Source of the DNA: Hyphomicrobiales bacterium
GTDB taxonomy: Bacteria > Pseudomonadota > Alphaproteobacteria > Rhizobiales > Xanthobacteraceae
Reading direction: 5' to 3'
Assembly: GCA_016185205.1 (NCBI GenBank)
Contig: JACPOA010000061.1
Span: 1-64,000, forward strand
DNA: 64,000 nt
Shown here: positions 1 through 64,000 of the stretch, in pieces
How positions within the stretch are numbered: position 1 is the first letter of the stretch
Layout: each line of letters starts with the position of its first letter
Position numbers and translations under genes: made by a program
Notes under the pieces: model-generated
The model's database searches: none
The model's input: the letters and a program-made list of their open reading frames with translations, nothing else
Told to the model about the DNA's origin: nothing

Positions 1-62
1 CGGCTCAATACATCCCGAAACTTCTGCATCCTGCGGTCCTGTAGCCACGTCGTCCGGTTCAT
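1..62 (-). CDS. 5' end of an ISNCY-type transposase (partial)
   Basis: The minus strand opens with ATG at 62 and reads MNRTTWLQDRRMQKFRDVLS up to the left edge of the window. From memory, this is the N-terminus of the helix-turn-helix transposases filed under ISNCY/IS1202, which continue into a DNA-binding and a DDE domain. Only about 20 codons are present, so whether the gene is intact cannot be judged. The bases just upstream (63-133) contain a tandem 18-bp sequence that is probably the end of the element. The call rests on recognition of a short peptide. Confidence 0.65.
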   Translation of the reverse strand, partial: MNRTTWLQDRRMQKFRDVLS

Positions 63-90
63 CGTCCCTGCTCCTGCGCAGGGCACAAAA

Positions 91-133
91 CCGGACAACT
101 CGTGTGCTACCTAACCCGGACAACTCGTGTGCT
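91..133. repeat. Tandem 18-bp direct repeat at the presumed insertion-sequence end
   Basis: CCGGACAACTCGTGTGCT occurs at 91-108 and again at 116-133, a 25-bp period. It lies just outside the start of the transposase reading leftwards at 62, so it is probably the terminal region of that element, with one unit duplicated. No target-site duplication can be checked because the other end is outside the window. Confidence 0.6.
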
Positions 134-193
134 TACGACAGCCACAGGCGCTTTGTCTTGACAAAGCCGACCCCCCATGCGCTTTCCTTCCTC

Positions 194-224
194 CGCCCGC
201 CGAAGCGGGCTTCGCGAAGGCGGG
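194..224. repeat. Palindromic unit, copy A
   Basis: A 31-bp palindrome-rich unit (begins CGCCCGCCGAAGCGGG, ends CGAAGGCGGG) lies in the aspS leader. The same 31 bases occur at 41770-41800, where they interrupt another repeat. It can form a short hairpin and is a REP/MITE-like dispersed element. Confidence 0.7.
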
Positions 225-282
225 TCGCGCGCCTCACACCCCCACGCGGAATCGTCTCCCGGAACCGACCAAAGAATCGCCC

Positions 283-2082
283 ATGCATCGCTATCGCTCA
301 CACACCTGCGGCGCGCTCCGCGAGGGGGACATTGGCCAATCGGTGCGACTGTCGGGCTGGTGCCACCGCATCCGCGACCATGGCGGGGTGCTGTTCATCG
401 ACCTGCGCGACCATTATGGCCTGACCCAGGTGGTGGCCGACCCCGACAGCCCGGCGTTCAAGTTGGCCGAGACGCTGCGCGCGGAGTGGGTGGTTCGCAT
501 CGACGGCAAGGCGCGCCGCCGCCCCGCCGGTACCGAGAATCCCGAGCTGCCGACCGGCCAGGTCGAGGTCTATATCGACGAGATCGAAGTGCTTGGGCCG
601 GCCGCCGAACTGCCGATGCCGGTGTTCGGCGAGCAGGACTATCCGGAGGATATTCGGCTCAAATACCGCTTCCTGGACCTTCGTCGTGAACACCTGCACA
701 ACAACATCATGCTGCGCGGCCAGGTGATCGACTCGATCCGCGCCCGCATGAAGGCTGGCGGCTTCTTCGAATTCCAGACCCCGATCCTGACCGCCTCCTC
801 GCCGGAAGGCGCGCGCGACTATCTGGTGCCCTCGCGCATCCATCCGGGGAAATTCTACGCGCTGCCGCAGGCGCCGCAGCAGTTCAAGCAGCTGATCATG
901 ATCGCGGGCTTCGACCGCTATTTCCAGATCGCGCCCTGCTTCCGCGATGAGGACGCGCGCGCCGACCGCTCGCCAGGCGAATTCTACCAGCTCGACCTGG
1001 AGATGAGCTTCGTGACGCAACAGGACGTGTTCGACGCGGTCGAACCGGTGATCCGTGGCGTGTTCGAGGAGTTCGGCAACGGCAAACACGTGACCCCGAA
1101 ATTCCCGCTCATTCCCTACGCCGAGGCGATGTCGAAATACGGTAGCGACAAACCCGACCTGCGCAATCCGATCGTCATGCAGGACGTGAGCGAGGCGTTC
1201 CGCGGCTCCGGCTTCAAGATTTTTGCCAACATCCTCAGCGCCAGTCCGGAAGGCCGCGTGTGGGCGATTCCGGCGCCGAAGGGCGGCAACCGCGCCTTCT
1301 GCGACCGCATGAATTCTTGGGCGCAAGGCGAGGGCCAGCCTGGCCTTGGCTACATCTTCTGGCGCGAGGGCGAAGAGGGCGGCGCCGGACCGCTCGCCAA
1401 AAACATCGGGCCGGAACGCACCAAGCAGATCGCCGATCAGCTCGGTCTCGGCGTCGGCGATGCCTGCTTCTTCGTCGCCGGCAAGCCGAAGGATTTCGTC
1501 AAGTTCGCCGGCCCCGCGCGCAGCAAAGTCGGCGAGGAGCTCGGCCTCATCGCCAAGGATAAGTTTGAGTTCTGCTGGATCGTCGATTTCCCGATGTACG
1601 AATGGAGCGAGGAGGAGAAGAAGATCGACTTCTCGCACAATCCATTCTCGATGCCGAACATGGCGGTCGAGGAATTCCTCGCGCTCGATCCGAAGGACAA
1701 CGACAAGCTGTTGTCGATCAAGGCGATCCAGTACGACATCGTCTGCAACGGCACCGAGCTGTCGTCCGGCGCCATCCGCAATCATCGCCCCGAGGTGATG
1801 AAGAAGGCCTTCGCCATCGCCGGCTATGATGAGACCGTGCTGGAGGCGAAATTCGGCGGTATGCTGCACGCGCTCTCGCTCGGCGCGCCGCCGCACGGCG
1901 GCATCGCGCCCGGCATCGACCGCATCGTCATGCTGCTGGCCGGCGAAGAGAACCTGCGCGAGGTGGTGCTGTTCCCGATGAACCAGCGCGCCGAAGACCT
2001 GTTGATGGGCGCGCCGTCGGAGGTCACGGCCAAGCAGCTCAAGGAGCTGCACATCAGGCTGGAATTGCCGAAAAAAAATTAG
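283..2082 (+). CDS. aspS: Aspartate--tRNA(Asp/Asn) ligase
   Basis: Class II aminoacyl-tRNA synthetase that charges tRNA with aspartate in the cytoplasm. The 599-aa length fits bacterial AspRS. An N-terminal OB-fold anticodon-binding domain (about 1-110) precedes the catalytic core: [10 protein letters not shown] (about 220-229) is motif 2 and GIDR with Arg547 is motif 3; the bacterial GAD insertion lies about 290-420. The ATG at 283 was chosen because homologues begin at the [10 protein letters not shown] block; the frame stays open upstream to 127, but that part is repeat-derived sequence. Many alphaproteobacteria lack AsnRS, and their AspRS also charges tRNA(Asn); whether that applies here cannot be told from the window. 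It sits directly beside the insertion-sequence end. Confidence 0.97.
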
Positions 2083-2086
2083 AATC

Positions 2087-2112
2087 TGGATCCCCGCTTT
2101 CGCGGGAATGAC
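2087..2112. repeat. Intergenic palindromic repeat after aspS
   Basis: CTGGATCCCCGCTTTCGCGG followed by GAATGAC is a widespread short intergenic repeat. The CCCGC/GCGGG arms (2093-2097 and 2102-2106) form a hairpin between the convergent ends of aspS and the pirin gene, where it may help terminate transcription. A related unit appears near 15826-15846. Confidence 0.6.
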
Positions 2113-2123
2113 CCAAGGGCGTG

Positions 2124-3047
2124 TCACTTCTCCGGCAGCGGGATGAACTCGATCTCGTCGCCCGGCACCTTGCCGAAATGGCCGGCCTTCCATTCCGCCT
2201 TGGCCTGCTCGATGCGATCTTTGCGCGACGATACGAAATTCCACCAGATGTGGCGCGGGCCGTCCATGGGCGCGCCGCCGCAGATCACGAAATGGGCGTC
2301 GGTCACGGCCTTGATGGTCACCCGGTCGCCGGGCTTGAATACCAGCAGCCGTCCGCTCTCGAACGGGTCGCCGGCAATGTCGATGGTGCCATCGACGACA
2401 TAGAGCGCACGCTCCTCGTGGTCGGCATCGAGCGGCAGCGTCGCACCGGCGCGCAGCGCAACATTGCCGAAGAACGTTTCATGCACCGTCGGCACCGGCG
2501 ATTTTTCGCCGTAGAGCGAACCGACCACCACGCGCACGAATTTCCCATCATCCTTGACCAGCGGAAATTCACTGGTTTCATGATGCGCAAAGCCCGGCTC
2601 GATTTCCTCCTTGGCGGCCGGCAGCGCCACCCACATCTGCAAGCCGTGAATCGGACTGCCGGTGCTGCGCAGCTCGGAGCCGGTGCGTTCGGAATGCACG
2701 ATGCCGCGCCCGGCCGTCATCCAGTTGACCTCGCCCGGCTTGATCGGCGCCGCGGTGCCCAGGCTGTCGCGGTGCATGATCTCGCCGTCAAACAAATAGG
2801 TGACGGTGGCAAGCCCAATATGCGGATGCGGCCGCACGTCGAGGCCATTGCCGGCGCGGAATTCCGCCGGCCCGAAATGATCGAAAAAGATGAACGGCCC
2901 CACCATGCGCGAACGCGCTGACGGCAGCGCGCGCCGCACCGAGAAGCCGTCGCCAAGATCGACCGTGCGCGGCACCACCACATGCGCGATGGCGTCGCAC
3001 TGGTAGGCGTTGCCCGACGCCGGGTCCTTGCCGGGGAAGAAGCTCAT
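2124..3047 (-). CDS. Pirin family protein
   Basis: A 307-aa bicupin of the pirin family. The N-terminal cupin carries the [15 protein letters not shown] segment and a downstream [10 protein letters not shown] block; together they supply the His/His/His/Glu metal ligands conserved in pirins, and the C-terminal cupin follows (about 180-285). Some bacterial pirins have quercetinase activity and others bind metabolic enzymes; nothing here separates those roles. Cytoplasmic, with no signal peptide. The ATG at 3047 lies 19 bp after the end of the upstream glutathione S-transferase gene on the same strand, so the two are probably cotranscribed. Confidence 0.9.
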
Positions 3048-3066
3048 TCACCGCTCCATGGCTGCG

Positions 3067-3744
3067 TCATGCCAAAGTGACGAACTTCTGGCTCTTCACC
3101 GCTTCGCGCAGACCGTCGAACGCCTCGTTGATCTTGCCCCAGTTGGGCAACTTCTTCATGGCGGCGAGCCAGCGTTGCACGTTCGGATAGGGCGCGAAAT
3201 CGACACTGATGATCTCGCCCAGCGTCACGATGCCGGCGCCGAAATAGTCGGCGATGGTGATCGTGCTGCCGACAAGGTAGGTCTTGTTCGGCCCGATCCA
3301 ATAGTCGTTGAGCAGCTTGAGCCAGCGCTTGGCGTTCTCCTTGCCGAATTCCAACGTCGCCGCCTGCGCCTCGTCGCTGCGCCGCTTGAGATGCGGGAAC
3401 AGCTGCGGATAGCAGAGGTTGTAGCCCCACTCGCGATAGAAGTTGGTGTTGATCCAGTCCATCACCTCGTTGACCTTGGCGCGCTGCTTCAGGTCCTTCG
3501 GATAGGCCGGCGAGTCGATCTTGTCGGCGAGATATTTCAGGATGGCCGAGCTTTCGGTCAGTTTGAGATCGCCGTCCTCCAGCAGCGGCACCAGGCAATT
3601 CGGATTGACGATGGAATAGGGCGGCTGCATATGCGCGCCGGTCATCAGGTCGACGAATTCCTCGTCCATGGCGATATTGTTGTCGGCGGCGAACAATCGC
3701 ACAGGCCGGCAGGTCATCGATACGGGATGCATGTAGAGTTTCAC
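3067..3744 (-). CDS. Glutathione S-transferase family protein
   Basis: A 225-aa GST with an N-terminal thioredoxin-like domain (starts MKLYMHPVSMTCRPVRLF) and a helical C-terminal domain. The N-domain contains NCLVPLLEDGDLKLTESSAI, the region that binds the gamma-glutamyl part of glutathione (Glu-Ser pair). The start is GTG at 3744, preceded by an AGGGAGA ribosome-binding site; longer readings upstream have no homology-like content. The substrate is unknown; the family conjugates or reduces electrophiles with glutathione. It lies between an exported amidohydrolase and pirin on the same strand, a plausible three-gene unit of detoxification or stress enzymes. Confidence 0.9.
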   Translation of the reverse strand: MKLYMHPVSMTCRPVRLFAADNNIAMDEEFVDLMTGAHMQPPYSIVNPNCLVPLLEDGDLKLTESSAILKYLADKIDSPAYPKDLKQRAKVNEVMDWINTNFYREWGYNLCYPQLFPHLKRRSDEAQAATLEFGKENAKRWLKLLNDYWIGPNKTYLVGSTITIADYFGAGIVTLGEIISVDFAPYPNVQRWLAAMKKLPNWGKINEAFDGLREAVKSQKFVTLA

Positions 3745-3773
3745 AATCGGTCTCCCTGAGTTCTGTGAATTCG

Positions 3774-4619
3774 TCACCCGGGCGGCCTTGGCCCGAACAG
3801 CCGTAAGGCATTGCCGTTGGCGATGCGGCGGGCCTGCTCGGGTGGAAGCTGCGCCAGCCAGCCGCGATACTCCTTGAAGATCGTATCGTAGCTGAACCAG
3901 CGCTGGTTGATCCAGGTGTCGGAGCCGAGCAGGAAACGGTCGGAATAGCGTTCGAACAGGTCGCGCCATTCGGCGCTGAGTTTGCCGTCACGCTCGGTGA
4001 TGCCGCTGCGGTATGACAGCTCGCCCCACAGCGCGTCCTTGTGCATGTCGAGCAGTTCGGCGACCCGCGCCGGCGGCACCGTAAATCCGGTATGTGCCCA
4101 GATGATGCGGGCCTTGGCGTTGTGACCGAACAGAATGAGCAGCGCTTCCTCGTCGCAATGGGCGTGCAAATAGAGATTTTGCTCGACCGCGAAGTCCACC
4201 GTCTTCTTCACCCAGTCGGACGCCGCCGACTGGCCGTAGATGTGGAATTCGCCGATGCCGCGATAATAGCCGCGCGCGTATTCGTCTTTGATCAGCTCGA
4301 AGATCGCCGGATCGTTGAACCAGGTCTGGATGTCGCTGCGCACGCGATAGGGCCGGATGAACGGCACCACCCACAGGCCGGGCGCCTTGGCTTCCACCAG
4401 TTGATGGGTGCCCTTGTTCGGACGGCTGGTCGCCACGATGCCGGTGATGGCGTTGCGACGGAACACCTCGAGTACCTGCTCAAGCGAATAGAACGGCGCC
4501 GGCTCCTGGTTGTAATGCAGGTGGGCGTCGAAAATCTCCAGCCGCTCCTGCGCGCGGGCGCTAGCTTGGCCGATCGCCGCCGCGGCCAGCGCCGTTATCA
4601 ATACTTTTCGAACTGACAT
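3774..4619 (-). CDS. Exported amidohydrolase-family (TIM-barrel) metal-dependent hydrolase
   Basis: A 281-aa amidohydrolase_2-type protein. Residues 1-23 form a Sec signal peptide ending ASARAQ, so the enzyme should be periplasmic, whereas most relatives are cytoplasmic. The mature part begins with a metal-binding DAHLHYN motif, followed by GIGEFHIYG, HAHCDE and IIWAHTGF, which supply His ligands at successive barrel strands, and GSDTW near the end, the usual Asp-bearing strand. The reaction is not predictable; relatives include decarboxylases and lactonases. The ATG at 4619 is followed on the same strand by GST and pirin genes with short gaps. Confidence 0.82.
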   Translation of the reverse strand: MSVRKVLITALAAAAIGQASARAQERLEIFDAHLHYNQEPAPFYSLEQVLEVFRRNAITGIVATSRPNKGTHQLVEAKAPGLWVVPFIRPYRVRSDIQTWFNDPAIFELIKDEYARGYYRGIGEFHIYGQSAASDWVKKTVDFAVEQNLYLHAHCDEEALLILFGHNAKARIIWAHTGFTVPPARVAELLDMHKDALWGELSYRSGITERDGKLSAEWRDLFERYSDRFLLGSDTWINQRWFSYDTIFKEYRGWLAQLPPEQARRIANGNALRLFGPRPPG

Positions 4620-4718
4620 TTCACCGCTCCGCAGCGCCGTCCACGCTCGTCACCAACCACGCCGGTCCGGCAATATTTCGCGCATTCTCTCGAATGAAGG
4701 CAGCCCAGTCCATTGCCG

Positions 4719-4734
4719 TTAACTCATTGTTAAC
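4719..4734. promoter_or_regulatory. CtrA-type full binding site upstream of the EAL gene
   Basis: TTAACTCATTGTTAAC matches the alphaproteobacterial cell-cycle regulator consensus TTAA-N7-TTAAC with no mismatch. It lies 128 bp upstream of the ATG of the EAL protein, a position compatible with direct control of its promoter. This is an inference from motif match only. Confidence 0.6.
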
Positions 4735-4861
4735 CATAACGGCGCGGTTGGCTCCATATTGCCGGCTTATCGGATGCAAGCGCGTTGCGCTTAAGCCGGC
4801 CTTTACGGCGGCATGGCTCACTAGCCGGATACCAGGACGGGGTTGGCTAGTCGGGACCAGG

Positions 4862-6478
4862 ATGGGGTTAGTTTTGCGCGCTTTCACGCGCCGGAATCTT
4901 GTTGCGATCTTTGTCGGCGTGCTGCTGGCCGGCGTCCCCTTGCTCGCATTGAATTTCTGGCTCGACGGACTGATCGAACGGCAAGGGCAGGCGGAAATCA
5001 CGACCGCGGCCCGGCGCGCGGTCGCGCTCGCCAACTCCCGCTTTCAACTGGTTATCGAGGCGCTCGACAATTTGGCGGCGCAAGGCGTCAATTCCTGCCG
5101 GCCCGATGCGATCGATGCGATGCGCCAGGCGGCTTTCACTGCCATGCCGATCAAGGAAGTCGCCATCGTCGATCCCGACGGGCAGACACAGTGCACCCAT
5201 CTCGGTTTGCCGCTCGGCCAGCGCAACCTCACCGCCTCGGTGCCGATGGTCGGCGCCGAGGGTTATACGCTCGACGTTATGCAGATAGCGAACGGGCAAC
5301 CGATGGTGCGGCTGCGGCGCAAGGTCGGCGCCGGGCCGAACGAAATTGCGGCCCTGGTGCCGGCTCTGCTGTTCCTGCCGCAGGTGTCGATGGAGGGCAA
5401 TCCGTTCAGCGCCTACGCGCACATCGCCACGCGCGACGGCACCATCATCGGCTTCACCGGCGAGCGGCCCAAGGACTCCGACGCCCGTATTGCCGTCAAG
5501 GTGCCGTCCGAAAAATTCGGCTTCGAGGCCGAGATCGTGGCGCCGCGCGGCATGCTGCCCGCCGAACATGCCGGTCTGAAATGGCTCGGCCTGTTCTCCG
5601 CCGGCGTTATCGCCATCATCCTCGCCTGTGTGGTTCTCACGATCCGCCGCACGCCCGGCAATCCGGTGGCCGATATCGAACGCGCGCTCGCCGCCGGCGA
5701 ATTCGTGCCCTATTACCAGCCGATCGTCGACATCCGCTCCGGCCAGTTGCGCGGCGCCGAGGTGCTGGTGCGCTGGCGCAAAGAGGACGGCTCGCTGGTG
5801 CTGCCCGGCGCCTTCATCCCGCTGGCGGAATCGAGCGGGCTGATCCGCGAAATGACGCGCGATCTGATGCGCCGGGTCTGCGTCGAAGCGGGCAGCGCCA
5901 TCGGCTGCCGGCCGGGCTTGAAGATCTCGTTCAATTTCGCCGGGCAGTTGTTCAGCGATGAGTCGATCGTTAAGGACGTGTGCAAGATTTTTTCCGGCTC
6001 GCCGATCAAGCTGTCGCAGGTCGTGCTAGAACTGACCGAGCGCGATCCGATCGAGAACTTCACCGAGACCCGGCAGGTCATCGCCGCCCTGCAGGGGCTC
6101 GGCGTGCGCATCGCCATCGACGACGTCGGCACCGGCCACAGCGGGCTGTCCTACATGCTCAAGCTCGGCGTCGACATCATCAAGATCGACAAGATGTTCG
6201 TCGATGCCATCGGCACCGACCGCAACTCCACCACCATCGTCGGGACGCTGGTCGATCTCGCCCACAACATGCGCATGGACGTGGTGGCCGAGGGCGTCGA
6301 GACCTTCGAGCAGGTGATGCATTTGCGCGAACTCGGCATCCGCTCCGCGCAGGGTTACGTATTCGCGCCGCCGCTGCCGGGCTCAGCCTTCCTGCAGCTG
6401 GTCGAGGCGATCGATCCGATTGCCGCGCCCGCCGAGCCGAACGCAGCGACGGTTGCCAGCCGTTCCAGCGCCGCCTGA
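4862..6478 (+). CDS. CSS-motif EAL-domain cyclic-di-GMP phosphodiesterase
   Basis: A 538-aa inner-membrane protein. An N-terminal membrane helix (about 13-32) leads into a periplasmic CSS-type sensor with Cys79 (NSC) and Cys111 (TQC), which in this family form a redox-sensitive disulfide. A second helix lies about 240-258, followed by a cytoplasmic EAL domain. The signature is EVL (300-302) instead of EAL, but NFAGQLF, ELTERD, IDDVGTG, KIDKMFV and VAEGVE are all kept, so hydrolysis of c-di-GMP is likely. The ATG at 4862 gives the expected membrane-anchored start; the frame is open further upstream without such features. A perfect CtrA-type site lies 128 bp upstream, suggesting cell-cycle control. 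Confidence 0.9.
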   Translation: MGLVLRAFTRRNLVAIFVGVLLAGVPLLALNFWLDGLIERQGQAEITTAARRAVALANSRFQLVIEALDNLAAQGVNSCRPDAIDAMRQAAFTAMPIKEVAIVDPDGQTQCTHLGLPLGQRNLTASVPMVGAEGYTLDVMQIANGQPMVRLRRKVGAGPNEIAALVPALLFLPQVSMEGNPFSAYAHIATRDGTIIGFTGERPKDSDARIAVKVPSEKFGFEAEIVAPRGMLPAEHAGLKWLGLFSAGVIAIILACVVLTIRRTPGNPVADIERALAAGEFVPYYQPIVDIRSGQLRGAEVLVRWRKEDGSLVLPGAFIPLAESSGLIREMTRDLMRRVCVEAGSAIGCRPGLKISFNFAGQLFSDESIVKDVCKIFSGSPIKLSQVVLELTERDPIENFTETRQVIAALQGLGVRIAIDDVGTGHSGLSYMLKLGVDIIKIDKMFVDAIGTDRNSTTIVGTLVDLAHNMRMDVVAEGVETFEQVMHLRELGIRSAQGYVFAPPLPGSAFLQLVEAIDPIAAPAEPNAATVASRSSAA

Positions 6479-6577
6479 CCCTCTCCCGATGCATGGCTGG
6501 GGCTCCCGCCCGCCAAAGCCAAATTGATCTGCGGCGCGGTTTCCCGTAAAATTTCTAGGTCACTGGAGGACAGCATC

Positions 6578-6898
6578 ATGTTCATTCGGATCGTTACGGC
6601 GACGGCCGCGCTCGCACTGGTCGCGACCATGCCGGCGCCACAGGCCTCGGCGCAGGACAATGTCCTGGGCGGAGCCATCTTGGGCGGCACCGCCGGCGCC
6701 ATCATAGGCGGGGCGGCGACCGGCAGGGCCGGCGGCGCGGTTGCCGGCGGCATCATCGGCGCGGCCGCCGGTGCAGCGCTGGGCGCGCAGATGGAGCCGC
6801 GGCGGGCCGGCTATTACTGGTACGACGGCCGTTGCTGGGTCCGCTATCGCGACGGCAGCTACCATCGCGCGTCACGCCGTTATTGCGATGATTATTGA
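6578..6898 (+). CDS. Exported glycine-zipper small protein
   Basis: A 106-aa protein with a Sec signal peptide (1-24, ends APQASAQ), a glycine-zipper stretch (about 29-68, repeated GGxxG spacing such as GGAILGGTAGAIIGG), and a short aromatic, basic tail with WYDGRCWVRYRDGSY. Glycine-zipper proteins of this kind are usually outer-membrane or periplasmic and of unknown function. The start at 6578 follows a CTGGAGGA ribosome-binding site. It is a single gene with a GC-rich hairpin 30 bp after its stop. Confidence 0.85.
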   Translation: MFIRIVTATAALALVATMPAPQASAQDNVLGGAILGGTAGAIIGGAATGRAGGAVAGGIIGAAAGAALGAQMEPRRAGYYWYDGRCWVRYRDGSYHRASRRYCDDY

Positions 6899-6927
6899 GG
6901 AGGGGCTTGCGCGCCAGCCACGAAAAG

Positions 6928-6948
6928 GGGCGGCCGAGTGGGCCGCCC
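6928..6948 (+). terminator. GC-rich hairpin after the glycine-zipper gene
   Basis: GGGCGGCC (6928-6935) pairs perfectly with GGCCGCCC (6941-6948) around a 5-base loop. There is no real T-run after it, so intrinsic termination is possible but not certain. Confidence 0.45.
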
Positions 6949-7112
6949 AGTTATAACGCCACGCGGGAGGAACCTCGGTTCGGGTCGGCCTATCAACGCC
7001 GCCGGCCCACGTGACTCTATGTCGCTTGACAGTCGGTCATGCGCGCGCCGATTCGTCAACCGGCAATTTATCGATTTTGTGACAGTGGGCGCGCCGCGTG
7101 TCTTGGCGGCCA

Positions 7113-7697
7113 CTAATCCCGCGCCAGCTCTTTCTCGATGGAGGCGACCAGGCGCGGATCGCTCGGCTCGACCGCCGAGGTGAAGCCGGCCTTCAGGTGG
7201 CCGTCGCGGCCGATCAGATATTTGTGGAAATTCCAGCGCGGCGCCTCGAACGGGCGCTCGGCCGCCGCCCATTTGTAGAACGGGTGGGCGTTGGTGCCCT
7301 TGACCGCCGCCTTTTCGGTGAGCGGGAAGCTGACATGGTATTCTTCGTGCGCGGTCTTGGTGATCTCGCGAGCGCCGCCGGGCTCCTGGCTGCCGAAATC
7401 GTTCGATGGCACCCCCAGGACCAGCAAGCCCTGCGCGCGGTAGCGCGTCCACAGCGCCTGCAACCCGGTATATTGCGGGGTGTAGCCGCAGAGCGAGGCA
7501 GTGTTGACCACCAAAATCGGGTGGCCGGCATAGGACGAGAGCGGGATCTCGGCCCCGTCCAGACCCTTGAAGCTGAAGGCATAGGCAGTGACGCGGCTCA
7601 TCCCGGTGTTCATGGCGGTGGCCTGCGCTAGGCGCGGGCCAAATACAGCCAGCGCGCCGGCTCCCCCTATCGTCAGCAGCTGTCGGCGGTCGATCAT
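7113..7697 (-). CDS. Glutathione peroxidase family protein with Tat-like signal
   Basis: A 194-aa GPX-family thiol peroxidase. The peroxidatic cysteine is Cys70 in NTASLCGYTPQYTGL, and the family GVPSNDFG and WNFHKYLIG blocks supply the Gln/Asn- and Trp-equivalent active-site regions. Residues 1-29 (MIDRRQLLTIGGAGALAVFG then AQA) look like a twin-arginine signal, so the enzyme is probably periplasmic; most bacterial GPX homologues are cytosolic. The ATG at 7697 was chosen over a GTG 21 bp upstream because it places the Arg pair at the N-terminus. In bacteria the reductant is usually thioredoxin. Confidence 0.88.
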   Translation of the reverse strand: MIDRRQLLTIGGAGALAVFGPRLAQATAMNTGMSRVTAYAFSFKGLDGAEIPLSSYAGHPILVVNTASLCGYTPQYTGLQALWTRYRAQGLLVLGVPSNDFGSQEPGGAREITKTAHEEYHVSFPLTEKAAVKGTNAHPFYKWAAAERPFEAPRWNFHKYLIGRDGHLKAGFTSAVEPSDPRLVASIEKELARD

Positions 7698-7890
7698 GGC
7701 CGCATTATAGCGGACCACGGCCGCGGCGCCTGCGCAAATTCGCGTGAAAGGAGGGCGGCAGCGAAAGGAGCCGGCTCACGCAGCTGCGCCACGGTTGTTG
7801 TTATCGGGCGAGGGCGCGTGCGCTGAACCGGCTCCTTCCTTGCGTGCGCGGGACCGAAAGCCCGTGGCTCCCGGGAGCGCGCGACTCTCT

Positions 7891-7941
7891 ATTTGATCGC
7901 ATTTTCTACGGCGAACCGGTTCCCACTTCGCCGGAAAATGC
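7891..7941. repeat. 51-bp dispersed repeat, copy 1
   Basis: This 51-bp unit, centred on GCGAACCGGTTCCCACTTCG, is identical in inverse orientation to 52671-52721. It belongs to the widespread Rhizobiales family whose other type reads GATCCCGAAAAGTGGGAA (see 59163 and 41802). It abuts the stop codon of the zinc-ribbon gene at 7943. Confidence 0.85.
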
Positions 7942-7942
7942 G

Positions 7943-8134
7943 CTATGCCGCCGCGTAGCGGACGGTGGTCTCGAATGCGTAGCCGCAGGCCTCGCATTCC
8001 CAGAGATGGCGGACGCGGCGCTCGTCGACATATTCCGACCATTCCGGCACGAACAGACGCTCGCCGCATTGCGCGCATTCGATCACCGGCCGGCTGCGCG
8101 CGAATTTCGCGGTGGCGCGAGGACGAAGTTCCAT
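7943..8134 (-). CDS. Small zinc-ribbon protein
   Basis: A 63-aa protein with two CxxC knuckles, CAQC (20-23) and CEAC (47-50), that would bind one zinc ion, and a conserved-looking LFVPEWSEYVDERRVRHLW segment between them. No known domain function is recognised. Cytoplasmic. The stop codon sits at the edge of a dispersed repeat, so the last residues may have been altered by that insertion. Confidence 0.75.
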   Translation of the reverse strand: MELRPRATAKFARSRPVIECAQCGERLFVPEWSEYVDERRVRHLWECEACGYAFETTVRYAAA

Positions 8135-8303
8135 GGGGCCTCCTCGTTATCATTGGCGCGACGCTGAATCGCGCTTGTGTATCGCGCCACCTGCGTGACG
8201 CGCTTGGCCCCCGCCCCCGTTTTTGTTTGCGGAAAAACAGTAACGCACCGGCCGCGACAATGAAGCAGCAGGGCTGACGTACCGGGAAATTATTTCGTCG
8301 CGC

Positions 8304-8525
8304 CTAGGCCGGCACGATCGTCGTCATGGCCGGACCGAAGTCGAGCAGCGCGGCCTTCGGTTTGGCGTTCTGATAGAAGTAAAGCGCGACGAACACGATC
8401 ACGATCGCCACCGCGATGACCAGCGCGGTCACCTGATCTTCCGAACTGAACTGGCGGCTTTTGTTCGCGCTTTTAGCCGCCGCCTTGCTCGGTTTTTTGG
8501 CCGCCGTCTTGCGCTTTTTCGCCAT
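8304..8525 (-). CDS. Small single-pass membrane protein with a lysine-rich N-terminus
   Basis: A 73-aa hypothetical protein. Residues 1-24 are very rich in Lys and Ala (starts MAKKRKTAAKKPSKAAAK), residues 34-52 form one hydrophobic helix (ALVIAVAIVIVFVALYFYQ), and a short tail follows. The basic segment should stay in the cytoplasm. Similar small proteins with histone-H1-like tails occur in related genomes, but no function is known. Stand-alone gene. Confidence 0.65.
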   Translation of the reverse strand: MAKKRKTAAKKPSKAAAKSANKSRQFSSEDQVTALVIAVAIVIVFVALYFYQNAKPKAALLDFGPAMTTIVPA

Positions 8526-8774
8526 GACACGGGTCCCCCTATTTGGGTCTGAGACGAATCACCCGGCACCGAGGCTGTAAAATAGCGCAAGAGCCGCCCG
8601 TTTGCGCGCTATTCCGGCCGCCCGCAACCGGGCCGCGCCGGCCGCCGGGGCCTTGCGACGGCTTGCGGGAGGCGCCCGCCCATTCATAAAGAATTAACCC
8701 GGTCGTTTAAGCGGACTGAAATGCCTGCCGGGTATAAGGGCCCTCGTGTCGCGCGGCGATACACGAGGGGTCCC

Positions 8775-8978
8775 ATGCAAAATCCGGTTCCGAGCGCTGG
8801 CCTGCCGGCCGAGGGCTATGTCGTCGAAATCGCCGGGACGTTCAATGCGGTGTACGGCAGCTTCACGGCGGCCTTGAAGGCCGGCCTGGAACTCAAGCAC
8901 AAAGATTCGCGCGCCGAGGTCAAAGTCTATGACGCCAGCGAGCGGGCGGCGTCATCTCCATCCGGGAATTCGCAGTAA
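8775..8978 (+). CDS. Hypothetical 67-aa protein upstream of cheW
   Basis: A short soluble protein beginning MQNPVPSAGLPAEGYVVEIA, with no recognised domain. It ends 12 bp before the cheW start, so the two are probably cotranscribed and it may take part in the same signalling route. The ATG at 8775 follows a GAGGGG ribosome-binding site. The Ser/Ala-rich end (about 55-67) looks disordered. Confidence 0.65.
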   Translation: MQNPVPSAGLPAEGYVVEIAGTFNAVYGSFTAALKAGLELKHKDSRAEVKVYDASERAASSPSGNSQ

Positions 8979-8990
8979 GGAGTGTGGAGA

Positions 8991-9545
8991 ATGAGCGGGC
9001 AGGCTGCGGCACAGGTCGCCAGCATCGCTCCGACCACGCAACCGTTTTCGCGGGCGGACGGCGCGGCCGCCGCCGGTGTCGCTCAGTTCATCACATTCGC
9101 CATCGGCGACGATCACTATGGCATCGACATCATGGCGGTGCGCGAGATCAAAAATTGGACAGCCATCAGGCATCTGCCGCATCAGCCGGACTACGTGCGC
9201 GGCATCTGCGGCCTGCGCGGCGCGTTCATCCCGATCGTCGACCTGCGTTGCCGCTTCGGCCAGGGGCTGACCGAACCGACGCCGCTGCACGTTTTCATCA
9301 TCGTCCAGATCGGCCGGCAACAGATCGGGCTGCTCGTCGACCGCGTCTCCGATATCGTTTCCGTCGAGCGGGCCAATATCAAACCGGTGCCCGAGGTGGA
9401 CGGAACCAGGGGCCTCGGGTTCCTGTCCGGGCTGGTGACCGTCGATGACGCGACGGTTGGGCTGATCGAGCTCGACAGCATTTTAGCCATGGCCGCGAGC
9501 GCGGCCGATCACAAGTCGCCGGTGCCGGAACACTTGAGCGCGTAG
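8991..9545 (+). CDS. CheW-like chemotaxis adaptor
   Basis: A 184-aa single CheW domain (about 32-170) preceded by a disordered, Ala-rich lead. The segment AQFITFAIGDDHYGIDIMAV and the following GLRGAFIPIVDLR are the standard CheW strands that bridge chemoreceptors and the CheA kinase. The ATG at 8991 follows GTGGAGA. No cheA or cheY-type operon surrounds it, so it is a stand-alone adaptor; the chemoreceptor at 26107 is a possible partner. Confidence 0.92.
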   Translation: MSGQAAAQVASIAPTTQPFSRADGAAAAGVAQFITFAIGDDHYGIDIMAVREIKNWTAIRHLPHQPDYVRGICGLRGAFIPIVDLRCRFGQGLTEPTPLHVFIIVQIGRQQIGLLVDRVSDIVSVERANIKPVPEVDGTRGLGFLSGLVTVDDATVGLIELDSILAMAASAADHKSPVPEHLSA

Positions 9546-9580
9546 GGGGCTGCGTATTGCGTAGGAACGCGCCGTAACGC

Positions 9581-9668
9581 CGTAGCCCGGATAACGCGGT
9601 AGCGTTATCCGGGGAGAAGATGGTTTCGGGAGGAATCCCGGATGCCGCTTCGCTCCATCCGGGCTACG
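9581..9668. repeat. GTAGCCCGGAT-type dispersed repeat
   Basis: The outer arms CGTAGCCCGG (9581-9590) and CCGGGCTACG (9659-9668) are perfect inverted repeats, with further inverted arms inside (ATAACGCG/CGTTAT, 9591-9608). This is a common intergenic element of Bradyrhizobium-like genomes. It lies after cheW and before a tiny antitoxin-like gene on the other strand. Confidence 0.75.
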
Positions 9669-9689
9669 CTTGCTAATCAGCCCTACGTG

Positions 9690-9845
9690 TTACACGTCGC
9701 GAAGCTTGGCAAAAGCAGCGTCGATCTGTTCATCAGTCGCGAAGCGGCCCTCGGCAGCGTCACGCAAGCCACGATCGATGCCAGCGAGCTCGGCCGGCGT
9801 CGGCCGGTACTCGCCCTTGGCTAAGCTCTCGTCGATATCGCGCAT
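9690..9845 (-). CDS. Tiny antitoxin-like protein
   Basis: A 51-aa frame starting ATG at 9845 (MRDIDESLAKGEYRPTPAEL) and ending RFATDEQIDAAFAKLRDV. The pattern GIDRGLxDAxxGRxATDEQxxAxFAK is the C-terminal, toxin-contacting segment common in small type II antitoxins, here without an N-terminal DNA-binding part. No toxin gene follows on this strand; the preceding genes are a small membrane protein (8-bp gap) and a DUF2442/DUF4160 pair. It may be a solo antitoxin or a truncated one. Confidence 0.6.
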   Translation of the reverse strand: MRDIDESLAKGEYRPTPAELAGIDRGLRDAAEGRFATDEQIDAAFAKLRDV

Positions 9846-9853
9846 CGACCTAG

Positions 9854-10015
9854 TTACTTCTTCTCAATGCTTATCCCGCCCGGGCCGACATTGATCTGCA
9901 TGCCCTGCGGCTCCTTGCGGTCCTGATAGAGCTGATAGGCGAGCACCACGACCACGACGGCGAGCGCGCCGACGATGAGATAGAGCGTGTTGCGATTGAT
10001 CGCCCCTAGCTGCAT
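9854..10015 (-). CDS. Small single-pass membrane protein (53 aa)
   Basis: ATG at 10015 opens a 53-aa frame: a short N-terminus, a hydrophobic helix (about 11-28, LYLIVGALAVVVVVLAYQLY), then a polar tail ending MQINVGPGGISIEKK. The tail looks designed for the periplasm or for a partner. The start is 4 bp after the stop of DUF2442 and the end 8 bp before the tiny antitoxin-like gene, so four genes are packed as an operon. Function unknown; the family appears in related genomes by memory only. Confidence 0.65.
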   Translation of the reverse strand: MQLGAINRNTLYLIVGALAVVVVVLAYQLYQDRKEPQGMQINVGPGGISIEKK

Positions 10016-10019
10016 TTTG

Positions 10020-10268
10020 CTACACCGCGTGTTCCGGCTGCTTCGTCACGTCGCCCCGGCCCGCAAGAAGGCCGGCAATGGAAATATCCTCGTCGATCTC
10101 TTCCCAATGCAGACCGGTGCGGCTCAGTTCGAAGCGTTGGCGCTGTGCGGGCGTCGCCCGCAGGAGGCGAGGAAACCACGCGATCGGCACGCCCACCGTG
10201 CGGCCGTCAGTCAGATCGACCCACATCGTGTGTTCGTCAAAGCGGACGGCTGTCGCCGAAATGCTCAT
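10020..10268 (-). CDS. DUF2442 protein
   Basis: An 82-aa DUF2442 domain protein; the segment TDGRTVGVPIAWFPRLLRAT followed by GIHWEEIDEDIS-like text is the family core. DUF2442 genes are regularly paired with DUF4160 genes, as here, and are suspected to form a toxin-antitoxin-like module, though biochemical proof is thin. Its start lies inside the DUF4160 gene (32-bp overlap), which indicates translational coupling. Two tiny genes follow within a few bases. Confidence 0.85.
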   Translation of the reverse strand: MSISATAVRFDEHTMWVDLTDGRTVGVPIAWFPRLLRATPAQRQRFELSRTGLHWEEIDEDISIAGLLAGRGDVTKQPEHAV

Positions 10269-10494
10269 GCCATGCCCTTAAGATGCGGTCGCGATTGTCC
10301 GCGACAATACGCAGAATAGCCGAAAGCTCCTGTGAATTGAAGCCATAGCTGTCCGCGATGGACACCTCCGGCTCGATCCAAATCTTGGCATCCCGGCCGC
10401 CGCCCTTCACATGAACGTGCGGCGCTTCACGCGGAGAGCCTTCATTTGAGTAGAAGAAATAGCGAAGGCCGCTCTCGCGAAAAACGACGGGCAT
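10237..10494 (-). CDS. DUF4160 protein
   Basis: An 85-aa DUF4160 protein. The family motif GLRYFFYSNEGSPREAPHVHV, with its HVHV metal-like histidines, is clear, followed by AKIWIEPEVSIADSYGF. DUF4160 is found next to DUF2442 in many genomes and is thought to be the partner of a toxin-antitoxin-like pair; which protein is the toxin is not established. It is the first gene of a compact four-gene minus-strand unit and lies 65 bp after nrdJ, separated from it by a strong hairpin. Confidence 0.87.
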   Translation of the reverse strand: MPVVFRESGLRYFFYSNEGSPREAPHVHVKGGGRDAKIWIEPEVSIADSYGFNSQELSAILRIVADNRDRILRAWHEHFGDSRPL

Positions 10495-10522
10495 CTTCTG
10501 TCCCGAGTGACTGGCATTTGAT

Positions 10523-10552
10523 GGCCCACCTTCGGAAAAACGAAGGTGGGCC
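10523..10552 (-). terminator. Perfect hairpin after nrdJ
   Basis: GGCCCACCTTCG (10523-10534) and CGAAGGTGGGCC (10541-10552) form a perfect 12-bp stem with a 6-base loop, 8 bp past the nrdJ stop. No long T-run follows on the minus strand, so it may act as an mRNA 3'-end stabiliser as much as a terminator. Confidence 0.6.
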
Positions 10553-10559
10553 TAAAACA

Positions 10560-13500
10560 TCACGAACACCCCGTCGTGCTCCCGCAGGTATCGCACTTCA
10601 TGCAGGTGCCGTTGCGCACCAGCGTGAAATTGCCGCATTCGCCGCAGGCCTCGCCTTCGTAGCCCTTGGCGCGCGCCTCGGCGCGCTTCTCGGAGGCCGA
10701 TGCCTTGGCGTGCAGGCGCGCGTCCACCGTGTTGATCTGCTCGAGCTGCTGCGCCGGCGAGAGCTTGAGCTCCGGCTCAGGCTTGAGCGCGGTGGCGGCG
10801 CCGGAGAACGCCGTGACGTTGGACACCCCACCCCGGCCGGTTTCACCGGCCGACCCTCCCCCTGCAGGGGAGGGTGAAGCGCCGCCGACCACTTGCAGCC
10901 GGTCGGTGCGCGAGCGCGTCAGCCCCTTGGAGACGTAGTTGGGCGTCGCCGCCGGCTTGCCTTCCTCGATGCCCTTGCCGAGCGCGTCGAAGCCGCCGGC
11001 TTCGCTCGGGTCGACATGGGCGAGGTCGAAGCGCTCGAGATAGCTCACGGCCAGCTCGCGGAACACGTAGTCGAGGATCGAGGTGGCGTATTTGATCGAG
11101 TCGTTGCCCTGCACCGGGCCCTGTGGCTCGAAGCGCGTGAAGGTGAAGGCGTCGACATATTCCTCCAGCGGCACGCCGTATTGCAGGCCGAGCGAGATCG
11201 CGATCGCGAAATTGTTCAAGAGCGAACGCAGCGCCGCGCCTTCCTTGTGCATGTCGACGAAAATCTCGCCCAGCCGGCCGTCGTCATATTCGCCGGTGCG
11301 CAGATACACTTTGTGGCCGCCGACCACCGCCTTCTGGGTGTAGCCCTTGCGCCTTGTGGGCAGCCGTTCGCGCTCGCGCAGCACGGTGATGCGCTCGACG
11401 ATCTTCTCCACGACTTTCTCGGCCAGGCCCGCGGCGCGCGCGGCGGCGGGACGCTCGATAAACGCCTCGACCGTGTCGTCCTCGTCGTCCTCGTCGGCGA
11501 TCAGTTGCGCGTTGAGCGGCTGGCTGAGCTTGCTGCCGTCGCGGTAGAGCGCGTTGGCTTTCAATGCGAGTTTCCACGACAGCAGATAGGCCGCCTTGCA
11601 GTCGTCGACCGTGGCATCGTTCGGCATGTTGATGGTCTTGGAGATGGCGCCGGAGATGAACGGCTGCGCCGCCGCCATCATGCGGATGTGGCTTTCCACC
11701 GACAGATAGCGCTTGCCGGTGCGGCCGCACGGATTGGCGCAGTCAAACACCGGATAGTGCTCGGGCTTCAAGTGCGGCGCGCCTTCCACCGTCATGGCGC
11801 CGCAGGCGTGGATGTTGGCGGCCTCGATCTCGCGCCGGGAGAAGCCGATTGTCGCCAGCAGGTCGAACGACGGCGCGGCGAGGTCCTCCGGCTTGATGCC
11901 GAGTTTGTCGCGGCAGAACTCTTCGCCCAGCGTCCATTTGTTGAAGGCGAACTTGATGTCGAAGGCGGTCGGCAGCGCCTTGTCGATCTTGGCAATGGCC
12001 TCGTCGGTGAAGCCCTTGGCCTTCAGCGTGGTGTGGTTGATCGCGGGGGCCTGCGCCAGCGTGCCGTGGCCGACCGCGTAGGCCTCGATCTCGGCAATGT
12101 CGGCCTCGCGATAGCCGAGCGTACGCAGCGCCTCCGGCACGGCGCGGTTGATGATCTTCCAGTAGCCGCCGCCGGCCAGCTTCTTGAACTTGACCAGCGC
12201 GAAGTCGGGCTCGATGCCGGTGGTGTCGCAATCCATCACCAGGCCGATGGTGCCGGTGGGCGCGATCACGGTGGCTTGCGCGTTGCGGAAGCCGTGCTTC
12301 TCGCCGAGCGCCAGCGCCTTGTCCCAGGCCGCCTTGGCGTGTGCGACCAGGTTCTGGCCATTCTCCCCCAAGGCTTGGCAGGAGGCGTGGTCGAGCGGCA
12401 CCGGCGGCTGCGATACCTTCTCGTAGCCGGTGCGCTCGTTGTAGGCGGCGCGGCGGTGATTGCGGATCACGCGCAGCATGTGCTCGCGGTTTTTCTTGTA
12501 GCCGGGGAAGGGCCCGAGCTTTTCCGCCATCTCGGCGGAGGTCGCGTAGCTGATGCCGGTCATGATGGCCGAGAGCGCGCCGCCGATGGCGCGGCCGGCA
12601 TCGGAGTCGTACGGAATGCCGGAGGTCATCAAGAGGCCGCCGATATTGGCGTAGCCGAGGCCGAGCGTGCGGAATTCGTAGGACAGCTCCGCGATCTGCT
12701 TGCTCGGGAACTGCGCCATCAGCACCGAGATTTCCAAGACCACGGTCCACAGCCGCACCGCGTGCTCATACGACTCGACCTGGAATTTGCCGGTCTTCTG
12801 GTCGCGAAAGGTGAGCAGGTTCAACGACGCCAGATTGCAGGCGGTGTCGTCGAGGAACATGTATTCCGAGCACGGATTGCTGGCGCGGATCTCGCCCGAG
12901 GCCGGGCAGGTGTGCCAGTCGTTCACCGTGGTGTGATATTGCAGGCCGGGATCGGCCGAGGCCCAGGCGGCGTAGCCGATTTTCTCCCACAGCATGCGGG
13001 CATCGAGCGTTTTGGCGATCTTGCCGTTCTTGCGGAAGGTCAAGTCCCACTTGGCGTCGGATTCGACCGCTTTCAGGAAGCCGTCGGTGACGCGCACCGA
13101 ATTGTTCGAGTTCTGCCCGGAGACGGTGAGATAGGCCTCCGAGTCCCAATCGGTGTCGTAGATCGGGAATTCGATGTCCTTGTAACCCTGCTTGGCGAAC
13201 TGGATCACGCGCTTGATGAAATTGTCGGGCACGTAGGATTTGCGCGCGAGCTTGATCTCGCGCTTGAGCGCGGGATTTTTCTCGGGGCTGAAGCAGTCGT
13301 CGCCCGAGCCCTCGCAGTTCACGCAGGCCTTGAGCACGGCCTTCAGGTGCTTCTGGTTGATCTTGGAGCCGGTGACGAGCGCCGCCACCTTCTGCTCTTC
13401 CTTCACCTTCCAGTCGATATAGGTCTCGATGTCGGGATGGTCGACGTCGACGATCACCATCTTGGCCGCGCGCCGCGTGGTGCCGCCCGACTTGATCGCG

Positions 13501-14297
13501 CCGGCGGCGCGGTCGCCGATCTTGAGGAAGCTCATCAGGCCGGACGACTTGCCACCGCCCGACAGCCGCTCGCCTTCGCCGCGCAGCGCGGAGAAGTTGG
13601 TGCCGGTGCCGGAGCCGTATTTGAACAGGCGCGCCTCGCGCACCCACAGGTCCATGATGCCGCCTTCGTTGACCAGATCGTCCCGGATGCCCTGGATGAA
13701 GCAGGCGTGCGGCTGCGGATGCTCGTAGGAGGATTTCGATTTGGTCAGCTTGCCGGTCTGGAAATCGACGTAGTAGTGGCCCTGGCTCGGCCCGTCGATG
13801 CCATAGGCCCAGTGCAGGCCGGTGTTGAACCATTGCGGCGAATTGGGCGCGCACATCTGCGTCGCCAGCATGAAGCGCAGCTCGTCGAAGAAGGCCTGCG
13901 CGTCGCTCTCGTCGTCGAAATAGCCACCCTTCCAGCCCCAATAGGTCCAGGTGCCGGCCAGGCGATCGAACACCTGCTTGGAGGAGTGCTCGCCGATCAG
14001 GCGTTCCTTCTCGGGCAGCGTGGCCAGCGCGTCCTCGTCGGCGACCGAGCGCCACAGGAACGAGGGCACCGAATTCTCTTCCACCTTCTTCAGGCGGGCC
14101 GGCACGCCGGCCTTGCGGAAATATTTCTGCGCCAGCACGTCGGAGGCGACCTGCGACCAGAATTCCGGCACCTCGACATTGTCGAGCTTGAACACCACCG
14201 AGCCATCCGGGTTGCGGATCTCGCTGGTGGTGAGCCGGAACTCCAGGCCTGCGTAGGCCGACTGTGCATCCTTGGTGTAGCGCCGTTCAATCCGCAT
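10560..14297 (-). CDS. nrdJ: Vitamin B12-dependent (class II) ribonucleoside-diphosphate reductase
   Basis: A 1245-aa class II reductase that makes deoxyribonucleotides from ribonucleotides with adenosylcobalamin, needing no oxygen. The start MRIERRYTK at 14297 is the one seen in relatives. Recognisable blocks include [16 protein letters not shown] (substrate loop), [18 protein letters not shown] (Cys476) and ACNLASLNL (Cys487), which belong to the radical and reductive cysteine set, and a C-terminal zinc-ribbon tail with four CxxC-like cysteines (about 1220-1242, CGECGNF and CMKCDTCG). Residues about 1139-1158 are encoded by a palindromic intergenic repeat inserted in frame in the linker before the tail. 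A perfect hairpin follows the stop. Confidence 0.97.
10824..10880. repeat. Palindromic repeat inserted in frame inside nrdJ
   Basis: Two adjacent palindromes, CGGCCGG-TTTCA-CCGGCCG (10834-10852) and ACCCTCCCC...GGGGAGGGT (10853-10875), make a unit normally found between genes in Bradyrhizobium-like genomes. Here it lies in the nrdJ coding sequence and is translated as the Gly/Ser/Pro-rich stretch [17 protein letters not shown] without breaking the frame. Confidence 0.75.
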
Positions 14298-14633
14298 GTG
14301 TCTCTAGCCCCTTAATGGCCAAGCGGTTCCGATCCGCCCGATTATATCCCTGGCGGCTCTGTCCTGGACCGCCTGTTCTGCTCGTCACGCTGTTCGACCA
14401 CTCTCAATTTAGGTCCGGTACTTCGATCCGGCACCGATACCTCCCGGGGTTTTGACCCGGTACACAGCAAGTCCCTGTCCCAAATCACCATTTCTGGCGT
14501 GGGCTGAGTCTTGGCGACTGAAGCGTCGTTATGAAGGTCCGGAGGGAACCTGAACTCAACCGCACCGAACGATACCAAGCTAAGTGGACTCACTGCCGTC
14601 GTCAACAACAGATAGACATCAAATCTGAATCAA

Positions 14634-14649
14634 ATACTAAATCTTGTGG
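14634..14649. promoter_or_regulatory. Weak NrdR-box-like sequence upstream of nrdJ
   Basis: ATACTAAATCTTGTGG matches 12 of 16 positions of the NrdR consensus (acaCwAtATaTwGtgt). NrdR boxes normally come in tandem and no convincing second copy was seen at the expected spacing, so this is a weak candidate. Confidence 0.2.
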
Positions 14650-15026
14650 TGAACGGTGAACTGTGGGGACAACGGCGGCTGAGAACGAGGGCAGTATTGA
14701 GCGATCCGGGGGCCTCGCAAAGCCTTTTTCTTGGCCCCCCGGGGTAGGTTTTTATCCCACCACGGATAACTGAGAAATGACGGAAAATGGGGTTTTCGGG
14801 CAGCTCACAACCCAATTGCCGGCTCGGCGCGGGCGGGGATAAGACCGGGAAAACCTCCCCGATCGCGGTTTCATGATCGCTGATTCTCAAAATCAGGTCA
14901 GTGCCTTAGGTGCTAGGCGGGCGACCCCGCTGGAGCGTGGCGAGGATACCCAAGCCTGTGAATTCGCGATCGCGCGCGAAAGCGGTGCCATGGTGCCGCT
15001 AAAGCCAGCGGCAGGCGGGCTCAACA

Positions 15027-15057
15027 AAAAGGCGGACCTTTGAGGGGCCCGCCTTTT
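15027..15057 (+). terminator. Bidirectional intrinsic-terminator-like hairpin
   Basis: AAAAGGCGG (15027-15035) pairs with CCGCCTTTT (15049-15057), extended by CC/GG inside one mismatch. T-runs flank both sides. On the plus strand there is no coding gene upstream for more than 700 bp, so it would end a non-coding transcript. Confidence 0.55.
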
Positions 15058-15338
15058 GCACCGGCACTGTCGTCTGGAAGTTCAGCAGCAAAAATAGCCG
15101 GACCGGCCGACTCGGATTTTGATGCTGATCAAATCCTGGGCAGCTTAGGCGGTGGATCGAGGCAAACGCAATGGCGGCGGTGTTTCACGTGCAACGCATG
15201 CCGCCGGCATGCTTGCGGCTATTCCATTTGCAGGACATCGACCGGCGTCACGCGCATGTCGCAGCCTGGTTCGCTGGACAGCAGGCCAGGGAGGTGGCAG
15301 AACGCCGGCGTCTCCACAGCAATCAATGTGTGACGGCG

Positions 15339-15749
15339 ATGAAAAGTTTCCTGTTGCTGCTGCTCACCTGGTGGAACCGGCAGACCTTCGGCACCTGGGT
15401 CACGACTTGGCTGTGGGGCGAGCCGGTCGGCGAAGACGAATTCGGCAATCGCTACTACCGCACGCGCGGCGGCAAGATCGACCGTTCGGTCGGCTTCGAG
15501 CGGCGCTGGGTGGTCTTTAACGGCTATGCCGAGGCCTCGACCATTCCACCGTCCTGGCACGGCTGGATGCACCACACGGTCGATACGCCGCCGACGCAGC
15601 AAAACTACACGCCGCGCGCCTGGCAGAAGCCGCACCGGTCCAACCCGACCGGCACACCCGCAGCCGTGCGGCCGTCCGGCTCGACACTGGCCTCCGGCCG
15701 CCGCCCGAAGGCCACCGGCGATTACAAGGCCTGGACGCCGGAGCGGTAG
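15339..15749 (+). CDS. NADH:ubiquinone oxidoreductase NDUFA12-type accessory subunit
   Basis: A 136-aa homologue of mitochondrial complex I subunit NDUFA12, typical of alphaproteobacteria. The family core is visible as FGTWVTTWLWGEPVGEDEFG, then NRYYR and RRWVVFNG and the HGWMHHTVDTPP block. It sits on the peripheral/membrane interface of complex I in the inner membrane and assists assembly. The ATG at 15339 gives the expected short N-terminal hydrophobic lead. In related genomes it neighbours DUF2155 and aat; here a solute-receptor gene separates it from DUF2155. The C-terminus (about 95-136) is Pro/Ser/Arg-rich and probably disordered. Confidence 0.93.
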   Translation: MKSFLLLLLTWWNRQTFGTWVTTWLWGEPVGEDEFGNRYYRTRGGKIDRSVGFERRWVVFNGYAEASTIPPSWHGWMHHTVDTPPTQQNYTPRAWQKPHRSNPTGTPAAVRPSGSTLASGRRPKATGDYKAWTPER

Positions 15750-15765
15750 CGCTCGCGCGCCGTTC

Positions 15766-15850
15766 GCCCCCGCGCAAGCAAGCGGGGACCCAGTGCATAA
15801 ACTCAATGATTCTGCGACCGTGACCCTGGATTCTCGCTTGCGCGGGATTG
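15766..15850. repeat. Pair of degenerate GGATCCCCGC-type palindromic repeats
   Basis: Two short units, around GCGCAAGCAAGCGGGGACCC (about 15772-15791) and CCTGGATTCTCGCTTGCGCG (about 15827-15846), face each other between the NDUFA12 stop and the end of the receptor gene. They resemble the unit after aspS (2087-2112). Confidence 0.5.
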
Positions 15851-15866
15851 AGCGGAATGTGCTGCG

Positions 15867-16859
15867 CTACTGCGATCCCTCCAGCCCGAGCTTGCGCACC
15901 AGCGAGCCCCACTTCTCGCGCTCGGCGGCGAGATATTTTTCCGTCTCGGCAATCGAGGGCGGGTCGATCGGCAGCAGGCCGATGGTTGACGCCTTCTGCT
16001 TCATCTCCGGGTCGCGCATGATCTTGTTCATCTCGGCATGCAACTTGTCGACGATCGGCTTCGGCGTCGCCCGCGGCGCATACAGCATGTGCCACGACAC
16101 CGCTTCGAAGTCGGGCGCGTTGGCGGCTTCCGCGAACGGCGGCACGTCGGGCAGCGTCGGGATGCGGGTCAAGGCCGATACCGCCAACGCGCGCAGCTTG
16201 CCTTCGCGGATCAGCGGCAGCGAGGCGCCGGCCTCGGCAAAGCCGAGCTGCACATGGTTGGCCACGATGTCGGTGATCGACTGCGGCGTGTTGCGATAGG
16301 GCACGTGCACCATGTTCACGTTGAAGCGCTGCTTCATGTATTCCATCGACAGATGCTGGGCGACGCCGGCGCCGGGCGAGCTGTAGTTAAGCGGCGTCGG
16401 ACTGTCCTTGGCGAGCTTGATCAGCTCGGGCACGGTCTTGGCCGGCAGATCCGGGTTCACCACCAGGATGAAGGGCGACTTCACGTAGAACGACACCGGC
16501 ACGAAATCCTTCACCGCGTCGTAGTTCACCTTCTTGTAAAGCACGAGGTTGATCGCCATCGCCGAACTGGTCGACACCAGCAGCGTGTAACCGTCGGCCG
16601 GCGCGGTGGCGACCGCGGCGGCGGCCAGCATCAAGGCGGCGCCCGGCTTGTTCTCGACGATCACCGGCTTGCCGAGCAACTGCTGTAATTTGTCGGCATA
16701 AAGCCGCACCAGTGAATCCATGCCGGAGCCGGCCGCCAGCGGCACGACAATGGTGATCGGCTTGGTCGGATAGTCCTGAGCCTGCGCCGGCGCGCCGGTC
16801 AAAAGCAGTGCAAGCGCGCCAAGTCCGTAAATTTGCGCGCAACGTCGAGATAGCCTCAT
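15867..16859 (-). CDS. Tripartite tricarboxylate transporter (Bug-family) solute receptor
   Basis: A 330-aa periplasmic binding protein of the TTT/Bug family. A Sec signal (1-27, MRLSRRCAQIYGLGALALLL onward) ends APAQAQ. The mature start DYPTKPITIVVPLAAGSGMD is the family hallmark, followed by GKPVIVENKPGAA and PADGYTLLVSTSSAM. The ligand is not predictable; family members bind carboxylates and related compounds. No TctA/TctB membrane genes lie nearby, so it is an orphan receptor, as is frequent for this family. The start at 16859 was chosen for the signal peptide and the AAGGGGG upstream of it. It lies between genes that are adjacent in related genomes. Confidence 0.93.
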   Translation of the reverse strand: MRLSRRCAQIYGLGALALLLTGAPAQAQDYPTKPITIVVPLAAGSGMDSLVRLYADKLQQLLGKPVIVENKPGAALMLAAAAVATAPADGYTLLVSTSSAMAINLVLYKKVNYDAVKDFVPVSFYVKSPFILVVNPDLPAKTVPELIKLAKDSPTPLNYSSPGAGVAQHLSMEYMKQRFNVNMVHVPYRNTPQSITDIVANHVQLGFAEAGASLPLIREGKLRALAVSALTRIPTLPDVPPFAEAANAPDFEAVSWHMLYAPRATPKPIVDKLHAEMNKIMRDPEMKQKASTIGLLPIDPPSIAETEKYLAAEREKWGSLVRKLGLEGSQ

Positions 16860-17027
16860 TGGTGTCGCCCCCTTGTTCCGCATCGCATGTGCGGGTATTG
16901 CTCCGCAAAGATGCGCGTTCCGGCGGCGACCGGCAAGCCGGACAGCAGACGCCATGGGTAGACGAATTGTCGCCCTTTCGCCGCCGCATTCGCCGTGTTA
17001 ACCGGGCGTCACACTGGACCGGATTTA

Positions 17028-17951
17028 ATGGCGCGCCCCAGGCTATCAGTCTGCATGCTTGCGGTTGCGGCGCTGCTGGCGTATGCGCCTGCCTTCGCGC
17101 AATTCGGCGGGATCTTCCGCGACGATGCGCCGCGCCCGCCGGCCGATGTTCCGAACCGGCCGCCCGCCAATTTTCCACAGCCGCCCGCGGATAATTTCCC
17201 CAGTCGCGGCGCGCAGCGGCCGCCGTCCGATACCCGCTCCGACCAGCCGCCGGCGCAGCCGCTGCCGGCGCCGATGAGCCTGCCGCCGGCCAGCCGCCCG
17301 GGCGCCGGCGCGATCGAGCAGGCGCCACTGGCGCCGCTGCCCGGTGTTCCGGTGGCGCCGCGGCCACCGGCGCAAGAGCAACCGCAGCAGGGCGCGCGCA
17401 CCGGGCCGGCGCAGACTTTGCCCGGCCAGCCGCCGGGCGTGCGGCAGCCGCGCGGCACGCCGGCGCCGGGCAGTGTCGCGCCGCAGCCGGGCGACGAGGT
17501 GGTGGTGGAGCCGCCGCCGCAACGCATCGCCAATCCGACCGCGGTGTTCTCCGGGCTCGACAAGATCACCGGCCGCATCATCACGTTCGACGTCGCCATC
17601 AACGAGACCGTGCAGTTCGGCGCGCTGCAGGTGACGCCGCGCGTCTGCTATTCGCGGCCGCCGACCGAGACGCCGAACACCGACGGCTTCGTCGAGGTCG
17701 ACGAGGTCACGCTGCAAGGCGAAATCAAGCGCATCTTCACCGGCTGGATGTTCGCGGCGAGCCCGGGGCTGCACGCGGTCGAGCATCCGATCTACGACGT
17801 GTGGGTGACCGACTGTAAAGGCGGAAAAAATCCCAACGTGGCGGAAGCGCCGAGCGAGCAGCCGGCACCGCCCAAACAGCCGGCACGCAACGCTCCGCAG
17901 CGCCAACCGCGCGGCCAGCCGCAGCCGGGTTTCCTGCCGCCATTGCGGTAG
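17028..17951 (+). CDS. Exported DUF2155 protein with a long proline-rich linker
   Basis: A 307-aa alphaproteobacterial protein. A signal peptide (1-24, ends YAPAFAQ) is followed by about 145 residues very rich in Pro, Ala and Gln, then the DUF2155 domain (about 170-262) with the two conserved cysteines in RVCYSRPPTETPNTDGFVEV and VWVTDCKG, and a second Pro/Gln-rich tail. The domain folds in the periplasm; function unknown, though its position beside NDUFA12 and aat is conserved in relatives. The ATG at 17028 follows a weak ribosome-binding site. Confidence 0.9.
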   Translation: MARPRLSVCMLAVAALLAYAPAFAQFGGIFRDDAPRPPADVPNRPPANFPQPPADNFPSRGAQRPPSDTRSDQPPAQPLPAPMSLPPASRPGAGAIEQAPLAPLPGVPVAPRPPAQEQPQQGARTGPAQTLPGQPPGVRQPRGTPAPGSVAPQPGDEVVVEPPPQRIANPTAVFSGLDKITGRIITFDVAINETVQFGALQVTPRVCYSRPPTETPNTDGFVEVDEVTLQGEIKRIFTGWMFAASPGLHAVEHPIYDVWVTDCKGGKNPNVAEAPSEQPAPPKQPARNAPQRQPRGQPQPGFLPPLR

Positions 17952-18053
17952 CGCGAGTTCGCTTCGATTGAAGCCATTTCGCCTTTGCAGGCCGCTTCGT
18001 TGGCATCGTATTACCGCTCTAGCGCGGGCTGTCTTTCGCCGGCTTAAACGCGA

Positions 18054-19880
18054 TCATGCATCCACTTCCACCCGGTTGCGCCCGCCCCGTTTGGCGCTGT
18101 AGAGCGCGGCGTCAGCGCGCGCAATCAGCGACTCTGCGGTATCCGTCTCCGCGTGAAACGCAGCGACGCCCACGCTTAGCGTGACCGCAATCGAATCTTG
18201 CTCAACGCCCATTTCCACCGGTGCAGCCGCGATCGCCTGGCGTATTTTCTCTCCGATTGCCGCCGTCGCTTCTGCTGTTGCCTGGGGGATGATCACCATG
18301 AACTCCTCGCCGCCGTAGCGCACCGCGATGTCGGATCTGCGCAGGCTCGCGGCAATGCGCCGGCTGACTTCCTTGAGGACCGCGTCTCCCGTCTGATGCC
18401 CGTGCACGTCGTTGACCCGCTTGAAAAAATCGATGTCGCACATGGCGAGCGCAAGGCCGGTCCGGTACCGCTTTGCGGTATATACGGCCTCATCCAGGCG
18501 CACCAAGCCGTAACCCTTGTTTCGCAGGCGGGTCAGCGAATCGGTGATGGCCCCGGAGTAGTTGCGCGAGTTTGCCGCGGCGAGCGCCAGGTTTGCGCCC
18601 AGATGGATGAGCAGTTCCCTCTGCACACGGATCTCGGACGGATCCGCGATGCAGATCAGCATTCCGATCAGCTTCGCATCCGAAACCAGGGGCAGCGCGA
18701 AGCTCAGCGTGCGGCCATTTCGGACAAACTGGAGCGTGCGGGTCCGGCAGGCGTCGGAGACGAGTTTCAGCGGAATGCCGTCCAGCAATTTCCTGATCGG
18801 CGCTGCGTGTGAGGTGAGTGCGGCTTCCAGTTCACCTTCGCCTGTGGTCAAAGCGCTCTCCGGTTGCTCTGTGGCCGTTGCACAGATCCACCGGCCGTCG
18901 GTCGTCTCAAGGAAAAACGCGACGTGTTCGGGGCGCAATTTTTCAAGGATCACCCGGAAAACTCCCACCGCCATATCAGTTGTTTCGAGGCTCTTCGCGG
19001 ATTCGACAACCAGGGTATAGAGCAGCGCAGATTCCATCTGCGCGGCCTTGATCCGATTAACCTGGTCGCCGATGCGGCTCGCCATGCGATTGAAATGCCG
19101 CGCAAGAAGCGAAAGTTCGTTTCTGCCATGTACCTCGGTCCGCGCGGTCAGGTCTCCATCGGCGAGGCGCTGCGCCGTGCGAGTGATGGACGCTATGGAG
19201 CGCATCACCAGTTTTCTGAACAACAGCCAGATCAGTCCGGTCAAGACAATACTTGCGGCCAACCCGATCGTGAGCACGCTCCAGCGCTGCTCTGCCTCGC
19301 CGCGCTCCAGCGCCGTGAGATCGAAGTCGATGGAAACGAGGCCGCGCCAGGTTCCGCTTGCCTCGTGACAATTCCCGCAGGCCGGGGAAGATGGAATCCG
19401 GTTGATGATGCGTAGTATCCGAACACCCTCGGGCGTCGAAAACATTCCGGCCGCTGGAAAATCCTCCGGCCTGGTGCTGTCGCACTTGGGGCATCCGGGA
19501 TTGCCGCCGGTTTCTATTCTTGTACCCTGGGCGGCGTTTTCCGAAGCGGCCTTGACCAAACCGTCGCGATTGAGCACCAGGATCCTAGACGTACCGGTGG
19601 TTTCGACGAACTGGACCGCCTCGGCACTTACCGTCGACCAGACCGATGCGCCGCCGCCGGAGAGCATGTGCTTGGCAAGATCGCCGGCAATGATCGCGGC
19701 GATCTTGCTCGCCTCGGTGACGTGGCGTTCGGTAAATTGCCGCTCCACCTGCGTATTGACGATCGACAGCGCGATCGCGAGCGCGCCAGAGGCGATGAGC
19801 ACCACGCCTGCGCCAAGCCTAACCGGAACCCGGTGCCAAAACCGCACCCGGAATTCGGTTTCCCGATCGTCTGTGTCCAT
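18054..19880 (-). CDS. Membrane diguanylate cyclase with a periplasmic CxxCH sensor
   Basis: A 608-aa protein: TM1 (about 22-42), a periplasmic sensor of about 160 residues, TM2 (about 202-221), HAMP (about 222-275), a GAF-like region (about 285-435) and GGDEF (about 445-608). The GGEEF active motif is at 523-527, and an I-site RRSD at 514-517, so c-di-GMP synthesis with product inhibition is expected. The sensor carries CPKC (130-133) and CGNCH (168-172); CxxCH is the c-type haem attachment motif, so the sensor may bind haem c. Its ATG overlaps the aat stop (TAATG), implying translational coupling to aat. Confidence 0.9.
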   Translation of the reverse strand: MDTDDRETEFRVRFWHRVPVRLGAGVVLIASGALAIALSIVNTQVERQFTERHVTEASKIAAIIAGDLAKHMLSGGGASVWSTVSAEAVQFVETTGTSRILVLNRDGLVKAASENAAQGTRIETGGNPGCPKCDSTRPEDFPAAGMFSTPEGVRILRIINRIPSSPACGNCHEASGTWRGLVSIDFDLTALERGEAEQRWSVLTIGLAASIVLTGLIWLLFRKLVMRSIASITRTAQRLADGDLTARTEVHGRNELSLLARHFNRMASRIGDQVNRIKAAQMESALLYTLVVESAKSLETTDMAVGVFRVILEKLRPEHVAFFLETTDGRWICATATEQPESALTTGEGELEAALTSHAAPIRKLLDGIPLKLVSDACRTRTLQFVRNGRTLSFALPLVSDAKLIGMLICIADPSEIRVQRELLIHLGANLALAAANSRNYSGAITDSLTRLRNKGYGLVRLDEAVYTAKRYRTGLALAMCDIDFFKRVNDVHGHQTGDAVLKEVSRRIAASLRRSDIAVRYGGEEFMVIIPQATAEATAAIGEKIRQAIAAAPVEMGVEQDSIAVTLSVGVAAFHAETDTAESLIARADAALYSAKRGGRNRVEVDA

Positions 19881-20617
19881 TACTGGGGCCTGCTGTTGAC
19901 TTTCCGGGATACACGCGTTCCGGAATGACGTGGTCTTGCTCGGACGTTATTTCGAATAATCGCGAGCGCTTCCTCACCGCTGACCGCGCGCTCGGTCGGC
20001 AGCGCGGTGAAATCACCTTGGCCTGCGATCGCGTCCTCCAGCAACCGGTGATAGCGCCGCTTCTGCACGTCGACGGCGCCGAATATTTTCAGATGCTCGG
20101 TGACATATTGCGTGTCGAGCAGTCGGTAGTGGCCTGCGCGCAGCCGCGCCACCAGATGCACCAGTGCGATCTTGGAGGCGTCGCGCGCGCGGTGGAACAT
20201 GCTTTCGCCGAAGAAGGCGCGGCCGAGTACGACGCCGTACAGGCCGCCGACCAGCCGCTCGCCGTCATAGACCTCGACGGTGTGGCAATGGCCGTGCTCG
20301 AACAGGCCGCGGTAGATATTGCGGATGCGGGTATTGATCCAGGTGCGGGCGCGGTCGGGCTTGGCCTCGGCGCAACCATCGATCACCGCGTCGAAATCGC
20401 GATCGACGACGACCGTGAACGGCGTCGTTCGCACGGTGCGCGCCAGCCGCGCCGGCACATGAAAGCTCTCAAGCGGGATGATACCGCGCATCTCCGGCTC
20501 GATCCAGTAGAGCGCCGGATCGTCGGCGCTTTCCGCCATCGGGAAAATGCCGCAGGCATAGGCCTTGAGCAGCACCTCCGGTGTGATCTCGATGAAGGCG
20601 TTTTCGCGATTGGCCAT
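19880..20617 (-). CDS. aat: Leucyl/phenylalanyl-tRNA--protein transferase
   Basis: A 245-aa N-end-rule enzyme that adds Leu or Phe from aminoacyl-tRNA to proteins with basic N-termini, marking them for ClpAP. The family blocks are clear: [48 protein letters not shown] and [19 protein letters not shown]. The ATG at 20617 ([11 protein letters not shown]) matches relatives. The last 16 or so residues ([16 protein letters not shown]) are encoded by a sequence resembling a common intergenic repeat, so the C-terminus has probably been replaced or extended. The stop overlaps the start of the diguanylate cyclase. Confidence 0.95.
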
Positions 20618-20770
20618 GGCGCTGACAAGTTCCCAGCCGCCGGCAGCCGCGGCCGTTCTCAAGCATCTGCTTACCATAAAGCGCGCAAATCTTCGAAAGA
20701 TTGAACATAACGCCGGTGCTGCGCGTTGCAGTTCAGTCGAGTGTCGACAAACCTGCGAAAGTAGCATGTC

Positions 20771-21151
20771 ATGCGGCAGGCAGCCGCCCCAACCGTTTTG
20801 CTGGTGGAAGACGAACTGCTGATCAGCCGTCTGGTCGCCGCAGCGCTGAGCGAGCACGGTTTCATCGTGTACGAGACCGCCACAGCCGACGAAGCCTTGC
20901 GCTATATGCATGCCGGCGGCGAGGTCGATGTGCTGTTCACCGACGTCAATCTGCCCGGCGGCATGAATGGGGCGGAATTGGCGCTGCGGGCGCGTGAGCT
21001 GCGGCCCGATCTGCCGATCGTCTATGCCTCCGGCCGCTACCAGCCCGCCGACATCGGGGCGCTGGTGCCGCGCTCGGTGTTTGTGTCGAAACCCTACGAC
21101 CCGGACGATGTCGGCATGCTGCTGACCCGGCTCACCGAGCGTTCGCACTAG
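20771..21151 (+). CDS. Single-domain response regulator
   Basis: A 126-aa CheY-like receiver without an output domain. [15 protein letters not shown] supplies the acidic pocket, Asp58 in [12 protein letters not shown] is the phospho-acceptor, and [10 protein letters not shown] carries the conserved Lys. The GGMNGAEL variant is typical of alphaproteobacterial single-domain regulators paired with HWE/HisKA_2 kinases; no kinase gene lies next to it. The stop codon shares a CTAG with the convergent stop of the DUF11 gene. Confidence 0.92.
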
Positions 21152-23793
21152 CGGCGGGGCGAATCGCCCTTACCGCCACCGCCACCGCCACCGCCACCGC
21201 CGCCGCCACCGCCACCGCCAAGGCCTCTGATGATGCCGATGCCGTTGATGACGTCGCGGGGCGTGACGCGCGGTTCACTGCGCTCGCGCTTCACGCATCT
21301 ATTGCTGCCTTGCTTGGTCATGCCCTCCGGGCAGTCGCAACCGCCACGGCCGTTGGATTTCGCCGGCGAAACGCAAACCGTCTCCTTCACGCATGCCTTG
21401 CCGCGCGGAAGGTAGCCCGGCCCGCAGATGCACTGACCGGCGACCGGCCCCGGCACCTTTGGCGCCTCACAAACCGTTCGCTTTACGCATTCCTTGCCGA
21501 CCAGCACAGTGCCCGGCCCGCAGATGCATTGACCGGCGACCGGACCCGGCACCATCGGTGGCTGACAGACCGGCGGTGGTGGCGATACCGGCACGCATTG
21601 CTCGCCGCTTTGCACCGTCCCGGCCGGACAAGCGCATTGGCCTCCCTGCACCTGGGTCATTGGTGGCGGGCAAGTTCCTGGCTTTGCGACCGTGACGCAG
21701 GAATTGTTGTTCGCCGCATTCGTATCCGCCAGTCCCGATGCCGGCGTGAGCCCAACGCTCGCGCAATTCGTGAACGGCGCGAATGGTCCCGAGCCGATCG
21801 CCTGGGCAACGATGTCGATCGTGCTGAGCACCTGGCCCGCCGTCACCGGGCCGCCCATATACGTGCAGATCAGCGTGCCCCCGGCAGAAACCGGCGCGTT
21901 GCAGGACCAGTTCGATGGCGGGGTCGAGGTGGCGCTGGTGAATGTCATCCCGGCCGGAACGGGGTCCGACACCGTGATGACGCCGTTGCTGCCGATCGCG
22001 GCCCCGGTATTGGTGACGGTCAGATGCCAGCCATACCAAGGAACGTTCGGCGGCGGGCTGGTGCCGCCGGTCTTGTTGATGCCCACATCGACGATTTCTC
22101 CAGCCGACTGGCAGGTGAGCGTGTTGGTCACCAGGACATTGGTGACCGGCGCATTGATCGTCACCGGAGACGGCGGCGCAAAGACCGTTGTCCACGCGCC
22201 CGTCTTGTTGGGCGGGCAGACATTCGGCGGCACCGGTGGTGTCGGCTCAACGTATGAGCAACTGGTGCCGTAAGGAATATTACCGATCGATTGCGGCACG
22301 TTGTTGAGCAGATTCAACGTCGTCGTGTTGCTGCCGCACGTGACGGTCACCGGGTAAACTTGGCTGGGCAGCAGGATCGGTCCCACATAGACGACCTGCT
22401 TCTTGAAGATCAGTTCGCCGACCTTCGTCGTCGTCACCGTCACGCAGGACTGGTCGTTGGACGGATTGGTGTCGATGCCGACCGTTGCCGGGATGGATAC
22501 GATCGCGCAGTTCTTCAGCGGCTGCTCGTGATTGGTGAGAACGCCGTTGAAGACGATGGAGTCGGTCAGTTGCCCGTTGGTGCCGAGCGTGCCAGCAAGG
22601 TTGTAGGTGCAGGTAATGGTGGCGAGCCCCACCGCCGGGAGCGGGAGGCATGTCCAGTTGGGCGAAGACTGGGTGTTGATGGTCAAGCCGGCTGGGACGA
22701 CGTCCTTAACGGTCAGCTCGCCGGGCCCGAACGTGATCGGCGCGCCGACATTGGTGACCCATACGTTGAATCCGTTGCCCTGTCCGCCGGACGGGGTGTT
22801 CTCCTTGTCGACTTTCAGATCGATCGGCGGCTTCGGGCATTCCGGCATGACGATCTTGATCTCGCCGGAGCAGCATTGATCGGTGCCGGGCTCGCTGCCG
22901 CCGCCGACCTTGCTGGCGTTGGCGGTGAGCGTGACGAGTTGACCGGGCGTCGCGCCATTGATCGTCCAGGTCGTGGTTGCGGCCCAGGGCTGCTGCGGTG
23001 GCGTCACCGTCACGCCCGGCGTCAGCGACGTCAGCGTGATGTCGGTGCCACTGAACGTCACGCCGCTCAACGTCACCGTATAGGTGCCGTCGGGATTGCA
23101 CTTAACCTCGACCTTGGAATCCTTCAGGCAGCCGGTGACTTCCGGTTTCGGCGTTTCGCCGCAACCGCCGGGGCTCATGCAAATGTTGTCGTAGCCGACG
23201 ACTTCCGATGGCGAGCTCGAGAAGTCAATCGGCAGCGAGACCATGGTGACGTTGGTAATGATCGAGTTCCAAGTGCCGCCGCTGATCACCCAATGGCCGT
23301 TCGGACTCGGCGGCGGAGTACCGCCGAGCGCGATCGGTGCGCAGATTTTTTGATGCCAGCTGGTATCGCCGATCGCGACCTGGAAATTGGCGTAAAAAGT
23401 CGCTTTGCTAGAGCCGCTGTATATCGTGAAGCTCGGCGTCACTGCGGACGGCGGGGATCCCGAACTGAAAACCTTAAAATCGAAACAGAGCTGACCGCAG
23501 CCGCCCATTTTCTCGACCCAGTTGCCCAGGTATTTCGAGTCGGTCGAGCAGACCGCCGACGCGCCCGACAGATCCGTGATCTGCAAATACGGGTCGTCCT
23601 TGCCGATGCCGCCGGTCGTGGACGTGGTCGTGGTGACGTTGGGCGCCCACGAGCATGGCCCCCAGCCGTCCAGCCCGGAATCGAATTTGCTGCAGATCGG
23701 ACCCGACTGCGCCTGTGCGGAATCGGCAGTAGCGACGAACCCGAGCGCCAATCCGATCAACAATGCCGATGCGACAGTGAGCCTGCGCAGCAT
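21148..23793 (-). CDS. Secreted DUF11 protein with four Cys-rich repeats and a poly-Gly tail
   Basis: An 881-aa exported protein. Signal peptide 1-29 (ends ADSAQAQ); an N-terminal Cys-containing domain (about 30-215); a Cys-rich beta domain (about 220-320); two DUF11-like repeats (about 325-430 and 565-690, each with a DxVPAGxT motif); four tandem Cys repeats (about 705-828) of the form C-P-P-M[14 protein letters not shown]; and a tail with about 16 consecutive Gly (about 858-873) ending KGDSPRR. DUF11 and EGF-like repeats usually occur on cell-surface or secreted proteins. The ATG at 23793 was chosen over one 12 bp upstream because GGAG lies 6 nt before it. It follows the propeller gene by 41 bp. 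Confidence 0.75.
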
Positions 23794-23834
23794 GGCGTGC
23801 TCCATGAAAGAGGCTCTTGGCTGAAGGTGGTTCG

Positions 23835-25736
23835 TCATTTGATGATCCCACAGGCACGACGTGGGATCGTCACCGTCACTTTGGTGCGACAGCAATCGTA
23901 CGGCTTGCCGGTCGCGGCAGCGGCCGCATTGAAGGCGCAGATTTCGATTGTCCCGGTCGATCCCGGCGGTCCATTCACGGGGATCGTCGCCGGGCTCAGC
24001 GAAAACGGTCCGCCCGAAACGGTGATAGGCGGGGTCAGGGACACGGCGGTGACGGTATTGGCCCAGCTGGCACCGGTGACTGTCACTTTGAAGACCCAGC
24101 GGCCATCGACGCACTCGAATGTGCCGGTAGCAAAGCAGGCCTTGGGGTCGTCACCGCCGCCGCCGCCACCGCCACCGCCGCCACTGACGAAAGGCGCGTT
24201 GGCGGCATAGCCCGGGCCGCCATAGGCGGTCGGCGCCGCGCAGGGCTGAGTGTAGATGCGAACGCTGCCGAGGTGACCCGCCGCGCGCGGATCGTCGAAC
24301 TTGTCGTCGTAGTCGACCGCATAGCTGACCCATGGCGGTTCGTTGAAATTGCGCACCGGACTCGCCGGCATGCCGGCAAGGCCGTGCACGACCAGCGGGC
24401 CGCCCGGATCGAGCCGGCTTTTCAGCGCCGGCGCGTTGCGGATGTTTTGCGCCGTGGTCCACAGCGAAAATTCGCAGCCGTTGGTAGTGAGCGCTCCGTC
24501 CCGGTTGTAGCCGTAACCGAGCGCGACGCCGCCATTGGTGTTGCGATGATTGCCGGCGAAGCCGACGGCGTATTCTTCCGGCACCAGTTTCCAGCGGCCG
24601 GGCGAGGGCGGATCGTTGGGACCTTTCAGCCAGACCCGGAACACCTGCGGTTCGCCTGGCCGAGTGAACGCCGAATAGTCGTAAGCGCCGGCGATCAGCG
24701 CGCGCTGCGCCAGGATCATCGCGCCCTTCTGCGAGAACGCGATATCGGAAATCGGCAGCGGACCGGCTTGCGCCGGAACGTCAAGCTCCCAGCGCGGATC
24801 GGCGGCGAAGCTGCCGTCGCGCTCAATGCCGACCGACCAGATCTGCGGTCCCGACACGACGGAATAATAAAGCCGGCCCTCGTGCACGGCGAGGCCCCAG
24901 ACCCGGCGCGCCACCGGAGCGAAGCCCCAGCTATCCGGCTTCTCGCTGTCGAAGCGGTCGCTGGCGATGTCGGGCCGATTGGCGGGATTGAATGCTACGG
25001 CTGCAAGCTTGGCGGCGCCAAGTCCGGTGACGCCGTGATCGAAGGCGCTCAGTTCTTTGCCATCGAGCGCGAAGCGATGGATCATGCCGGTGTGGAGATC
25101 CGACACGAACAATTGCTTGTGCGCGGCATCGTAGGCGAGATTGCCGAGGCCGGGACCCGGGTTCGGCACGCCGTTGAGCGTGACATTGGCGAACAGCATC
25201 GGCACACCGGTGCGTCCGTCGATCTTGTAGATGCTGCCGGGGCCGCCCTGCAGGTCGAGACCGAATTGTCCCTTCATCCAGCCGGCGCCGGGGGCACCCT
25301 TTTTCCTTCGTTCCGGCAAGCCATCGCGTCCGCGCACGACAATGTTGAGGCCGAACGCCGAGGTGGCGGCGACATAAATATTGGGCTGCGCGGAATCGTC
25401 GAGCGCCACGCCGAACACCTGACCGACGTCCTTGGCGAACACATCGAACGTCTTGGGAGCTGCGAACAGGCGGCCGTCCCAGACATATCCCGGCCGGCTC
25501 ACGTCAATGACACGGACCGACGGGCCGTCGGGATTGATGAAGGTGAGATCGGTTGCGGACTTGTTCGCCGGGCGCGGCTTGCTGGCGTCAGGCACCAGCG
25601 TTCCGGAAAATCCGGTGACGACCGCATCACCTAGTTTCAGATTGAGCGGCCGACCGCCTTGTTGCGCGCCGGCGCTGTCGGGATGAAACAGGCAAAGCAG
25701 GAATAGCGCCAATAGCCGCGCGATGATTTTGGACAA
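23835..25736 (-). CDS. Secreted beta-propeller-like protein with a poly-Gly linker and Cys-rich end
   Basis: A 633-aa exported protein. The start is TTG at 25736, with GGAGG 6 nt upstream, giving a signal peptide (1-24, ends DSAGAQ). Residues about 30-510 look like a six- to seven-bladed propeller: repeated blocks such as GLGNLAYDAAHKQLFVSDLH, RRVWGLAVHEGRLYYSVVSG and ISDIAFSQKGAMILAQRAL. A run of ten Gly (about 528-537) leads to a Cys-rich beta domain (540-633, AC...ECVDGRWVFKVTVTG...CCRTKVTV). The domain resembles the Cys-rich domain in the next gene, so the two products may share a binding partner. First gene of a two-gene operon. Confidence 0.75.
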   Translation of the reverse strand: MSKIIARLLALFLLCLFHPDSAGAQQGGRPLNLKLGDAVVTGFSGTLVPDASKPRPANKSATDLTFINPDGPSVRVIDVSRPGYVWDGRLFAAPKTFDVFAKDVGQVFGVALDDSAQPNIYVAATSAFGLNIVVRGRDGLPERRKKGAPGAGWMKGQFGLDLQGGPGSIYKIDGRTGVPMLFANVTLNGVPNPGPGLGNLAYDAAHKQLFVSDLHTGMIHRFALDGKELSAFDHGVTGLGAAKLAAVAFNPANRPDIASDRFDSEKPDSWGFAPVARRVWGLAVHEGRLYYSVVSGPQIWSVGIERDGSFAADPRWELDVPAQAGPLPISDIAFSQKGAMILAQRALIAGAYDYSAFTRPGEPQVFRVWLKGPNDPPSPGRWKLVPEEYAVGFAGNHRNTNGGVALGYGYNRDGALTTNGCEFSLWTTAQNIRNAPALKSRLDPGGPLVVHGLAGMPASPVRNFNEPPWVSYAVDYDDKFDDPRAAGHLGSVRIYTQPCAAPTAYGGPGYAANAPFVSGGGGGGGGGGDDPKACFATGTFECVDGRWVFKVTVTGASWANTVTAVSLTPPITVSGGPFSLSPATIPVNGPPGSTGTIEICAFNAAAAATGKPYDCCRTKVTVTIPRRACGIIK

Positions 25737-26106
25737 AACGAGCCTCCGTCGCTGGCGCCACGCCGCGAATTCAACATTCGAGTTTGTTCGAGAGGCCCAG
25801 CGCAGAATGACGTTTCGAAAGCTGCGCGACTGGATCGACCGTATGTTTTTTGAGTACGAATACTCAAAAAACGATCGGTCTTTTTGCCATTGATAGTAAT
25901 GCTATACCAGTCCCACGCCGAGGGATACTTCTTATTTTTATCTGCCAGCAAGATGGTGGTCCGTTTCCGGCCCATTTCTACCGTTCCGACCCATCCGACC
26001 AGGCGCGGTCTCGTTAACGAATTCCTTACCGGAAATTAACCGCAAAAAAAGTAGCCGGGACATAAAACTGTGTCGGCCGCTACGCACGGATGGAACTATT
26101 TTCCGG
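25737..26106. other. Divergent promoter region (370 bp)
   Basis: This stretch separates the propeller operon (minus strand) from the chemoreceptor gene (plus strand). No coding frame is supported. It is visibly more AT-rich than its surroundings and contains a perfect 11-bp-arm palindrome (25846-25871) and an imperfect CtrA-like sequence (26014-26029, TTAA-N7-CTTAC). Confidence 0.6.
25846..25871. promoter_or_regulatory. Perfect palindrome between divergent genes
   Basis: TTTTTTGAGTA (25846-25856) and TACTCAAAAAA (25861-25871) are perfect inverted arms around CGAA. It lies 110 bp from the propeller start and 236 bp from the chemoreceptor start. It could be an operator for both genes, or a hairpin in the propeller leader that acts as an intrinsic terminator/attenuator, because a T-run flanks the stem in both directions. 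Confidence 0.55.
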
Positions 26107-27573
26107 ATGTTGTTCTCGCTCACCCTCAAACGCACCTCGTGGCTGGTGCTGCTCGTCGGGCTGGCCTCTTTTGCGGGCTGTTTCGGCGCGCTGACGGTAT
26201 TTGCCGCCGGCTGGGCCACCACCGTCATTCCCACCATTTCCGAAACACTGCTCGCCGCCATTCTCGCCGCGGTCGTTGCCCAGTTTGCCATGAGCCTGAC
26301 CGGCGCCGTGCTCACCCGACGCCAAGGCCGCGAGGTCGAGCAGATCCGCACCGCCATCGACAGCATGGCGCAAGGCCTCTGCATGTTCGACGCCGCCGAG
26401 CGGCTGGTCGTCTGCAATTCGCAATATTACAACATGTATGAGCTGACCCCGGACGACGTCAGACCGGGCGCCACTTTGTCCGAGGTGCTCACGAAACGGG
26501 TCGCCAAAGGAACGTTCTCGCGCGACCCTCAAGCATACCGCAAAGAATTCATGGCCGCGGTCGCGCAAGGGCGCACCATCGTGCACGAGGTCAAGTCCAA
26601 AGGCGGACGTCTTTTGCTGGTCACCAATCATCCGATGAAGGGGGGCGGCTGGATCGGCACGCACGAGGATATCACCGAGCGGCGGCAGGCCGATGAGCAG
26701 CGCGCGACCATGCAGCAGCAGGAAGAGCGCCGCACCGTCATCGAGAACGCGATCTCGGCATTCCGCAAGTGCGCCGAAAATATGCTGAAAACCGTGGCGG
26801 ACAGCGCGGGCGAAATGCGCGCGACGGCGGCCAACCTGTTCAACGCGTCCGGCCATACCTCGCAACGCGCCGAAAGCGCGGTTGAGACATCAAATGAAGC
26901 TTCCACCAATGTCGCGACCGCGGCGATCGCTGCCGACGAATTGTCCAACTCGATCGCCGAGATCGGACGCCAACTTAACCAGACCGCCGAAGTGGTGCGC
27001 GTCGCGGTCGGTGAAGCGCATATCACCAAACAGGATATCGACGCACTGGCGCAGAGCGCTCGCAAGATCGGCGACGTCAGCAAGCTCATCCGCCACATCG
27101 CCGAAAACACCAATCTGTTGGCGCTCAATGCCACCATCGAGGCGGCGCGTGCCGGCGAAGCCGGCCGCGGCTTCGCGGTGGTCGCCTCCGAGGTGAAATC
27201 GCTCGCGGTGCAGACCGCCAAGGCCACCGAGGATATCGCCAGCCAGATACAGGAAGTGCAGAAATCGACCGGCAAGGCCGTCGAAGCGATCGGACGCATC
27301 GCAAACCGCATGGGCGAGATCGACAGCTTCACGTCGGCCGTCGCCGAGTCGGTGCAGTTGCAGAGCGCCGCCACCGGCGAGATTTCGCAAAACGTGGCCG
27401 GCGCCGCCGACGGCGCCAAGCTGATCGTCGCGGTGTTGAGCGAAGTGGCCGGCGCGGCCATCGATAACCAGCAGTCGGCACAGACCGTTCTGGCGGCAGC
27501 GGAATCGGTCGAAAAAGCCGCCGCCAATCTGCGCAGCGAAGTCGAAGGTTTCCTCACCAAGGTCGCGATCTAG
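26107..27573 (+). CDS. Methyl-accepting chemotaxis protein with a cytoplasmic PAS domain
   Basis: A 488-aa chemoreceptor. Two hydrophobic helices (about 8-32 and 42-66) with almost no periplasmic loop, then a PAS domain (about 75-200, [20 protein letters not shown]) and a coiled-coil signalling domain with the highly conserved tip around residues 330-367 ([20 protein letters not shown], then [15 protein letters not shown]). With no external sensor it probably responds to internal cues through PAS. No chemotaxis operon is present; the lone CheW at 8991 may be its adaptor. No C-terminal CheR-docking pentapeptide is visible. Confidence 0.93.
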
Positions 27574-27608
27574 CCGCGCGGTTGCGCTTAACGTCGCCTT
27601 GCGCGCCG

Positions 27609-28703
27609 CTATGGCGCAATCGCATGCGCCTTGCGGCCGCCGCGTTCGATCGATGCCGGGGCTTCGTCGCACGAGATGAGATGCGCCGCCAGATCAAGGC
27701 AGCGTTTGGCGAGCATCGATGCCCCCTCGGCTAGTTCGGTGGACGTGCGCACGATCTCGACATTGCGTTCCATGTCTTCGCGCGACCAGCCGCGCGAATG
27801 GGCGATGTAAGGAAACTGCGGAAATATGAAACCGAGTTCGGCGAAGAACCCCAGCATCTGCCCGGCCACCGCCTGGATGTTATCCTGCCCGCCGACGATG
27901 ATGAATCCTGCCACCTTGTTGCGGATGAGAACCTGATTGCGGATCGTCACCGCGTTCTGCACGCAGTTCAGCCGTTCGGCCATCTTGAAATACAGCGACG
28001 ACGCGGCGCCCCATCGGATCGGCGATGAGATGATGATGGCGTCGGCCCAATGCACCAAAGCCTCATAGACTTGGTCCATCTGATCCTTGGCGTCCATCTG
28101 GGTGATCGAACACGGCCAGGTGCAGGCCTGCGCGGCCTTTGAGTAGTAACCCTCGCAGGCGTGGAAGTTGAGATCGTTCAACTTGATCATCCGCGTCTCG
28201 GCGCCAAGTCCTTTCGCGGCCTTCAAAGCATGCTCGAGCAGATGGTCCGAGCCGGAGAAACGCGGATTGGCGGCATCCATCGCCGAGGTCGAAATGCCGG
28301 CAAGCCGCAACGGCCCCGGCGCGCGCTCGACCTTGCGCGATAGCGGATGCGGTGCGTGCGGCGCCTTTTGCCGCTTGCTGCCGGCATTGAGATTGACCAA
28401 CACGCGGCCGCTCTCGATCTTGACCGGATAGGCGGGAACGCGGTCTTCCTCGAAACCCGGCTCACCCAGTCCGCTGCAGCGGTGGAATTTCCAATTGTGC
28501 CAAGGGCAGACGATGTAATCGCCATCCAGCCGGCCGTTGCCGAGCGGTCCGCCGACGTGGTTGCAGGTATTCGAAACCGCGCCGAATTTCCCATCCTTGA
28601 GCGATATTGCGAGCTCCCGCTTCATCGCCGTGACGCGCTTGATCGGCGTTTGGGAAAACTCCTCCGCGCTGCCGATGTCGACCCAGTTTTCATCCCCAGC
28701 CAT
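27609..28703 (-). CDS. Rieske [2Fe-2S] / NADPH-dependent FMN reductase fusion
   Basis: A 364-aa soluble fusion. The Rieske domain (about 5-108) has the full ligand set Cys47-x-His49 and Cys66-x2-His69 (CNHVGG and CPWHNW). After a short linker comes a flavodoxin-like FMN reductase (about 128-350, LRLAGISTSAMDAANPRF, then AIIISSPIRWGAASSLYFK and GFIIVGGQDNIQAV), which should bind FMN. It would pass electrons between a flavin and a Rieske cluster. It ends a minus-strand operon, 9 bp after the ferric-reductase/Rieske gene, so the two Rieske proteins are probably partners. Substrate unknown. Confidence 0.87.
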   Translation of the reverse strand: MAGDENWVDIGSAEEFSQTPIKRVTAMKRELAISLKDGKFGAVSNTCNHVGGPLGNGRLDGDYIVCPWHNWKFHRCSGLGEPGFEEDRVPAYPVKIESGRVLVNLNAGSKRQKAPHAPHPLSRKVERAPGPLRLAGISTSAMDAANPRFSGSDHLLEHALKAAKGLGAETRMIKLNDLNFHACEGYYSKAAQACTWPCSITQMDAKDQMDQVYEALVHWADAIIISSPIRWGAASSLYFKMAERLNCVQNAVTIRNQVLIRNKVAGFIIVGGQDNIQAVAGQMLGFFAELGFIFPQFPYIAHSRGWSREDMERNVEIVRTSTELAEGASMLAKRCLDLAAHLISCDEAPASIERGGRKAHAIAP

Positions 28704-28712
28704 GACAATTCC

Positions 28713-29765
28713 TCACAGGAGGTTCGATGGACATTTGATCGCGGCCGGAGTGCCCGGCCGCAAGGGTTGCGGGTCGACTTCCACGATCCCGCGATTGATC
28801 CGCACCCGGTATGTGATGAGCTTCTCGGTGAATGGCGGCGGCGCGCAGCCGTCCGCCAGCCGATACTGATAGCCATGCCAAGGGCATGTGACGCAGCCGT
28901 CGATGATGCGGCCTTCGCCAAGCGGGCCGTTCTGGTGCGCGCATAGATTGGTGAGCGCGCCGATCTCATCGCCGTCGCGAAATACGGCGATGCGCTCAGC
29001 CCCGGATGCTGCGACGATGCGTGCGCCCTTATCCGGAATAGCGTGCGGTGGGCCGACGGCAATCCAGCCTTCGGCGCTTACAGCGATGCCGCGGTCGAGT
29101 CGGCGTTCGCGCCAGCCGGCGATGAGGTGCAATACGGCCACGCTGCCAAGCCCGCCCGCCAGCATCAGCGGAATCAGCACGGTGTATTCGCCCTGCATGA
29201 TGCCGAGCGCGACATGCATGATCACCAGCCCATAGGCGACGTAGAGCGCCATGTGCAGCGCCTTCCAGATGCGCGGGGTGAGGAACAGCAGCCAGAAATC
29301 ATGGCTCGTGGCCGCCATCACGAACAGCACGAGCAAGGCGGCGAGACCCAGCGCCTTGAACGGGAAGTCGATGAACTTGGCGTAATCCTTCCAAGTGGTC
29401 AGTTCGGTCAGGAGGTTCGGCAGATTGTGTTGCACCAGGTACCACGAGAGCAGGAAGCCAAAATGCGTCAGCGCGACGAGGAAGGTCAGCACCCCGAAAT
29501 GACGCCGGTTGTACAGGAGCTTCAGGAAGCGGCGATCGAGCCGCGCCAGCGGACCGATCGACAGGATCACCGTCAGCATCAGGAAGGCGCAGGTTCCGGT
29601 GGCGCGAATCCAGATATCGATCGCGTCCGGCAATTTTGTGGGCGGATGCAGCTGCCAATGGATCGCGGCAAAACCGGCGATGAACAGCGCGACGGCGGCG
29701 AGCAGGATGCCGTCATAGACGAGCTTGTCCCGGTTCCACTGCACAGCCCGGAATCCGACGCTCAT
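28713..29765 (-). CDS. Ferric-reductase-like transmembrane / Rieske fusion
   Basis: A 350-aa inner-membrane protein. Six or so hydrophobic helices (about 18-35, 56-74, 88-112, 134-153, 168-188, 196-216) form a ferric-reductase-like (YedZ/NOX-type) b-haem domain with His candidates at 89, 101, 155, 171 and 184. A cytoplasmic Rieske domain follows (about 228-332) with Cys275-x-His277 and Cys294-x2-His297 (CAHQNG and CPWHGYQY). The ATG at 29765 has AAGGAGA just upstream. It lies in an operon with DUF1622, two small membrane proteins and a Rieske/FMN-reductase fusion, suggesting a membrane electron-transfer chain. Confidence 0.87.
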   Translation of the reverse strand: MSVGFRAVQWNRDKLVYDGILLAAVALFIAGFAAIHWQLHPPTKLPDAIDIWIRATGTCAFLMLTVILSIGPLARLDRRFLKLLYNRRHFGVLTFLVALTHFGFLLSWYLVQHNLPNLLTELTTWKDYAKFIDFPFKALGLAALLVLFVMAATSHDFWLLFLTPRIWKALHMALYVAYGLVIMHVALGIMQGEYTVLIPLMLAGGLGSVAVLHLIAGWRERRLDRGIAVSAEGWIAVGPPHAIPDKGARIVAASGAERIAVFRDGDEIGALTNLCAHQNGPLGEGRIIDGCVTCPWHGYQYRLADGCAPPPFTEKLITYRVRINRGIVEVDPQPLRPGTPAAIKCPSNLL

Positions 29766-29777
29766 CAACGTCTCCTT

Positions 29778-29888
29778 TCAGACCGGCGGTGGCGCCCGCA
29801 GTATGAGCGCCAGCGCAAAACCGACGGCGACGACCAGCGCCAGGACCGGCCACAGCATGCGATGAGTGGAACGGTGCGCACGTCTCAT
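29778..29888 (-). CDS. 36-aa single-pass membrane protein
   Basis: ATG at 29888 overlaps the stop of the upstream gene (ATGA), and the frame ends 12 bp before the ferric-reductase gene. A basic start (MRRAHRSTHRM) precedes one membrane helix (about 12-31, LWPVLALVVAVGFALALILR). Tiny membrane subunits like this often accompany oxidases and reductases. Tight coupling on both sides is the main support. Confidence 0.6.
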   Translation of the reverse strand: MRRAHRSTHRMLWPVLALVVAVGFALALILRAPPPV

Positions 29889-30106
29889 AGAGCACGATGC
29901 GTTTTTGCGGCGGCCCGCGCTTGGCGCCAGCGCATGAGCACATAGGGCCACAAGATCGCCGCGCCCGGCAGCCAAAGAATTCGCGCCGGCGCGGTCACGC
30001 TCGCATGCGGCAGCACCTGCGCGAGGCCGAGCGTCACGAACGCAATACCAATGACGATGCCGCACAAGGCATAAAGGGCAAGGCCGTAAAACAGGATGAT
30101 CGCCAT
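29885..30106 (-). CDS. Small two-helix membrane protein
   Basis: A 73-aa protein with two hydrophobic helices (about 2-27, starting MAIILFYGLALYALCGIVIG, and about 38-54, ARILWLPGAAILWPYVL) and a basic C-terminus. The ATG at 30106 is preferred; a TTG at 30160 would add 18 residues but has no ribosome-binding site. The stop overlaps the start of the next gene. No domain is recognised; its place suggests a membrane subunit of the adjacent redox system. Confidence 0.65.
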   Translation of the reverse strand: MAIILFYGLALYALCGIVIGIAFVTLGLAQVLPHASVTAPARILWLPGAAILWPYVLMRWRQARAAAKTHRAL

Positions 30107-30197
30107 GCCAGCGCGCCCCGATTTGCCCGCCACGATAGGATCGATCAGATGGCCACGCAATACACGGATGGCACGCGACCAAAGTTCGCTGGCGCAT

Positions 30198-30554
30198 TCA
30201 GGGGCGATGCTTGCCGCGCTGCCAGGGCCAGCGGCCTTCGATTTCCAGCACCAGTGTCCAGCTCAGGAAGGTTCGGATCAGCACCAGGCCGGCCAGCAGG
30301 CCAAGGCTGGTGAAGGTGAGCTCGAGCGCGATGGTCTTCACAATGTCGGCGGCGACCAGTACCTCAAGGCCGAGCAGCAGGGAGCGGCCAATGCGGATTT
30401 TGTAGGTGCCGTAGTGCGTCTCGGCCATCCGCTGGCCGACATAGAGATAAGTCGACCAGCCGATCCCCAGCACGATGACCAGGACCCCGAAAATCTCGAT
30501 CACGTTGCCGACAAAGTGAAGCCAATAAGCGACCGCCGCATCGAGGTCGTGCAT
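30198..30554 (-). CDS. DUF1622 membrane protein
   Basis: A 118-aa DUF1622 protein with three membrane helices (about 10-36, 58-77, 79-97; FGVLVIVLGIGWSTYLYVG and LLLGLEVLVAADIVKTI). The second carries the family motif LLLGLEVLVAADI. Function unknown. It begins 21 bp after accC on the same strand, so it may be partly cotranscribed with accC, and it leads the redox operon that follows. Confidence 0.88.
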   Translation of the reverse strand: MHDLDAAVAYWLHFVGNVIEIFGVLVIVLGIGWSTYLYVGQRMAETHYGTYKIRIGRSLLLGLEVLVAADIVKTIALELTFTSLGLLAGLVLIRTFLSWTLVLEIEGRWPWQRGKHRP

Positions 30555-30575
30555 GGGTGTCTCTCCGGACCCGCC

Positions 30576-31928
30576 CTAGCTCTCCATCCCGCCCTGGCTG
30601 AGGAACTGCTCCAGCCAGTGGATGTGATAGTTGCCGTCGATGATGTCCTTCTCGCGCACCAGCGCGCGGAACAAGGGCAGCGTGGTCTCGATGCCGTCAA
30701 TCACCACCTCGTCGAGCGCGCGCTTGAGCCGCATCAGGCATTCGGTGCGGGTCTTGCCGTGCACGATCAGCTTGCCGACCAGCGAGTCGTAATAGGGCGG
30801 GATGCTGTAGCCCTGGTACACCGCGCTATCGATGCGCACCCCGAGGCCGCCGGGCGGATGGTAATGCAGGATCTTGCCGGGCGAGGGGCGGAACGACACC
30901 GGGTTCTCGGCATTGATGCGGCACTCGATGGCATGGCCGCGGAATTCGACGTCGCTCTGCTTGAGCGCGAGCTTGGCACCGGCCGCAACGCGAATCTGTT
31001 CGAAGATCAGATCGATGTCGGTGATCATTTCGGTCACCGGATGCTCGACCTGGATGCGCGTGTTCATCTCGATGAAATAGAACTTGCCGTCCTCGTAGAG
31101 GAATTCGACGGTGCCGACGCCGAGATAGCCGATCTCGCGCATCGCCTTGGCCACGGTCTCGCCGATGGTGTTGCGAGCCTCGGTGTTGAGTGCGGGCGAG
31201 GGGCTCTCCTCCATCACCTTCTGGTGGCGGCGCTGCAGCGAGCAGTCGCGCTCGCCGAGGTGAATGGCGTTGCCTTTGCCGTCGCCGAGCACCTGGATTT
31301 CGATGTGGCGCGGCTTCTCCAGGTATTTTTCGAGATACACGGCATCGTCGCCGAAGGCGGCTTTCGCCTCGGAGCGCGCGGTCGACAGGGCGGTAGACAG
31401 CTCCGCGGCCGCGCGCGCGACCTTCATGCCGCGCCCGCCGCCGCCGGCCGCCGCCTTGATCAGCACTGGAAAGCCGATCTCGTTGGCGACCCTGGTCGCC
31501 TGGGCATCGTCGGTGACGCCGCCGTCCGAACCCGGCACCACCGGAATGCCCAGGCGCTTGGCGGTGCGCTTGGCCTCGATCTTGTCGCCCATCAGGCGGA
31601 TGTGCTCGGCCTTCGGACCGATGAAATGTACGTCGTGGTCGGCAAGGATTTCGGCAAAACGCGCATTCTCCGACAGGAATCCGTAGCCGGGATGCACCGC
31701 GTCGGCGCCGGTGATCTCGCAGGCCGACAGGATGGCCGGGATGTTGAGATAGCTGTCTTTCGCCGCCGGCGGGCCGATGCACACGCTCTCGTCGGCGAAG
31801 CGCACATGCATGGCGTCGGCATCGGCGGTGGAATGCACCGCCACGGTCGGGATGCCAAGTTCCTTGCAGGCGCGCAGCACCCGCAATGCGATCTCGCCGC
31901 GATTGGCGATGAGGATTTTATCGAACAT
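30576..31928 (-). CDS. accC: Acetyl-CoA carboxylase biotin carboxylase subunit
   Basis: A 450-aa ATP-grasp enzyme that carboxylates the biotin on AccB with bicarbonate and ATP, the first half of malonyl-CoA synthesis. The N-terminal [20 protein letters not shown], the glycine-rich ATP loop [13 protein letters not shown], the [20 protein letters not shown] block and [13 protein letters not shown] are all standard. The ATG at 31928 is used; a GTG two codons earlier also exists. It follows accB; the gap contains a palindromic repeat. Confidence 0.98.
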
Positions 31929-31935
31929 GGCCACC

Positions 31936-32016
31936 GACAGGGCGAATAGTGAGTAGCGAATAGCGAATAGGGGAAGCCATTCTTCGTACTATTCGCAATT
32001 CGCTATTCGCCATTCG
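31936..32016. repeat. GCGAATA-rich inverted repeat between accB and accC
   Basis: The left part holds several GCGAATA units (GAGTAGCGAATAGCGAATAG) and the right part their inverse (CTATTCGCAATTCGCTATTC), so the stretch can fold into a long hairpin. It is a known style of intergenic repeat in this group and interrupts an otherwise tight operon. Confidence 0.7.
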
Positions 32017-32017
32017 C

Positions 32018-32491
32018 TTACTCAATGATCACCAACGGCTCGCCGAACTCCACCGGCTGGCCGTCTTCGAACAGAATCTGGATCACGGTGCCGCCGCGCG
32101 GCGCCGGAATCTGGTTCATGGTTTTCATCGCTTCGATGATGAGCAGGGTCTCGCCGGCTTTCACTTTGCTGCCGACCTCGATGAACGGCTTGGCGCCGGG
32201 CTCGGGCGAGATATAGGCGGTGCCGACCATGGGCGAGATCACGACGCCGGGATGCTTGGCCGGATCGAGCGGCGCCGCCACCGATTCGGTGATCGGATGC
32301 GGCGAAGGCTGGCTTACCACGCGAACCGGTGCGGGCGCCGCCGCCACCGCGCCGCGCGCCACCCGCACGCGCTGGCCGTTTTGTTCGATCTCGATTTCGG
32401 TCAGGCCGGTCTCGTCCAGGAGCTTGGTCAGCTCGTGGATCAACGCGTGATCGACCAGCGGCGTTGATTTCGATTTGGGCGATTTTGCCAT
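32018..32491 (-). CDS. accB: Acetyl-CoA carboxylase biotin carboxyl carrier protein
   Basis: A 157-aa carrier whose biotin shuttles CO2 from AccC to the transferase. The biotin site is Lys123 in EAMKTMN, in the C-terminal biotinyl domain (about 82-157), which also shows the thumb-like [16 protein letters not shown]. An N-terminal helical part (about 12-48) and an Ala/Pro linker precede it. It lies 12 bp after aroQ and ahead of accC on the same strand, the usual order aroQ-accB-accC. Confidence 0.97.
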
Positions 32492-32503
32492 CGCGCTTGT
32501 CCG

Positions 32504-32959
32504 TTAGTGTTTTTCTTTGATGCCAAGCAAGCCGGCGAGCCCGCTGATCGCCAGTGCATAGCCGTCGATGCCGAAGCCGCAGATCACCGCCTTCGCCGCC
32601 TTCGACACGTAGGAGTTCTGCCGGAAGCTTTCGCGCTGGTGGATATTGGTGATGTGGATTTCGATCACCGGCAGCTGCACCGCCAAGAGCGCGTCGAGAA
32701 TGGCGATCGAGGTGGTGGTGTAGCCGGCCGGATTGATCACCAGACCGGCCGCCTTCTTGGCGTGCGCCTCCTGGATCCAGGTCACCAACTCGCCCTCGAT
32801 GTTCGACTGCCGGAACACCAACGCGAAGCCGAAGCGCTCGGCGGTGGTGCGGCACAGTTTTTCCACGTCGGCGAGCGTGGCGCGGCCATATTTGTCCGGC
32901 TCGCGCGTGCCGAGCATGTTCATATTGGGGCCGTTGAGGATGTAGATCGTTTGAGCCAT
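32504..32959 (-). CDS. aroQ: Type II 3-dehydroquinate dehydratase
   Basis: A 151-aa enzyme of the shikimate pathway that dehydrates 3-dehydroquinate. Family blocks are [18 protein letters not shown] with Arg19 and catalytic Tyr24, [14 protein letters not shown], and [17 protein letters not shown] with catalytic His102 and Arg113. The conserved His of the usual THTS motif is Thr82 here (codon ACC), a substitution in a substrate-binding residue. First gene of the aroQ-accB-accC operon. It is probably active, but the change deserves a check. Confidence 0.95.
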
Positions 32960-33043
32960 TCGGGCGGCCGCTGATGTGTGGCAGGTGGTCGGCGCTTTAT
33001 AGGTGGTGAGGCAGCCAAGGGGAAGCCCGGCCGGCGTTCAGTC

Positions 33044-34174
33044 TTAAGGCCGGCACCCGCCGCGGCCTTGCGTCTCGGCCGCCGCCCAATCGACGACCTC
33101 CTTGAGCGCCGTTAACCTTCTTCGCCCCGCCGCCTTGGCCTTGCTGAAGATGTCGATCTGGCGGTCGGCGCTGGTGCCCTCGCGTATGATCGCGGTGAGC
33201 CGACTGATTTCCGGCTGGCAGCCGAATGCCGCGATGTCCTCGGCGAGAAAATCGAGGACCTGCTCGAGCCAGGCCTTGGCGCTGAGCGGCGAGCGGGCGA
33301 ACGGATCGACGAACGTGGCGTCGACCCCGTGGCGCTGGGCGTGCCACTTGTTTTCTTGCGTGATGGCGCGGCCGAGGCGGTCGAAGCCGGCATTGAGCGC
33401 ACGGTCGCGGTCGAGCGCGCGCACCAGGCAGCGGAACAGTGCGGCGATGGCGAGCGCGTCGTCGAGCCGCGTGCAGCTGTCGGCGATGCGCAGTTCGACT
33501 GTCGGGTTTGAAAGCGACGGTCGCATCGCCCACCAGATGTAGCTGGCGTCCGGAATGATCTTGGCCCACACCAGCGCGGCGACGAATTCGTTGTAGTCGT
33601 CGGTGGTGCGGAACAGTTCGGGCAGGCCGGTGCGCGGCAGCTCGTCATAGGCCGCCATGCGGTAGCCGCGCAGGCCGGTGAGATGGCCCTGCCAGAACGG
33701 CGAGGAGGTCGACAGCGCCAGCAGCAGCGGCAGATAGGGCGTCAGCCGCATGATGAGATCGATGCGGCTGTCGAGGTCGGGCACCCGCACATGTACATGC
33801 AGGCCGCACAGCATATTGCGGTAGCCGATCATCTGCAGGTCGTCCATGATGGCGTCGTAGCGCACCTTCGGCGTGACGGTTTGCTCCGGCCAGAATGCCA
33901 GCGGGAAAGTGCCGATGGCGGCAAGGCCGAGGCCGCGCTCGTTCGCTGCGTCGCTAAGCGTGCTGCGGTAATGCGTAAGATGCTCGCGCGCTTCCGCCAT
34001 GCTGTCGCAAGGAGGTGTGGCTACCTCGATCTGCGATTGCAGCATTTCGGTCATCACGCGGTCGCCGAGGGCCTTGCGGGCGAGAACGAGGAATCTCTTG
34101 TCGAATCGGTGCATGGCCCGACGCGTCCCCGCGTCGAACACGAAGTATTCCTCTTCGATGCCGATCGTATACAT
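33044..34174 (-). CDS. YbdK-type carboxylate-amine ligase (glutamate-cysteine ligase 2 family)
   Basis: A 376-aa GCS2-family enzyme, starting MYTIGIEEEYFVFDAG. The metal- and ATP-binding IGIEEEY block, the GLHVHVRVPD segment and NPTVELRIADSCTRLDDA are conserved. Family members ligate glutamate to cysteine weakly in vitro and their true amine partner is often unknown. The last part (about 340-376) contains extra Lys/Arg-rich sequence. It lies between aroQ and dsbA on the same strand with gaps of 84 and 275 bp, so probably has its own promoter. Confidence 0.92.
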   Translation of the reverse strand: MYTIGIEEEYFVFDAGTRRAMHRFDKRFLVLARKALGDRVMTEMLQSQIEVATPPCDSMAEAREHLTHYRSTLSDAANERGLGLAAIGTFPLAFWPEQTVTPKVRYDAIMDDLQMIGYRNMLCGLHVHVRVPDLDSRIDLIMRLTPYLPLLLALSTSSPFWQGHLTGLRGYRMAAYDELPRTGLPELFRTTDDYNEFVAALVWAKIIPDASYIWWAMRPSLSNPTVELRIADSCTRLDDALAIAALFRCLVRALDRDRALNAGFDRLGRAITQENKWHAQRHGVDATFVDPFARSPLSAKAWLEQVLDFLAEDIAAFGCQPEISRLTAIIREGTSADRQIDIFSKAKAAGRRRLTALKEVVDWAAAETQGRGGCRP

Positions 34175-34232
34175 GCGCGCGATAACGGCCTCGGGCTAGC
34201 GGGGTTCCCTTATATCATTTTTGCAACGCAAA

Positions 34233-34265
34233 ACGGCCGCCGGACGAGATCGCCACGGCGGCCGT
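34233..34265 (-). terminator. Hairpin terminator after the DsbA-like gene
   Basis: ACGGCCGCC (34233-34241) and GGCGGCCGT (34257-34265) form a perfect 9-bp stem. On the minus strand it is followed by TTT within TTTTGCG. It ends the M48-dsbA transcript. Confidence 0.55.
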
Positions 34266-34276
34266 CAGAGGTGCCT

Positions 34277-34356
34277 GTCCCGGGCGCAGCGCAGCACCAT
34301 AAGCGCGTTTACGCGCGTCTTCGACGCGCTATGGTGATGCGCTGCAGAACCGGGAC
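34277..34356. repeat. Long imperfect palindromic repeat
   Basis: Outer arms GTCCCGG/CCGGGAC and inner arms around CACCATAAGCGCG and CGCGCTATGGTG fold into a long hairpin. The TTTACGCGCGTCTTCGACGC loop region is typical of dispersed repeats in this group. It lies between dsbA and the carboxylate-amine ligase. Confidence 0.65.
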
Positions 34357-34449
34357 CGCTACAGGCGCGCAGTTCGATAAGGCCCCGGATCAGCGTAGCA
34401 TCACTTCGCTTGCGCTCGTGCTGCAACGCATCCGGGGCACGAACCGCGA

Positions 34450-35220
34450 TCAGCAGGTCGCCTTGCCGCAGCGCGCGGTGTTGATCTTTTCCTGCAGCGC
34501 GGGCAGCCCGACCGCGCCGATCACCACCTCGGAGCCGATCACGTAGCTCGGCGTACCGTTGAGGCCGAGCGCCTCGGCGAGCTTGAAGGCTTCCTGCAAC
34601 GAGGCCTTCACCTCGGGGCTGGCCAAGTCCTTTTCCAGTTGCGCCATGTTGAGGCCGGCTTCCTTGGCGGCGGCGAGCGCATGCGCCTTGTCGGCCTGGC
34701 CGCGGCCGGTGAGCAGTTTCTGATGGAAGTCGAGATATTTCTTGCCGCTCTTGTCCTGCATTTGCACGGCGGTGGCGACCTGGGCGGCTTCCACCGAGCC
34801 CGGTCCGAGCACGGGGAATTCCTTGAGCACGACCTTGAGGTTGGGATCGTTCTTCAACAGCGTGAGCATGTCGGTCATGGCGCGCTTGCAGTAGCCGCAG
34901 TTGTAATCGAAGAACTCGACGAAGGTGACGTCGCCCTTCGGATTGCCGAGCACGACCTGGCGCGGCGAGTTGAACAGATTCTGCGCATTGTCCTTGACCG
35001 CGGTCTTGTGCTTCTCGGCTTCGGCGGCGGTTTGGCGCTTCTCGAACTCGGCCATCACCTCCTGCAGCACTTCCGGATGCGCGATCAGGTAGCCGCGCAC
35101 GATGCGCTCGATCTCGCTCTTCTGCGGCGCGGAGAATTCGTCGGCGCGCGAGGCTTGCGGAAGGCTGAGCGCCAGCAACGCGGCACAGGCGGCGGCGATT
35201 AGGCGCGGGCTCGATGTCAT
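34450..35220 (-). CDS. DsbA-family thioredoxin-fold protein with an N-terminal ScsC-like helical segment
   Basis: A 256-aa periplasmic thiol-disulfide protein. Signal peptide 1-26 (ends PQASRADE); a helical N-terminal segment (about 30-80) that in ScsC-like proteins drives oligomerisation; then a DsbA fold with catalytic CGYC at 108-111, the cis-Pro loop GTPSYVIG near 217-224, and two extra C-terminal cysteines (ARCGKATC). It could be an oxidase or an isomerase; the helical segment hints at isomerase/ScsC-like behaviour. It follows the M48 protease by 21 bp and likely shares its transcript. Confidence 0.92.
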   Translation of the reverse strand: MTSSPRLIAAACAALLALSLPQASRADEFSAPQKSEIERIVRGYLIAHPEVLQEVMAEFEKRQTAAEAEKHKTAVKDNAQNLFNSPRQVVLGNPKGDVTFVEFFDYNCGYCKRAMTDMLTLLKNDPNLKVVLKEFPVLGPGSVEAAQVATAVQMQDKSGKKYLDFHQKLLTGRGQADKAHALAAAKEAGLNMAQLEKDLASPEVKASLQEAFKLAEALGLNGTPSYVIGSEVVIGAVGLPALQEKINTARCGKATC

Positions 35221-35241
35221 CGGGTTGGTCCCTGTGGGTGA

Positions 35242-36678
35242 TCAGTTGGGGGTGTTGCGGGCCTTGGGCGGCTTGACGTTGACGATGTCGTCGGCGCGCA
35301 CCCAGGCCGGCGAACCTACGGGTAGCCGTGTCTTGGCGCGCGCCGCCAATTGACGCGCGGTGACGATATCGCCGCGGCTGAAGGCGGCCTGCGCCGAGGC
35401 GAGGTCGGCATTGGCGAGATCGCCCTTGCGGCCATAGGCCATGGCGAGCTGCGAATAGGCTTCCGGCGCGTCGGGCTCGCGCAGGATGGCCGAGCGCAAC
35501 AGTGCGGCCGCTTCCTCGGCGACCGCCTTGTTGTTGGTCGCGTTCAGCGCCTGCGCCAGCATGATCTCGATCAGCGGAGCGCGTTGCGAGAGCTGCGCCG
35601 CGCGGCGCAGTGGCGCCACAGCTTCGGCCGGATGCCCGCCTTCCAGCAGTGCCTGGCCCTTGAGCTCGTAGAAATATGGATTGTTTGGCTGCGCCTGGAT
35701 CAGCTCGTCGATCAGCACAAGCGCGCGCCTCAAATCGGAATGGCGGTAGGCCGAGATGGCGCGTGCGTAGCGCGCCGGCAGGCTGTGGTCGCCGAGCGTG
35801 TAGCGGCGCGCGACCGTGTCGGGCCTGTCCATGAAGCCGGACAGCTTCGCCCGCATCATGTCATGACGCAGTTGCAGCTCGGGCGAATCCTTATGATCCC
35901 AATTGGGGCTCGTCTTGGCGAGCGCGGCGAGCGTGGCGACGCGTTCGGCCGGCATCGGATGGGTTTGCAGATAGGGATCGATGTAGCGCGAATTGAACAG
36001 CGCTTCGTTGGTCAGGCGCGTGAACAAATCCACCATGCCCTTGGGCGACTGGCCGGTGGCATTGAGGAATTTCACGCCGGCATGATCGGCCTGGTCTTCC
36101 TGCGTGCGCACATAAGCGAGCAATGTGCGCTGGATCGCCGACTGCGGCGCCATGATCGCCGCCATACCGACGTCGCCACCACCGCCACCGGCGCGCGCGC
36201 CCGCCACCATGGCGCCGACGCCGGCCAGCATGGCAATGATCGAGGCGGTCTGCGCCGTGGCGAGCTGCTCGCGCAGCTTCATCAGATGGCCGCCGGCAAG
36301 GTGGCCGGTTTCGTGCGCGAACACGCCGATGATCTCGTTCGGCGTCTTGGCGTCGAACAGCGCGCCGGCATTGATGAAGATGTGGCGGCCGTCCATGACG
36401 AAGGCGTTGAACGAGCGCTCGCCGAGCACGACCACCCGGACGTTCTGCTTGGCGAGGCCGGCGGCGCGCAAAATCGGCTGCGCATAGTCGCGCAACAGCT
36501 GCTCGATCTCGGTGTCGCGGATTACCGGCATTCCGCGTAGCGCCGCGTCCTGGGCATGCGCCGGGCTAACCGTGGGGGCGATGCCGGCGGTCGCGACCGC
36601 GAAGGCGGTCAGCAGCGCCAGCGCCCGCCCTGCTGGCGCCCAAGCCTTCGTCCTGATAGGTGTGCGGTCTTCGCTCAT
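35242..36678 (-). CDS. M48-family metalloprotease with TPR region (BepA-like)
   Basis: A 478-aa periplasmic protease. Signal peptide 1-43 (ends PAHAQ); M48 domain with zinc motif HETGH (122-126) and a third ligand further on; then C-terminal TPR-like repeats (about 290-470). BepA of E. coli, with the same layout, checks the assembly of outer-membrane LptD. The ATG at 36678 fits; homologues share the region from about residue 50. It heads an operon with the DsbA-like protein, a sensible pair for periplasmic protein quality control. Confidence 0.92.
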   Translation of the reverse strand: MSEDRTPIRTKAWAPAGRALALLTAFAVATAGIAPTVSPAHAQDAALRGMPVIRDTEIEQLLRDYAQPILRAAGLAKQNVRVVVLGERSFNAFVMDGRHIFINAGALFDAKTPNEIIGVFAHETGHLAGGHLMKLREQLATAQTASIIAMLAGVGAMVAGARAGGGGGDVGMAAIMAPQSAIQRTLLAYVRTQEDQADHAGVKFLNATGQSPKGMVDLFTRLTNEALFNSRYIDPYLQTHPMPAERVATLAALAKTSPNWDHKDSPELQLRHDMMRAKLSGFMDRPDTVARRYTLGDHSLPARYARAISAYRHSDLRRALVLIDELIQAQPNNPYFYELKGQALLEGGHPAEAVAPLRRAAQLSQRAPLIEIMLAQALNATNNKAVAEEAAALLRSAILREPDAPEAYSQLAMAYGRKGDLANADLASAQAAFSRGDIVTARQLAARAKTRLPVGSPAWVRADDIVNVKPPKARNTPN

Positions 36679-36855
36679 GCCAACTTTCGCGAACGGATCA
36701 GCGGATAGGCGCGAAACTAGTGACGCGCCGGATAGCGGTCAACGCAGGCTACGATCACGACCGAGTCATGAAAAGCGCATGGCCCAAGCAAGCCCAAGAA
36801 GCCGCCGAATGCGGCAACAGCGGGGCAGGGGGTAAGGCCGGAGCGGCCATTTACG

Positions 36856-38031
36856 ATGCTTGAGGCGGCAAAACACCTGTTGATGCCCTCCAAACGCAGC
36901 AATGTGCCGCCGTTTATCGTCATGGACGTGATGGCGGCGGCGGCCGCGATCGAGGCGTCCGGACGCCGGGTCGTCCACATGGAGGTGGGCCAGCCGGCGG
37001 CAGCCGCCCCGGCGACCGCGCTTGCGGCGGCGCAGGCGGCGCTCGCCCACGGCCGTATCGGCTATACCGAGACTTTGGGTATCCCATCGCTGCGGACCCG
37101 CATCGCGCGGCATTACCGCGACATATACAACCTGGTGCTCGACCCCGCCCGCGTGGTGGTCACCACCGGCTCCTCGGGCGGCTTCATCCTGGCGTTCCTG
37201 GCGCTGTTCGAGGCCGGCGACCGGGTGGCGCTGGCCAATCCCGGCTACCCGCCCTACCGGCACATCCTGTCCGCGCTCGGCTGCGAGCCTGTGCTGATCG
37301 AGACTTCCGAACAGACGCGCTGGGCGCTCTCGGCCAAGGCGCTGATCGCCGCTCACCGGGCGAGCCCGCTCAAGGGCGTGGTGATCGCAAGTCCTGCCAA
37401 TCCGACCGGCACCATGATGGATGCCGACGCGCTGGCGCGCCTGATCGCGGTGGTGGAAGCCGAAGGCATCCGCGTGATCTCCGACGAGATCTATCATGGC
37501 CTCGATTATGCGTTCGCGGCCGAGACCGCGGCCAAGCTGTCGGAGCGCGCCGTGGTGATCAACTCGTTCTCGAAATATTTCTGCATGACCGGCTGGCGCA
37601 TCGGCTGGATGGTGGTGCCCGAAAGTCTCACGCGCACCGTCGACCGGCTGCAAGGCAATCTCGCGATTTCGGTGCCGACGCTGTCGCAGATCGCGGGCGA
37701 GGCCGCTTTCGACGGGCGCGCCGAGATGGAGGCGGTCAAGCTCGGCTACGAGGAGAACCGGCGCATTCTCACGGACGGCCTGCCGAAGGCCGGTCTCGAC
37801 AAGTTCCTGCCGGTCGACGGCGCGTTCTATCTCTACGCCGACATCAGGCGATTTTCCGACGACAGCCTGGATTTCGCCAAGCGCATGTTGAACGAGGCCG
37901 GCGTGGCGGCGACGCCCGGCATCGATTTCGATCCGATCGACGGCCGGCATTTTTTGCGCTTCTGCTACGCCGGCTCGGCAGCGGAGATGCATGAGGCAGT
38001 GGAGCGGATCGGCAATTGGCTGAAGCGGTAG
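36856..38031 (+). CDS. PLP-dependent class I/II aminotransferase
   Basis: A 391-aa fold-type I aminotransferase. Lys240 in NSFSKYFCMTGWRIG holds the PLP; SPANPTGTMM, ISDEIYHGLDY and the C-terminal FLRFCYAG (Arg for the carboxylate) are the other signatures. Close relatives include aspartate, alanine and aromatic aminotransferases, and the substrate cannot be assigned. Cytoplasmic. ATG at 36856 is used; MPSKRSNVPPF at 36883 is a possible later start. It diverges from the M48-dsbA operon. Confidence 0.92.
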   Translation: MLEAAKHLLMPSKRSNVPPFIVMDVMAAAAAIEASGRRVVHMEVGQPAAAAPATALAAAQAALAHGRIGYTETLGIPSLRTRIARHYRDIYNLVLDPARVVVTTGSSGGFILAFLALFEAGDRVALANPGYPPYRHILSALGCEPVLIETSEQTRWALSAKALIAAHRASPLKGVVIASPANPTGTMMDADALARLIAVVEAEGIRVISDEIYHGLDYAFAAETAAKLSERAVVINSFSKYFCMTGWRIGWMVVPESLTRTVDRLQGNLAISVPTLSQIAGEAAFDGRAEMEAVKLGYEENRRILTDGLPKAGLDKFLPVDGAFYLYADIRRFSDDSLDFAKRMLNEAGVAATPGIDFDPIDGRHFLRFCYAGSAAEMHEAVERIGNWLKR

Positions 38032-38124
38032 CCGTCGATCCGAGCGTGCGATCAAGCCGAACGTGAACAACGCAATTATGACGAGCAATTTGTCCGCGCG
38101 TTTGCGCGCGGTAGGCGGGTATTG

Positions 38125-38138
38125 TTGATATACCGCAA
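38125..38138. promoter_or_regulatory. FNR/FixK-type box upstream of the EB_dh-like gene
   Basis: TTGATATACCGCAA fits the FixK2-type consensus TTG(A/C)-N6-(T/G)CAA. A candidate -10 element AATAAT (38166-38171) lies about 35 bp downstream, near the spacing of an FNR-activated promoter, and the gene start is at 38232. It suggests induction at low oxygen; inference from sequence only. Confidence 0.45.
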
Positions 38139-38231
38139 TGCACAATATGGGAATCCTGACTAACTAATAATAGGTGGCAGAAGCACTTCGTGGGGCCTTT
38201 TGCGCCTTTCATCACACACGGAGGATTTCCC

Positions 38232-39272
38232 ATGCACAAAATAGCGGTTTCCGCAGCAGCAGCTGCCTTGTTTGCTGCGGGACTCATCATTCCGGCGTCG
38301 GCCGCCGACGTCGTTACGGCGGTCAATGTCGCGAAGGCGCCGGTGCTCGCGGCAGGCGCGGCCGATCCGGCTTGGTCAAAGGCGAAGGCGCTGAGCGTCC
38401 CGCTCCTGGGTGGCGTGAACTTCAAGGCTGGCAAGGGCGCCACCAACGCAACGCTCAAGGCGGTTTATTCCGGCGACATGCTGTACGTGTTGCTGCAATA
38501 CGACGATCCGACCGAGTCGATCCGCCGCTTTCCGTATCAAAAGCAGGCCGACGGTAGCTGGAAGAAACTGATCGACCCCAACAACAAGGGCGGCGACGAC
38601 AACGTCTACTATGAAGACAAATATGCCCTAATCTGGAACATCAACAATTCGATCAAGGGGTTCGGTCAGCAGGGCTGCATGGCCACCTGCCACGCCGGCG
38701 AGCCGGGCAAGCCGTACGGCAACAAGTACACCGCGAGCGCGGGCGAACTCGGCGACATCTGGCACATGAAGTCGATCCGCACCGGCTATATCGGCCAGAC
38801 CGACGATCAATATGTCGACGATACCCGCTTCGACAAAGACAAAGCGCCGGAAGCCGGACGCAAGAGCGATGCGAAGACCGGCGGCGGCTACACCGACGTC
38901 AAGCTGGTCAACGGCAAGCCCGAGTTCATGAGCAAGAACGCGATCCCGTCGAACAAGAAGGGCGGATTATACTATATCAAGGAAGCCGACAAGGTCGCCT
39001 TCGACGACAGCAAGTTCAAGGCCGGCGACGAAGTGGCCTCGATCATCGTAGCGCCGTTCATCGGCGACCGCGGCGACATCGCCACGGCGATCGCGTGGAA
39101 AAGCGGCAAGTGGACCGCCGTCATGTCACGCAAACTCGTGACCGGCGGCAAGACCGACGTGCAGTTCGACAAGCTCGATGCGACCTACGACTTCGGTCTT
39201 GCGGCATTCGACAATGCGCAGGTCCGTCACGCCTATCATATGGGCGCGCTGCACCTGAAGTTCGCCAAGTAA
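38232..39272 (+). CDS. Exported ethylbenzene-dehydrogenase-related haem-binding protein
   Basis: A 346-aa periplasmic protein. Signal peptide 1-24 (ends IPASAAD) and an EB_dh / cytochrome c-552-like domain (about 30-340), the beta fold that binds b-haem in the gamma subunits of the ethylbenzene and dimethylsulfide dehydrogenases. The QQGCMATCHAGEPG block holds Cys149, Cys153 and His154 in a CX3CH arrangement, which would be unusual for covalent haem. The start follows a GGAGG site. No catalytic molybdopterin subunit lies beside it, so it is a stand-alone family member. An FNR/FixK-type box lies about 94 bp upstream and a strong terminator follows. Confidence 0.85.
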   Translation: MHKIAVSAAAAALFAAGLIIPASAADVVTAVNVAKAPVLAAGAADPAWSKAKALSVPLLGGVNFKAGKGATNATLKAVYSGDMLYVLLQYDDPTESIRRFPYQKQADGSWKKLIDPNNKGGDDNVYYEDKYALIWNINNSIKGFGQQGCMATCHAGEPGKPYGNKYTASAGELGDIWHMKSIRTGYIGQTDDQYVDDTRFDKDKAPEAGRKSDAKTGGGYTDVKLVNGKPEFMSKNAIPSNKKGGLYYIKEADKVAFDDSKFKAGDEVASIIVAPFIGDRGDIATAIAWKSGKWTAVMSRKLVTGGKTDVQFDKLDATYDFGLAAFDNAQVRHAYHMGALHLKFAK

Positions 39273-39298
39273 CAACGGCTCTTCCTGGTGGAGAAACG

Positions 39299-39330
39299 CG
39301 GGGCGGCTGGTCGAGCCGCCCCGTTTTTTT
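39299..39330 (+). terminator. Strong intrinsic terminator after the EB_dh-like gene
   Basis: CGGGGCGGCT (39299-39308) and AGCCGCCCCG (39314-39323) form a perfect 10-bp stem with a 5-base loop, followed at once by seven T residues (39324-39330). Confidence 0.92.
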
Positions 39331-39376
39331 GCCGCGAAATATGTCGCTGCCACAGCGTGCCGGCGCCGTTCGACGA

Positions 39377-39616
39377 TTAACCCTTGTAGTCCGAACCGGG
39401 CGCCATTTCTTTGTTTGGTTTCATCGCCGGCCCGCGCTTGTCGTCTTTGTTCGACATGCACTTGGCCAGGAACGCCTTGCGCTTGGCGCCCGCGAGCTTC
39501 TGGTCGTCGGCGCCGAACTTGCAGGTCTCGAACTTCTGCTCTTTGGTGAGCGCGGAGGCCGGGCTCGCCAGCAACAGGAGAGGGCACAGGCTCAATAGGG
39601 CACCGTATCGCAGCAT
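39377..39616 (-). CDS. PsiF-repeat exported small protein
   Basis: A 79-aa exported protein. Signal peptide 1-22 (ends LASPASALT) and one PsiF-type repeat (about 24-58, KFETCKFGADDQKLAGAKRK then FLAKCMSNK) with two cysteines likely joined by a disulfide. PsiF in E. coli is phosphate-starvation inducible, function unknown. The ATG at 39616 follows AAAGGAG. It stands alone, convergent with the EB_dh-like gene. Confidence 0.85.
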   Translation of the reverse strand: MLRYGALLSLCPLLLLASPASALTKEQKFETCKFGADDQKLAGAKRKAFLAKCMSNKDDKRGPAMKPNKEMAPGSDYKG

Positions 39617-39680
39617 GGTCGTTGCTCCTTTGCCGGGTCTCGAATTGGAATCAGGATAACATGCTTTCACTTCGTATGAT

Positions 39681-41735
39681 CTAGCGCAATGCGGCGGCAA
39701 TGTTGCCGCCGTCGACGGTGGTGACGTCGGCGGTGGTTTTGAGCGCCAGCGCCTGCGCCAGGAAGGCCTGCGCAACGTCTTGCGCCGTGACCTCCCGCTG
39801 CAACAGGTTGCCGGTCATGTAATCCTTTTCGCTCACGCCGCGCGCTTGCGCGCGTTGCGTGACGAAATCGTCCGTGAGCAGGCCGGAGCGCACACGGTCG
39901 GCGTTCACCGCATTGGCGCGGATGCCGTCGGCGCCATAATCGAGCGCGTATTGCCGCACCAGGAACAGCGTCGCCGCCTTGGGCAGGCCGTAGGGGCCGA
40001 AATTCGCGCCCGGGTTCACCGCCTGCTTGGAGACGTTGAACAGCAGGCAGCCGCCGCTGCCTTGCGCCAGCATGATCTTGACCGCCGCTTGCGCGACTTT
40101 CTGGTGCGCGAAGAAATTCAGCTCGAAGCTCGCACGCAAGGTAGCCTCGTCGACCTCGCCGATTTTTCCTTGCCAGGCGGCGCCGGCATTGGAGACCGCG
40201 ATATCGACGCCGCCGTAAGCGGCGACCGTGCGCTCGAAAGCCGCGCGCACCGAAGCGGTGTCGGTCACGTCGCATTGGATTGCCATGGACGCACCGCCGA
40301 TCGCCTTGGCCACTGCCGTAACGGCGGCAGCATCGAGATCGAGCAGCGCCACGGCCGCGCCGGCATTTGCGAAAGCCTGCGCGGTGGCCGTGCCAATCGC
40401 GCCGCCGGCCCCAGTGATGACTGCGACCTGGTCTTCCAGCGGTAAGCGCTTGCGCGCGCCCAGCTTGGCGAGCTCGAGCGGCCAATATTCGATGTCGAAC
40501 ATGTCGGCTTCGGAAATCGAGGTGAAGCGGCCGATCCCTTCGGCACCGGCAATGCCTTCGACGGCTGCTTCCGCGATATCGGCGGCGATGCGGGCGTCCT
40601 TGGCGCTTGAGCCCAGGCCGAACAGGCCGAGCCCCGGCACCAGCGCGACGCGCGGCAGCGGATCGTGCATCGCGGCCGCAGGCGAGCGCTTCTTGTTGCG
40701 CTCGAAATAGCTTTGGTAGTCGGCGGCGAATTTCTGCACGGCCTTGCGCGCGGCGGTCTTGAAGGCGTCGAGTTGGCCGGCCTGCGGCGGCGGCACGATC
40801 AGCGGATAATTCTTGGTGCGGATGGCGTGATCGGGCGTGATCACGCCGGCGCCGGCATAGCGCGAAAGCTCCCGGCCGTTGACGTAAGCCATGATGGCGT
40901 CGCCGGTGCGGAAGTCGAGGATCAGACGCTTATGCGCGCCTTCGCCGAAGGCATCGTGAAGCGTGCAGGCGCCGCGCAGGATCGGCGCCACGTCGTGCAC
41001 GGGCGCGATCGGTTGCGGCAGCTTGGCGCTCGCGATGGTCTTGTGGTTTTTGGCCAAGCGCGTTTCCGCGAGCGTGACCATCTCGATCATGCGTTCGTAG
41101 GCTTCGCGCGCGTCCTCGCCGAAGGTGAAGATGCCGTGCTTGTCGAGGATGAGGCCTTCGACCTTCGGGTTCTTGTCGAACACCTCGGTCGCGCTTTTCG
41201 CCAGCGCGAAGCCCGGCATGATGTAGGGTACGAAGCCGAGCCGGCCGCCATACACTTCCGCGCACAGTTCGGCCGAGTTCGGCTGGTCGATCAGGCTGAG
41301 CACCGCGGTTGCGTGGGTGTGGTCGACGACTTTCGCCGGCAGGAAGGCATGCAGCAGCGTTTCGACCGAGGGCGAGGGCGCCTGCGGATCGATCAGCAGT
41401 GCGCGCAGCACGCGCACCATCTCGTCATCGGAAAGCGCAGCGCGCGCGCGCAGGGATCGCGCCGGCGCCAGCCGTACCGCCGGCATGCCGGCGGGCTCGA
41501 TCGTGGCCATGTCCCAGCCGGAGCCCTTGACGCACAGCACCGCGACCTCTTCACCCAAGAGATCGTGCGCCGTCGTCTTCAGCGAGGTATTGCCGCCGCC
41601 ATGCAGCACAAGCTTGGGCACGCGCCCGAGCAGGCGCGTGGAATAAATCCGCAGCGCCAGCGCGGCGTCGATGCCGGCCCGGTCAAAATGATCGACCGCG
41701 GCCTTGGCGTCGCGCTCGACCCAGGCGGATTTCAT
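39681..41735 (-). CDS. Bifunctional class II aldolase / short-chain dehydrogenase
   Basis: A 684-aa fusion. The class II aldolase half (about 20-240) shows the HGGGNTSLK binding loop and HTHATAV metal histidines; the SDR half (about 430-684) has the NAD-binding TGAGGAIG and the active-site Tyr582-x3-Lys586 (YGLPK) with a Ser in NVSKQ. Relatives act as rhamnulose-1-phosphate aldolase plus lactaldehyde dehydrogenase in sugar catabolism; the true substrate here is unknown because no rhamnose genes lie nearby. ATG at 41735. It is followed on the far side by a nested repeat. Confidence 0.93.
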   Translation of the reverse strand: MKSAWVERDAKAAVDHFDRAGIDAALALRIYSTRLLGRVPKLVLHGGGNTSLKTTAHDLLGEEVAVLCVKGSGWDMATIEPAGMPAVRLAPARSLRARAALSDDEMVRVLRALLIDPQAPSPSVETLLHAFLPAKVVDHTHATAVLSLIDQPNSAELCAEVYGGRLGFVPYIMPGFALAKSATEVFDKNPKVEGLILDKHGIFTFGEDAREAYERMIEMVTLAETRLAKNHKTIASAKLPQPIAPVHDVAPILRGACTLHDAFGEGAHKRLILDFRTGDAIMAYVNGRELSRYAGAGVITPDHAIRTKNYPLIVPPPQAGQLDAFKTAARKAVQKFAADYQSYFERNKKRSPAAAMHDPLPRVALVPGLGLFGLGSSAKDARIAADIAEAAVEGIAGAEGIGRFTSISEADMFDIEYWPLELAKLGARKRLPLEDQVAVITGAGGAIGTATAQAFANAGAAVALLDLDAAAVTAVAKAIGGASMAIQCDVTDTASVRAAFERTVAAYGGVDIAVSNAGAAWQGKIGEVDEATLRASFELNFFAHQKVAQAAVKIMLAQGSGGCLLFNVSKQAVNPGANFGPYGLPKAATLFLVRQYALDYGADGIRANAVNADRVRSGLLTDDFVTQRAQARGVSEKDYMTGNLLQREVTAQDVAQAFLAQALALKTTADVTTVDGGNIAAALR

Positions 41736-41745
41736 TTTACTGGGC

Positions 41746-41830
41746 GCATGATCTTTTCCGACCTTGCTTCGCCCGCCGAAGCGGGCTTCGCGAAGGCGGG
41801 AAACCGGTACCCACTTTTCGGGATCATGCG
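41746..41830. repeat. Nested repeat: palindromic unit copy B inside a GATCCCGAAAAGTGGG-type element
   Basis: The outer arms GCATGATC (from 41746) and GATCATGC (to 41829) belong to a dispersed repeat whose right half reads ACCGGTACCCACTTTTCGGG. Its middle is split by about 40 bp (about 41761-41801) that contain the 31-bp palindromic unit also found at 194-224. Without the insert the flanks rejoin into a normal repeat copy. Confidence 0.8.
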
Positions 41831-41836
41831 CTTTCC

Positions 41837-44830
41837 TTAGCTCTTATCGCCCAGCAGACGCTTGCCCCACCAGCCGCGTTTGGGTTGGCCGCTGTCCTCG
41901 CTCGCTGTCGTGACGATCACCGGCGTCGGTGGTGGAATGGTCGGCGTCGGCGGGGGCGCGCCCTCGACGGCGATCGGGGCGGGCTCGCGGATGGTCGAGC
42001 GCCGGCGCGGCGGTTCTTGCCGCTCGCCGGCGGGAGCCTGCGCTTCGGGAACCGGACGCGGCTCGGGCGGAGGCGGCGCGGGCTGCTCATAGGCCGAGCG
42101 CGCCTCGACCGGCGGCGCATAGGCGGGCGGGCTGTCGTAACGCGGCGGCTGATCGAGATCGGCGCCCGCGCTCTGCATGTCCGGTTCGGAGCGGCCTTCG
42201 CCGGCCGGCAACGGCGCATCGCCGTTGCGGTGACGATTGCGGCGTCCGCCGCGGCGGCCGCGCCGGCGCCGGCGATGGCCTTCCGACGTGTCGGCGCCTT
42301 CGCCGCCTGGCGCAGCGCCATCGAGACGCGGCTGCTGTTCACCGCCTTCATCATCGGGCGAGCCGGCGTCGTGATCCTCATGCGTGATGGCGTGTTCGGC
42401 CACCGTTTCGGACGTGAACGACGGCGTGCCTTCGCGCGGCTCTCCGCCGCGGCCACGGCCGCGACCGCGCCGGCGCCGCCTGCGGCCGCCTTCGCGTTCG
42501 CCTTCGGCGCGCTCGCTCGTGTCGCGCGGCAATTCGTCACCCGAGCCAACCGCCACGACCTGATGTTGCGGGATCGGGCCTTCGTCGGCTTCAGCCGCTT
42601 CCGCGGCCGCAAGTTCGGGATCGTGTTCGGCCTCGTCTTCGGCCGCGGCGTCGAGAATATCCTCATCCGCCTCGAGCGGCGAGGTGATCTGCGGCTGCGA
42701 CGCGGCCAGCGCCCTGGCGGCTTCCGGCGTATGCACCTGCTCGCCGCGATCGACGATGTAGGACACCTGGGCGTTCACCGTGGCGTCGGCCGAGATGGTG
42801 ATGGTGATGCGGAAGCGTTCCTCCAGCCCGCGCAGATGGCCGCGCTTGTGGTTGAGCACATAGAGCGCGACCTCCGAGCGCGTGCGCACGATCAGATTGT
42901 GCGTGGCGCCCTTGTTCAGCATCTCCTCGATCGCGCGCAGCAATTGCAGCGCCACCGACGACACCGAGCGCACATGCCCGCTGCCGCCGCAGACCGGGCA
43001 TTTTTCGGTCGAGCTCTCCAGCACCGAGGTGCGGATGCGCTGGCGCGACATTTCCATCAGGCCGAAATGCGAGATACGACCGACCTGGATGCGGGCGCGG
43101 TCGTGCTTGAGCGCGTCCTTGAGCCGGCGCTCCACGGTGCGGTTGTTGCGGCCCTCGTCCATGTCGATGAAGTCGATCACGATCAGACCGGCGAGATCGC
43201 GCAAGCGCAATTGGCGCGCGACTTCCTCGGCCGCCTCGCAATTGGTCTTGAGCGCGGTGTCCTCGATGTGGTGCTCGCGCGTCGCGCGGCCGGAGTTGAC
43301 GTCGATGGCGACCAGCGCTTCGGCCTGGTTGATCACGATGTAGCCGCCCGAGCGCAATTGCACGATCGGCGAGAACATGGCGTCGAGCTGGCTCTCGATG
43401 CCGTAGCGCGTGAACAGCGGCGTGCCGTCCTTGTAGAGCTTCACGTTCTTGGCGTGGCTCGGCATCAGCATGCGCATGAACTCGCGCGCTTCCTTGTAGC
43501 CCTCGTCGCCGGAGACGATGATTTCGTCGATATCCTTTGAGTAGAGATCGCGGATCGAACGCTTGGTGAGCGAGCCTTCCTCGTAGACCAGCTTGGGGGC
43601 CATCGATTTGAGCGTGAGGTCGCGCACCGTCTCCCACAGGCGGAGCAGATATTCGAAATCGCGTTTGACCTCGAGTTTGGTGCGGCTGGCGCCGGCGGTG
43701 CGCAGGATCACGCCCATGCCTTCCGGCACTTCCAGCTCCTGGGCGATTTCCTTCAGACGGCTGCGATCCTCGCCGCTGGTGATCTTGCGGCTGATGCCGC
43801 CGCCGCGCGCGGTGTTGGGCATCAGCACCGAATAGCGGCCGGCGAGCGAGAGATAGGTGGTGAGGGCGGCGCCCTTGGAGCCGCGCTCTTCCTTGACCAC
43901 CTGTACCAGCATGACCTGGCGGCGCTTGATCACCTCTTGAATCTTGTACTGGCGCGGGCGCACGCGACGGGTGCGCTCCTGCGCTTCCTCCAGCGCATCG
44001 GCGCCGCCGACGTTTTCCACCTGTTCGTCCTCGGCGTGGTCGTCGCCATTGCCGTCGCCCTGGCCGTTGTGCTCGGCTTGGCTGCTTTGCTCGTCGGACG
44101 GCGCCGCCTGGGCGGCGTCGGGGGCGAGATGGTCGCCGGTCTCGGCATGGTCGTCGCCGGCTTCCGGCGTCGGTGCCGGCTCGACAGCGGCGGCTTCGCC
44201 GGCGGGAATTTCGGTGGCCTCGTGCGCCGTTTCTTGCGCCGCGAGCTCAGTGGGCGGCGTCTCGGATGCGGGCGTTTCGGACACCGGCATCGCGGGTTCC
44301 GGTGTCTGTTCCGGCGGCAGTCCGCCTAAGGCTGCTTCACCCGGCGGAATTTCGGCAGCTTCGCCGGCAAATTCATGGCTGGCAAAGCCTTGTTCCTCTT
44401 GCCGTGGCTGCGCGTCGCTGGCGGGCGCTTCGCCGGCAATCGGCTCGCTGCGCCGCACGTCGCGCTGGCGATCGGAGCGGCGGTGACGATTGCGGCCGCC
44501 GCGGCGGCTGCGGCTGTCGGCGTCGTCGTCGGCGGCGCGCTGGGCGCGTTCTTCCTCGGCGATCAGCGCCTGCCGGTCGGCGACCGGGATCTGGTAGTAG
44601 TCGGGATGGATTTCCGAGAACGCCAGGAAGCCGTGGCGGTTGCCGCCGTATTCGACGAAGGCCGCCTGCAACGACGGCTCAACGCGGGTGACTTTGGCGA
44701 GATAGATGTTACCGCGCAGCTGCTTGCGGTTAGCGGACTCGAAGTCGAATTCCTCGACGCGGTTGCCGCGTAGCACGACCACCCGGGTCTCCTCCGGATG
44801 GGTCGCGTCGATGAGCATTTTGTCGGCCAT
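41837..44830 (-). CDS. rne: Ribonuclease E (Rne/Rng family)
   Basis: A 997-aa endoribonuclease that starts mRNA decay and processes rRNA. Catalytic Asp510 (AIDVNSGRA) and Asp553 (VIDFIDMDE) lie 43 residues apart as in E. coli RNase E, and KCPVCGG (about 610-614) is the zinc link. The N-terminal S1 domain is split by an acidic, Ala/Glu/Pro-rich insertion of about 200 residues (about 92-300), usual in alphaproteobacteria. The C-terminal third (about 740-997) is disordered, with Arg/Gly-rich RNA-binding stretches (RRRRRRGRGRGRGG) and a Pro-rich end for degradosome contacts. A 592-bp region precedes the ATG at 44830. Confidence 0.96.
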   Translation of the reverse strand: MADKMLIDATHPEETRVVVLRGNRVEEFDFESANRKQLRGNIYLAKVTRVEPSLQAAFVEYGGNRHGFLAFSEIHPDYYQIPVADRQALIAEEERAQRAADDDADSRSRRGGRNRHRRSDRQRDVRRSEPIAGEAPASDAQPRQEEQGFASHEFAGEAAEIPPGEAALGGLPPEQTPEPAMPVSETPASETPPTELAAQETAHEATEIPAGEAAAVEPAPTPEAGDDHAETGDHLAPDAAQAAPSDEQSSQAEHNGQGDGNGDDHAEDEQVENVGGADALEEAQERTRRVRPRQYKIQEVIKRRQVMLVQVVKEERGSKGAALTTYLSLAGRYSVLMPNTARGGGISRKITSGEDRSRLKEIAQELEVPEGMGVILRTAGASRTKLEVKRDFEYLLRLWETVRDLTLKSMAPKLVYEEGSLTKRSIRDLYSKDIDEIIVSGDEGYKEAREFMRMLMPSHAKNVKLYKDGTPLFTRYGIESQLDAMFSPIVQLRSGGYIVINQAEALVAIDVNSGRATREHHIEDTALKTNCEAAEEVARQLRLRDLAGLIVIDFIDMDEGRNNRTVERRLKDALKHDRARIQVGRISHFGLMEMSRQRIRTSVLESSTEKCPVCGGSGHVRSVSSVALQLLRAIEEMLNKGATHNLIVRTRSEVALYVLNHKRGHLRGLEERFRITITISADATVNAQVSYIVDRGEQVHTPEAARALAASQPQITSPLEADEDILDAAAEDEAEHDPELAAAEAAEADEGPIPQHQVVAVGSGDELPRDTSERAEGEREGGRRRRRRGRGRGRGGEPREGTPSFTSETVAEHAITHEDHDAGSPDDEGGEQQPRLDGAAPGGEGADTSEGHRRRRRGRRGGRRNRHRNGDAPLPAGEGRSEPDMQSAGADLDQPPRYDSPPAYAPPVEARSAYEQPAPPPPEPRPVPEAQAPAGERQEPPRRRSTIREPAPIAVEGAPPPTPTIPPPTPVIVTTASEDSGQPKRGWWGKRLLGDKS

Positions 44831-45422
44831 TGGGTATTCTCACTGAGGCGGGCTCGCCTGCGTTCTCGCGCAAAGTTGACGGCGCAAGGCGACGCAAAGA
44901 GGAGCCGGCCTGATGGATGTGGAGGGAAAGGGGCGCGTTTGCACGCGAAGGGAGGCGAAGGCCCATAGCAAAACGCGCTCGCGCGATTGCCTCGCGAGAG
45001 CGGTGGACCTCGAACTGCCTTTGCTGCAACCTTGGCAGCATGAAATTTGCGACCCGTAGCGCTGCGGCCGCGCTTTTCGAAGCGCCGCCGAGGTTTCTCG
45101 TCGCTCACGGTTAGCTTACGAACGGCCAAACCGGGGCCGTGCGCTGATCCGGGTGTCCTTCACAAGGGTTTCGGCTCGTTTCGCCGTCCGTTCGCCCGGC
45201 TTCCTCGAGGGGGCGATCCTGGACTGGCGGGCCGGAGGCCCGAACGCGGCACAACCGGAACTAATAACCGTCAGCAACATCTACATACGGCTCTAACCCC
45301 CTGATGGCAAGGGAAGCCTTGTCGATTGGACACACTCCGCCCCCGAAATCCCGATTCCGCTCAACTTCCCTTAACCTCAAGGCCCCCTAATGGGGTAAAA
45401 CACCCTCGAAAGGGTTGGATTC
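44831..45422. other. Divergent rne / amiC intergenic region (592 bp)
   Basis: No coding frame is supported. It must hold the rne promoter and a possibly long rne 5' leader, by analogy with the autoregulated leader of E. coli rne, and the amiC promoter. Visible structure: a small hairpin ACCCT-CGAA-AGGGT (45402-45415) right at the amiC ribosome-binding site, and GGCCCCCTAATGGGG just before it. Confidence 0.5.
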
Positions 45423-46667
45423 GTGGCTGTCCGCACGATCGCACTGGTTTGCGCCCTGAGCGCCTTACTCGCTGGCAGCGCCATCGCCGCCGAGCGCACT
45501 GGCGCGTTGGCCAAGCCGGGCGGCGCAGCAGATTCGCTCCCCATCGCCACCGACGTGCGGCTGGGCGGCGACGACAAGCAGACCCGCTTCGTGGTCGACC
45601 TGTCACAGAAGATCGATCTTGCCGCCTTCACGCTCGCCGACCCGTACCGCGTGGTGATCGACCTGCCGCAGGTCGCCTTCAAGCTGTCGCCCAAGGCCGG
45701 CGAGCAGGGCCGCGGGCTGGTGAAGGCGTTTCGCTACGGCCTCATCATGCAGGGCGGCTCGCGCATTGTGCTCGACACCAAGGGCCCGGTGCGCATCGAC
45801 AAGGCCTTCGCGCTCGCCGCTGCCGACGGCCAGCCGGCGCGGCTGGTGCTCGATCTGGTGCCTACCGACCGCGCCAGTTTCCTGCGCAGCATCGCGCAGG
45901 AGAACCGCGCGCCGCGCGCCGCGCCCGTAAAGCAAAGCGAAGCGGCACCGAAACCAAGCGATCCGCGCCCGCTGGTCGTGCTCGATCCCGGCCATGGCGG
46001 CATCGATAACGGCACCAAGGCCGCCAGCGGCGAAATGGAGAAGGACCTGGTGCTGCAATTCGCGCGTACTCTTCGAGAGAAGCTCGATCGCGCCGGCAAA
46101 TACCGGGTGGCGATGACGCGCAGCGACGACACCTTCATTCCGCTCTCCGAGCGCGTGCGCTTTGCCCGCGCGCAAGGCGCCGCGCTGTTCGTCTCGATCC
46201 ATGCCGACGCCATTCCGCGCAGCGAAGGGCAGGCGGAGGGCGCCACCGTCTATACGCTATCGGAACACGCCTCCGATGCCGAAGCCGCGCGGCTGGCCGA
46301 AGCCGAGAACCGGGCCGATGCCATCGCCGGCGTCGATCTCACCGCCGAGCCCGACGATGTCGCCAATATCCTGGTCGATCTCGCGCAGCGCGAGACCAAG
46401 AGCTATTCGGTGCAATTCGCGCGCACGCTGGTAGGCGAGCTCAAGAGTAAGGCGCGGCTGCATAAACATCCGCTCAAGGCGGCCGGCTTCAAGGTGCTCA
46501 CCGCCCCGGACGTGCCCTCGGTGCTGGTCGAGCTCGGCTACATGTCGACCAAGGACGACCTCAAGCTGCTGACCTCGGCGACCTGGCAGGGCAAGACCGC
46601 GACGGCGGTGGCGCAGGCGGTCGACACCTTCCTTACGCCGCGGCTGGCCGGCGGACGGAGCAACTGA
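45423..46667 (+). CDS. amiC: N-acetylmuramoyl-L-alanine amidase with AMIN domain
   Basis: A 414-aa periplasmic amidase that removes the peptide from peptidoglycan during cell separation. The start is GTG at 45423, giving a signal peptide (1-23, ends GSAIAAE). An AMIN domain (about 40-150), which targets septal peptidoglycan, precedes Amidase_3 (about 183-410). Zinc ligands are His191 (DPGHGG), Glu204 (GEMEKD) and His260 (IHADA), with catalytic Glu in VLVELGYMS. It stands upstream of mrcA on the same strand (117-bp gap), so both peptidoglycan genes may be coregulated. Confidence 0.95.
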   Translation: MAVRTIALVCALSALLAGSAIAAERTGALAKPGGAADSLPIATDVRLGGDDKQTRFVVDLSQKIDLAAFTLADPYRVVIDLPQVAFKLSPKAGEQGRGLVKAFRYGLIMQGGSRIVLDTKGPVRIDKAFALAAADGQPARLVLDLVPTDRASFLRSIAQENRAPRAAPVKQSEAAPKPSDPRPLVVLDPGHGGIDNGTKAASGEMEKDLVLQFARTLREKLDRAGKYRVAMTRSDDTFIPLSERVRFARAQGAALFVSIHADAIPRSEGQAEGATVYTLSEHASDAEAARLAEAENRADAIAGVDLTAEPDDVANILVDLAQRETKSYSVQFARTLVGELKSKARLHKHPLKAAGFKVLTAPDVPSVLVELGYMSTKDDLKLLTSATWQGKTATAVAQAVDTFLTPRLAGGRSN

Positions 46668-46784
46668 TATGCGCCCGGACGGCAGAAAACGGCCTCAGTT
46701 TCGACGTAAAACCGGGCGACCACAGACACTTGCCGCGGTTTTGGATAGAGTCAGCAACCCGGATCGAGGCGGGACCATTCGCGC

Positions 46785-49265
46785 ATGAAGCTCTTTCTCC
46801 GGTTCTTAGGCTTCCTGTTCGCGGCCGGCACCATCCTGTTCGTGGTGGGCGTGGCCGCGGCTGCCGGGCTGCTCTGGCATTTCTCCAAGGACCTGCCGGA
46901 CTATTCCCAGCTGCAGGACTACGAGCCGCCGGTGATGACGCGCGTGCACGCCGCCAACGGCTCCCTGGTCGGCGAATATGCGCGCGAACGCCGGCTCTAC
47001 ATCCCGATCCAGGCGGTGCCGAAACAGGTGATCAACGGCTTCCTCGCCGCCGAGGATAAGAACTTCTACGAGCATGGCGGGCTGGATTTCACCGGCATCG
47101 CGCGCGCCGGCGTCAACTATATCCAGAGCTACGGCTCCGGCCGCAGGCCACAGGGTGCTTCGACCATCACGCAACAAGTCGCCAAGAACTTCCTGTTGAC
47201 CAACGAGATTTCGCTCGCGCGCAAGGTCAAGGAGGCGCTGCTGGCGCTCAAGATCGAGCGCACTTACAGCAAGGAGAAGATCCTCGAACTGTACCTGAAC
47301 GAGATCTATCTCGGTCTCGGCGCCTATGGCATCGCCGCCGCCTCGCTCGTCTATTTCGACAAATCCGTCAACGAACTCACGACACCGGAAATCGCCTATC
47401 TCGCCGCGCTGCCGAAGGCGCCGAACAACTATCATCCGTTCCGCCAGCGCGAGCGCGCGATCGAGCGGCGCAATTGGGTGCTCGATCGCATGGCGGAAGC
47501 CGGCTTCATCAAGGCCGCCGACGCCGACAAGGCCAAACGCACCGCGCTCGGTATGACGACCAAGCCGACCAGCGTGCACATCTTCGCCGCCGAATATTTC
47601 GCCGAGGAAGTGCGGCGCGAACTCTACGAGCGTTACGGTGAAAAGAAACTCTATGAAGGCGGGCTGTCGATCCGCACCACGCTCGATACCAAGCTGCAGG
47701 TGCTGGCGCGCCAGACTTTGACCGACGGCTTGGTGAAGTTCGACGAGGGCCAAGGCTGGCGCGGCCCGGTGTCCAAGATCGACATCTCGGGCGACTGGGG
47801 CACCAAGCTGGCGGAGGTCAAGGCGTTGTCCGACATTTCGCCGTGGCGGCTCGCGGTGGTGCTGGAGGCGAGCGACCAGTCGGCCCGCATCGGCTTGCAG
47901 CCGGGGCGCGAGCCGGGCGGCTATATCAGCAAGGAACGCACGATCGGCATCCTTCCGCTCGAGGGCCTGCGCTGGGCCAAGAGCGGCGGCAAGGCCGTGA
48001 CCAAGGTCGGCCAGGTGATCAATCCCGGCGATGTCGTCTATGTCGCGCCGGCCAAGAACGAAGGCCAGTTCCGCCTGCATCAGGTGCCGGAAGTGTCCGG
48101 CGCGATGGTGGTCGAGGACCCCTGGACGGGGCGCGTGCTCGCCATGGTCGGCGGCTTCTCCTACGACCAGAGCCAGTTCAACCGCGCCACCCAGGCGCTG
48201 CGCCAGCCCGGCTCCTCGTTCAAGCCGATCGTCTACGCCGCCGCGCTCGACAACGGCTATACGCCATCGACCGTCGTGCTCGACGCGCCGCTCGAGATCG
48301 ATCAGGGCCCCGGCCTCGGCGTGTGGAAGCCGGAAAACTACGAAGGCAAGTTCTACGGCCCCTCGACGCTGCGCTTCGGCCTCGAACATTCGCGCAACGT
48401 GATGACGGTGCGGTTGGCGCAGGATGTCGGCATGCCGCTGATCGCCGAATACGCCAAGCGGGTCGGCATCTATGACGATCTGCCGCCCTATCTGTCGTTT
48501 GCATTGGGAGCGGGCGAGACCACGCTGCTGCGCATGGTCACGGCCTACGCCATGCTCGACAATGGCGGCCGGCGCGTGAAGCCGACGCTGATCGACCGCA
48601 TCCAGGACCGCTACGGGCACACCGTCTATCGCCACGACGAACGCGAATGCATCGGCTGCGACGGCCAGAAATGGTCGAACCAGCCGGAGCCCTCGCTGAT
48701 CGACCGGCGCCAGCAGGTGCTCGACCCGATGACCGCCTATCAGATCACCTCGATGATGGAAGGCGTGGTTTTACGTGGCACGGCAGCCGGCGCGGGCTTC
48801 CAAAAGGAAGTCGGCAAGCCGGTGGCGGGCAAGACCGGCACCACCAATGAAGAAAAGGACGCCTGGTTCATCGGCTTTACGCCGGACATCGTGGTCGGCG
48901 TCTATATCGGCTACGACAAGCCGCGCCATTTGGCGAACCGTGCCACCGGCGGTGCCCTGGCGGCGCCGATCGTGAAGGATTTCCTGAAAGCTGCGCTCGC
49001 CGACAAACCGGGCGTGCCGTTCCGCGTGCCGGCCGGCATCAAGCTAATCCGCGTCGATGCCAAGAGCGGCATGCGCGCCGGCCCCGGTACCGAGCGGGCG
49101 ATTCTGGAGGCGTTCAAGCCCGGCACCGCGCCGCCCGACAGCTATTCGGTGGTCGGCTACGGTAACGGCGAGGGCAGCGGCGAGAACGCCGGTCGCGCCT
49201 GGGGCCAGGGCGTCTCGCCCGACGCCGACCGCGCGGTGCGCTCGGGGACGGGCGGGCTGTATTGA
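46785..49265 (+). CDS. mrcA: Penicillin-binding protein 1A (bifunctional transglycosylase/transpeptidase)
   Basis: An 826-aa class A PBP that polymerises and cross-links peptidoglycan. One N-terminal membrane helix (about 8-32); a transglycosylase domain (about 50-225) with catalytic Glu90 in AAEDKNFYEHGG and the QGASTITQQVAKNF block; an OB-like insertion (about 310-420); and a transpeptidase domain (about 435-740) with Ser477-x2-Lys480 (SSFK), an SRN motif (EHSRNVM) and KTG at 683-685. The ATG at 46785 gives the expected MKLFLRFLGF start. It follows amiC and precedes prfB, a conserved order in this group. Confidence 0.97.
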   Translation: MKLFLRFLGFLFAAGTILFVVGVAAAAGLLWHFSKDLPDYSQLQDYEPPVMTRVHAANGSLVGEYARERRLYIPIQAVPKQVINGFLAAEDKNFYEHGGLDFTGIARAGVNYIQSYGSGRRPQGASTITQQVAKNFLLTNEISLARKVKEALLALKIERTYSKEKILELYLNEIYLGLGAYGIAAASLVYFDKSVNELTTPEIAYLAALPKAPNNYHPFRQRERAIERRNWVLDRMAEAGFIKAADADKAKRTALGMTTKPTSVHIFAAEYFAEEVRRELYERYGEKKLYEGGLSIRTTLDTKLQVLARQTLTDGLVKFDEGQGWRGPVSKIDISGDWGTKLAEVKALSDISPWRLAVVLEASDQSARIGLQPGREPGGYISKERTIGILPLEGLRWAKSGGKAVTKVGQVINPGDVVYVAPAKNEGQFRLHQVPEVSGAMVVEDPWTGRVLAMVGGFSYDQSQFNRATQALRQPGSSFKPIVYAAALDNGYTPSTVVLDAPLEIDQGPGLGVWKPENYEGKFYGPSTLRFGLEHSRNVMTVRLAQDVGMPLIAEYAKRVGIYDDLPPYLSFALGAGETTLLRMVTAYAMLDNGGRRVKPTLIDRIQDRYGHTVYRHDERECIGCDGQKWSNQPEPSLIDRRQQVLDPMTAYQITSMMEGVVLRGTAAGAGFQKEVGKPVAGKTGTTNEEKDAWFIGFTPDIVVGVYIGYDKPRHLANRATGGALAAPIVKDFLKAALADKPGVPFRVPAGIKLIRVDAKSGMRAGPGTERAILEAFKPGTAPPDSYSVVGYGNGEGSGENAGRAWGQGVSPDADRAVRSGTGGLY

Positions 49266-49359
49266 ACGCCTGAATCCGTACCAGTTGCGCCGGTGCGCCG
49301 GCGACGTTACATCCCATCGACAGAATCGATACGCCGTTAGGCGGCCTTGGAATTGAACG

Positions 49360-50491
49360 ATGCGCGCGGAAACCCAGAACCTCGTCGAAGAGATCAAGCA
49401 GTCGGTGCGACTGCTGAGGAGGCATCTTTGACGTCGATACCGCGACGCGCCGCCTCGCCGAACTGAATAAAGCGGCCGAAGATCCCAGTTTTTGGAGCGA
49501 CCAGTCGCGTGCTCAGCGTACGATGCGCGAACGCGACGCGTTGGAGGACCGGCTCAACGCCATCGGCCGCATCGAGCAGGAACTTGCCGACCAGCTCATG
49601 CTGATCGAGCTGGGCGAGGGCGAAAAGGACGAGCAAACCGTCGCCGAGGCGGAAGCCGCCCTCAAACGTCTGAAGGCGGAGGTGGCGCGGCGCGAACTCG
49701 AAGCGCTGCTGTCGGGCGAAGCCGACGCCAACGACTGCTATCTCGAAGTGCATGCCGGCGCCGGCGGCACCGAGAGCCAGGACTGGGCCAGCATTCTGAT
49801 GCGCATGTATGTGCGCTGGGCCGAGCAGCACGGCTACAAGGTCGAGTGGATCGAGGAGACCGAGGGCGAGGGCGCCGGCATCAAATCGGCGACCGTGACG
49901 ATCAAGGGCCTCAACGCCTATGGCTGGCTCAAGAGCGAGAACGGCGTGCACCGGCTGGTGCGCATCTCGCCGTTCGACGCCAATGCGCGGCGGCACACTT
50001 CGTTTGCCAGCGTCGTGGTGTTTCCGGTGGTGGACGACCGCATCAAGATCGACATCAACGAGAATGACGTGCGCACCGACGTCATGCGATCGAGCGGCGC
50101 CGGCGGCCAGCACGTCAACAAGACCGAGTCGGCGGTCCGCCTCACCCATATCCCGACCAACATCGTGGTGAAGTGCCAGCAGGACCGTTCGCAGCATCGC
50201 AACCGCGCCATGGCCTGGGACATGCTGCGCGCCAAGATGTTCGAGGCCGAGATGAAAAAGCGCGAGGACAAGGCGGTCGCCGATCAGGCCGCCAAGACCG
50301 ATATCGGCTGGGGCCACCAGATCCGCTCTTACGTGCTGCAGCCCTATCAGATGGTGAAGGACCTGCGCACCGGGGTGTCGACGTCCAATACGGCCGGCGT
50401 GCTCGACGGCGATCTCGACGAGTTCATGCAGGCGGCGCTGGCGCAGAAGGCGTTCGGCGGCGGGCCGGACAGCGTTGAGGATGTGGAGTAG
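49360..50491 (+). CDS. prfB: Peptide chain release factor 2 (programmed +1 frameshift)
   Basis: Release factor 2 reads UGA and UAA and frees the peptide from the ribosome. The gene is joined from 49360-49428 and 49430-50491, giving 376 aa. The first 23 codons ([14 protein letters not shown]...) end at CTT followed by an in-frame TGA (49429-49431); a +1 slip reads GAC and continues. The GGQ motif is at 248-250 (AGGQHVNK) and the SPF anticodon-like tripeptide at 203-205 ([11 protein letters not shown]), each two residues short of E. coli numbering. Reading from the ATG without the slip stops after 23 codons. It ends 3 bp from the convergent carbamoyltransferase. Confidence 0.96.
49417..49432 (+). 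promoter_or_regulatory. prfB: prfB programmed frameshift site
   Basis: AGGAGGCATCTTTGAC has the classic parts: a Shine-Dalgarno-like AGGAGG (49417-49422), three bases, the slippery CTT (49426-49428), TGA stop (49429-49431) and a following C that weakens the stop. Low RF2 lets the ribosome slip +1, so the protein controls its own level. Confidence 0.95.
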
Positions 50492-50494
50492 AAT

Positions 50495-52654
50495 CTAGAC
50501 TTCGAGGCGATGGCTTGTCTCCGCCTGCCACGCCTTGAGCCACTGGCGGAATTTGTTGCCGCCGCTTTGTCCGGTGCCGCTATGCAGCGCGGCGAACACC
50601 GGCCCTTCGTCGGAAAACATCAGCACGGCATCGAGGCCCTTGGAGCGGCGCAGCGTGTCGAGCGCCTGCGCCGGCGTCTGCGCGATCGGGCCGGCGACAT
50701 TGAACGAGGTGTTGACCGCGACCTCGACGCCGATGCGGCGGCCGAGCGCTTTCAAATAGGCGTAAGTGAGCGGATCGGTATTTTCGCGCACGATCTGCAG
50801 GCGACCGGTGCCGTCAGCGTGCACCACGGAAGGAATGCGCGTGCGCGCCTCCGGCTTGGCGTGCGCGGTCAGCACCATGTAGTTGTAGGCGTTGTAGTCG
50901 GCGTCGCTGGCGCCATCCGATAACTCAAAAAACTCAAGCGCGGCTTCCAGCGTCAGCATCGGCGCCAGTGGGCGGATCGCCTCGCGGTACTTCACCCGCG
51001 CATTGAGGTTGGCGCGCGTGTCCGGATTGCATGGGTTGGCCAGGATCGAGCGATGACCGAGCGCGCGCGGGCCGGTCTCGGCGGCGCCCTGGTAGAGCGC
51101 GAAGATGGCGTCCTGCGAGGTCATATAGGCCATGAAGTCGGCGAACTGTGCGAGCACAGGCGCGCTTTTTGCAGAAACCAATTCAATCCATTCGACATCG
51201 GCACTGGCCTCGAGTACCGCGCGAATGTCGCCTTCGGCCGGCGGCGTGCCGCAATAGAACGCGTGCTCGATCGGCTCGCCCATGCCGTAACCGGCGAGAT
51301 AGGCGCCCATATAGGCCGCGCCCATGGTGACGCCGGCATCGTTCGGCGTCGGCGGCACCCATAGATGCAGCCGGCCCGCGCGCCCCAGCTCGCGCCGGAA
51401 GAAGCTCCGGTCGAAATGCTCGAGCAGCCGCATATTGCCGAGCGCGTTGAGCCCGATGCCGCCGGTGAGCACCAGCCGGTCGCTGCCGGTCGCGCGGATG
51501 AAATAATCGATGACGTGCATCAGCGCGTCCTCGAACACCATCTGCGTCGCCGCCGCCTTGTCGAGCCGCTCCTGCGTATTCTCCTTGTGCTGGATGTCTT
51601 CGACGCGCAGCATTGCGTCCGGGTTCCACATGTCCTCCGGCGCGATCGGTGTCCCAAGAATGCGGATGAGTTCGGGCGTGTACGGCTTACGCAGAATATC
51701 CCGCTGCCAATTGGCGAGGTCGCGGTTGATGGCGATGCGGCCACCCGGCAGCAGACTGAGGATCGGCTTCAGCGCGGCGTAATAGGGGTTGGTCTTGCGG
51801 TCGCCATTGCCATAGGCGGTGGCGCCCATGTAGCGGCCTTCGCACGACAGCCAGGTCCAGCCGCCCTGGGTCGATGAGATCACCGAATAAAAAATTCCCA
51901 GCGAGTCGAACACGCTGTCATTGCTATAGAGCCGCCGCATGCGGCCGCCCTCGCAGACATAAAGCGTGATCGAGCCCATATCGCCGAGCCCGTCGAGCAC
52001 CGCCACCATCACCGGCGCGGGTTCCTGCGCGAACGGCGAGGTCGCGAACGAGAACCAGGCATGATTGTCGTGGTGCGGGGTGCCGATCAGCGGCACCCAT
52101 TCGCTCAATCCCAATTGGCGCATGATATGGCGCGGGGCGCGTGAGCCGCGGTCGAAATCGCGCAGATTGAACAGCCCGGTCGGGTCGCCCTTCATCATGC
52201 CGATATTGGCCGGCAGTTCCTCCAGCAGCGAGCGGATCAGCGTCGCCGCCAGCGCGGCATAGTCCCAGGAGCTGAACCAGGCGTCGATGTTTGTGATGTC
52301 GAGGCCCATGCGCGCCATGGCGGCGCGCAGCGCCTCGATCGCCATTTGTGGATATTGATTGGTGTGTTTGACAGCGGAAAAGCGCTCTTCCTCGTTGTTG
52401 AACAGCAGGCGCGGGCCGCTGCGCGTCACTTCGACCAGCGCGACGCCGGAATTGTGGATGCCGGCCGACGAAACACCGGCAAGATAGACGGTCTGCCCGC
52501 GCTCGATCTTGTCCTTGATCGCACGCACGCGGTCGCGGGCAAAGCGGCTTTCCGCTCGGTAGATTGCCAGCTTGCGATAAAACAATTCGAGCAGCGGCAG
52601 CGTGAGGTGAAACCCGGCCGCACCGAGCCAGGGATGGCTTGGTCCAATCCGCAT
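50495..52654 (-). CDS. Carbamoyltransferase of the NodU/CmcH/TobZ family
   Basis: A 719-aa O-carbamoyltransferase. The N-terminal YrdC-like/ASKHA domain shows AGVSSAGIHNSGVALVEV, GTPHHDNHAWFSFAT and a carbamoyl-adenylate pocket; the C-terminal domain carries GAAETGPRALGHRSILANP and VNTSFNVAGPIAQTP. An N-terminal extension of about 55 residues precedes the usual start. Such enzymes use carbamoyl phosphate and ATP to carbamoylate a hydroxyl group of a sugar or natural product; no glycan or antibiotic cluster is adjacent, so the acceptor is unknown. A repeat pair lies just upstream. Confidence 0.9.
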   Translation of the reverse strand: MRIGPSHPWLGAAGFHLTLPLLELFYRKLAIYRAESRFARDRVRAIKDKIERGQTVYLAGVSSAGIHNSGVALVEVTRSGPRLLFNNEEERFSAVKHTNQYPQMAIEALRAAMARMGLDITNIDAWFSSWDYAALAATLIRSLLEELPANIGMMKGDPTGLFNLRDFDRGSRAPRHIMRQLGLSEWVPLIGTPHHDNHAWFSFATSPFAQEPAPVMVAVLDGLGDMGSITLYVCEGGRMRRLYSNDSVFDSLGIFYSVISSTQGGWTWLSCEGRYMGATAYGNGDRKTNPYYAALKPILSLLPGGRIAINRDLANWQRDILRKPYTPELIRILGTPIAPEDMWNPDAMLRVEDIQHKENTQERLDKAAATQMVFEDALMHVIDYFIRATGSDRLVLTGGIGLNALGNMRLLEHFDRSFFRRELGRAGRLHLWVPPTPNDAGVTMGAAYMGAYLAGYGMGEPIEHAFYCGTPPAEGDIRAVLEASADVEWIELVSAKSAPVLAQFADFMAYMTSQDAIFALYQGAAETGPRALGHRSILANPCNPDTRANLNARVKYREAIRPLAPMLTLEAALEFFELSDGASDADYNAYNYMVLTAHAKPEARTRIPSVVHADGTGRLQIVRENTDPLTYAYLKALGRRIGVEVAVNTSFNVAGPIAQTPAQALDTLRRSKGLDAVLMFSDEGPVFAALHSGTGQSGGNKFRQWLKAWQAETSHRLEV

Positions 52655-52670
52655 GCAGCGGCCCCCCAGA

Positions 52671-52721
52671 GCATTTTCCGGCGAAGTGGGAACCGGTTCG
52701 CCGTAGAAAATGCGATCAAAT
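52671..52721. repeat. 51-bp dispersed repeat, copy 2 (inverse of copy 1)
   Basis: Identical over 51 bp to the reverse complement of 7891-7941. It lies 17 bp before the carbamoyltransferase start. Confidence 0.88.
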
Positions 52722-52727
52722 AAGAAT

Positions 52728-52770
52728 CTAGAGCGCGTTTCCGATTCAATCGAATCGGGACGCGCTCTAG
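52728..52770. repeat. CTAGAGCGCG palindromic repeat
   Basis: Outer arms CTAGAGCGCG (52728-52737) and CGCGCTCTAG (52761-52770) are perfect, with inner arms CCGATT/AATCGG (52741-52746, 52753-52758). It is a common dispersed palindrome in this group and directly follows the 51-bp repeat. Confidence 0.8.
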
Positions 52771-52945
52771 GAAATCTTACCGGCTATTCATCTTATACGG
52801 CGGGCCGGATGGCAACCTCCCGCGCGGCGGATCGTTAAAGGCTGCCAAGCCTGATGCCCGCGAAGTGCCATAGTACTCTTCGGCCAACGGGCGCCGCTCC
52901 CTTCACTATGTATGTGGCCCCCAAAAGGCTCCGGGCGCCTGCACT

Positions 52946-53839
52946 TCAGCCCCGGTAGCGCAGCGCATCGACCAGTAAGCTAAACGCTGGTGTGTGTTGA
53001 CGGCGACTTGGGTAGTAGAGGTGGTAGCCTGAAAAAGCTGGACACCAATCGGCGAGCACTCGGACGAGTTGTCGCTTGGCGAGCTGCGTCTTCACCATAT
53101 CCTCCGGCAGATAAGTCAAGCCGAACCCGGCTACTGCCGCTTTGACTCTAAAGGCGATGTTATTGAACACCAACTGCCCTTCGACTCGCACTTTCAGCTC
53201 GTGCCCGTTTTTCTCAAATTCCCATGCGAACAGTCCGCCGTATGTAGGCAAACGGAGATTGATGCATTCATGGGCCGTAAGGTCCTGTGGCGTTTTCGGT
53301 CGCCGCCGTGTTGCGAAATAGGACGGCGCGCCAACAACCGCCATGCGCATGTTCGGTCCGATACGCACCGCGATCATATCTTTTGCGACCTGTTCGCCGA
53401 GGCGGATACCGGCGTCATAACGCTCTGCAACGATGTCAGTCAGGCCATAGTCGATGATGACCTCCACGCTAATGTCGGGGTAGTCCGGCAGGAACTTTGC
53501 AAGGGCGGGCCAAAGGATCGTCTCAGCCGAGTGCTCGCCCGTCGTGATGCGAATGGTGCCAGCAGGTTTCTCGCGCAGTTCGCTTAAGGCGGCCAGCTCG
53601 GCTTTGATTTGGTCAAAATGCGGACCCACGGTGCGGAGCAGGCGTTCGCCCGCCTCGGTCGGCGAGACGCTGCGCGTGGTTCGGGTCAGCAGCCGAATGC
53701 CGAGACGCTCTTCCAGTCCGCGGATCGTATGACTGAGTGCCGACTGGGACACGCCGAGCTGCGCGGCGGCCTTGGTGAAGCTTCGTTCCCGGGCAACTGC
53801 CAGGAAGGCGAGGAGATCGTTGACGTTAGCCCGCGGCAT
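52946..53839 (-). CDS. LysR-family transcriptional regulator
   Basis: A 297-aa LysR regulator. The winged helix-turn-helix (about 5-64, SFTKAAAQLGVSQSALSHTI) and the effector-binding periplasmic-protein-like domain (about 90-292) are standard. It is divergent from an operon of exported enzymes (53948-57517) and its own start lies 3 bp from a perfect inverted repeat (53842-53864), so it probably controls that operon and itself. The effector is unknown. Confidence 0.93.
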   Translation of the reverse strand: MPRANVNDLLAFLAVARERSFTKAAAQLGVSQSALSHTIRGLEERLGIRLLTRTTRSVSPTEAGERLLRTVGPHFDQIKAELAALSELREKPAGTIRITTGEHSAETILWPALAKFLPDYPDISVEVIIDYGLTDIVAERYDAGIRLGEQVAKDMIAVRIGPNMRMAVVGAPSYFATRRRPKTPQDLTAHECINLRLPTYGGLFAWEFEKNGHELKVRVEGQLVFNNIAFRVKAAVAGFGLTYLPEDMVKTQLAKRQLVRVLADWCPAFSGYHLYYPSRRQHTPAFSLLVDALRYRG

Positions 53840-53841
53840 TG

Positions 53842-53864
53842 ATGAACCTCACTCATAAGTTCAT
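53842..53864. promoter_or_regulatory. Candidate LysR operator
   Basis: ATGAAC (53842-53847) and GTTCAT (53859-53864) form perfect inverted arms around 11 bases, in keeping with the T-N11-A rule for LysR boxes. It overlaps the lysR ribosome-binding region, suggesting autorepression, and lies about 85 bp upstream of the divergent operon. Confidence 0.55.
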
Positions 53865-53947
53865 GCAGATTTTACCAGCTAATCGGGGGTAAGGGCACGC
53901 GTTAAATCAGCACCTGTCGATGTGCTGTCAGGCGCAAGGAGGGTGTC

Positions 53948-54181
53948 ATGCAACTGCTCGCCGGTGTCCCCCGTTTCATGGAGCATCCACTCGTGGCCCC
54001 GCTGATCGCGCTCGCGAGTGCGGGCGCCGCTAAGACCGGCCATGGTGCCTGGGGGCTCGGCGTCTTACTGGGCTTCGTTTCGCTCTACTTCGGCGCCGCG
54101 GTGACCGCGGCAGCGAACCGCAGCTTGGCGAGATGGGTCGGCCGTCTACGGCGGTATGAGACGACGCGAGCGGCCCACTAA
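53948..54181 (+). CDS. Small membrane-associated protein of the LysR-linked operon
   Basis: A 77-aa hypothetical protein. Starts MQLLAGVPRFMEHPLVAPLI; hydrophobic stretches at about 15-28 and 36-56 (GAWGLGVLLGFVSLYFGAAV) suggest one or two membrane helices, followed by an Arg-rich end. The ATG at 53948 follows AAGGAGG. It ends 19 bp before the first hydrolase gene, so it is probably the first gene of the operon. No domain was recognised. Confidence 0.6.
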   Translation: MQLLAGVPRFMEHPLVAPLIALASAGAAKTGHGAWGLGVLLGFVSLYFGAAVTAAANRSLARWVGRLRRYETTRAAH

Positions 54182-54200
54182 CTCGGTTTGGAGCGCCATA

Positions 54201-55283
54201 ATGACCAAGCTAATATCTAGCCTATTGAATGCGGCAGCTTTTGTGGCCGTTGCCGCCACGGGAAGTATTCGCGCCCAGGAAACGACAAAGCCCAGCCCTC
54301 TCGTCATCGAAGCACAGGGCAGCTTTGCCGTCGGCGGCACGGTCGTGAGTACACCCGGCGCCTATAACAACAACGCGCCGACCGCGGCAGGTCAAACCCT
54401 GCACGGCGATCATCTCTACGCGTTCTACCAAGTGCCGCAGAATGCGCGAGCGCTGCCCATCGTGATGCTGCACGGCGCGTATCAGTCGGCACGCAGCTGG
54501 GAAACGACCTCGGACGGACGCGATGGCTTTCAAACCATTTTCCTGCGCCGTGGCTTTCCGGTCTATCTGGTCGATCAGCCGCGCCGGGGACGCGCGGGCA
54601 ATAGCACCGTCGCCGCGACAATTGAGCCGGCTCCCAACGATCAGCTGTTTTTCGATCAGTTCCGCATCGGCAAGTGGCCGAATTACTTCGACAACGTCCA
54701 GTTCGACCGTAAGCCAGAGACGCTGAACCAGTTCTTCCGCTCGGTCACGCCCAACACCGGCCCTTACGATGCCGGTGTGATCTCAGACGCCATGGCCGCG
54801 CTGTTCGACAAGATCGGTCCTGCCATCTTGTTCACCCACTCGCAGGCCGGCGGTCCGGGCTGGCTGACGGCGATCAAGAATCCAAACGTCAAGGCGATCG
54901 TCGCCTTCGAGCCAGGCAGCGGCTTTATCTTTCCGGAGGGCGAACTTCCGCCTGCGATGCCGAGCGCCGCCGGGACGCTGTCGCCCGAGGCCGTGTCCGC
55001 ATCGGATTTCCAGAAGCTGACCCGCATTCCGATCGTCATCTACTACGGCGACAACTTCCCGGCCGAGCCGACCGCTGAGCGAGGCCAGGACAACTGGCGT
55101 GTCCGCCTTGCCATGGCGAAACGTTGGGTTGATGCCATCAACAAGCGGGGCGGAGACGCCCGGCTGGTGCATCTCCCGGAAATCGGGATACGCGGCAATA
55201 CCCATTTCCTGATGTCCGATCTGAACAATGTCCAGATCGCCGATCAGGTCTCCAAATTCCTTGCCTCACAGAAACTGGATTGA
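54201..55283 (+). CDS. Exported alpha/beta hydrolase
   Basis: A 360-aa alpha/beta-hydrolase. Signal peptide 1-25 (ends GSIRAQE). After an N-terminal beta extension, IVMLHGAYQSARSWETT is the oxyanion-hole region, Ser214 in THSQAGGPGW the nucleophile, and a late His (IRGNTHF) the catalytic base. The family hydrolyses esters or related bonds; it is close to exported hydrolases annotated as esterases. The ATG at 54201 follows TTGGAGCG. The operon continues with a second hydrolase 32 bp downstream. Confidence 0.85.
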   Translation: MTKLISSLLNAAAFVAVAATGSIRAQETTKPSPLVIEAQGSFAVGGTVVSTPGAYNNNAPTAAGQTLHGDHLYAFYQVPQNARALPIVMLHGAYQSARSWETTSDGRDGFQTIFLRRGFPVYLVDQPRRGRAGNSTVAATIEPAPNDQLFFDQFRIGKWPNYFDNVQFDRKPETLNQFFRSVTPNTGPYDAGVISDAMAALFDKIGPAILFTHSQAGGPGWLTAIKNPNVKAIVAFEPGSGFIFPEGELPPAMPSAAGTLSPEAVSASDFQKLTRIPIVIYYGDNFPAEPTAERGQDNWRVRLAMAKRWVDAINKRGGDARLVHLPEIGIRGNTHFLMSDLNNVQIADQVSKFLASQKLD

Positions 55284-55315
55284 TCCGACCCGGATCAGAA
55301 ACTGGAGATCGAAAA

Positions 55316-56428
55316 ATGGATCACGAAGTCATCAACAAAAAAAGGCGCGAGTTTCTCGGGACCTCCGCGCTTGTTCTCTCAGCTGCAATATTAGGAGTTT
55401 CAACCATGACCACTGCCACTGCGGTCGCAGCCGACTACAAGAAAAATCCGTTTACGCTCGTCTATGGCGGCGCGATCACAAAGAATGAGCCGGGGAAGGT
55501 CAACATCCAGCCGGTCAGCTACACGCTCAACGGCCTGAAGATCGCGGCCAATGTCTACACCCCGGCGAACTACAATCCGCAAGAGAAGTATCCTGCGATC
55601 GTCGTTGCGCATCCGAATGGCGGGGTGAAGGAACAGGTCGCGGGCTTGTATGCGCAGCACCTAGCGGAACAAGGCTACATCACCATCACCGCAGATGCAG
55701 CATACCAGGGTGGAAGCGGTGGCGAGCCGCGCAGCGTGGACAAACCCGCATTCCGCATCGAGGACATCCACAGCATGGCAGACTTCATCACCCGCTATCC
55801 CGGCGTTGATACCGCGCGTCTTGGGCTTTTCGGAATTTGCGGCGGCGGGGGCTATTCGTTGGCGGCGGCGAAAACCGACAAGCGGTTCAAGTCGGTCGCG
55901 ACGCTGAGCATGTTCAATTCCGGGCGGGTTCGTCGCAACGGCTATGCAGATTCGCAGCTGGGTACGATCCAGAAGCGCCTGCAGCAAGCATCGGACGCGC
56001 GCGCCCAGGAAGTGGCTGGCGGCGAGATTCTCTATGCCGGCGATGCCAATCTGACGGATGCGCAGATCGCCGCGCTGCCGTTCGATCTCTACCGGCAGGG
56101 CTACGAGTATTACTGGAAGACGCACGCGCATCCCGGCTCGACCTTCAAGTACACCATGAGCAGTTTGATGGACCTGATGCGCTGGGATGCCACCGATCAG
56201 ATCGAACTGATCGACAAGCCGCTGCTTATGATCGCCGGCAGCAAGGCCGACAGCCTCTACATGAGCGAAGACGCCTTCGCGAAGGCCACTGGCACAGCGG
56301 ACAAGGAGCTCTTCAAGATCGACGGCGCAACCCATATCAAAACCTATTGGGTTCCGAAGTACGTGAATGCCGCCATGGGCAAGCTGACGCCATTCTTCGC
56401 CCGGACACTTGAGGCCAGCCGTTCATAA
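55316..56428 (+). CDS. Exported dienelactone-hydrolase-like alpha/beta hydrolase
   Basis: A 370-aa alpha/beta hydrolase with a twin-arginine-like leader (KKRREFLGTSALVLSAAILG, about 8-27). The nucleophile elbow is GICGGGG with Cys175, as in dienelactone hydrolases, which use Cys instead of Ser; IVVAHPNGGVKEQ is the oxyanion region and a late Asp (GSKADSLY) and His (GATHIKTY) complete the triad. ATG at 55316 follows CTGGAGA. The neighbouring carboxymuconolactone-decarboxylase-like and cupin genes suggest a shared pathway, possibly aromatic or lactone degradation. Confidence 0.85.
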   Translation: MDHEVINKKRREFLGTSALVLSAAILGVSTMTTATAVAADYKKNPFTLVYGGAITKNEPGKVNIQPVSYTLNGLKIAANVYTPANYNPQEKYPAIVVAHPNGGVKEQVAGLYAQHLAEQGYITITADAAYQGGSGGEPRSVDKPAFRIEDIHSMADFITRYPGVDTARLGLFGICGGGGYSLAAAKTDKRFKSVATLSMFNSGRVRRNGYADSQLGTIQKRLQQASDARAQEVAGGEILYAGDANLTDAQIAALPFDLYRQGYEYYWKTHAHPGSTFKYTMSSLMDLMRWDATDQIELIDKPLLMIAGSKADSLYMSEDAFAKATGTADKELFKIDGATHIKTYWVPKYVNAAMGKLTPFFARTLEASRS

Positions 56429-56466
56429 CGCTCAGCCGCTTTTTTCGGGCCGGCATCCAGCATAAG

Positions 56467-56492
56467 GGCGTCCGGGTTCAGTCCCGGACGCC
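56467..56492 (+). other. Perfect hairpin between the second hydrolase and the CMD gene
   Basis: GGCGTCCGGG (56467-56476) and CCCGGACGCC (56483-56492) form a perfect 10-bp stem with a 6-base loop, ending 28 bp before the CMD start. No T-run follows; it may be an mRNA stabiliser or a partial terminator within the operon. Confidence 0.6.
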
Positions 56493-56520
56493 AGGCCCTA
56501 ATTCCAGAGGAGTGATGGCA

Positions 56521-56940
56521 GTGAAGAAGCTCACCCGAATACTGTGCGTCGCAACCAGCCTGCTTTTATGCGGAGGAATGACCATAACGACAGCCCAATC
56601 CCCAAATCCCGCCGCGCAGCCCGCCCAGCAGCCGTCGCGCGCGCAACAGTTAATGGGCGATATTGCGCCGAAGCTCGCGGACCTCACCGACAATGTCCTG
56701 TTTGGCGATATCTGGGAGCGCCCTGGTCTTTCGAAGCGCGACCGCAGCCTCGTCACCGTGAGCGCGCTGATCGCCATGAACCGTCCCGACCAACTTCGAT
56801 CGCACCTGGCTCTGGCTCGTCAAAATGGTCTAACGGAAGAAGAGCTGGTCGAGGCAATCACCCATCTGGCATTCTATGCGGGCTGGCCTAGCGCGGTCAC
56901 TGCGGTGTCAGTCGCCAGGGAAGTCTTTGCGAAGAAGTGA
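56521..56940 (+). CDS. Exported carboxymuconolactone-decarboxylase-like protein
   Basis: A 139-aa CMD-family protein. An N-terminal signal peptide (1-27 or so, MKKLTRILCVATSLLLCGG then TTAQ) sets it apart from cytosolic 4-carboxymuconolactone decarboxylase. The mature part has RDRSLVTVSALIAMNRPDQL, HLALARQNGLTEEELVEAI and HLAFYAGWPSA, the core of the decarboxylase branch, and lacks the CxxC of AhpD. GTG at 56521 has an AGAGGAG 8 nt upstream; ATG at 56515 is too close to it. Its substrate and even catalytic role outside the cytoplasm are unknown. Confidence 0.85.
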   Translation: MKKLTRILCVATSLLLCGGMTITTAQSPNPAAQPAQQPSRAQQLMGDIAPKLADLTDNVLFGDIWERPGLSKRDRSLVTVSALIAMNRPDQLRSHLALARQNGLTEEELVEAITHLAFYAGWPSAVTAVSVAREVFAKK

Positions 56941-56977
56941 TCTCTTGGACGACTGACGGTCACATCAGGGTTCTTTC

Positions 56978-57517
56978 ATGATCACCCGCAGACGCATCCT
57001 CGCCGCCACCGCCAGCCTCGCCGTGATGATACCGCACGCCAGACCTGCTGCAGCACAGGAAGGGCGCAGCGCTTTGAGCGGCGACGATAACGGCGCTGTA
57101 GAACCCAGAAAGAGGGAAGCGATGAAAATAACACGCAGTAACTCACAACCGTCTCGGAAGGGCCCGGCGGAATATTTCACCGGCTCCGTACGTATCGACT
57201 CGCCGTTTCAGGGCACCGATCATGCGCGCGTCAGCGGTGCGGTCGTGACATTCGAGCCCGGCGCCCGGACCGCTTGGCACACGCACCCGCTGGGCCAGAC
57301 GCTGATTGTCACGTCCGGCTGTGGCTGGGTGCAAACCGAAGGCGGCGCAAGAGATGAGATTCGCCCCGGCGATGTGGTCTGGATTCCAGCGGGGGAAAAG
57401 CATTGGCACGGGGCTACCGCGACCATTGGTCTGACTCATATCGCCATCGCGGAGGCGCTTAATGGAAAGACCGTCGATTGGATGCATAAGGTATCTGACG
57501 CGGAGTACGGAAAGTAA
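56978..57517 (+). CDS. Cupin resembling manganese hydroxynitrile lyase, with Tat-like leader
   Basis: A 179-aa cupin. From residue 49 on it matches by memory the small bacterial cupin hydroxynitrile lyases (Granulicella tundricola type): [33 protein letters not shown] and GEKHWHGA. Metal ligands are His101, His103, Gln107 and His142, with His144 as the probable base. The leader [19 protein letters not shown] looks like a twin-arginine signal. A second start, ATG at 57122 with GAGGGAA just before it, would give a 131-aa protein whose ligand numbers (53, 55, 59, 94) equal those of the known enzyme. Last gene of the LysR-linked operon. Confidence 0.85.
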
Positions 57518-57668
57518 TTCTGCTTCTGCCATGTCCGCTTTGGGTCACATTCGCGACCGAACTAACTCGCACTGTAACCCGGCCATTGTCCGCTATTCGC
57601 CGTTAGCGACCAAAAAAGCGCGGTGCCGCAAACGTAGCAATGAACTCGCAGCCAACTCAGTCCGCGCC

Positions 57669-59027
57669 CTAAATATTGCTTCCCAAAATCGAGCCACCCA
57701 GCCGCAGGCCGGCGCGCAGGAATTTCTGCGGATCGACCGCCTCGCCGTCGATGCGCGTCTCATAGTGCAGATGCGGCCCGGTGGAGCGGCCGGTCGAGCC
57801 GATCTTGCCGAGCGTCTGCCCGATGCGCACCAGCTGTCCGACTTTGACGTCGATCTCCGACAGGTGTCCGTAGCGCGTGGCGAAGCCATTGCCATGGTCG
57901 ACTTCGACCATATTGCCGTAGCCGCCTTGCGAGCTGGCGATGGTCACCTTGCCGTTGGCGGTGACGCGCACCGGATCGCCCTTGTCGCCGCGCAGATCGA
58001 TGCCGGTGTGGACCGCCGGCCCTTTCAGGAACGGGTCCATACGCATGCCGAACGGCGAGCTCATATCGACCTCGCCGAAGATCGGCTTGCGCACCGGCAC
58101 CGCGACCAGCGTATGGCTGTATCGGTCGATCTGCGCGCGCGCGAGGTTGATGCGGTAGAGCTGGCGCTCGAAGGCGCTGGCGCCCGATTGCGGGGCTTTA
58201 AGCGGCACGAACGGGCCGCCGGTCGCGGACTTAGGCTGTGTCTTGCCGATATCGACGCCGAGATCGGTGAGCACGCCCAGCATGCGGCGCGCCTTGACGT
58301 CGACCTGCTCTTCCAGATTGGTCAGCGCCGCGATCTGACGGTGCTCGACCTTGTCGAGCGAGAGCGAGATCCGCGCCAGCATGCCGTCAAGCCCGCCGGC
58401 ATTGGCGCGGTCGGCGATGCGGGTGGCGCCCGCCGGCAATTCACGCGATTCCAGCCGCGCCTCGCGGTCGGGCGGCGCGACGAAAATCACGGTGTCGTTG
58501 ATCGGGGAGGGCCTGACCGGCTTGTTTTCCGGAATCTGAACGGGCGGCGCCATGCGCGTCGGTTTGATAGAGCCGGTGGTGGCAACATCGCCGCCGAGCG
58601 CCGAGCTGCGTTGCTCCAGCGTGGTCTGCCGCTGCAACAGCGAGGACAGCTTCTTCTCGAACTGCTCCTGGTCGAGCAGTTGCCGGCTGGTGATGCGGTC
58701 GATCTGCGCGCGCAATTCCGCGATGCGGTCCTCGTAGGCGAATTGCATTTCGGCCTGGCGGCCGATCAGGCGGGTGAGCACGTCGTTGCTGAAGGCGAAA
58801 TAGGTCCCGGTGGCGATCGACCAGACACCCATGATCACCAGGGAGCCGACCACGATCCAGAAGGCGACCGGGCCGATGCGGACCTGGCGGCCGCCATGCG
58901 CCAGCGTGTAGCCTTCATGACCGCGGTGCAGGTGTCGGGACACGGCGGCGGCCGACTGCCGCCGCCCTTGCGCATAGCCGCCGGCCTGGCCGGCGTTCGG
59001 ATGATAAGGCTGGGACGAATGCGACAT
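57669..59027 (-). CDS. M23-family peptidase with N-terminal membrane helix and coiled coil
   Basis: A 452-aa inner-membrane anchored protein. One membrane helix (about 53-75, AFWIVVGSLVIMGVWSIATG), a periplasmic coiled coil (about 95-150), a Pro-rich linker, and a C-terminal M23 lysostaphin-like domain (about 318-435) with His340-x3-Asp344 (HTGID) and HLHYE (His421 as third ligand). Members either cut peptidoglycan cross-links or, when degenerate, activate amidases; here the zinc ligands are intact. The ATG at 59027 (MSHSSQPYHPN) fits relatives. Confidence 0.92.
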   Translation of the reverse strand: MSHSSQPYHPNAGQAGGYAQGRRQSAAAVSRHLHRGHEGYTLAHGGRQVRIGPVAFWIVVGSLVIMGVWSIATGTYFAFSNDVLTRLIGRQAEMQFAYEDRIAELRAQIDRITSRQLLDQEQFEKKLSSLLQRQTTLEQRSSALGGDVATTGSIKPTRMAPPVQIPENKPVRPSPINDTVIFVAPPDREARLESRELPAGATRIADRANAGGLDGMLARISLSLDKVEHRQIAALTNLEEQVDVKARRMLGVLTDLGVDIGKTQPKSATGGPFVPLKAPQSGASAFERQLYRINLARAQIDRYSHTLVAVPVRKPIFGEVDMSSPFGMRMDPFLKGPAVHTGIDLRGDKGDPVRVTANGKVTIASSQGGYGNMVEVDHGNGFATRYGHLSEIDVKVGQLVRIGQTLGKIGSTGRSTGPHLHYETRIDGEAVDPQKFLRAGLRLGGSILGSNI

Positions 59028-59162
59028 GAACGCTTCCAACGCCGGCACGGCCGCGGGCGCGCCGTTGGACCAGCGCGTCGATATCAATCGGATATGGTTA
59101 AGAAACCGGAAATCCGCGTTGCCCGGCGGTATGATTCCGCTGCAAATGCAGGGGATTAGCGT

Positions 59163-59204
59163 GTGATCCCGAAAAGTGGGAACTGGTTTTCGGATAAGAT
59201 CACG
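59163..59204. repeat. GATCCCGAAAAGTGGG-type dispersed repeat
   Basis: GTGATCCCGAAAAGTGGGAA (59163-59182) to CGGATAAGATCAC (to 59203), with GTGATC/GATCAC ends. It lies between bcp and the M23 gene. Confidence 0.8.
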
Positions 59205-59217
59205 CGCAAGCAAGGTG

Positions 59218-59688
59218 TTAGAGGGCGCGGGCGGCCTCCAGCACCTCCTCGGCATGGCCGGCCACGCTGACTTTCGGCCACAGCCGGACAATGCGGCCAT
59301 CACCGTCGATCAGAAAAGTCTTGCGGATGACGCCCATGAATTTGCGCCCATACATCGATTTCTCACCCCAGGCCCCGTAGGCTTCCAGCATCTTTTTGCT
59401 CTCGTCGGAGCCGAGCGCGATCTTAAGTTTATGCTTGGCCTTGAATTTGTCTTGGCGCGCGACCGGATCGGCGGAGACGCCGAGAATCTCGGTGCCGGCC
59501 TTGGCAAAAGCGGCGCGGTGCCTTGAGAATGCGATGGCCTCCTTGGTACAGCCGGGCGTGTCGGCCTTTGGGTAGAAATAGAGGACCAGATTGCGGCCCT
59601 TGAAATCCTTCAGCGACACGCTCGTTCCGCCATCGCGGGCCAAGGTGAATGCGGGCGCCTTCGCGCCGGCGACGAGTTCGCGCGCCAT
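59218..59688 (-). CDS. bcp: Bcp/PrxQ-type peroxiredoxin (1-Cys form)
   Basis: A 156-aa thiol peroxidase that reduces hydroperoxides in the cytoplasm. Peroxidatic Cys47 sits in PKADTPGCTKEA. The usual second cysteine five residues later (GCTxEAC) is Ile here (GCTKEAI), so no local disulfide partner is present and the enzyme should act as a 1-Cys form. The ATG at 59688 has AAGGAAGG upstream. It diverges from the AsmA-like gene; repeats flank it on both sides. Confidence 0.94.
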   Translation of the reverse strand: MARELVAGAKAPAFTLARDGGTSVSLKDFKGRNLVLYFYPKADTPGCTKEAIAFSRHRAAFAKAGTEILGVSADPVARQDKFKAKHKLKIALGSDESKKMLEAYGAWGEKSMYGRKFMGVIRKTFLIDGDGRIVRLWPKVSVAGHAEEVLEAARAL

Positions 59689-59851
59689 ATGCTGCCTTCC
59701 TTTCGTCGTTTTCGACACGTCATTGTCGCCAATGCCATTTGCGTCGGGTGGGCGCAACGGGCTCCAAAGATATGTGCCACGAGCCGCGCCGGACGATAGT
59801 CTGGGCCGGCTGCAAATCACGCGTGGTGCGCCGGATGAGGGGCGGCCCATG

Positions 59852-59918
59852 TGCATGATCCCGAAAAGCATGTCCTCGACCCCGATCGGGGATGGGCACC
59901 GGGTTTCGGCGGGCAAAA
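59852..59918. repeat. Longer variant of the GATCCCGAAAAG repeat
   Basis: Begins TGCATGATCCCGAAAAGCAT (from 59851) and ends in CACCGGGTTTCGGCGGGC, with the CGACCCCGATCGGGG central palindrome (59877-59891). It lies just upstream of the AsmA-like gene. Confidence 0.7.
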
Positions 59919-59927
59919 TATAACCGC

Positions 59928-62900
59928 ATGACGCGCAAAGACCACGAGCACAAGGTTCCAGCCCACCATGCGCCGAGCGCGGGCCACACGCCGCATCGCG
60001 TGGCGCATGGCTCCGGCCGCCGCCGTTGGAGCAGCCTTCGCCGTGGCGTGGTCAGGTTCCTGCGCCGTCCGTTCATGCGCCGCCTGTACTGGGGCACGGC
60101 TATCACCGTCGCCCTGGCGACCGTGGCGGTGCTCGGCCTGTGGTGGCGGCTGTCGAGCGGCCCGATCGAGCTCGACATCGCGACGCCCTGGCTGAAGGCG
60201 GCGATCGAGGAGAATTTCGGCGGCACGCATTCGGTCGTTGTGGGCGGAACCCAGATCGAGCGTGACGAGAAGGGCCGCACGTCCTTGCGCCTGCGTGACA
60301 TCGTCGTGCGCGACAACGACGGCACCGTGGTGGCAAGCGCGCCGAAAGCCGAAGTCGGCCTGTCCGGCATGAGCCTGCTGATGGGCCGCGTGCGCGCGCA
60401 GAGTCTCAATCTGGTCGGCGCCGAAATGGCGGTGCGCATCGAGAGCGACGGCCGCGTCACCGTGTTCGCCGGCGCCGACAAGCGGCCGATCGCTACCGCC
60501 GCGCCGGCTGTGCCTGCGCCGCCATCCGGCAAGCCGGCCGAACCCGTCGCGCCGCAAGAATCGCTGCGCACGGATTTTGGGAACGTCGCCGGTATCATGG
60601 CCTGGCTCGACGGCGTCGGCGTGAGCGGTCTCGACGGTCACGATCTGCGCGAACTCGGTCTCAAGAACGGCAATCTCATCGTCGACGACCGCCGTAACGG
60701 CAAGCGTTGGACCTTCGACAAGATCAATGCCAGCCTGATGCGGCCGCAGCTCGGCGGCATCATTTTCCGGCTCGAATCGGACAATCCCGAGCGCCCCTGG
60801 CAATTGAGCGCTGCGATGCGCCCGCTCGGCGACGGCGTACGGGCGGTCGGCATCGAAGCGCGCAAGATTTCCATCCGTGACATTCTGCTGGCGCTGCGGC
60901 TCAACGAAGGCGCCTTCGATGCCGATCTGCCGCTGTCGGCCAGCATCCGCGCCGACGTCCTGGACGACGGCACGCCGCAGATGATCCAGGGTCAGCTGGT
61001 CGCGGAAGCCGGAACCATCGTCGATCGCGATGCCCCGAATGCGAGCGTGGCGATCGACCGAGCCGAATTTCGCTTCAATTGGGACGCGCGGCGGCGGAGC
61101 CTGATCGTGCCGTTCCAGGTGCACTCGGGCGGCAATCAGTTCACCATGCAGGCGACGCTGGCAGCACCCGCCGACCAGAGCACCGCCTGGCAGCTCACGG
61201 TGGTGCGTGGCGATGCGGTGATTGATCCGGTCATCCTGGCGGCCGGAACATCGCCCGACCAGGAAGGCTTCGCGCTCAACCGGACGATCGTGCGCGCGCG
61301 CATCGATCTGGCGCGCAAGCGCATCGATCTCGATCAGGGCGACTTCAGCCGCATCGACACGCGGCGGTCGCACAATATCGGCGTCGCCGTCACCGGCAGC
61401 CTGGATTATTCCGGCAACGAGCCGCATCTTGCCTTCGGCGTCGCCGCCACCCGCATGCCGTTGTCGGTGATGAAGCGGCTGTGGCCGGTGTTCACCGCGA
61501 GCGACGTGCGGACATGGGTCGAGGAGCACATGTCGGGCGGCATGGTCGAGCGCGTGGTGATCGCCGGCAACGCGCCGCTGCTGGCGTTCAAGGCCAATGG
61601 CCCGCCGACGCCGGACGACGGCTTATCCGTCGATATCGAGACCAGCGGCACCACCATGCGGCCGATCATGAAGTTGCCGGCGATCCGTGACGCCGATCTC
61701 ACCGTCCGCGTCACCGGGCGCACCGCGACCATCAATGTCGGGCGCGGTACCGTGGAAGTAACGCCCGGGCGCAAGCTCAATATCGCCAGCGGCGTATTCG
61801 AGATATTCGATACCCATCTCAAGCCGGCGCCGGCGCGCGCCATGTTCCGCATAGACGGCGCGCTGCCGGCTGCCGCCGCGCTGCTCGCCGGCGACGCGCT
61901 GCGCGACAACGTCGGTATCGTGCTCGATCCGGCCACCAGCCGCGGCACCGTCGCCGCCCAGGTCATGGTCAATCTGCCGATCGCAAAGCACATGGCGGAA
62001 GACGCCGCCAGCTATGCCATCACAGCCGACCTGACCAACTTCGCCTCTGACAGGCTGCTGCTGGGTCAGAAAGTGGAGGCCTCGAGCCTGCGCGTGACCG
62101 CATCCAACGACGGCTATCAGATCAAGGGCGACGTCAAGATCAACGGCACGCCGGCGGCGATCGAGGTGCGCCGGCAGAGGGGCGACCCCGACGCCGAATT
62201 GAAATTGCAGGCGACCATCGACGAGGCCGCGCGCCACCGGCTCGCGATCGATTTCGGCACCAGCGTCACCGGCGCAATCCCGGTCAAGGTCAACGGCCGT
62301 ATCGGCAACAATGCCCGCGACGACCGCATGAACGTGGAGGCCGATCTCACGCCGGTGAAGATCGATAACCTGCTGCCGGGATGGCTGAAGCCCGCGGGCA
62401 AGGCGGCGCGCGCCACCTATACGCTGCAAAAATCCGACAAATCGATGCGCTTCGACAATTTGAGCATCGACGGCGCCAGTACGTCGGTGCGCGGCTCGGT
62501 CGAGATCGACAATGGCGGTGAGATCGTGTCGGCAAATTTTCCGGTATTCAGCCTGTCGGACGGCGATAAGGTCGCGCTCAAGGCCGATCGCGGCAATGAC
62601 GGCGTGCTGCGCGTGGCCATGCGCGGCGACGTCTATGACGGCCGCAATTTCGTCAAGGCATCGCTGGCGGGCGACGGACGGAATCCGAGCAAGCAGAAGC
62701 TGAGCGATATCGATCTCGACATCAAGATCGGCACGGTGGCGGGCCACAATGGCGAGACGTTGCGCGGCCTCGATCTCAGATTGGCGCGCCGCGGCGGCCG
62801 TATCCGCAGCTTCGCGATGACGTCCAAGATCGGCCGCGATACGGCGCTCAGCGGCGACCTGCGGTTGCGCGCGCGCGACAACCACCAGGTGATCTATTTC

Positions 62901-63485
62901 GAGACCGAAGACGCCGGCGCGCTGTTCCGCTTCACCGACATGTATCCGCGCATGTTCGGCGGGCATATGTGGGTGGCGATGGACCCGCCGACGCAGGAGC
63001 AGGCCCCGCAAGTCGGCTATCTCCACATCGGAAATTTTGTCATACGCGGCGAGCCCGCACTCGACCGCGTGGTGTCGGGAGCGCCCGGCACCGCCAAGGG
63101 CGCGGTGGATTTCTCCGAGCTGCACTCCGACTTCACGCGTTTTCCCGGCAAGATGGCGGTGCGCGACGGTGTCGTGCGCGGCCCGCTGGTGGGCGCCACC
63201 ATCGAGGGCCAGATCGACTACATTAAGGACGAGGTGCATCTGCGCGGCACCTTCGTGCCGTTCTATGGCCTCAACAACATGTTCGGAAAAATCCCGATCG
63301 TTGGCTTTTTCCTCGGCGGCGGCAGCAATGAAGGCCTGCTCGGCATCACCTACGAGGCGGTGGGTCCGCCGAGCGCGCCGCGCATCTCGGTCAATCCGGT
63401 GACCGCGATCGCGCCCGGCCTGCTGCGCAAGTTCATTCCCTCGCCCGGCAGCTTCGACCGCAATTTCATTCCGCCGACGCGGTGA
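59928..63485 (+). CDS. Large AsmA-like (DUF3971 / TamB-superfamily) membrane-anchored protein
   Basis: A 1185-aa protein. A basic cytoplasmic start (about 1-60), one membrane helix (about 62-83, YWGTAITVALATVAVLGLWW), then a very long periplasmic region of repeated beta motifs (YhdP/AsmA type) including DUF3971 and AsmA-like C-terminal domain (about 880-1165). Proteins of this superfamily form hydrophobic-grooved bridges that move phospholipids between inner and outer membranes. The ATG at 59928 fits relatives; a longer frame upstream runs through a repeat. Its place by tyrS and bcp is probably conserved. Confidence 0.9.
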   Translation: MTRKDHEHKVPAHHAPSAGHTPHRVAHGSGRRRWSSLRRGVVRFLRRPFMRRLYWGTAITVALATVAVLGLWWRLSSGPIELDIATPWLKAAIEENFGGTHSVVVGGTQIERDEKGRTSLRLRDIVVRDNDGTVVASAPKAEVGLSGMSLLMGRVRAQSLNLVGAEMAVRIESDGRVTVFAGADKRPIATAAPAVPAPPSGKPAEPVAPQESLRTDFGNVAGIMAWLDGVGVSGLDGHDLRELGLKNGNLIVDDRRNGKRWTFDKINASLMRPQLGGIIFRLESDNPERPWQLSAAMRPLGDGVRAVGIEARKISIRDILLALRLNEGAFDADLPLSASIRADVLDDGTPQMIQGQLVAEAGTIVDRDAPNASVAIDRAEFRFNWDARRRSLIVPFQVHSGGNQFTMQATLAAPADQSTAWQLTVVRGDAVIDPVILAAGTSPDQEGFALNRTIVRARIDLARKRIDLDQGDFSRIDTRRSHNIGVAVTGSLDYSGNEPHLAFGVAATRMPLSVMKRLWPVFTASDVRTWVEEHMSGGMVERVVIAGNAPLLAFKANGPPTPDDGLSVDIETSGTTMRPIMKLPAIRDADLTVRVTGRTATINVGRGTVEVTPGRKLNIASGVFEIFDTHLKPAPARAMFRIDGALPAAAALLAGDALRDNVGIVLDPATSRGTVAAQVMVNLPIAKHMAEDAASYAITADLTNFASDRLLLGQKVEASSLRVTASNDGYQIKGDVKINGTPAAIEVRRQRGDPDAELKLQATIDEAARHRLAIDFGTSVTGAIPVKVNGRIGNNARDDRMNVEADLTPVKIDNLLPGWLKPAGKAARATYTLQKSDKSMRFDNLSIDGASTSVRGSVEIDNGGEIVSANFPVFSLSDGDKVALKADRGNDGVLRVAMRGDVYDGRNFVKASLAGDGRNPSKQKLSDIDLDIKIGTVAGHNGETLRGLDLRLARRGGRIRSFAMTSKIGRDTALSGDLRLRARDNHQVIYFETEDAGALFRFTDMYPRMFGGHMWVAMDPPTQEQAPQVGYLHIGNFVIRGEPALDRVVSGAPGTAKGAVDFSELHSDFTRFPGKMAVRDGVVRGPLVGATIEGQIDYIKDEVHLRGTFVPFYGLNNMFGKIPIVGFFLGGGSNEGLLGITYEAVGPPSAPRISVNPVTAIAPGLLRKFIPSPGSFDRNFIPPTR

Positions 63486-63498
63486 GATCGAACCCGAC

Positions 63499-64000
63499 TT
63501 AAGATGGCTTTAGCAATGCATGCTTCTTCTTACCGAGAGAAAGCTTAATTACGCCTTCGGGCGTTAGATGTTCAGTTGTCAGTATTAGCCGCTCGTCGCT
63601 GATAGTTTGATCATTAACCCTCAATCCTCCCAGCTTAATTCGCCGCCTTGCTTCGCTGGTGGTTGATATTAACCCCGCGGTGACAAATGCGTTCGCCGCG
63701 TAAAACGGGAGTGCTGAATTGCCCTGCAAAAGCTCTCGTGCAATTTTTACTGTATAAAGGTCGCTTGCGAACGAGCCTTCCTCAAAGGTCTTGCGCGCGG
63801 TCTCCTGCGCCTGATCGGCGGCAGTGCGCCCGTGCACCAGCGCGGTCGCCTCTGTTGCGAGCACCTTCTTGGCTTCGTTGAGGGCCTCACCTTGCAGCGC
63901 CGTGAGCCGCGCGATCTCATCGAGCGGCAGGATCGTGAACAGCTTGAGGAAGCGAGCGACGTCGCCGTCCTCGGTGTTGCGCCAGTACTGCCAGTAGTCG
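63499..64000 (-). CDS. tyrS: Tyrosine--tRNA ligase, C-terminal part (partial)
   Basis: The frame runs from the right edge (DYWQYWRNTEDGDVARF) to a stop at 63499, so the window holds the last 166 codons or so of TyrRS; the catalytic HIGH- and KMSKS-type motifs lie outside. The helical anticodon-binding region (RFLKLFTILPLDEIARL) is followed by an S4 RNA-binding domain (ISTTSEARRRIKLGGLRVND). The last 90 or so codons are visibly less GC-rich, with codons such as TTA and ATA, than the preceding part. It converges with the AsmA-like gene across a 13-bp gap. Confidence 0.95.
   Translation of the reverse strand, partial: DYWQYWRNTEDGDVARFLKLFTILPLDEIARLTALQGEALNEAKKVLATEATALVHGRTAADQAQETARKTFEEGSFASDLYTVKIARELLQGNSALPFYAANAFVTAGLISTTSEARRRIKLGGLRVNDQTISDERLILTTEHLTPEGVIKLSLGKKKHALLKPS

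Follow-up and report, generated by a model that had tools for sequence, protein, structure and literature searches.

Do five clustered genes of a Hyphomicrobiales genome, two of them Rieske fusions, work together, and if so, which way do they move electrons? The 64,000-nucleotide stretch analyzed here (the window) carries five minus-strand open reading frames (ORFs) at positions 27609-30554, ordered from upstream to downstream as DUF1622, a 73-aa protein, a 36-aa protein, P0002 and P0001 (Table 1). An earlier note, made from the sequence alone, had proposed that all five form a new membrane electron-transfer chain. Genes were called with a custom script rather than a standard gene finder. All five ORFs are present on the minus strand, and Pfam supports DUF1622 and the domain pairs Ferric_reduct plus Rieske and Rieske plus FMN_red. 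The 73-aa and 36-aa genes overlap by 4 nt, gaps of 12 nt and 9 nt separate the 36-aa gene from P0002 and P0002 from P0001, and the DUF1622 gene lies 91 nt ahead of the 73-aa gene. P0002 starts with ATG, with a TTG one codon further upstream. Genes resembling biotin carboxylase, biotin carboxyl carrier protein and 3-dehydroquinate dehydratase lie upstream of the set, and a PAS/chemotaxis-receptor-like gene lies downstream on the opposite strand, all identified by eye. Three other features of the window are included in Table 1.

Table 1. Coordinates of the ORF set, of other features in the window and of related genes at other loci
Feature	Sequence	Coordinates	Strand	Evidence or context
P0005, DUF1622 membrane protein	window	30198-30554	-	PF07784, 8e-18
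P0004, 73-aa membrane protein	window	29885-30106	-	conserved PG...LWP...RW motif; family upstream of P0002
P0003, 36-aa single-helix membrane protein	window	29778-29888	-	homologues in same place
P0002, six-helix ferric-reductase-like domain with C-terminal Rieske domain, 350 aa	window	28713-29765	-	Pfam
P0001, Rieske and FMN-reductase-like fusion, 364 aa	window	27609-28703	-	Pfam Rieske 2e-15, FMN_red 2e-12
633-aa apparently secreted protein	window	23835-25736		glycine run; no Pfam match
DsbA-like protein	window	34450-35220		ScsC N-terminal domain (copper-resistance-type thiol protein); adjoins M48 peptidase/TPR protein gene
EB_dh family protein (ethylbenzene-dehydrogenase-related), apparently secreted	window	38232-39272		Pfam 1e-41
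Rieske-TPP fusion, ~659 aa	L078	6309-8288		closest models pyruvate oxidase/acetolactate synthase
Rieske-glutamate-synthase-like fusion, ~536 aa	L083	4361-5965		adjoins P0002 family
Rieske-glutamate-synthase-like fusion, ~536 aa	L075	11185-12792		adjoins P0002 family
Short, apparently secreted Cys/His-domain protein	L200	4670-5604		followed by second Cys-containing protein
Short, apparently secreted Cys/His-domain protein	L202	6951-7834		followed by second Cys-containing protein
Short, apparently secreted Cys/His-domain protein	L203	7080-8622		followed by second Cys-containing protein; also SCO1/SenC gene

Four of the five genes form a conserved unit: P0002, P0001 and the 73-aa and 36-aa proteins. 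Relatives of P0002 (E <= 1e-20) occur in 26 of 198 genomes from the family and 18 of 385 from the class, own genome included. A contig scan found at least 592 relatives from 594 candidate stretches; the best 80, which were taken on, are mostly alphaproteobacterial, but also come from Acidobacteria, Planctomycetota, KSB1 and one gammaproteobacterial MAG. Combining these 80 with earlier loci, from partly overlapping genomes, gave 119 clustered loci. The P0002 family is present in 116 of them, as 106 distinct proteins because certain genomes were sampled twice. P0001 (E <= 1e-40) is present in 20 of the 198 family genomes, and 18 of these also hold P0002, compared with 2.6 expected (Fisher 1.8e-17, kinship ignored). 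G149 and G185 carry P0001 but not P0002, and eight genomes of the family carry P0002 but not P0001. Because the two genes occupy separate contigs in three genomes (G008, G031, G078), physical proximity cannot be the whole reason for their co-inheritance.

The small membrane proteins recur with the two fusions. Neither passes any Pfam cut-off, yet the 73-aa family sits just upstream of P0002 in 111 of 116 P0002-family loci, and the 36-aa cluster occupies its same position in 58 of 119 loci. Another 12 loci encode both as a single fused protein of 122-136 aa (11 distinct proteins), suggesting that the pair functions as a unit.

DUF1622, by contrast, does not travel with this unit. Although 20 of 198 family genomes encode it, it shares a contig with P0002 only in the window's own genome, and the only loci where it adjoins P0002 are the window's own and L087, whose P0002 is 94% identical. 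L087 is a 3.1-kb contig labelled Betaproteobacteria, a label that is possibly wrong. P0002 is also present in 7 of the 20 DUF1622 genomes, a weak genome-level association (Fisher 0.007, kinship ignored). Four Hyphomonadaceae loci (L139, L143, L153, L162) carry a DUF1622-like gene directly after a Rieske-TPP gene, ~4.1-4.7 kb upstream of P0002. Because linkage with P0002 is not conserved, we reject DUF1622 as a subunit of the whole unit; it is probably a neighbour, and may be an occasional accessory rather than a core part. The five-gene proposal thus survives as a co-inherited four-gene unit of two Rieske fusions and small membrane proteins, which recur together across genomes mostly without DUF1622.

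P0002 belongs to the ferric-reductase-domain (FRD) superfamily, scoring 44.6 bits against a curated PF01794 cut-off of 28. Both P0002 and P0001 carry the CxH...CxxH cluster ligands of PF00355, at the residues the earlier note had named. In an alignment of 69 P0002 rows (the window's own and 68 of 75 listed sequences, near-copies or partial rows omitted), C275/H277 are kept in every row and C294/H297 in 68; the sole exception, L096, has an apparently broken frame. A separate P0002-family alignment comprised 37 of 39 proteins, with L059 and L061 omitted for apparently broken frames. The AlphaFold2 model of P0002 (pLDDT 90.0) finds its best fold matches by VIA-align in STEAP1/2/4, followed by NOX5/NOX2, while its last third matches Rieske ferredoxins. 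The Pfam scan of P0002 shows neither an FAD- nor an NADPH-binding domain. Charge counts, read by the positive-inside rule, place its Rieske domain in the cytosol, a topology that we infer.

Within the membrane domain, R87, H101, H171 and H184 are kept in 69/69 rows; R87 aligns with the MsrQ Arg, and the three histidines align with MsrQ histidines. P0002 therefore carries the YedZ/STEAP-branch signature, in which Arg replaces the first canonical haem His while the remaining His are kept. The parts of a 2013 FRD survey consulted here (PMC3591440) describe this Arg as a mark of YedZ/STEAP proteins. Because Arg87 occupies the first canonical haem His position, P0002 probably binds a single outer-side b-haem instead of two haems ligated fully by His, which weakens the haem path first proposed. 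An arrangement of inner and outer haems with four His ligands is unsupported, as R87 aligns with the MsrQ Arg, although H89 leaves room. H89 and H155 are also invariant, and a second haem or quinone site may be present.

The soluble fusion looks like a flavoprotein. P0001 scores 47.3 bits against the curated FMN_red (PF03358) cut-off of 24, and its Rieske ligands C47/H49/C66/H69 are invariant in 14/14 rows, as are five other cysteines (C183, C194, C198, C247, C335). A further cluster, as in iron-sulfur flavoproteins, may be present. NAD(P)H use is not obligatory for FMN_red proteins.

Outside the window's clade, P0002 usually precedes a different protein of ~250 aa with one membrane anchor, hereafter the Cys/His protein. 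Its model contains two barrel-like beta domains (pLDDT 92.3), and D163, K165, C166, M171, H179, C182 and C186 are invariant among 47 aligned rows of 57, near-copies or partial rows being omitted. The two members scanned matched no Pfam or NCBIfam family. P0002 is present in every one of the 15 class-sample genomes that encode the Cys/His protein at full length (E < 1e-80); G413 and G578, the other P0002 genomes of that sample besides the window's own, have the Rieske/FMN gene in its place. The Cys/His protein occurs in 0/198 family genomes, using the same profile that detects the class-sample copies. The 73-aa family and the Cys/His protein each occur in 13 of the 14 loci outside Alphaproteobacteria (L087 not counted). 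Short, apparently secreted proteins with the Cys/His domain also exist (Table 1); neither they nor the second Cys-containing protein that follows them passes a Pfam cut-off.

A tree of P0002-family proteins captures this partner swap. It was built by a quick method, with SH-aLRT support only, from 105 of the 106 distinct proteins (320-420 aa), and retains broken-frame rows as called. The Cys/His protein is kept in 69 of 105 rows, while 35 rows, including the window, form one clade without it (SH-aLRT 100). The Rieske/FMN gene accompanies 17 of those 35; none was seen near the other 18, where some contigs are short and where G008, G031 and G078 have it on another contig. An unfiltered tally over the 116 P0002-family loci places the Cys/His protein in 70 and the Rieske/FMN gene in 22, never both.

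Other Rieske-tagged enzymes also gather at P0002. Within 5.5 kb, the same tally includes a Rieske-glutamate-synthase-like gene in 23 loci and a Rieske-TPP gene in 18. Rieske-motif genes other than P0002 number 57/970 within 5 kb, 0/634 farther away and 0/221 in controls; near kin are included, so the events counted are not all independent. Three different Rieske-tagged enzymes thus cluster at one membrane protein. The soluble Rieske enzyme appears interchangeable among an FMN reductase, a glutamate-synthase-like protein and a TPP enzyme. The TPP partner is closest to the pyruvate oxidase model, though far under that model's cut-off. Similar Rieske-TPP genes lie near the P0002 family in L108, L120, L122, L125, L129 and L134, and often adjoin the Rieske-glutamate-synthase-like fusion.

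We propose, with a probability of about 0.58, that the unit is a module of the MsrQ/STEAP branch of the FRD superfamily and exports electrons across the membrane, from P0001 through P0002 to an outer acceptor. P0001 would probably oxidize NAD(P)H at its FMN, and its Rieske cluster would relay the electrons to the Rieske domain of P0002 in the cytosol. From there they would move to a b-haem near the outer face, with H101 and H184 as its ligands, and then to an acceptor beyond the inner membrane. P0002 would have the 73-aa and 36-aa proteins as small membrane subunits. Beyond the window's clade, the usual outer partner would be the membrane-anchored Cys3-His-Met (Cys/His) protein, absent from the window's clade. 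We infer the outward direction from FRD relatives of known function and from the kinds of partner enzyme. Flavin supplies the electrons in functionally characterized FRD proteins; Rieske input to the P0002 FRD domain is only proposed. More tentatively, P0002 could be a "Rieske bus", a widespread membrane docking station where several Rieske-tagged cytosolic enzymes (FMN reductase, glutamate-synthase-like, TPP oxidase-like) share one haem for export to a new class of periplasmic Cys3-His-Met redox-metal proteins. If true, this would be an undescribed respiratory or detoxifying branch.

Electrons could instead flow inward, from quinol or a periplasmic reductant through the haem and the cytosolic Rieske domain to Rieske-tagged enzymes that carry out reductive or oxygenase-like reactions in the cell. 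The Rieske domains of both fusions are similar to dioxygenase ferredoxins, which feed electrons to enzymes, and glutamate synthase, represented by a domain in one partner, is normally an electron-consuming activity. Yet the FMN-reductase and TPP partners look like electron sources, a Pfam scan found no oxygenase domain in P0001 or P0002, and FRD relatives with known function export electrons, all of which makes inward flow unlikely. Export by FRD relatives is partly supported by the portions of the survey used here (PMC3591440).

Distinctly improbable is a STEAP-like metal reductase, whose haem would itself reduce Fe(III) or Cu(II), without an acceptor protein taking part in the window's clade. 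STEAP metalloreductases are the best fold matches, and no family genome holds the Cys/His partner, but most relatives keep that dedicated outer protein, and an informal look at the recurrent neighbour clusters showed none resembling iron or copper uptake. A superoxide-producing, NOX-like system is very unlikely: NOX5 and NOX2 are among the VIA-align matches, but P0002 lacks the FAD- and NADPH-binding domains by Pfam, and Arg for the first haem His is a YedZ/STEAP rather than a NOX signature; we reject the NOX reading on these grounds. That the genes are chance neighbours that do not work together is scarcely credible and, for the four-gene unit, already contradicted by gene order kept across phyla, fused small proteins and co-inheritance on separate contigs, although the adjoining DUF1622 does look incidental.

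The export module nevertheless differs from its known relatives. MsrQ/YedZ is the haem subunit of the methionine sulfoxide reductase MsrPQ; it takes electrons from a flavin reductase in the cytosol and delivers them to a partner in the periplasm. P0002 shares with it the FRD profile match, the Arg for the first haem His and three matching His, but scores 34.9 bits against an equivalog cut-off of 130 (NF003831), and has a Rieske domain, two tiny subunits and different partners. STEAP2-4 use FAD. Unlike STEAP proteins, P0002 has a C-terminal Rieske domain and, by Pfam scan, no nucleotide-binding domain, whereas STEAP2-4 use an N-terminal NADPH domain, according to the consulted parts of PMC3591440. 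The Figure 3 legend of that survey lists an FRD fusion, model M4, with FMN and Rieske modules. Like P0002, M4 joins a Rieske module to a bacterial FRD protein, but it appears there as a domain architecture in a figure only, and the consulted parts describe neither its function nor a gene set, partners or small subunits. Dioxygenase-type Rieske ferredoxins (CarAc and others) are sequence relatives of both Rieske domains and share the fold of that in P0002; here, the Rieske domains are fused instead to a membrane cytochrome or to flavo- or TPP enzymes. Searches of open-access papers yielded no description of the gene set, in keeping with the initial impression that no named system has it.

Together, these observations point to a real, conserved and apparently undescribed variant of FRD transmembrane electron transfer, with a putative function. 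The unit gives context to tiny membrane genes without a Pfam family, and points to an unnamed periplasmic domain family. If our reading is true, bacteria of several phyla would share an unrecognized route for moving electrons across the inner membrane, in which a swappable Rieske tag would serve as the plug between enzymes and membrane.
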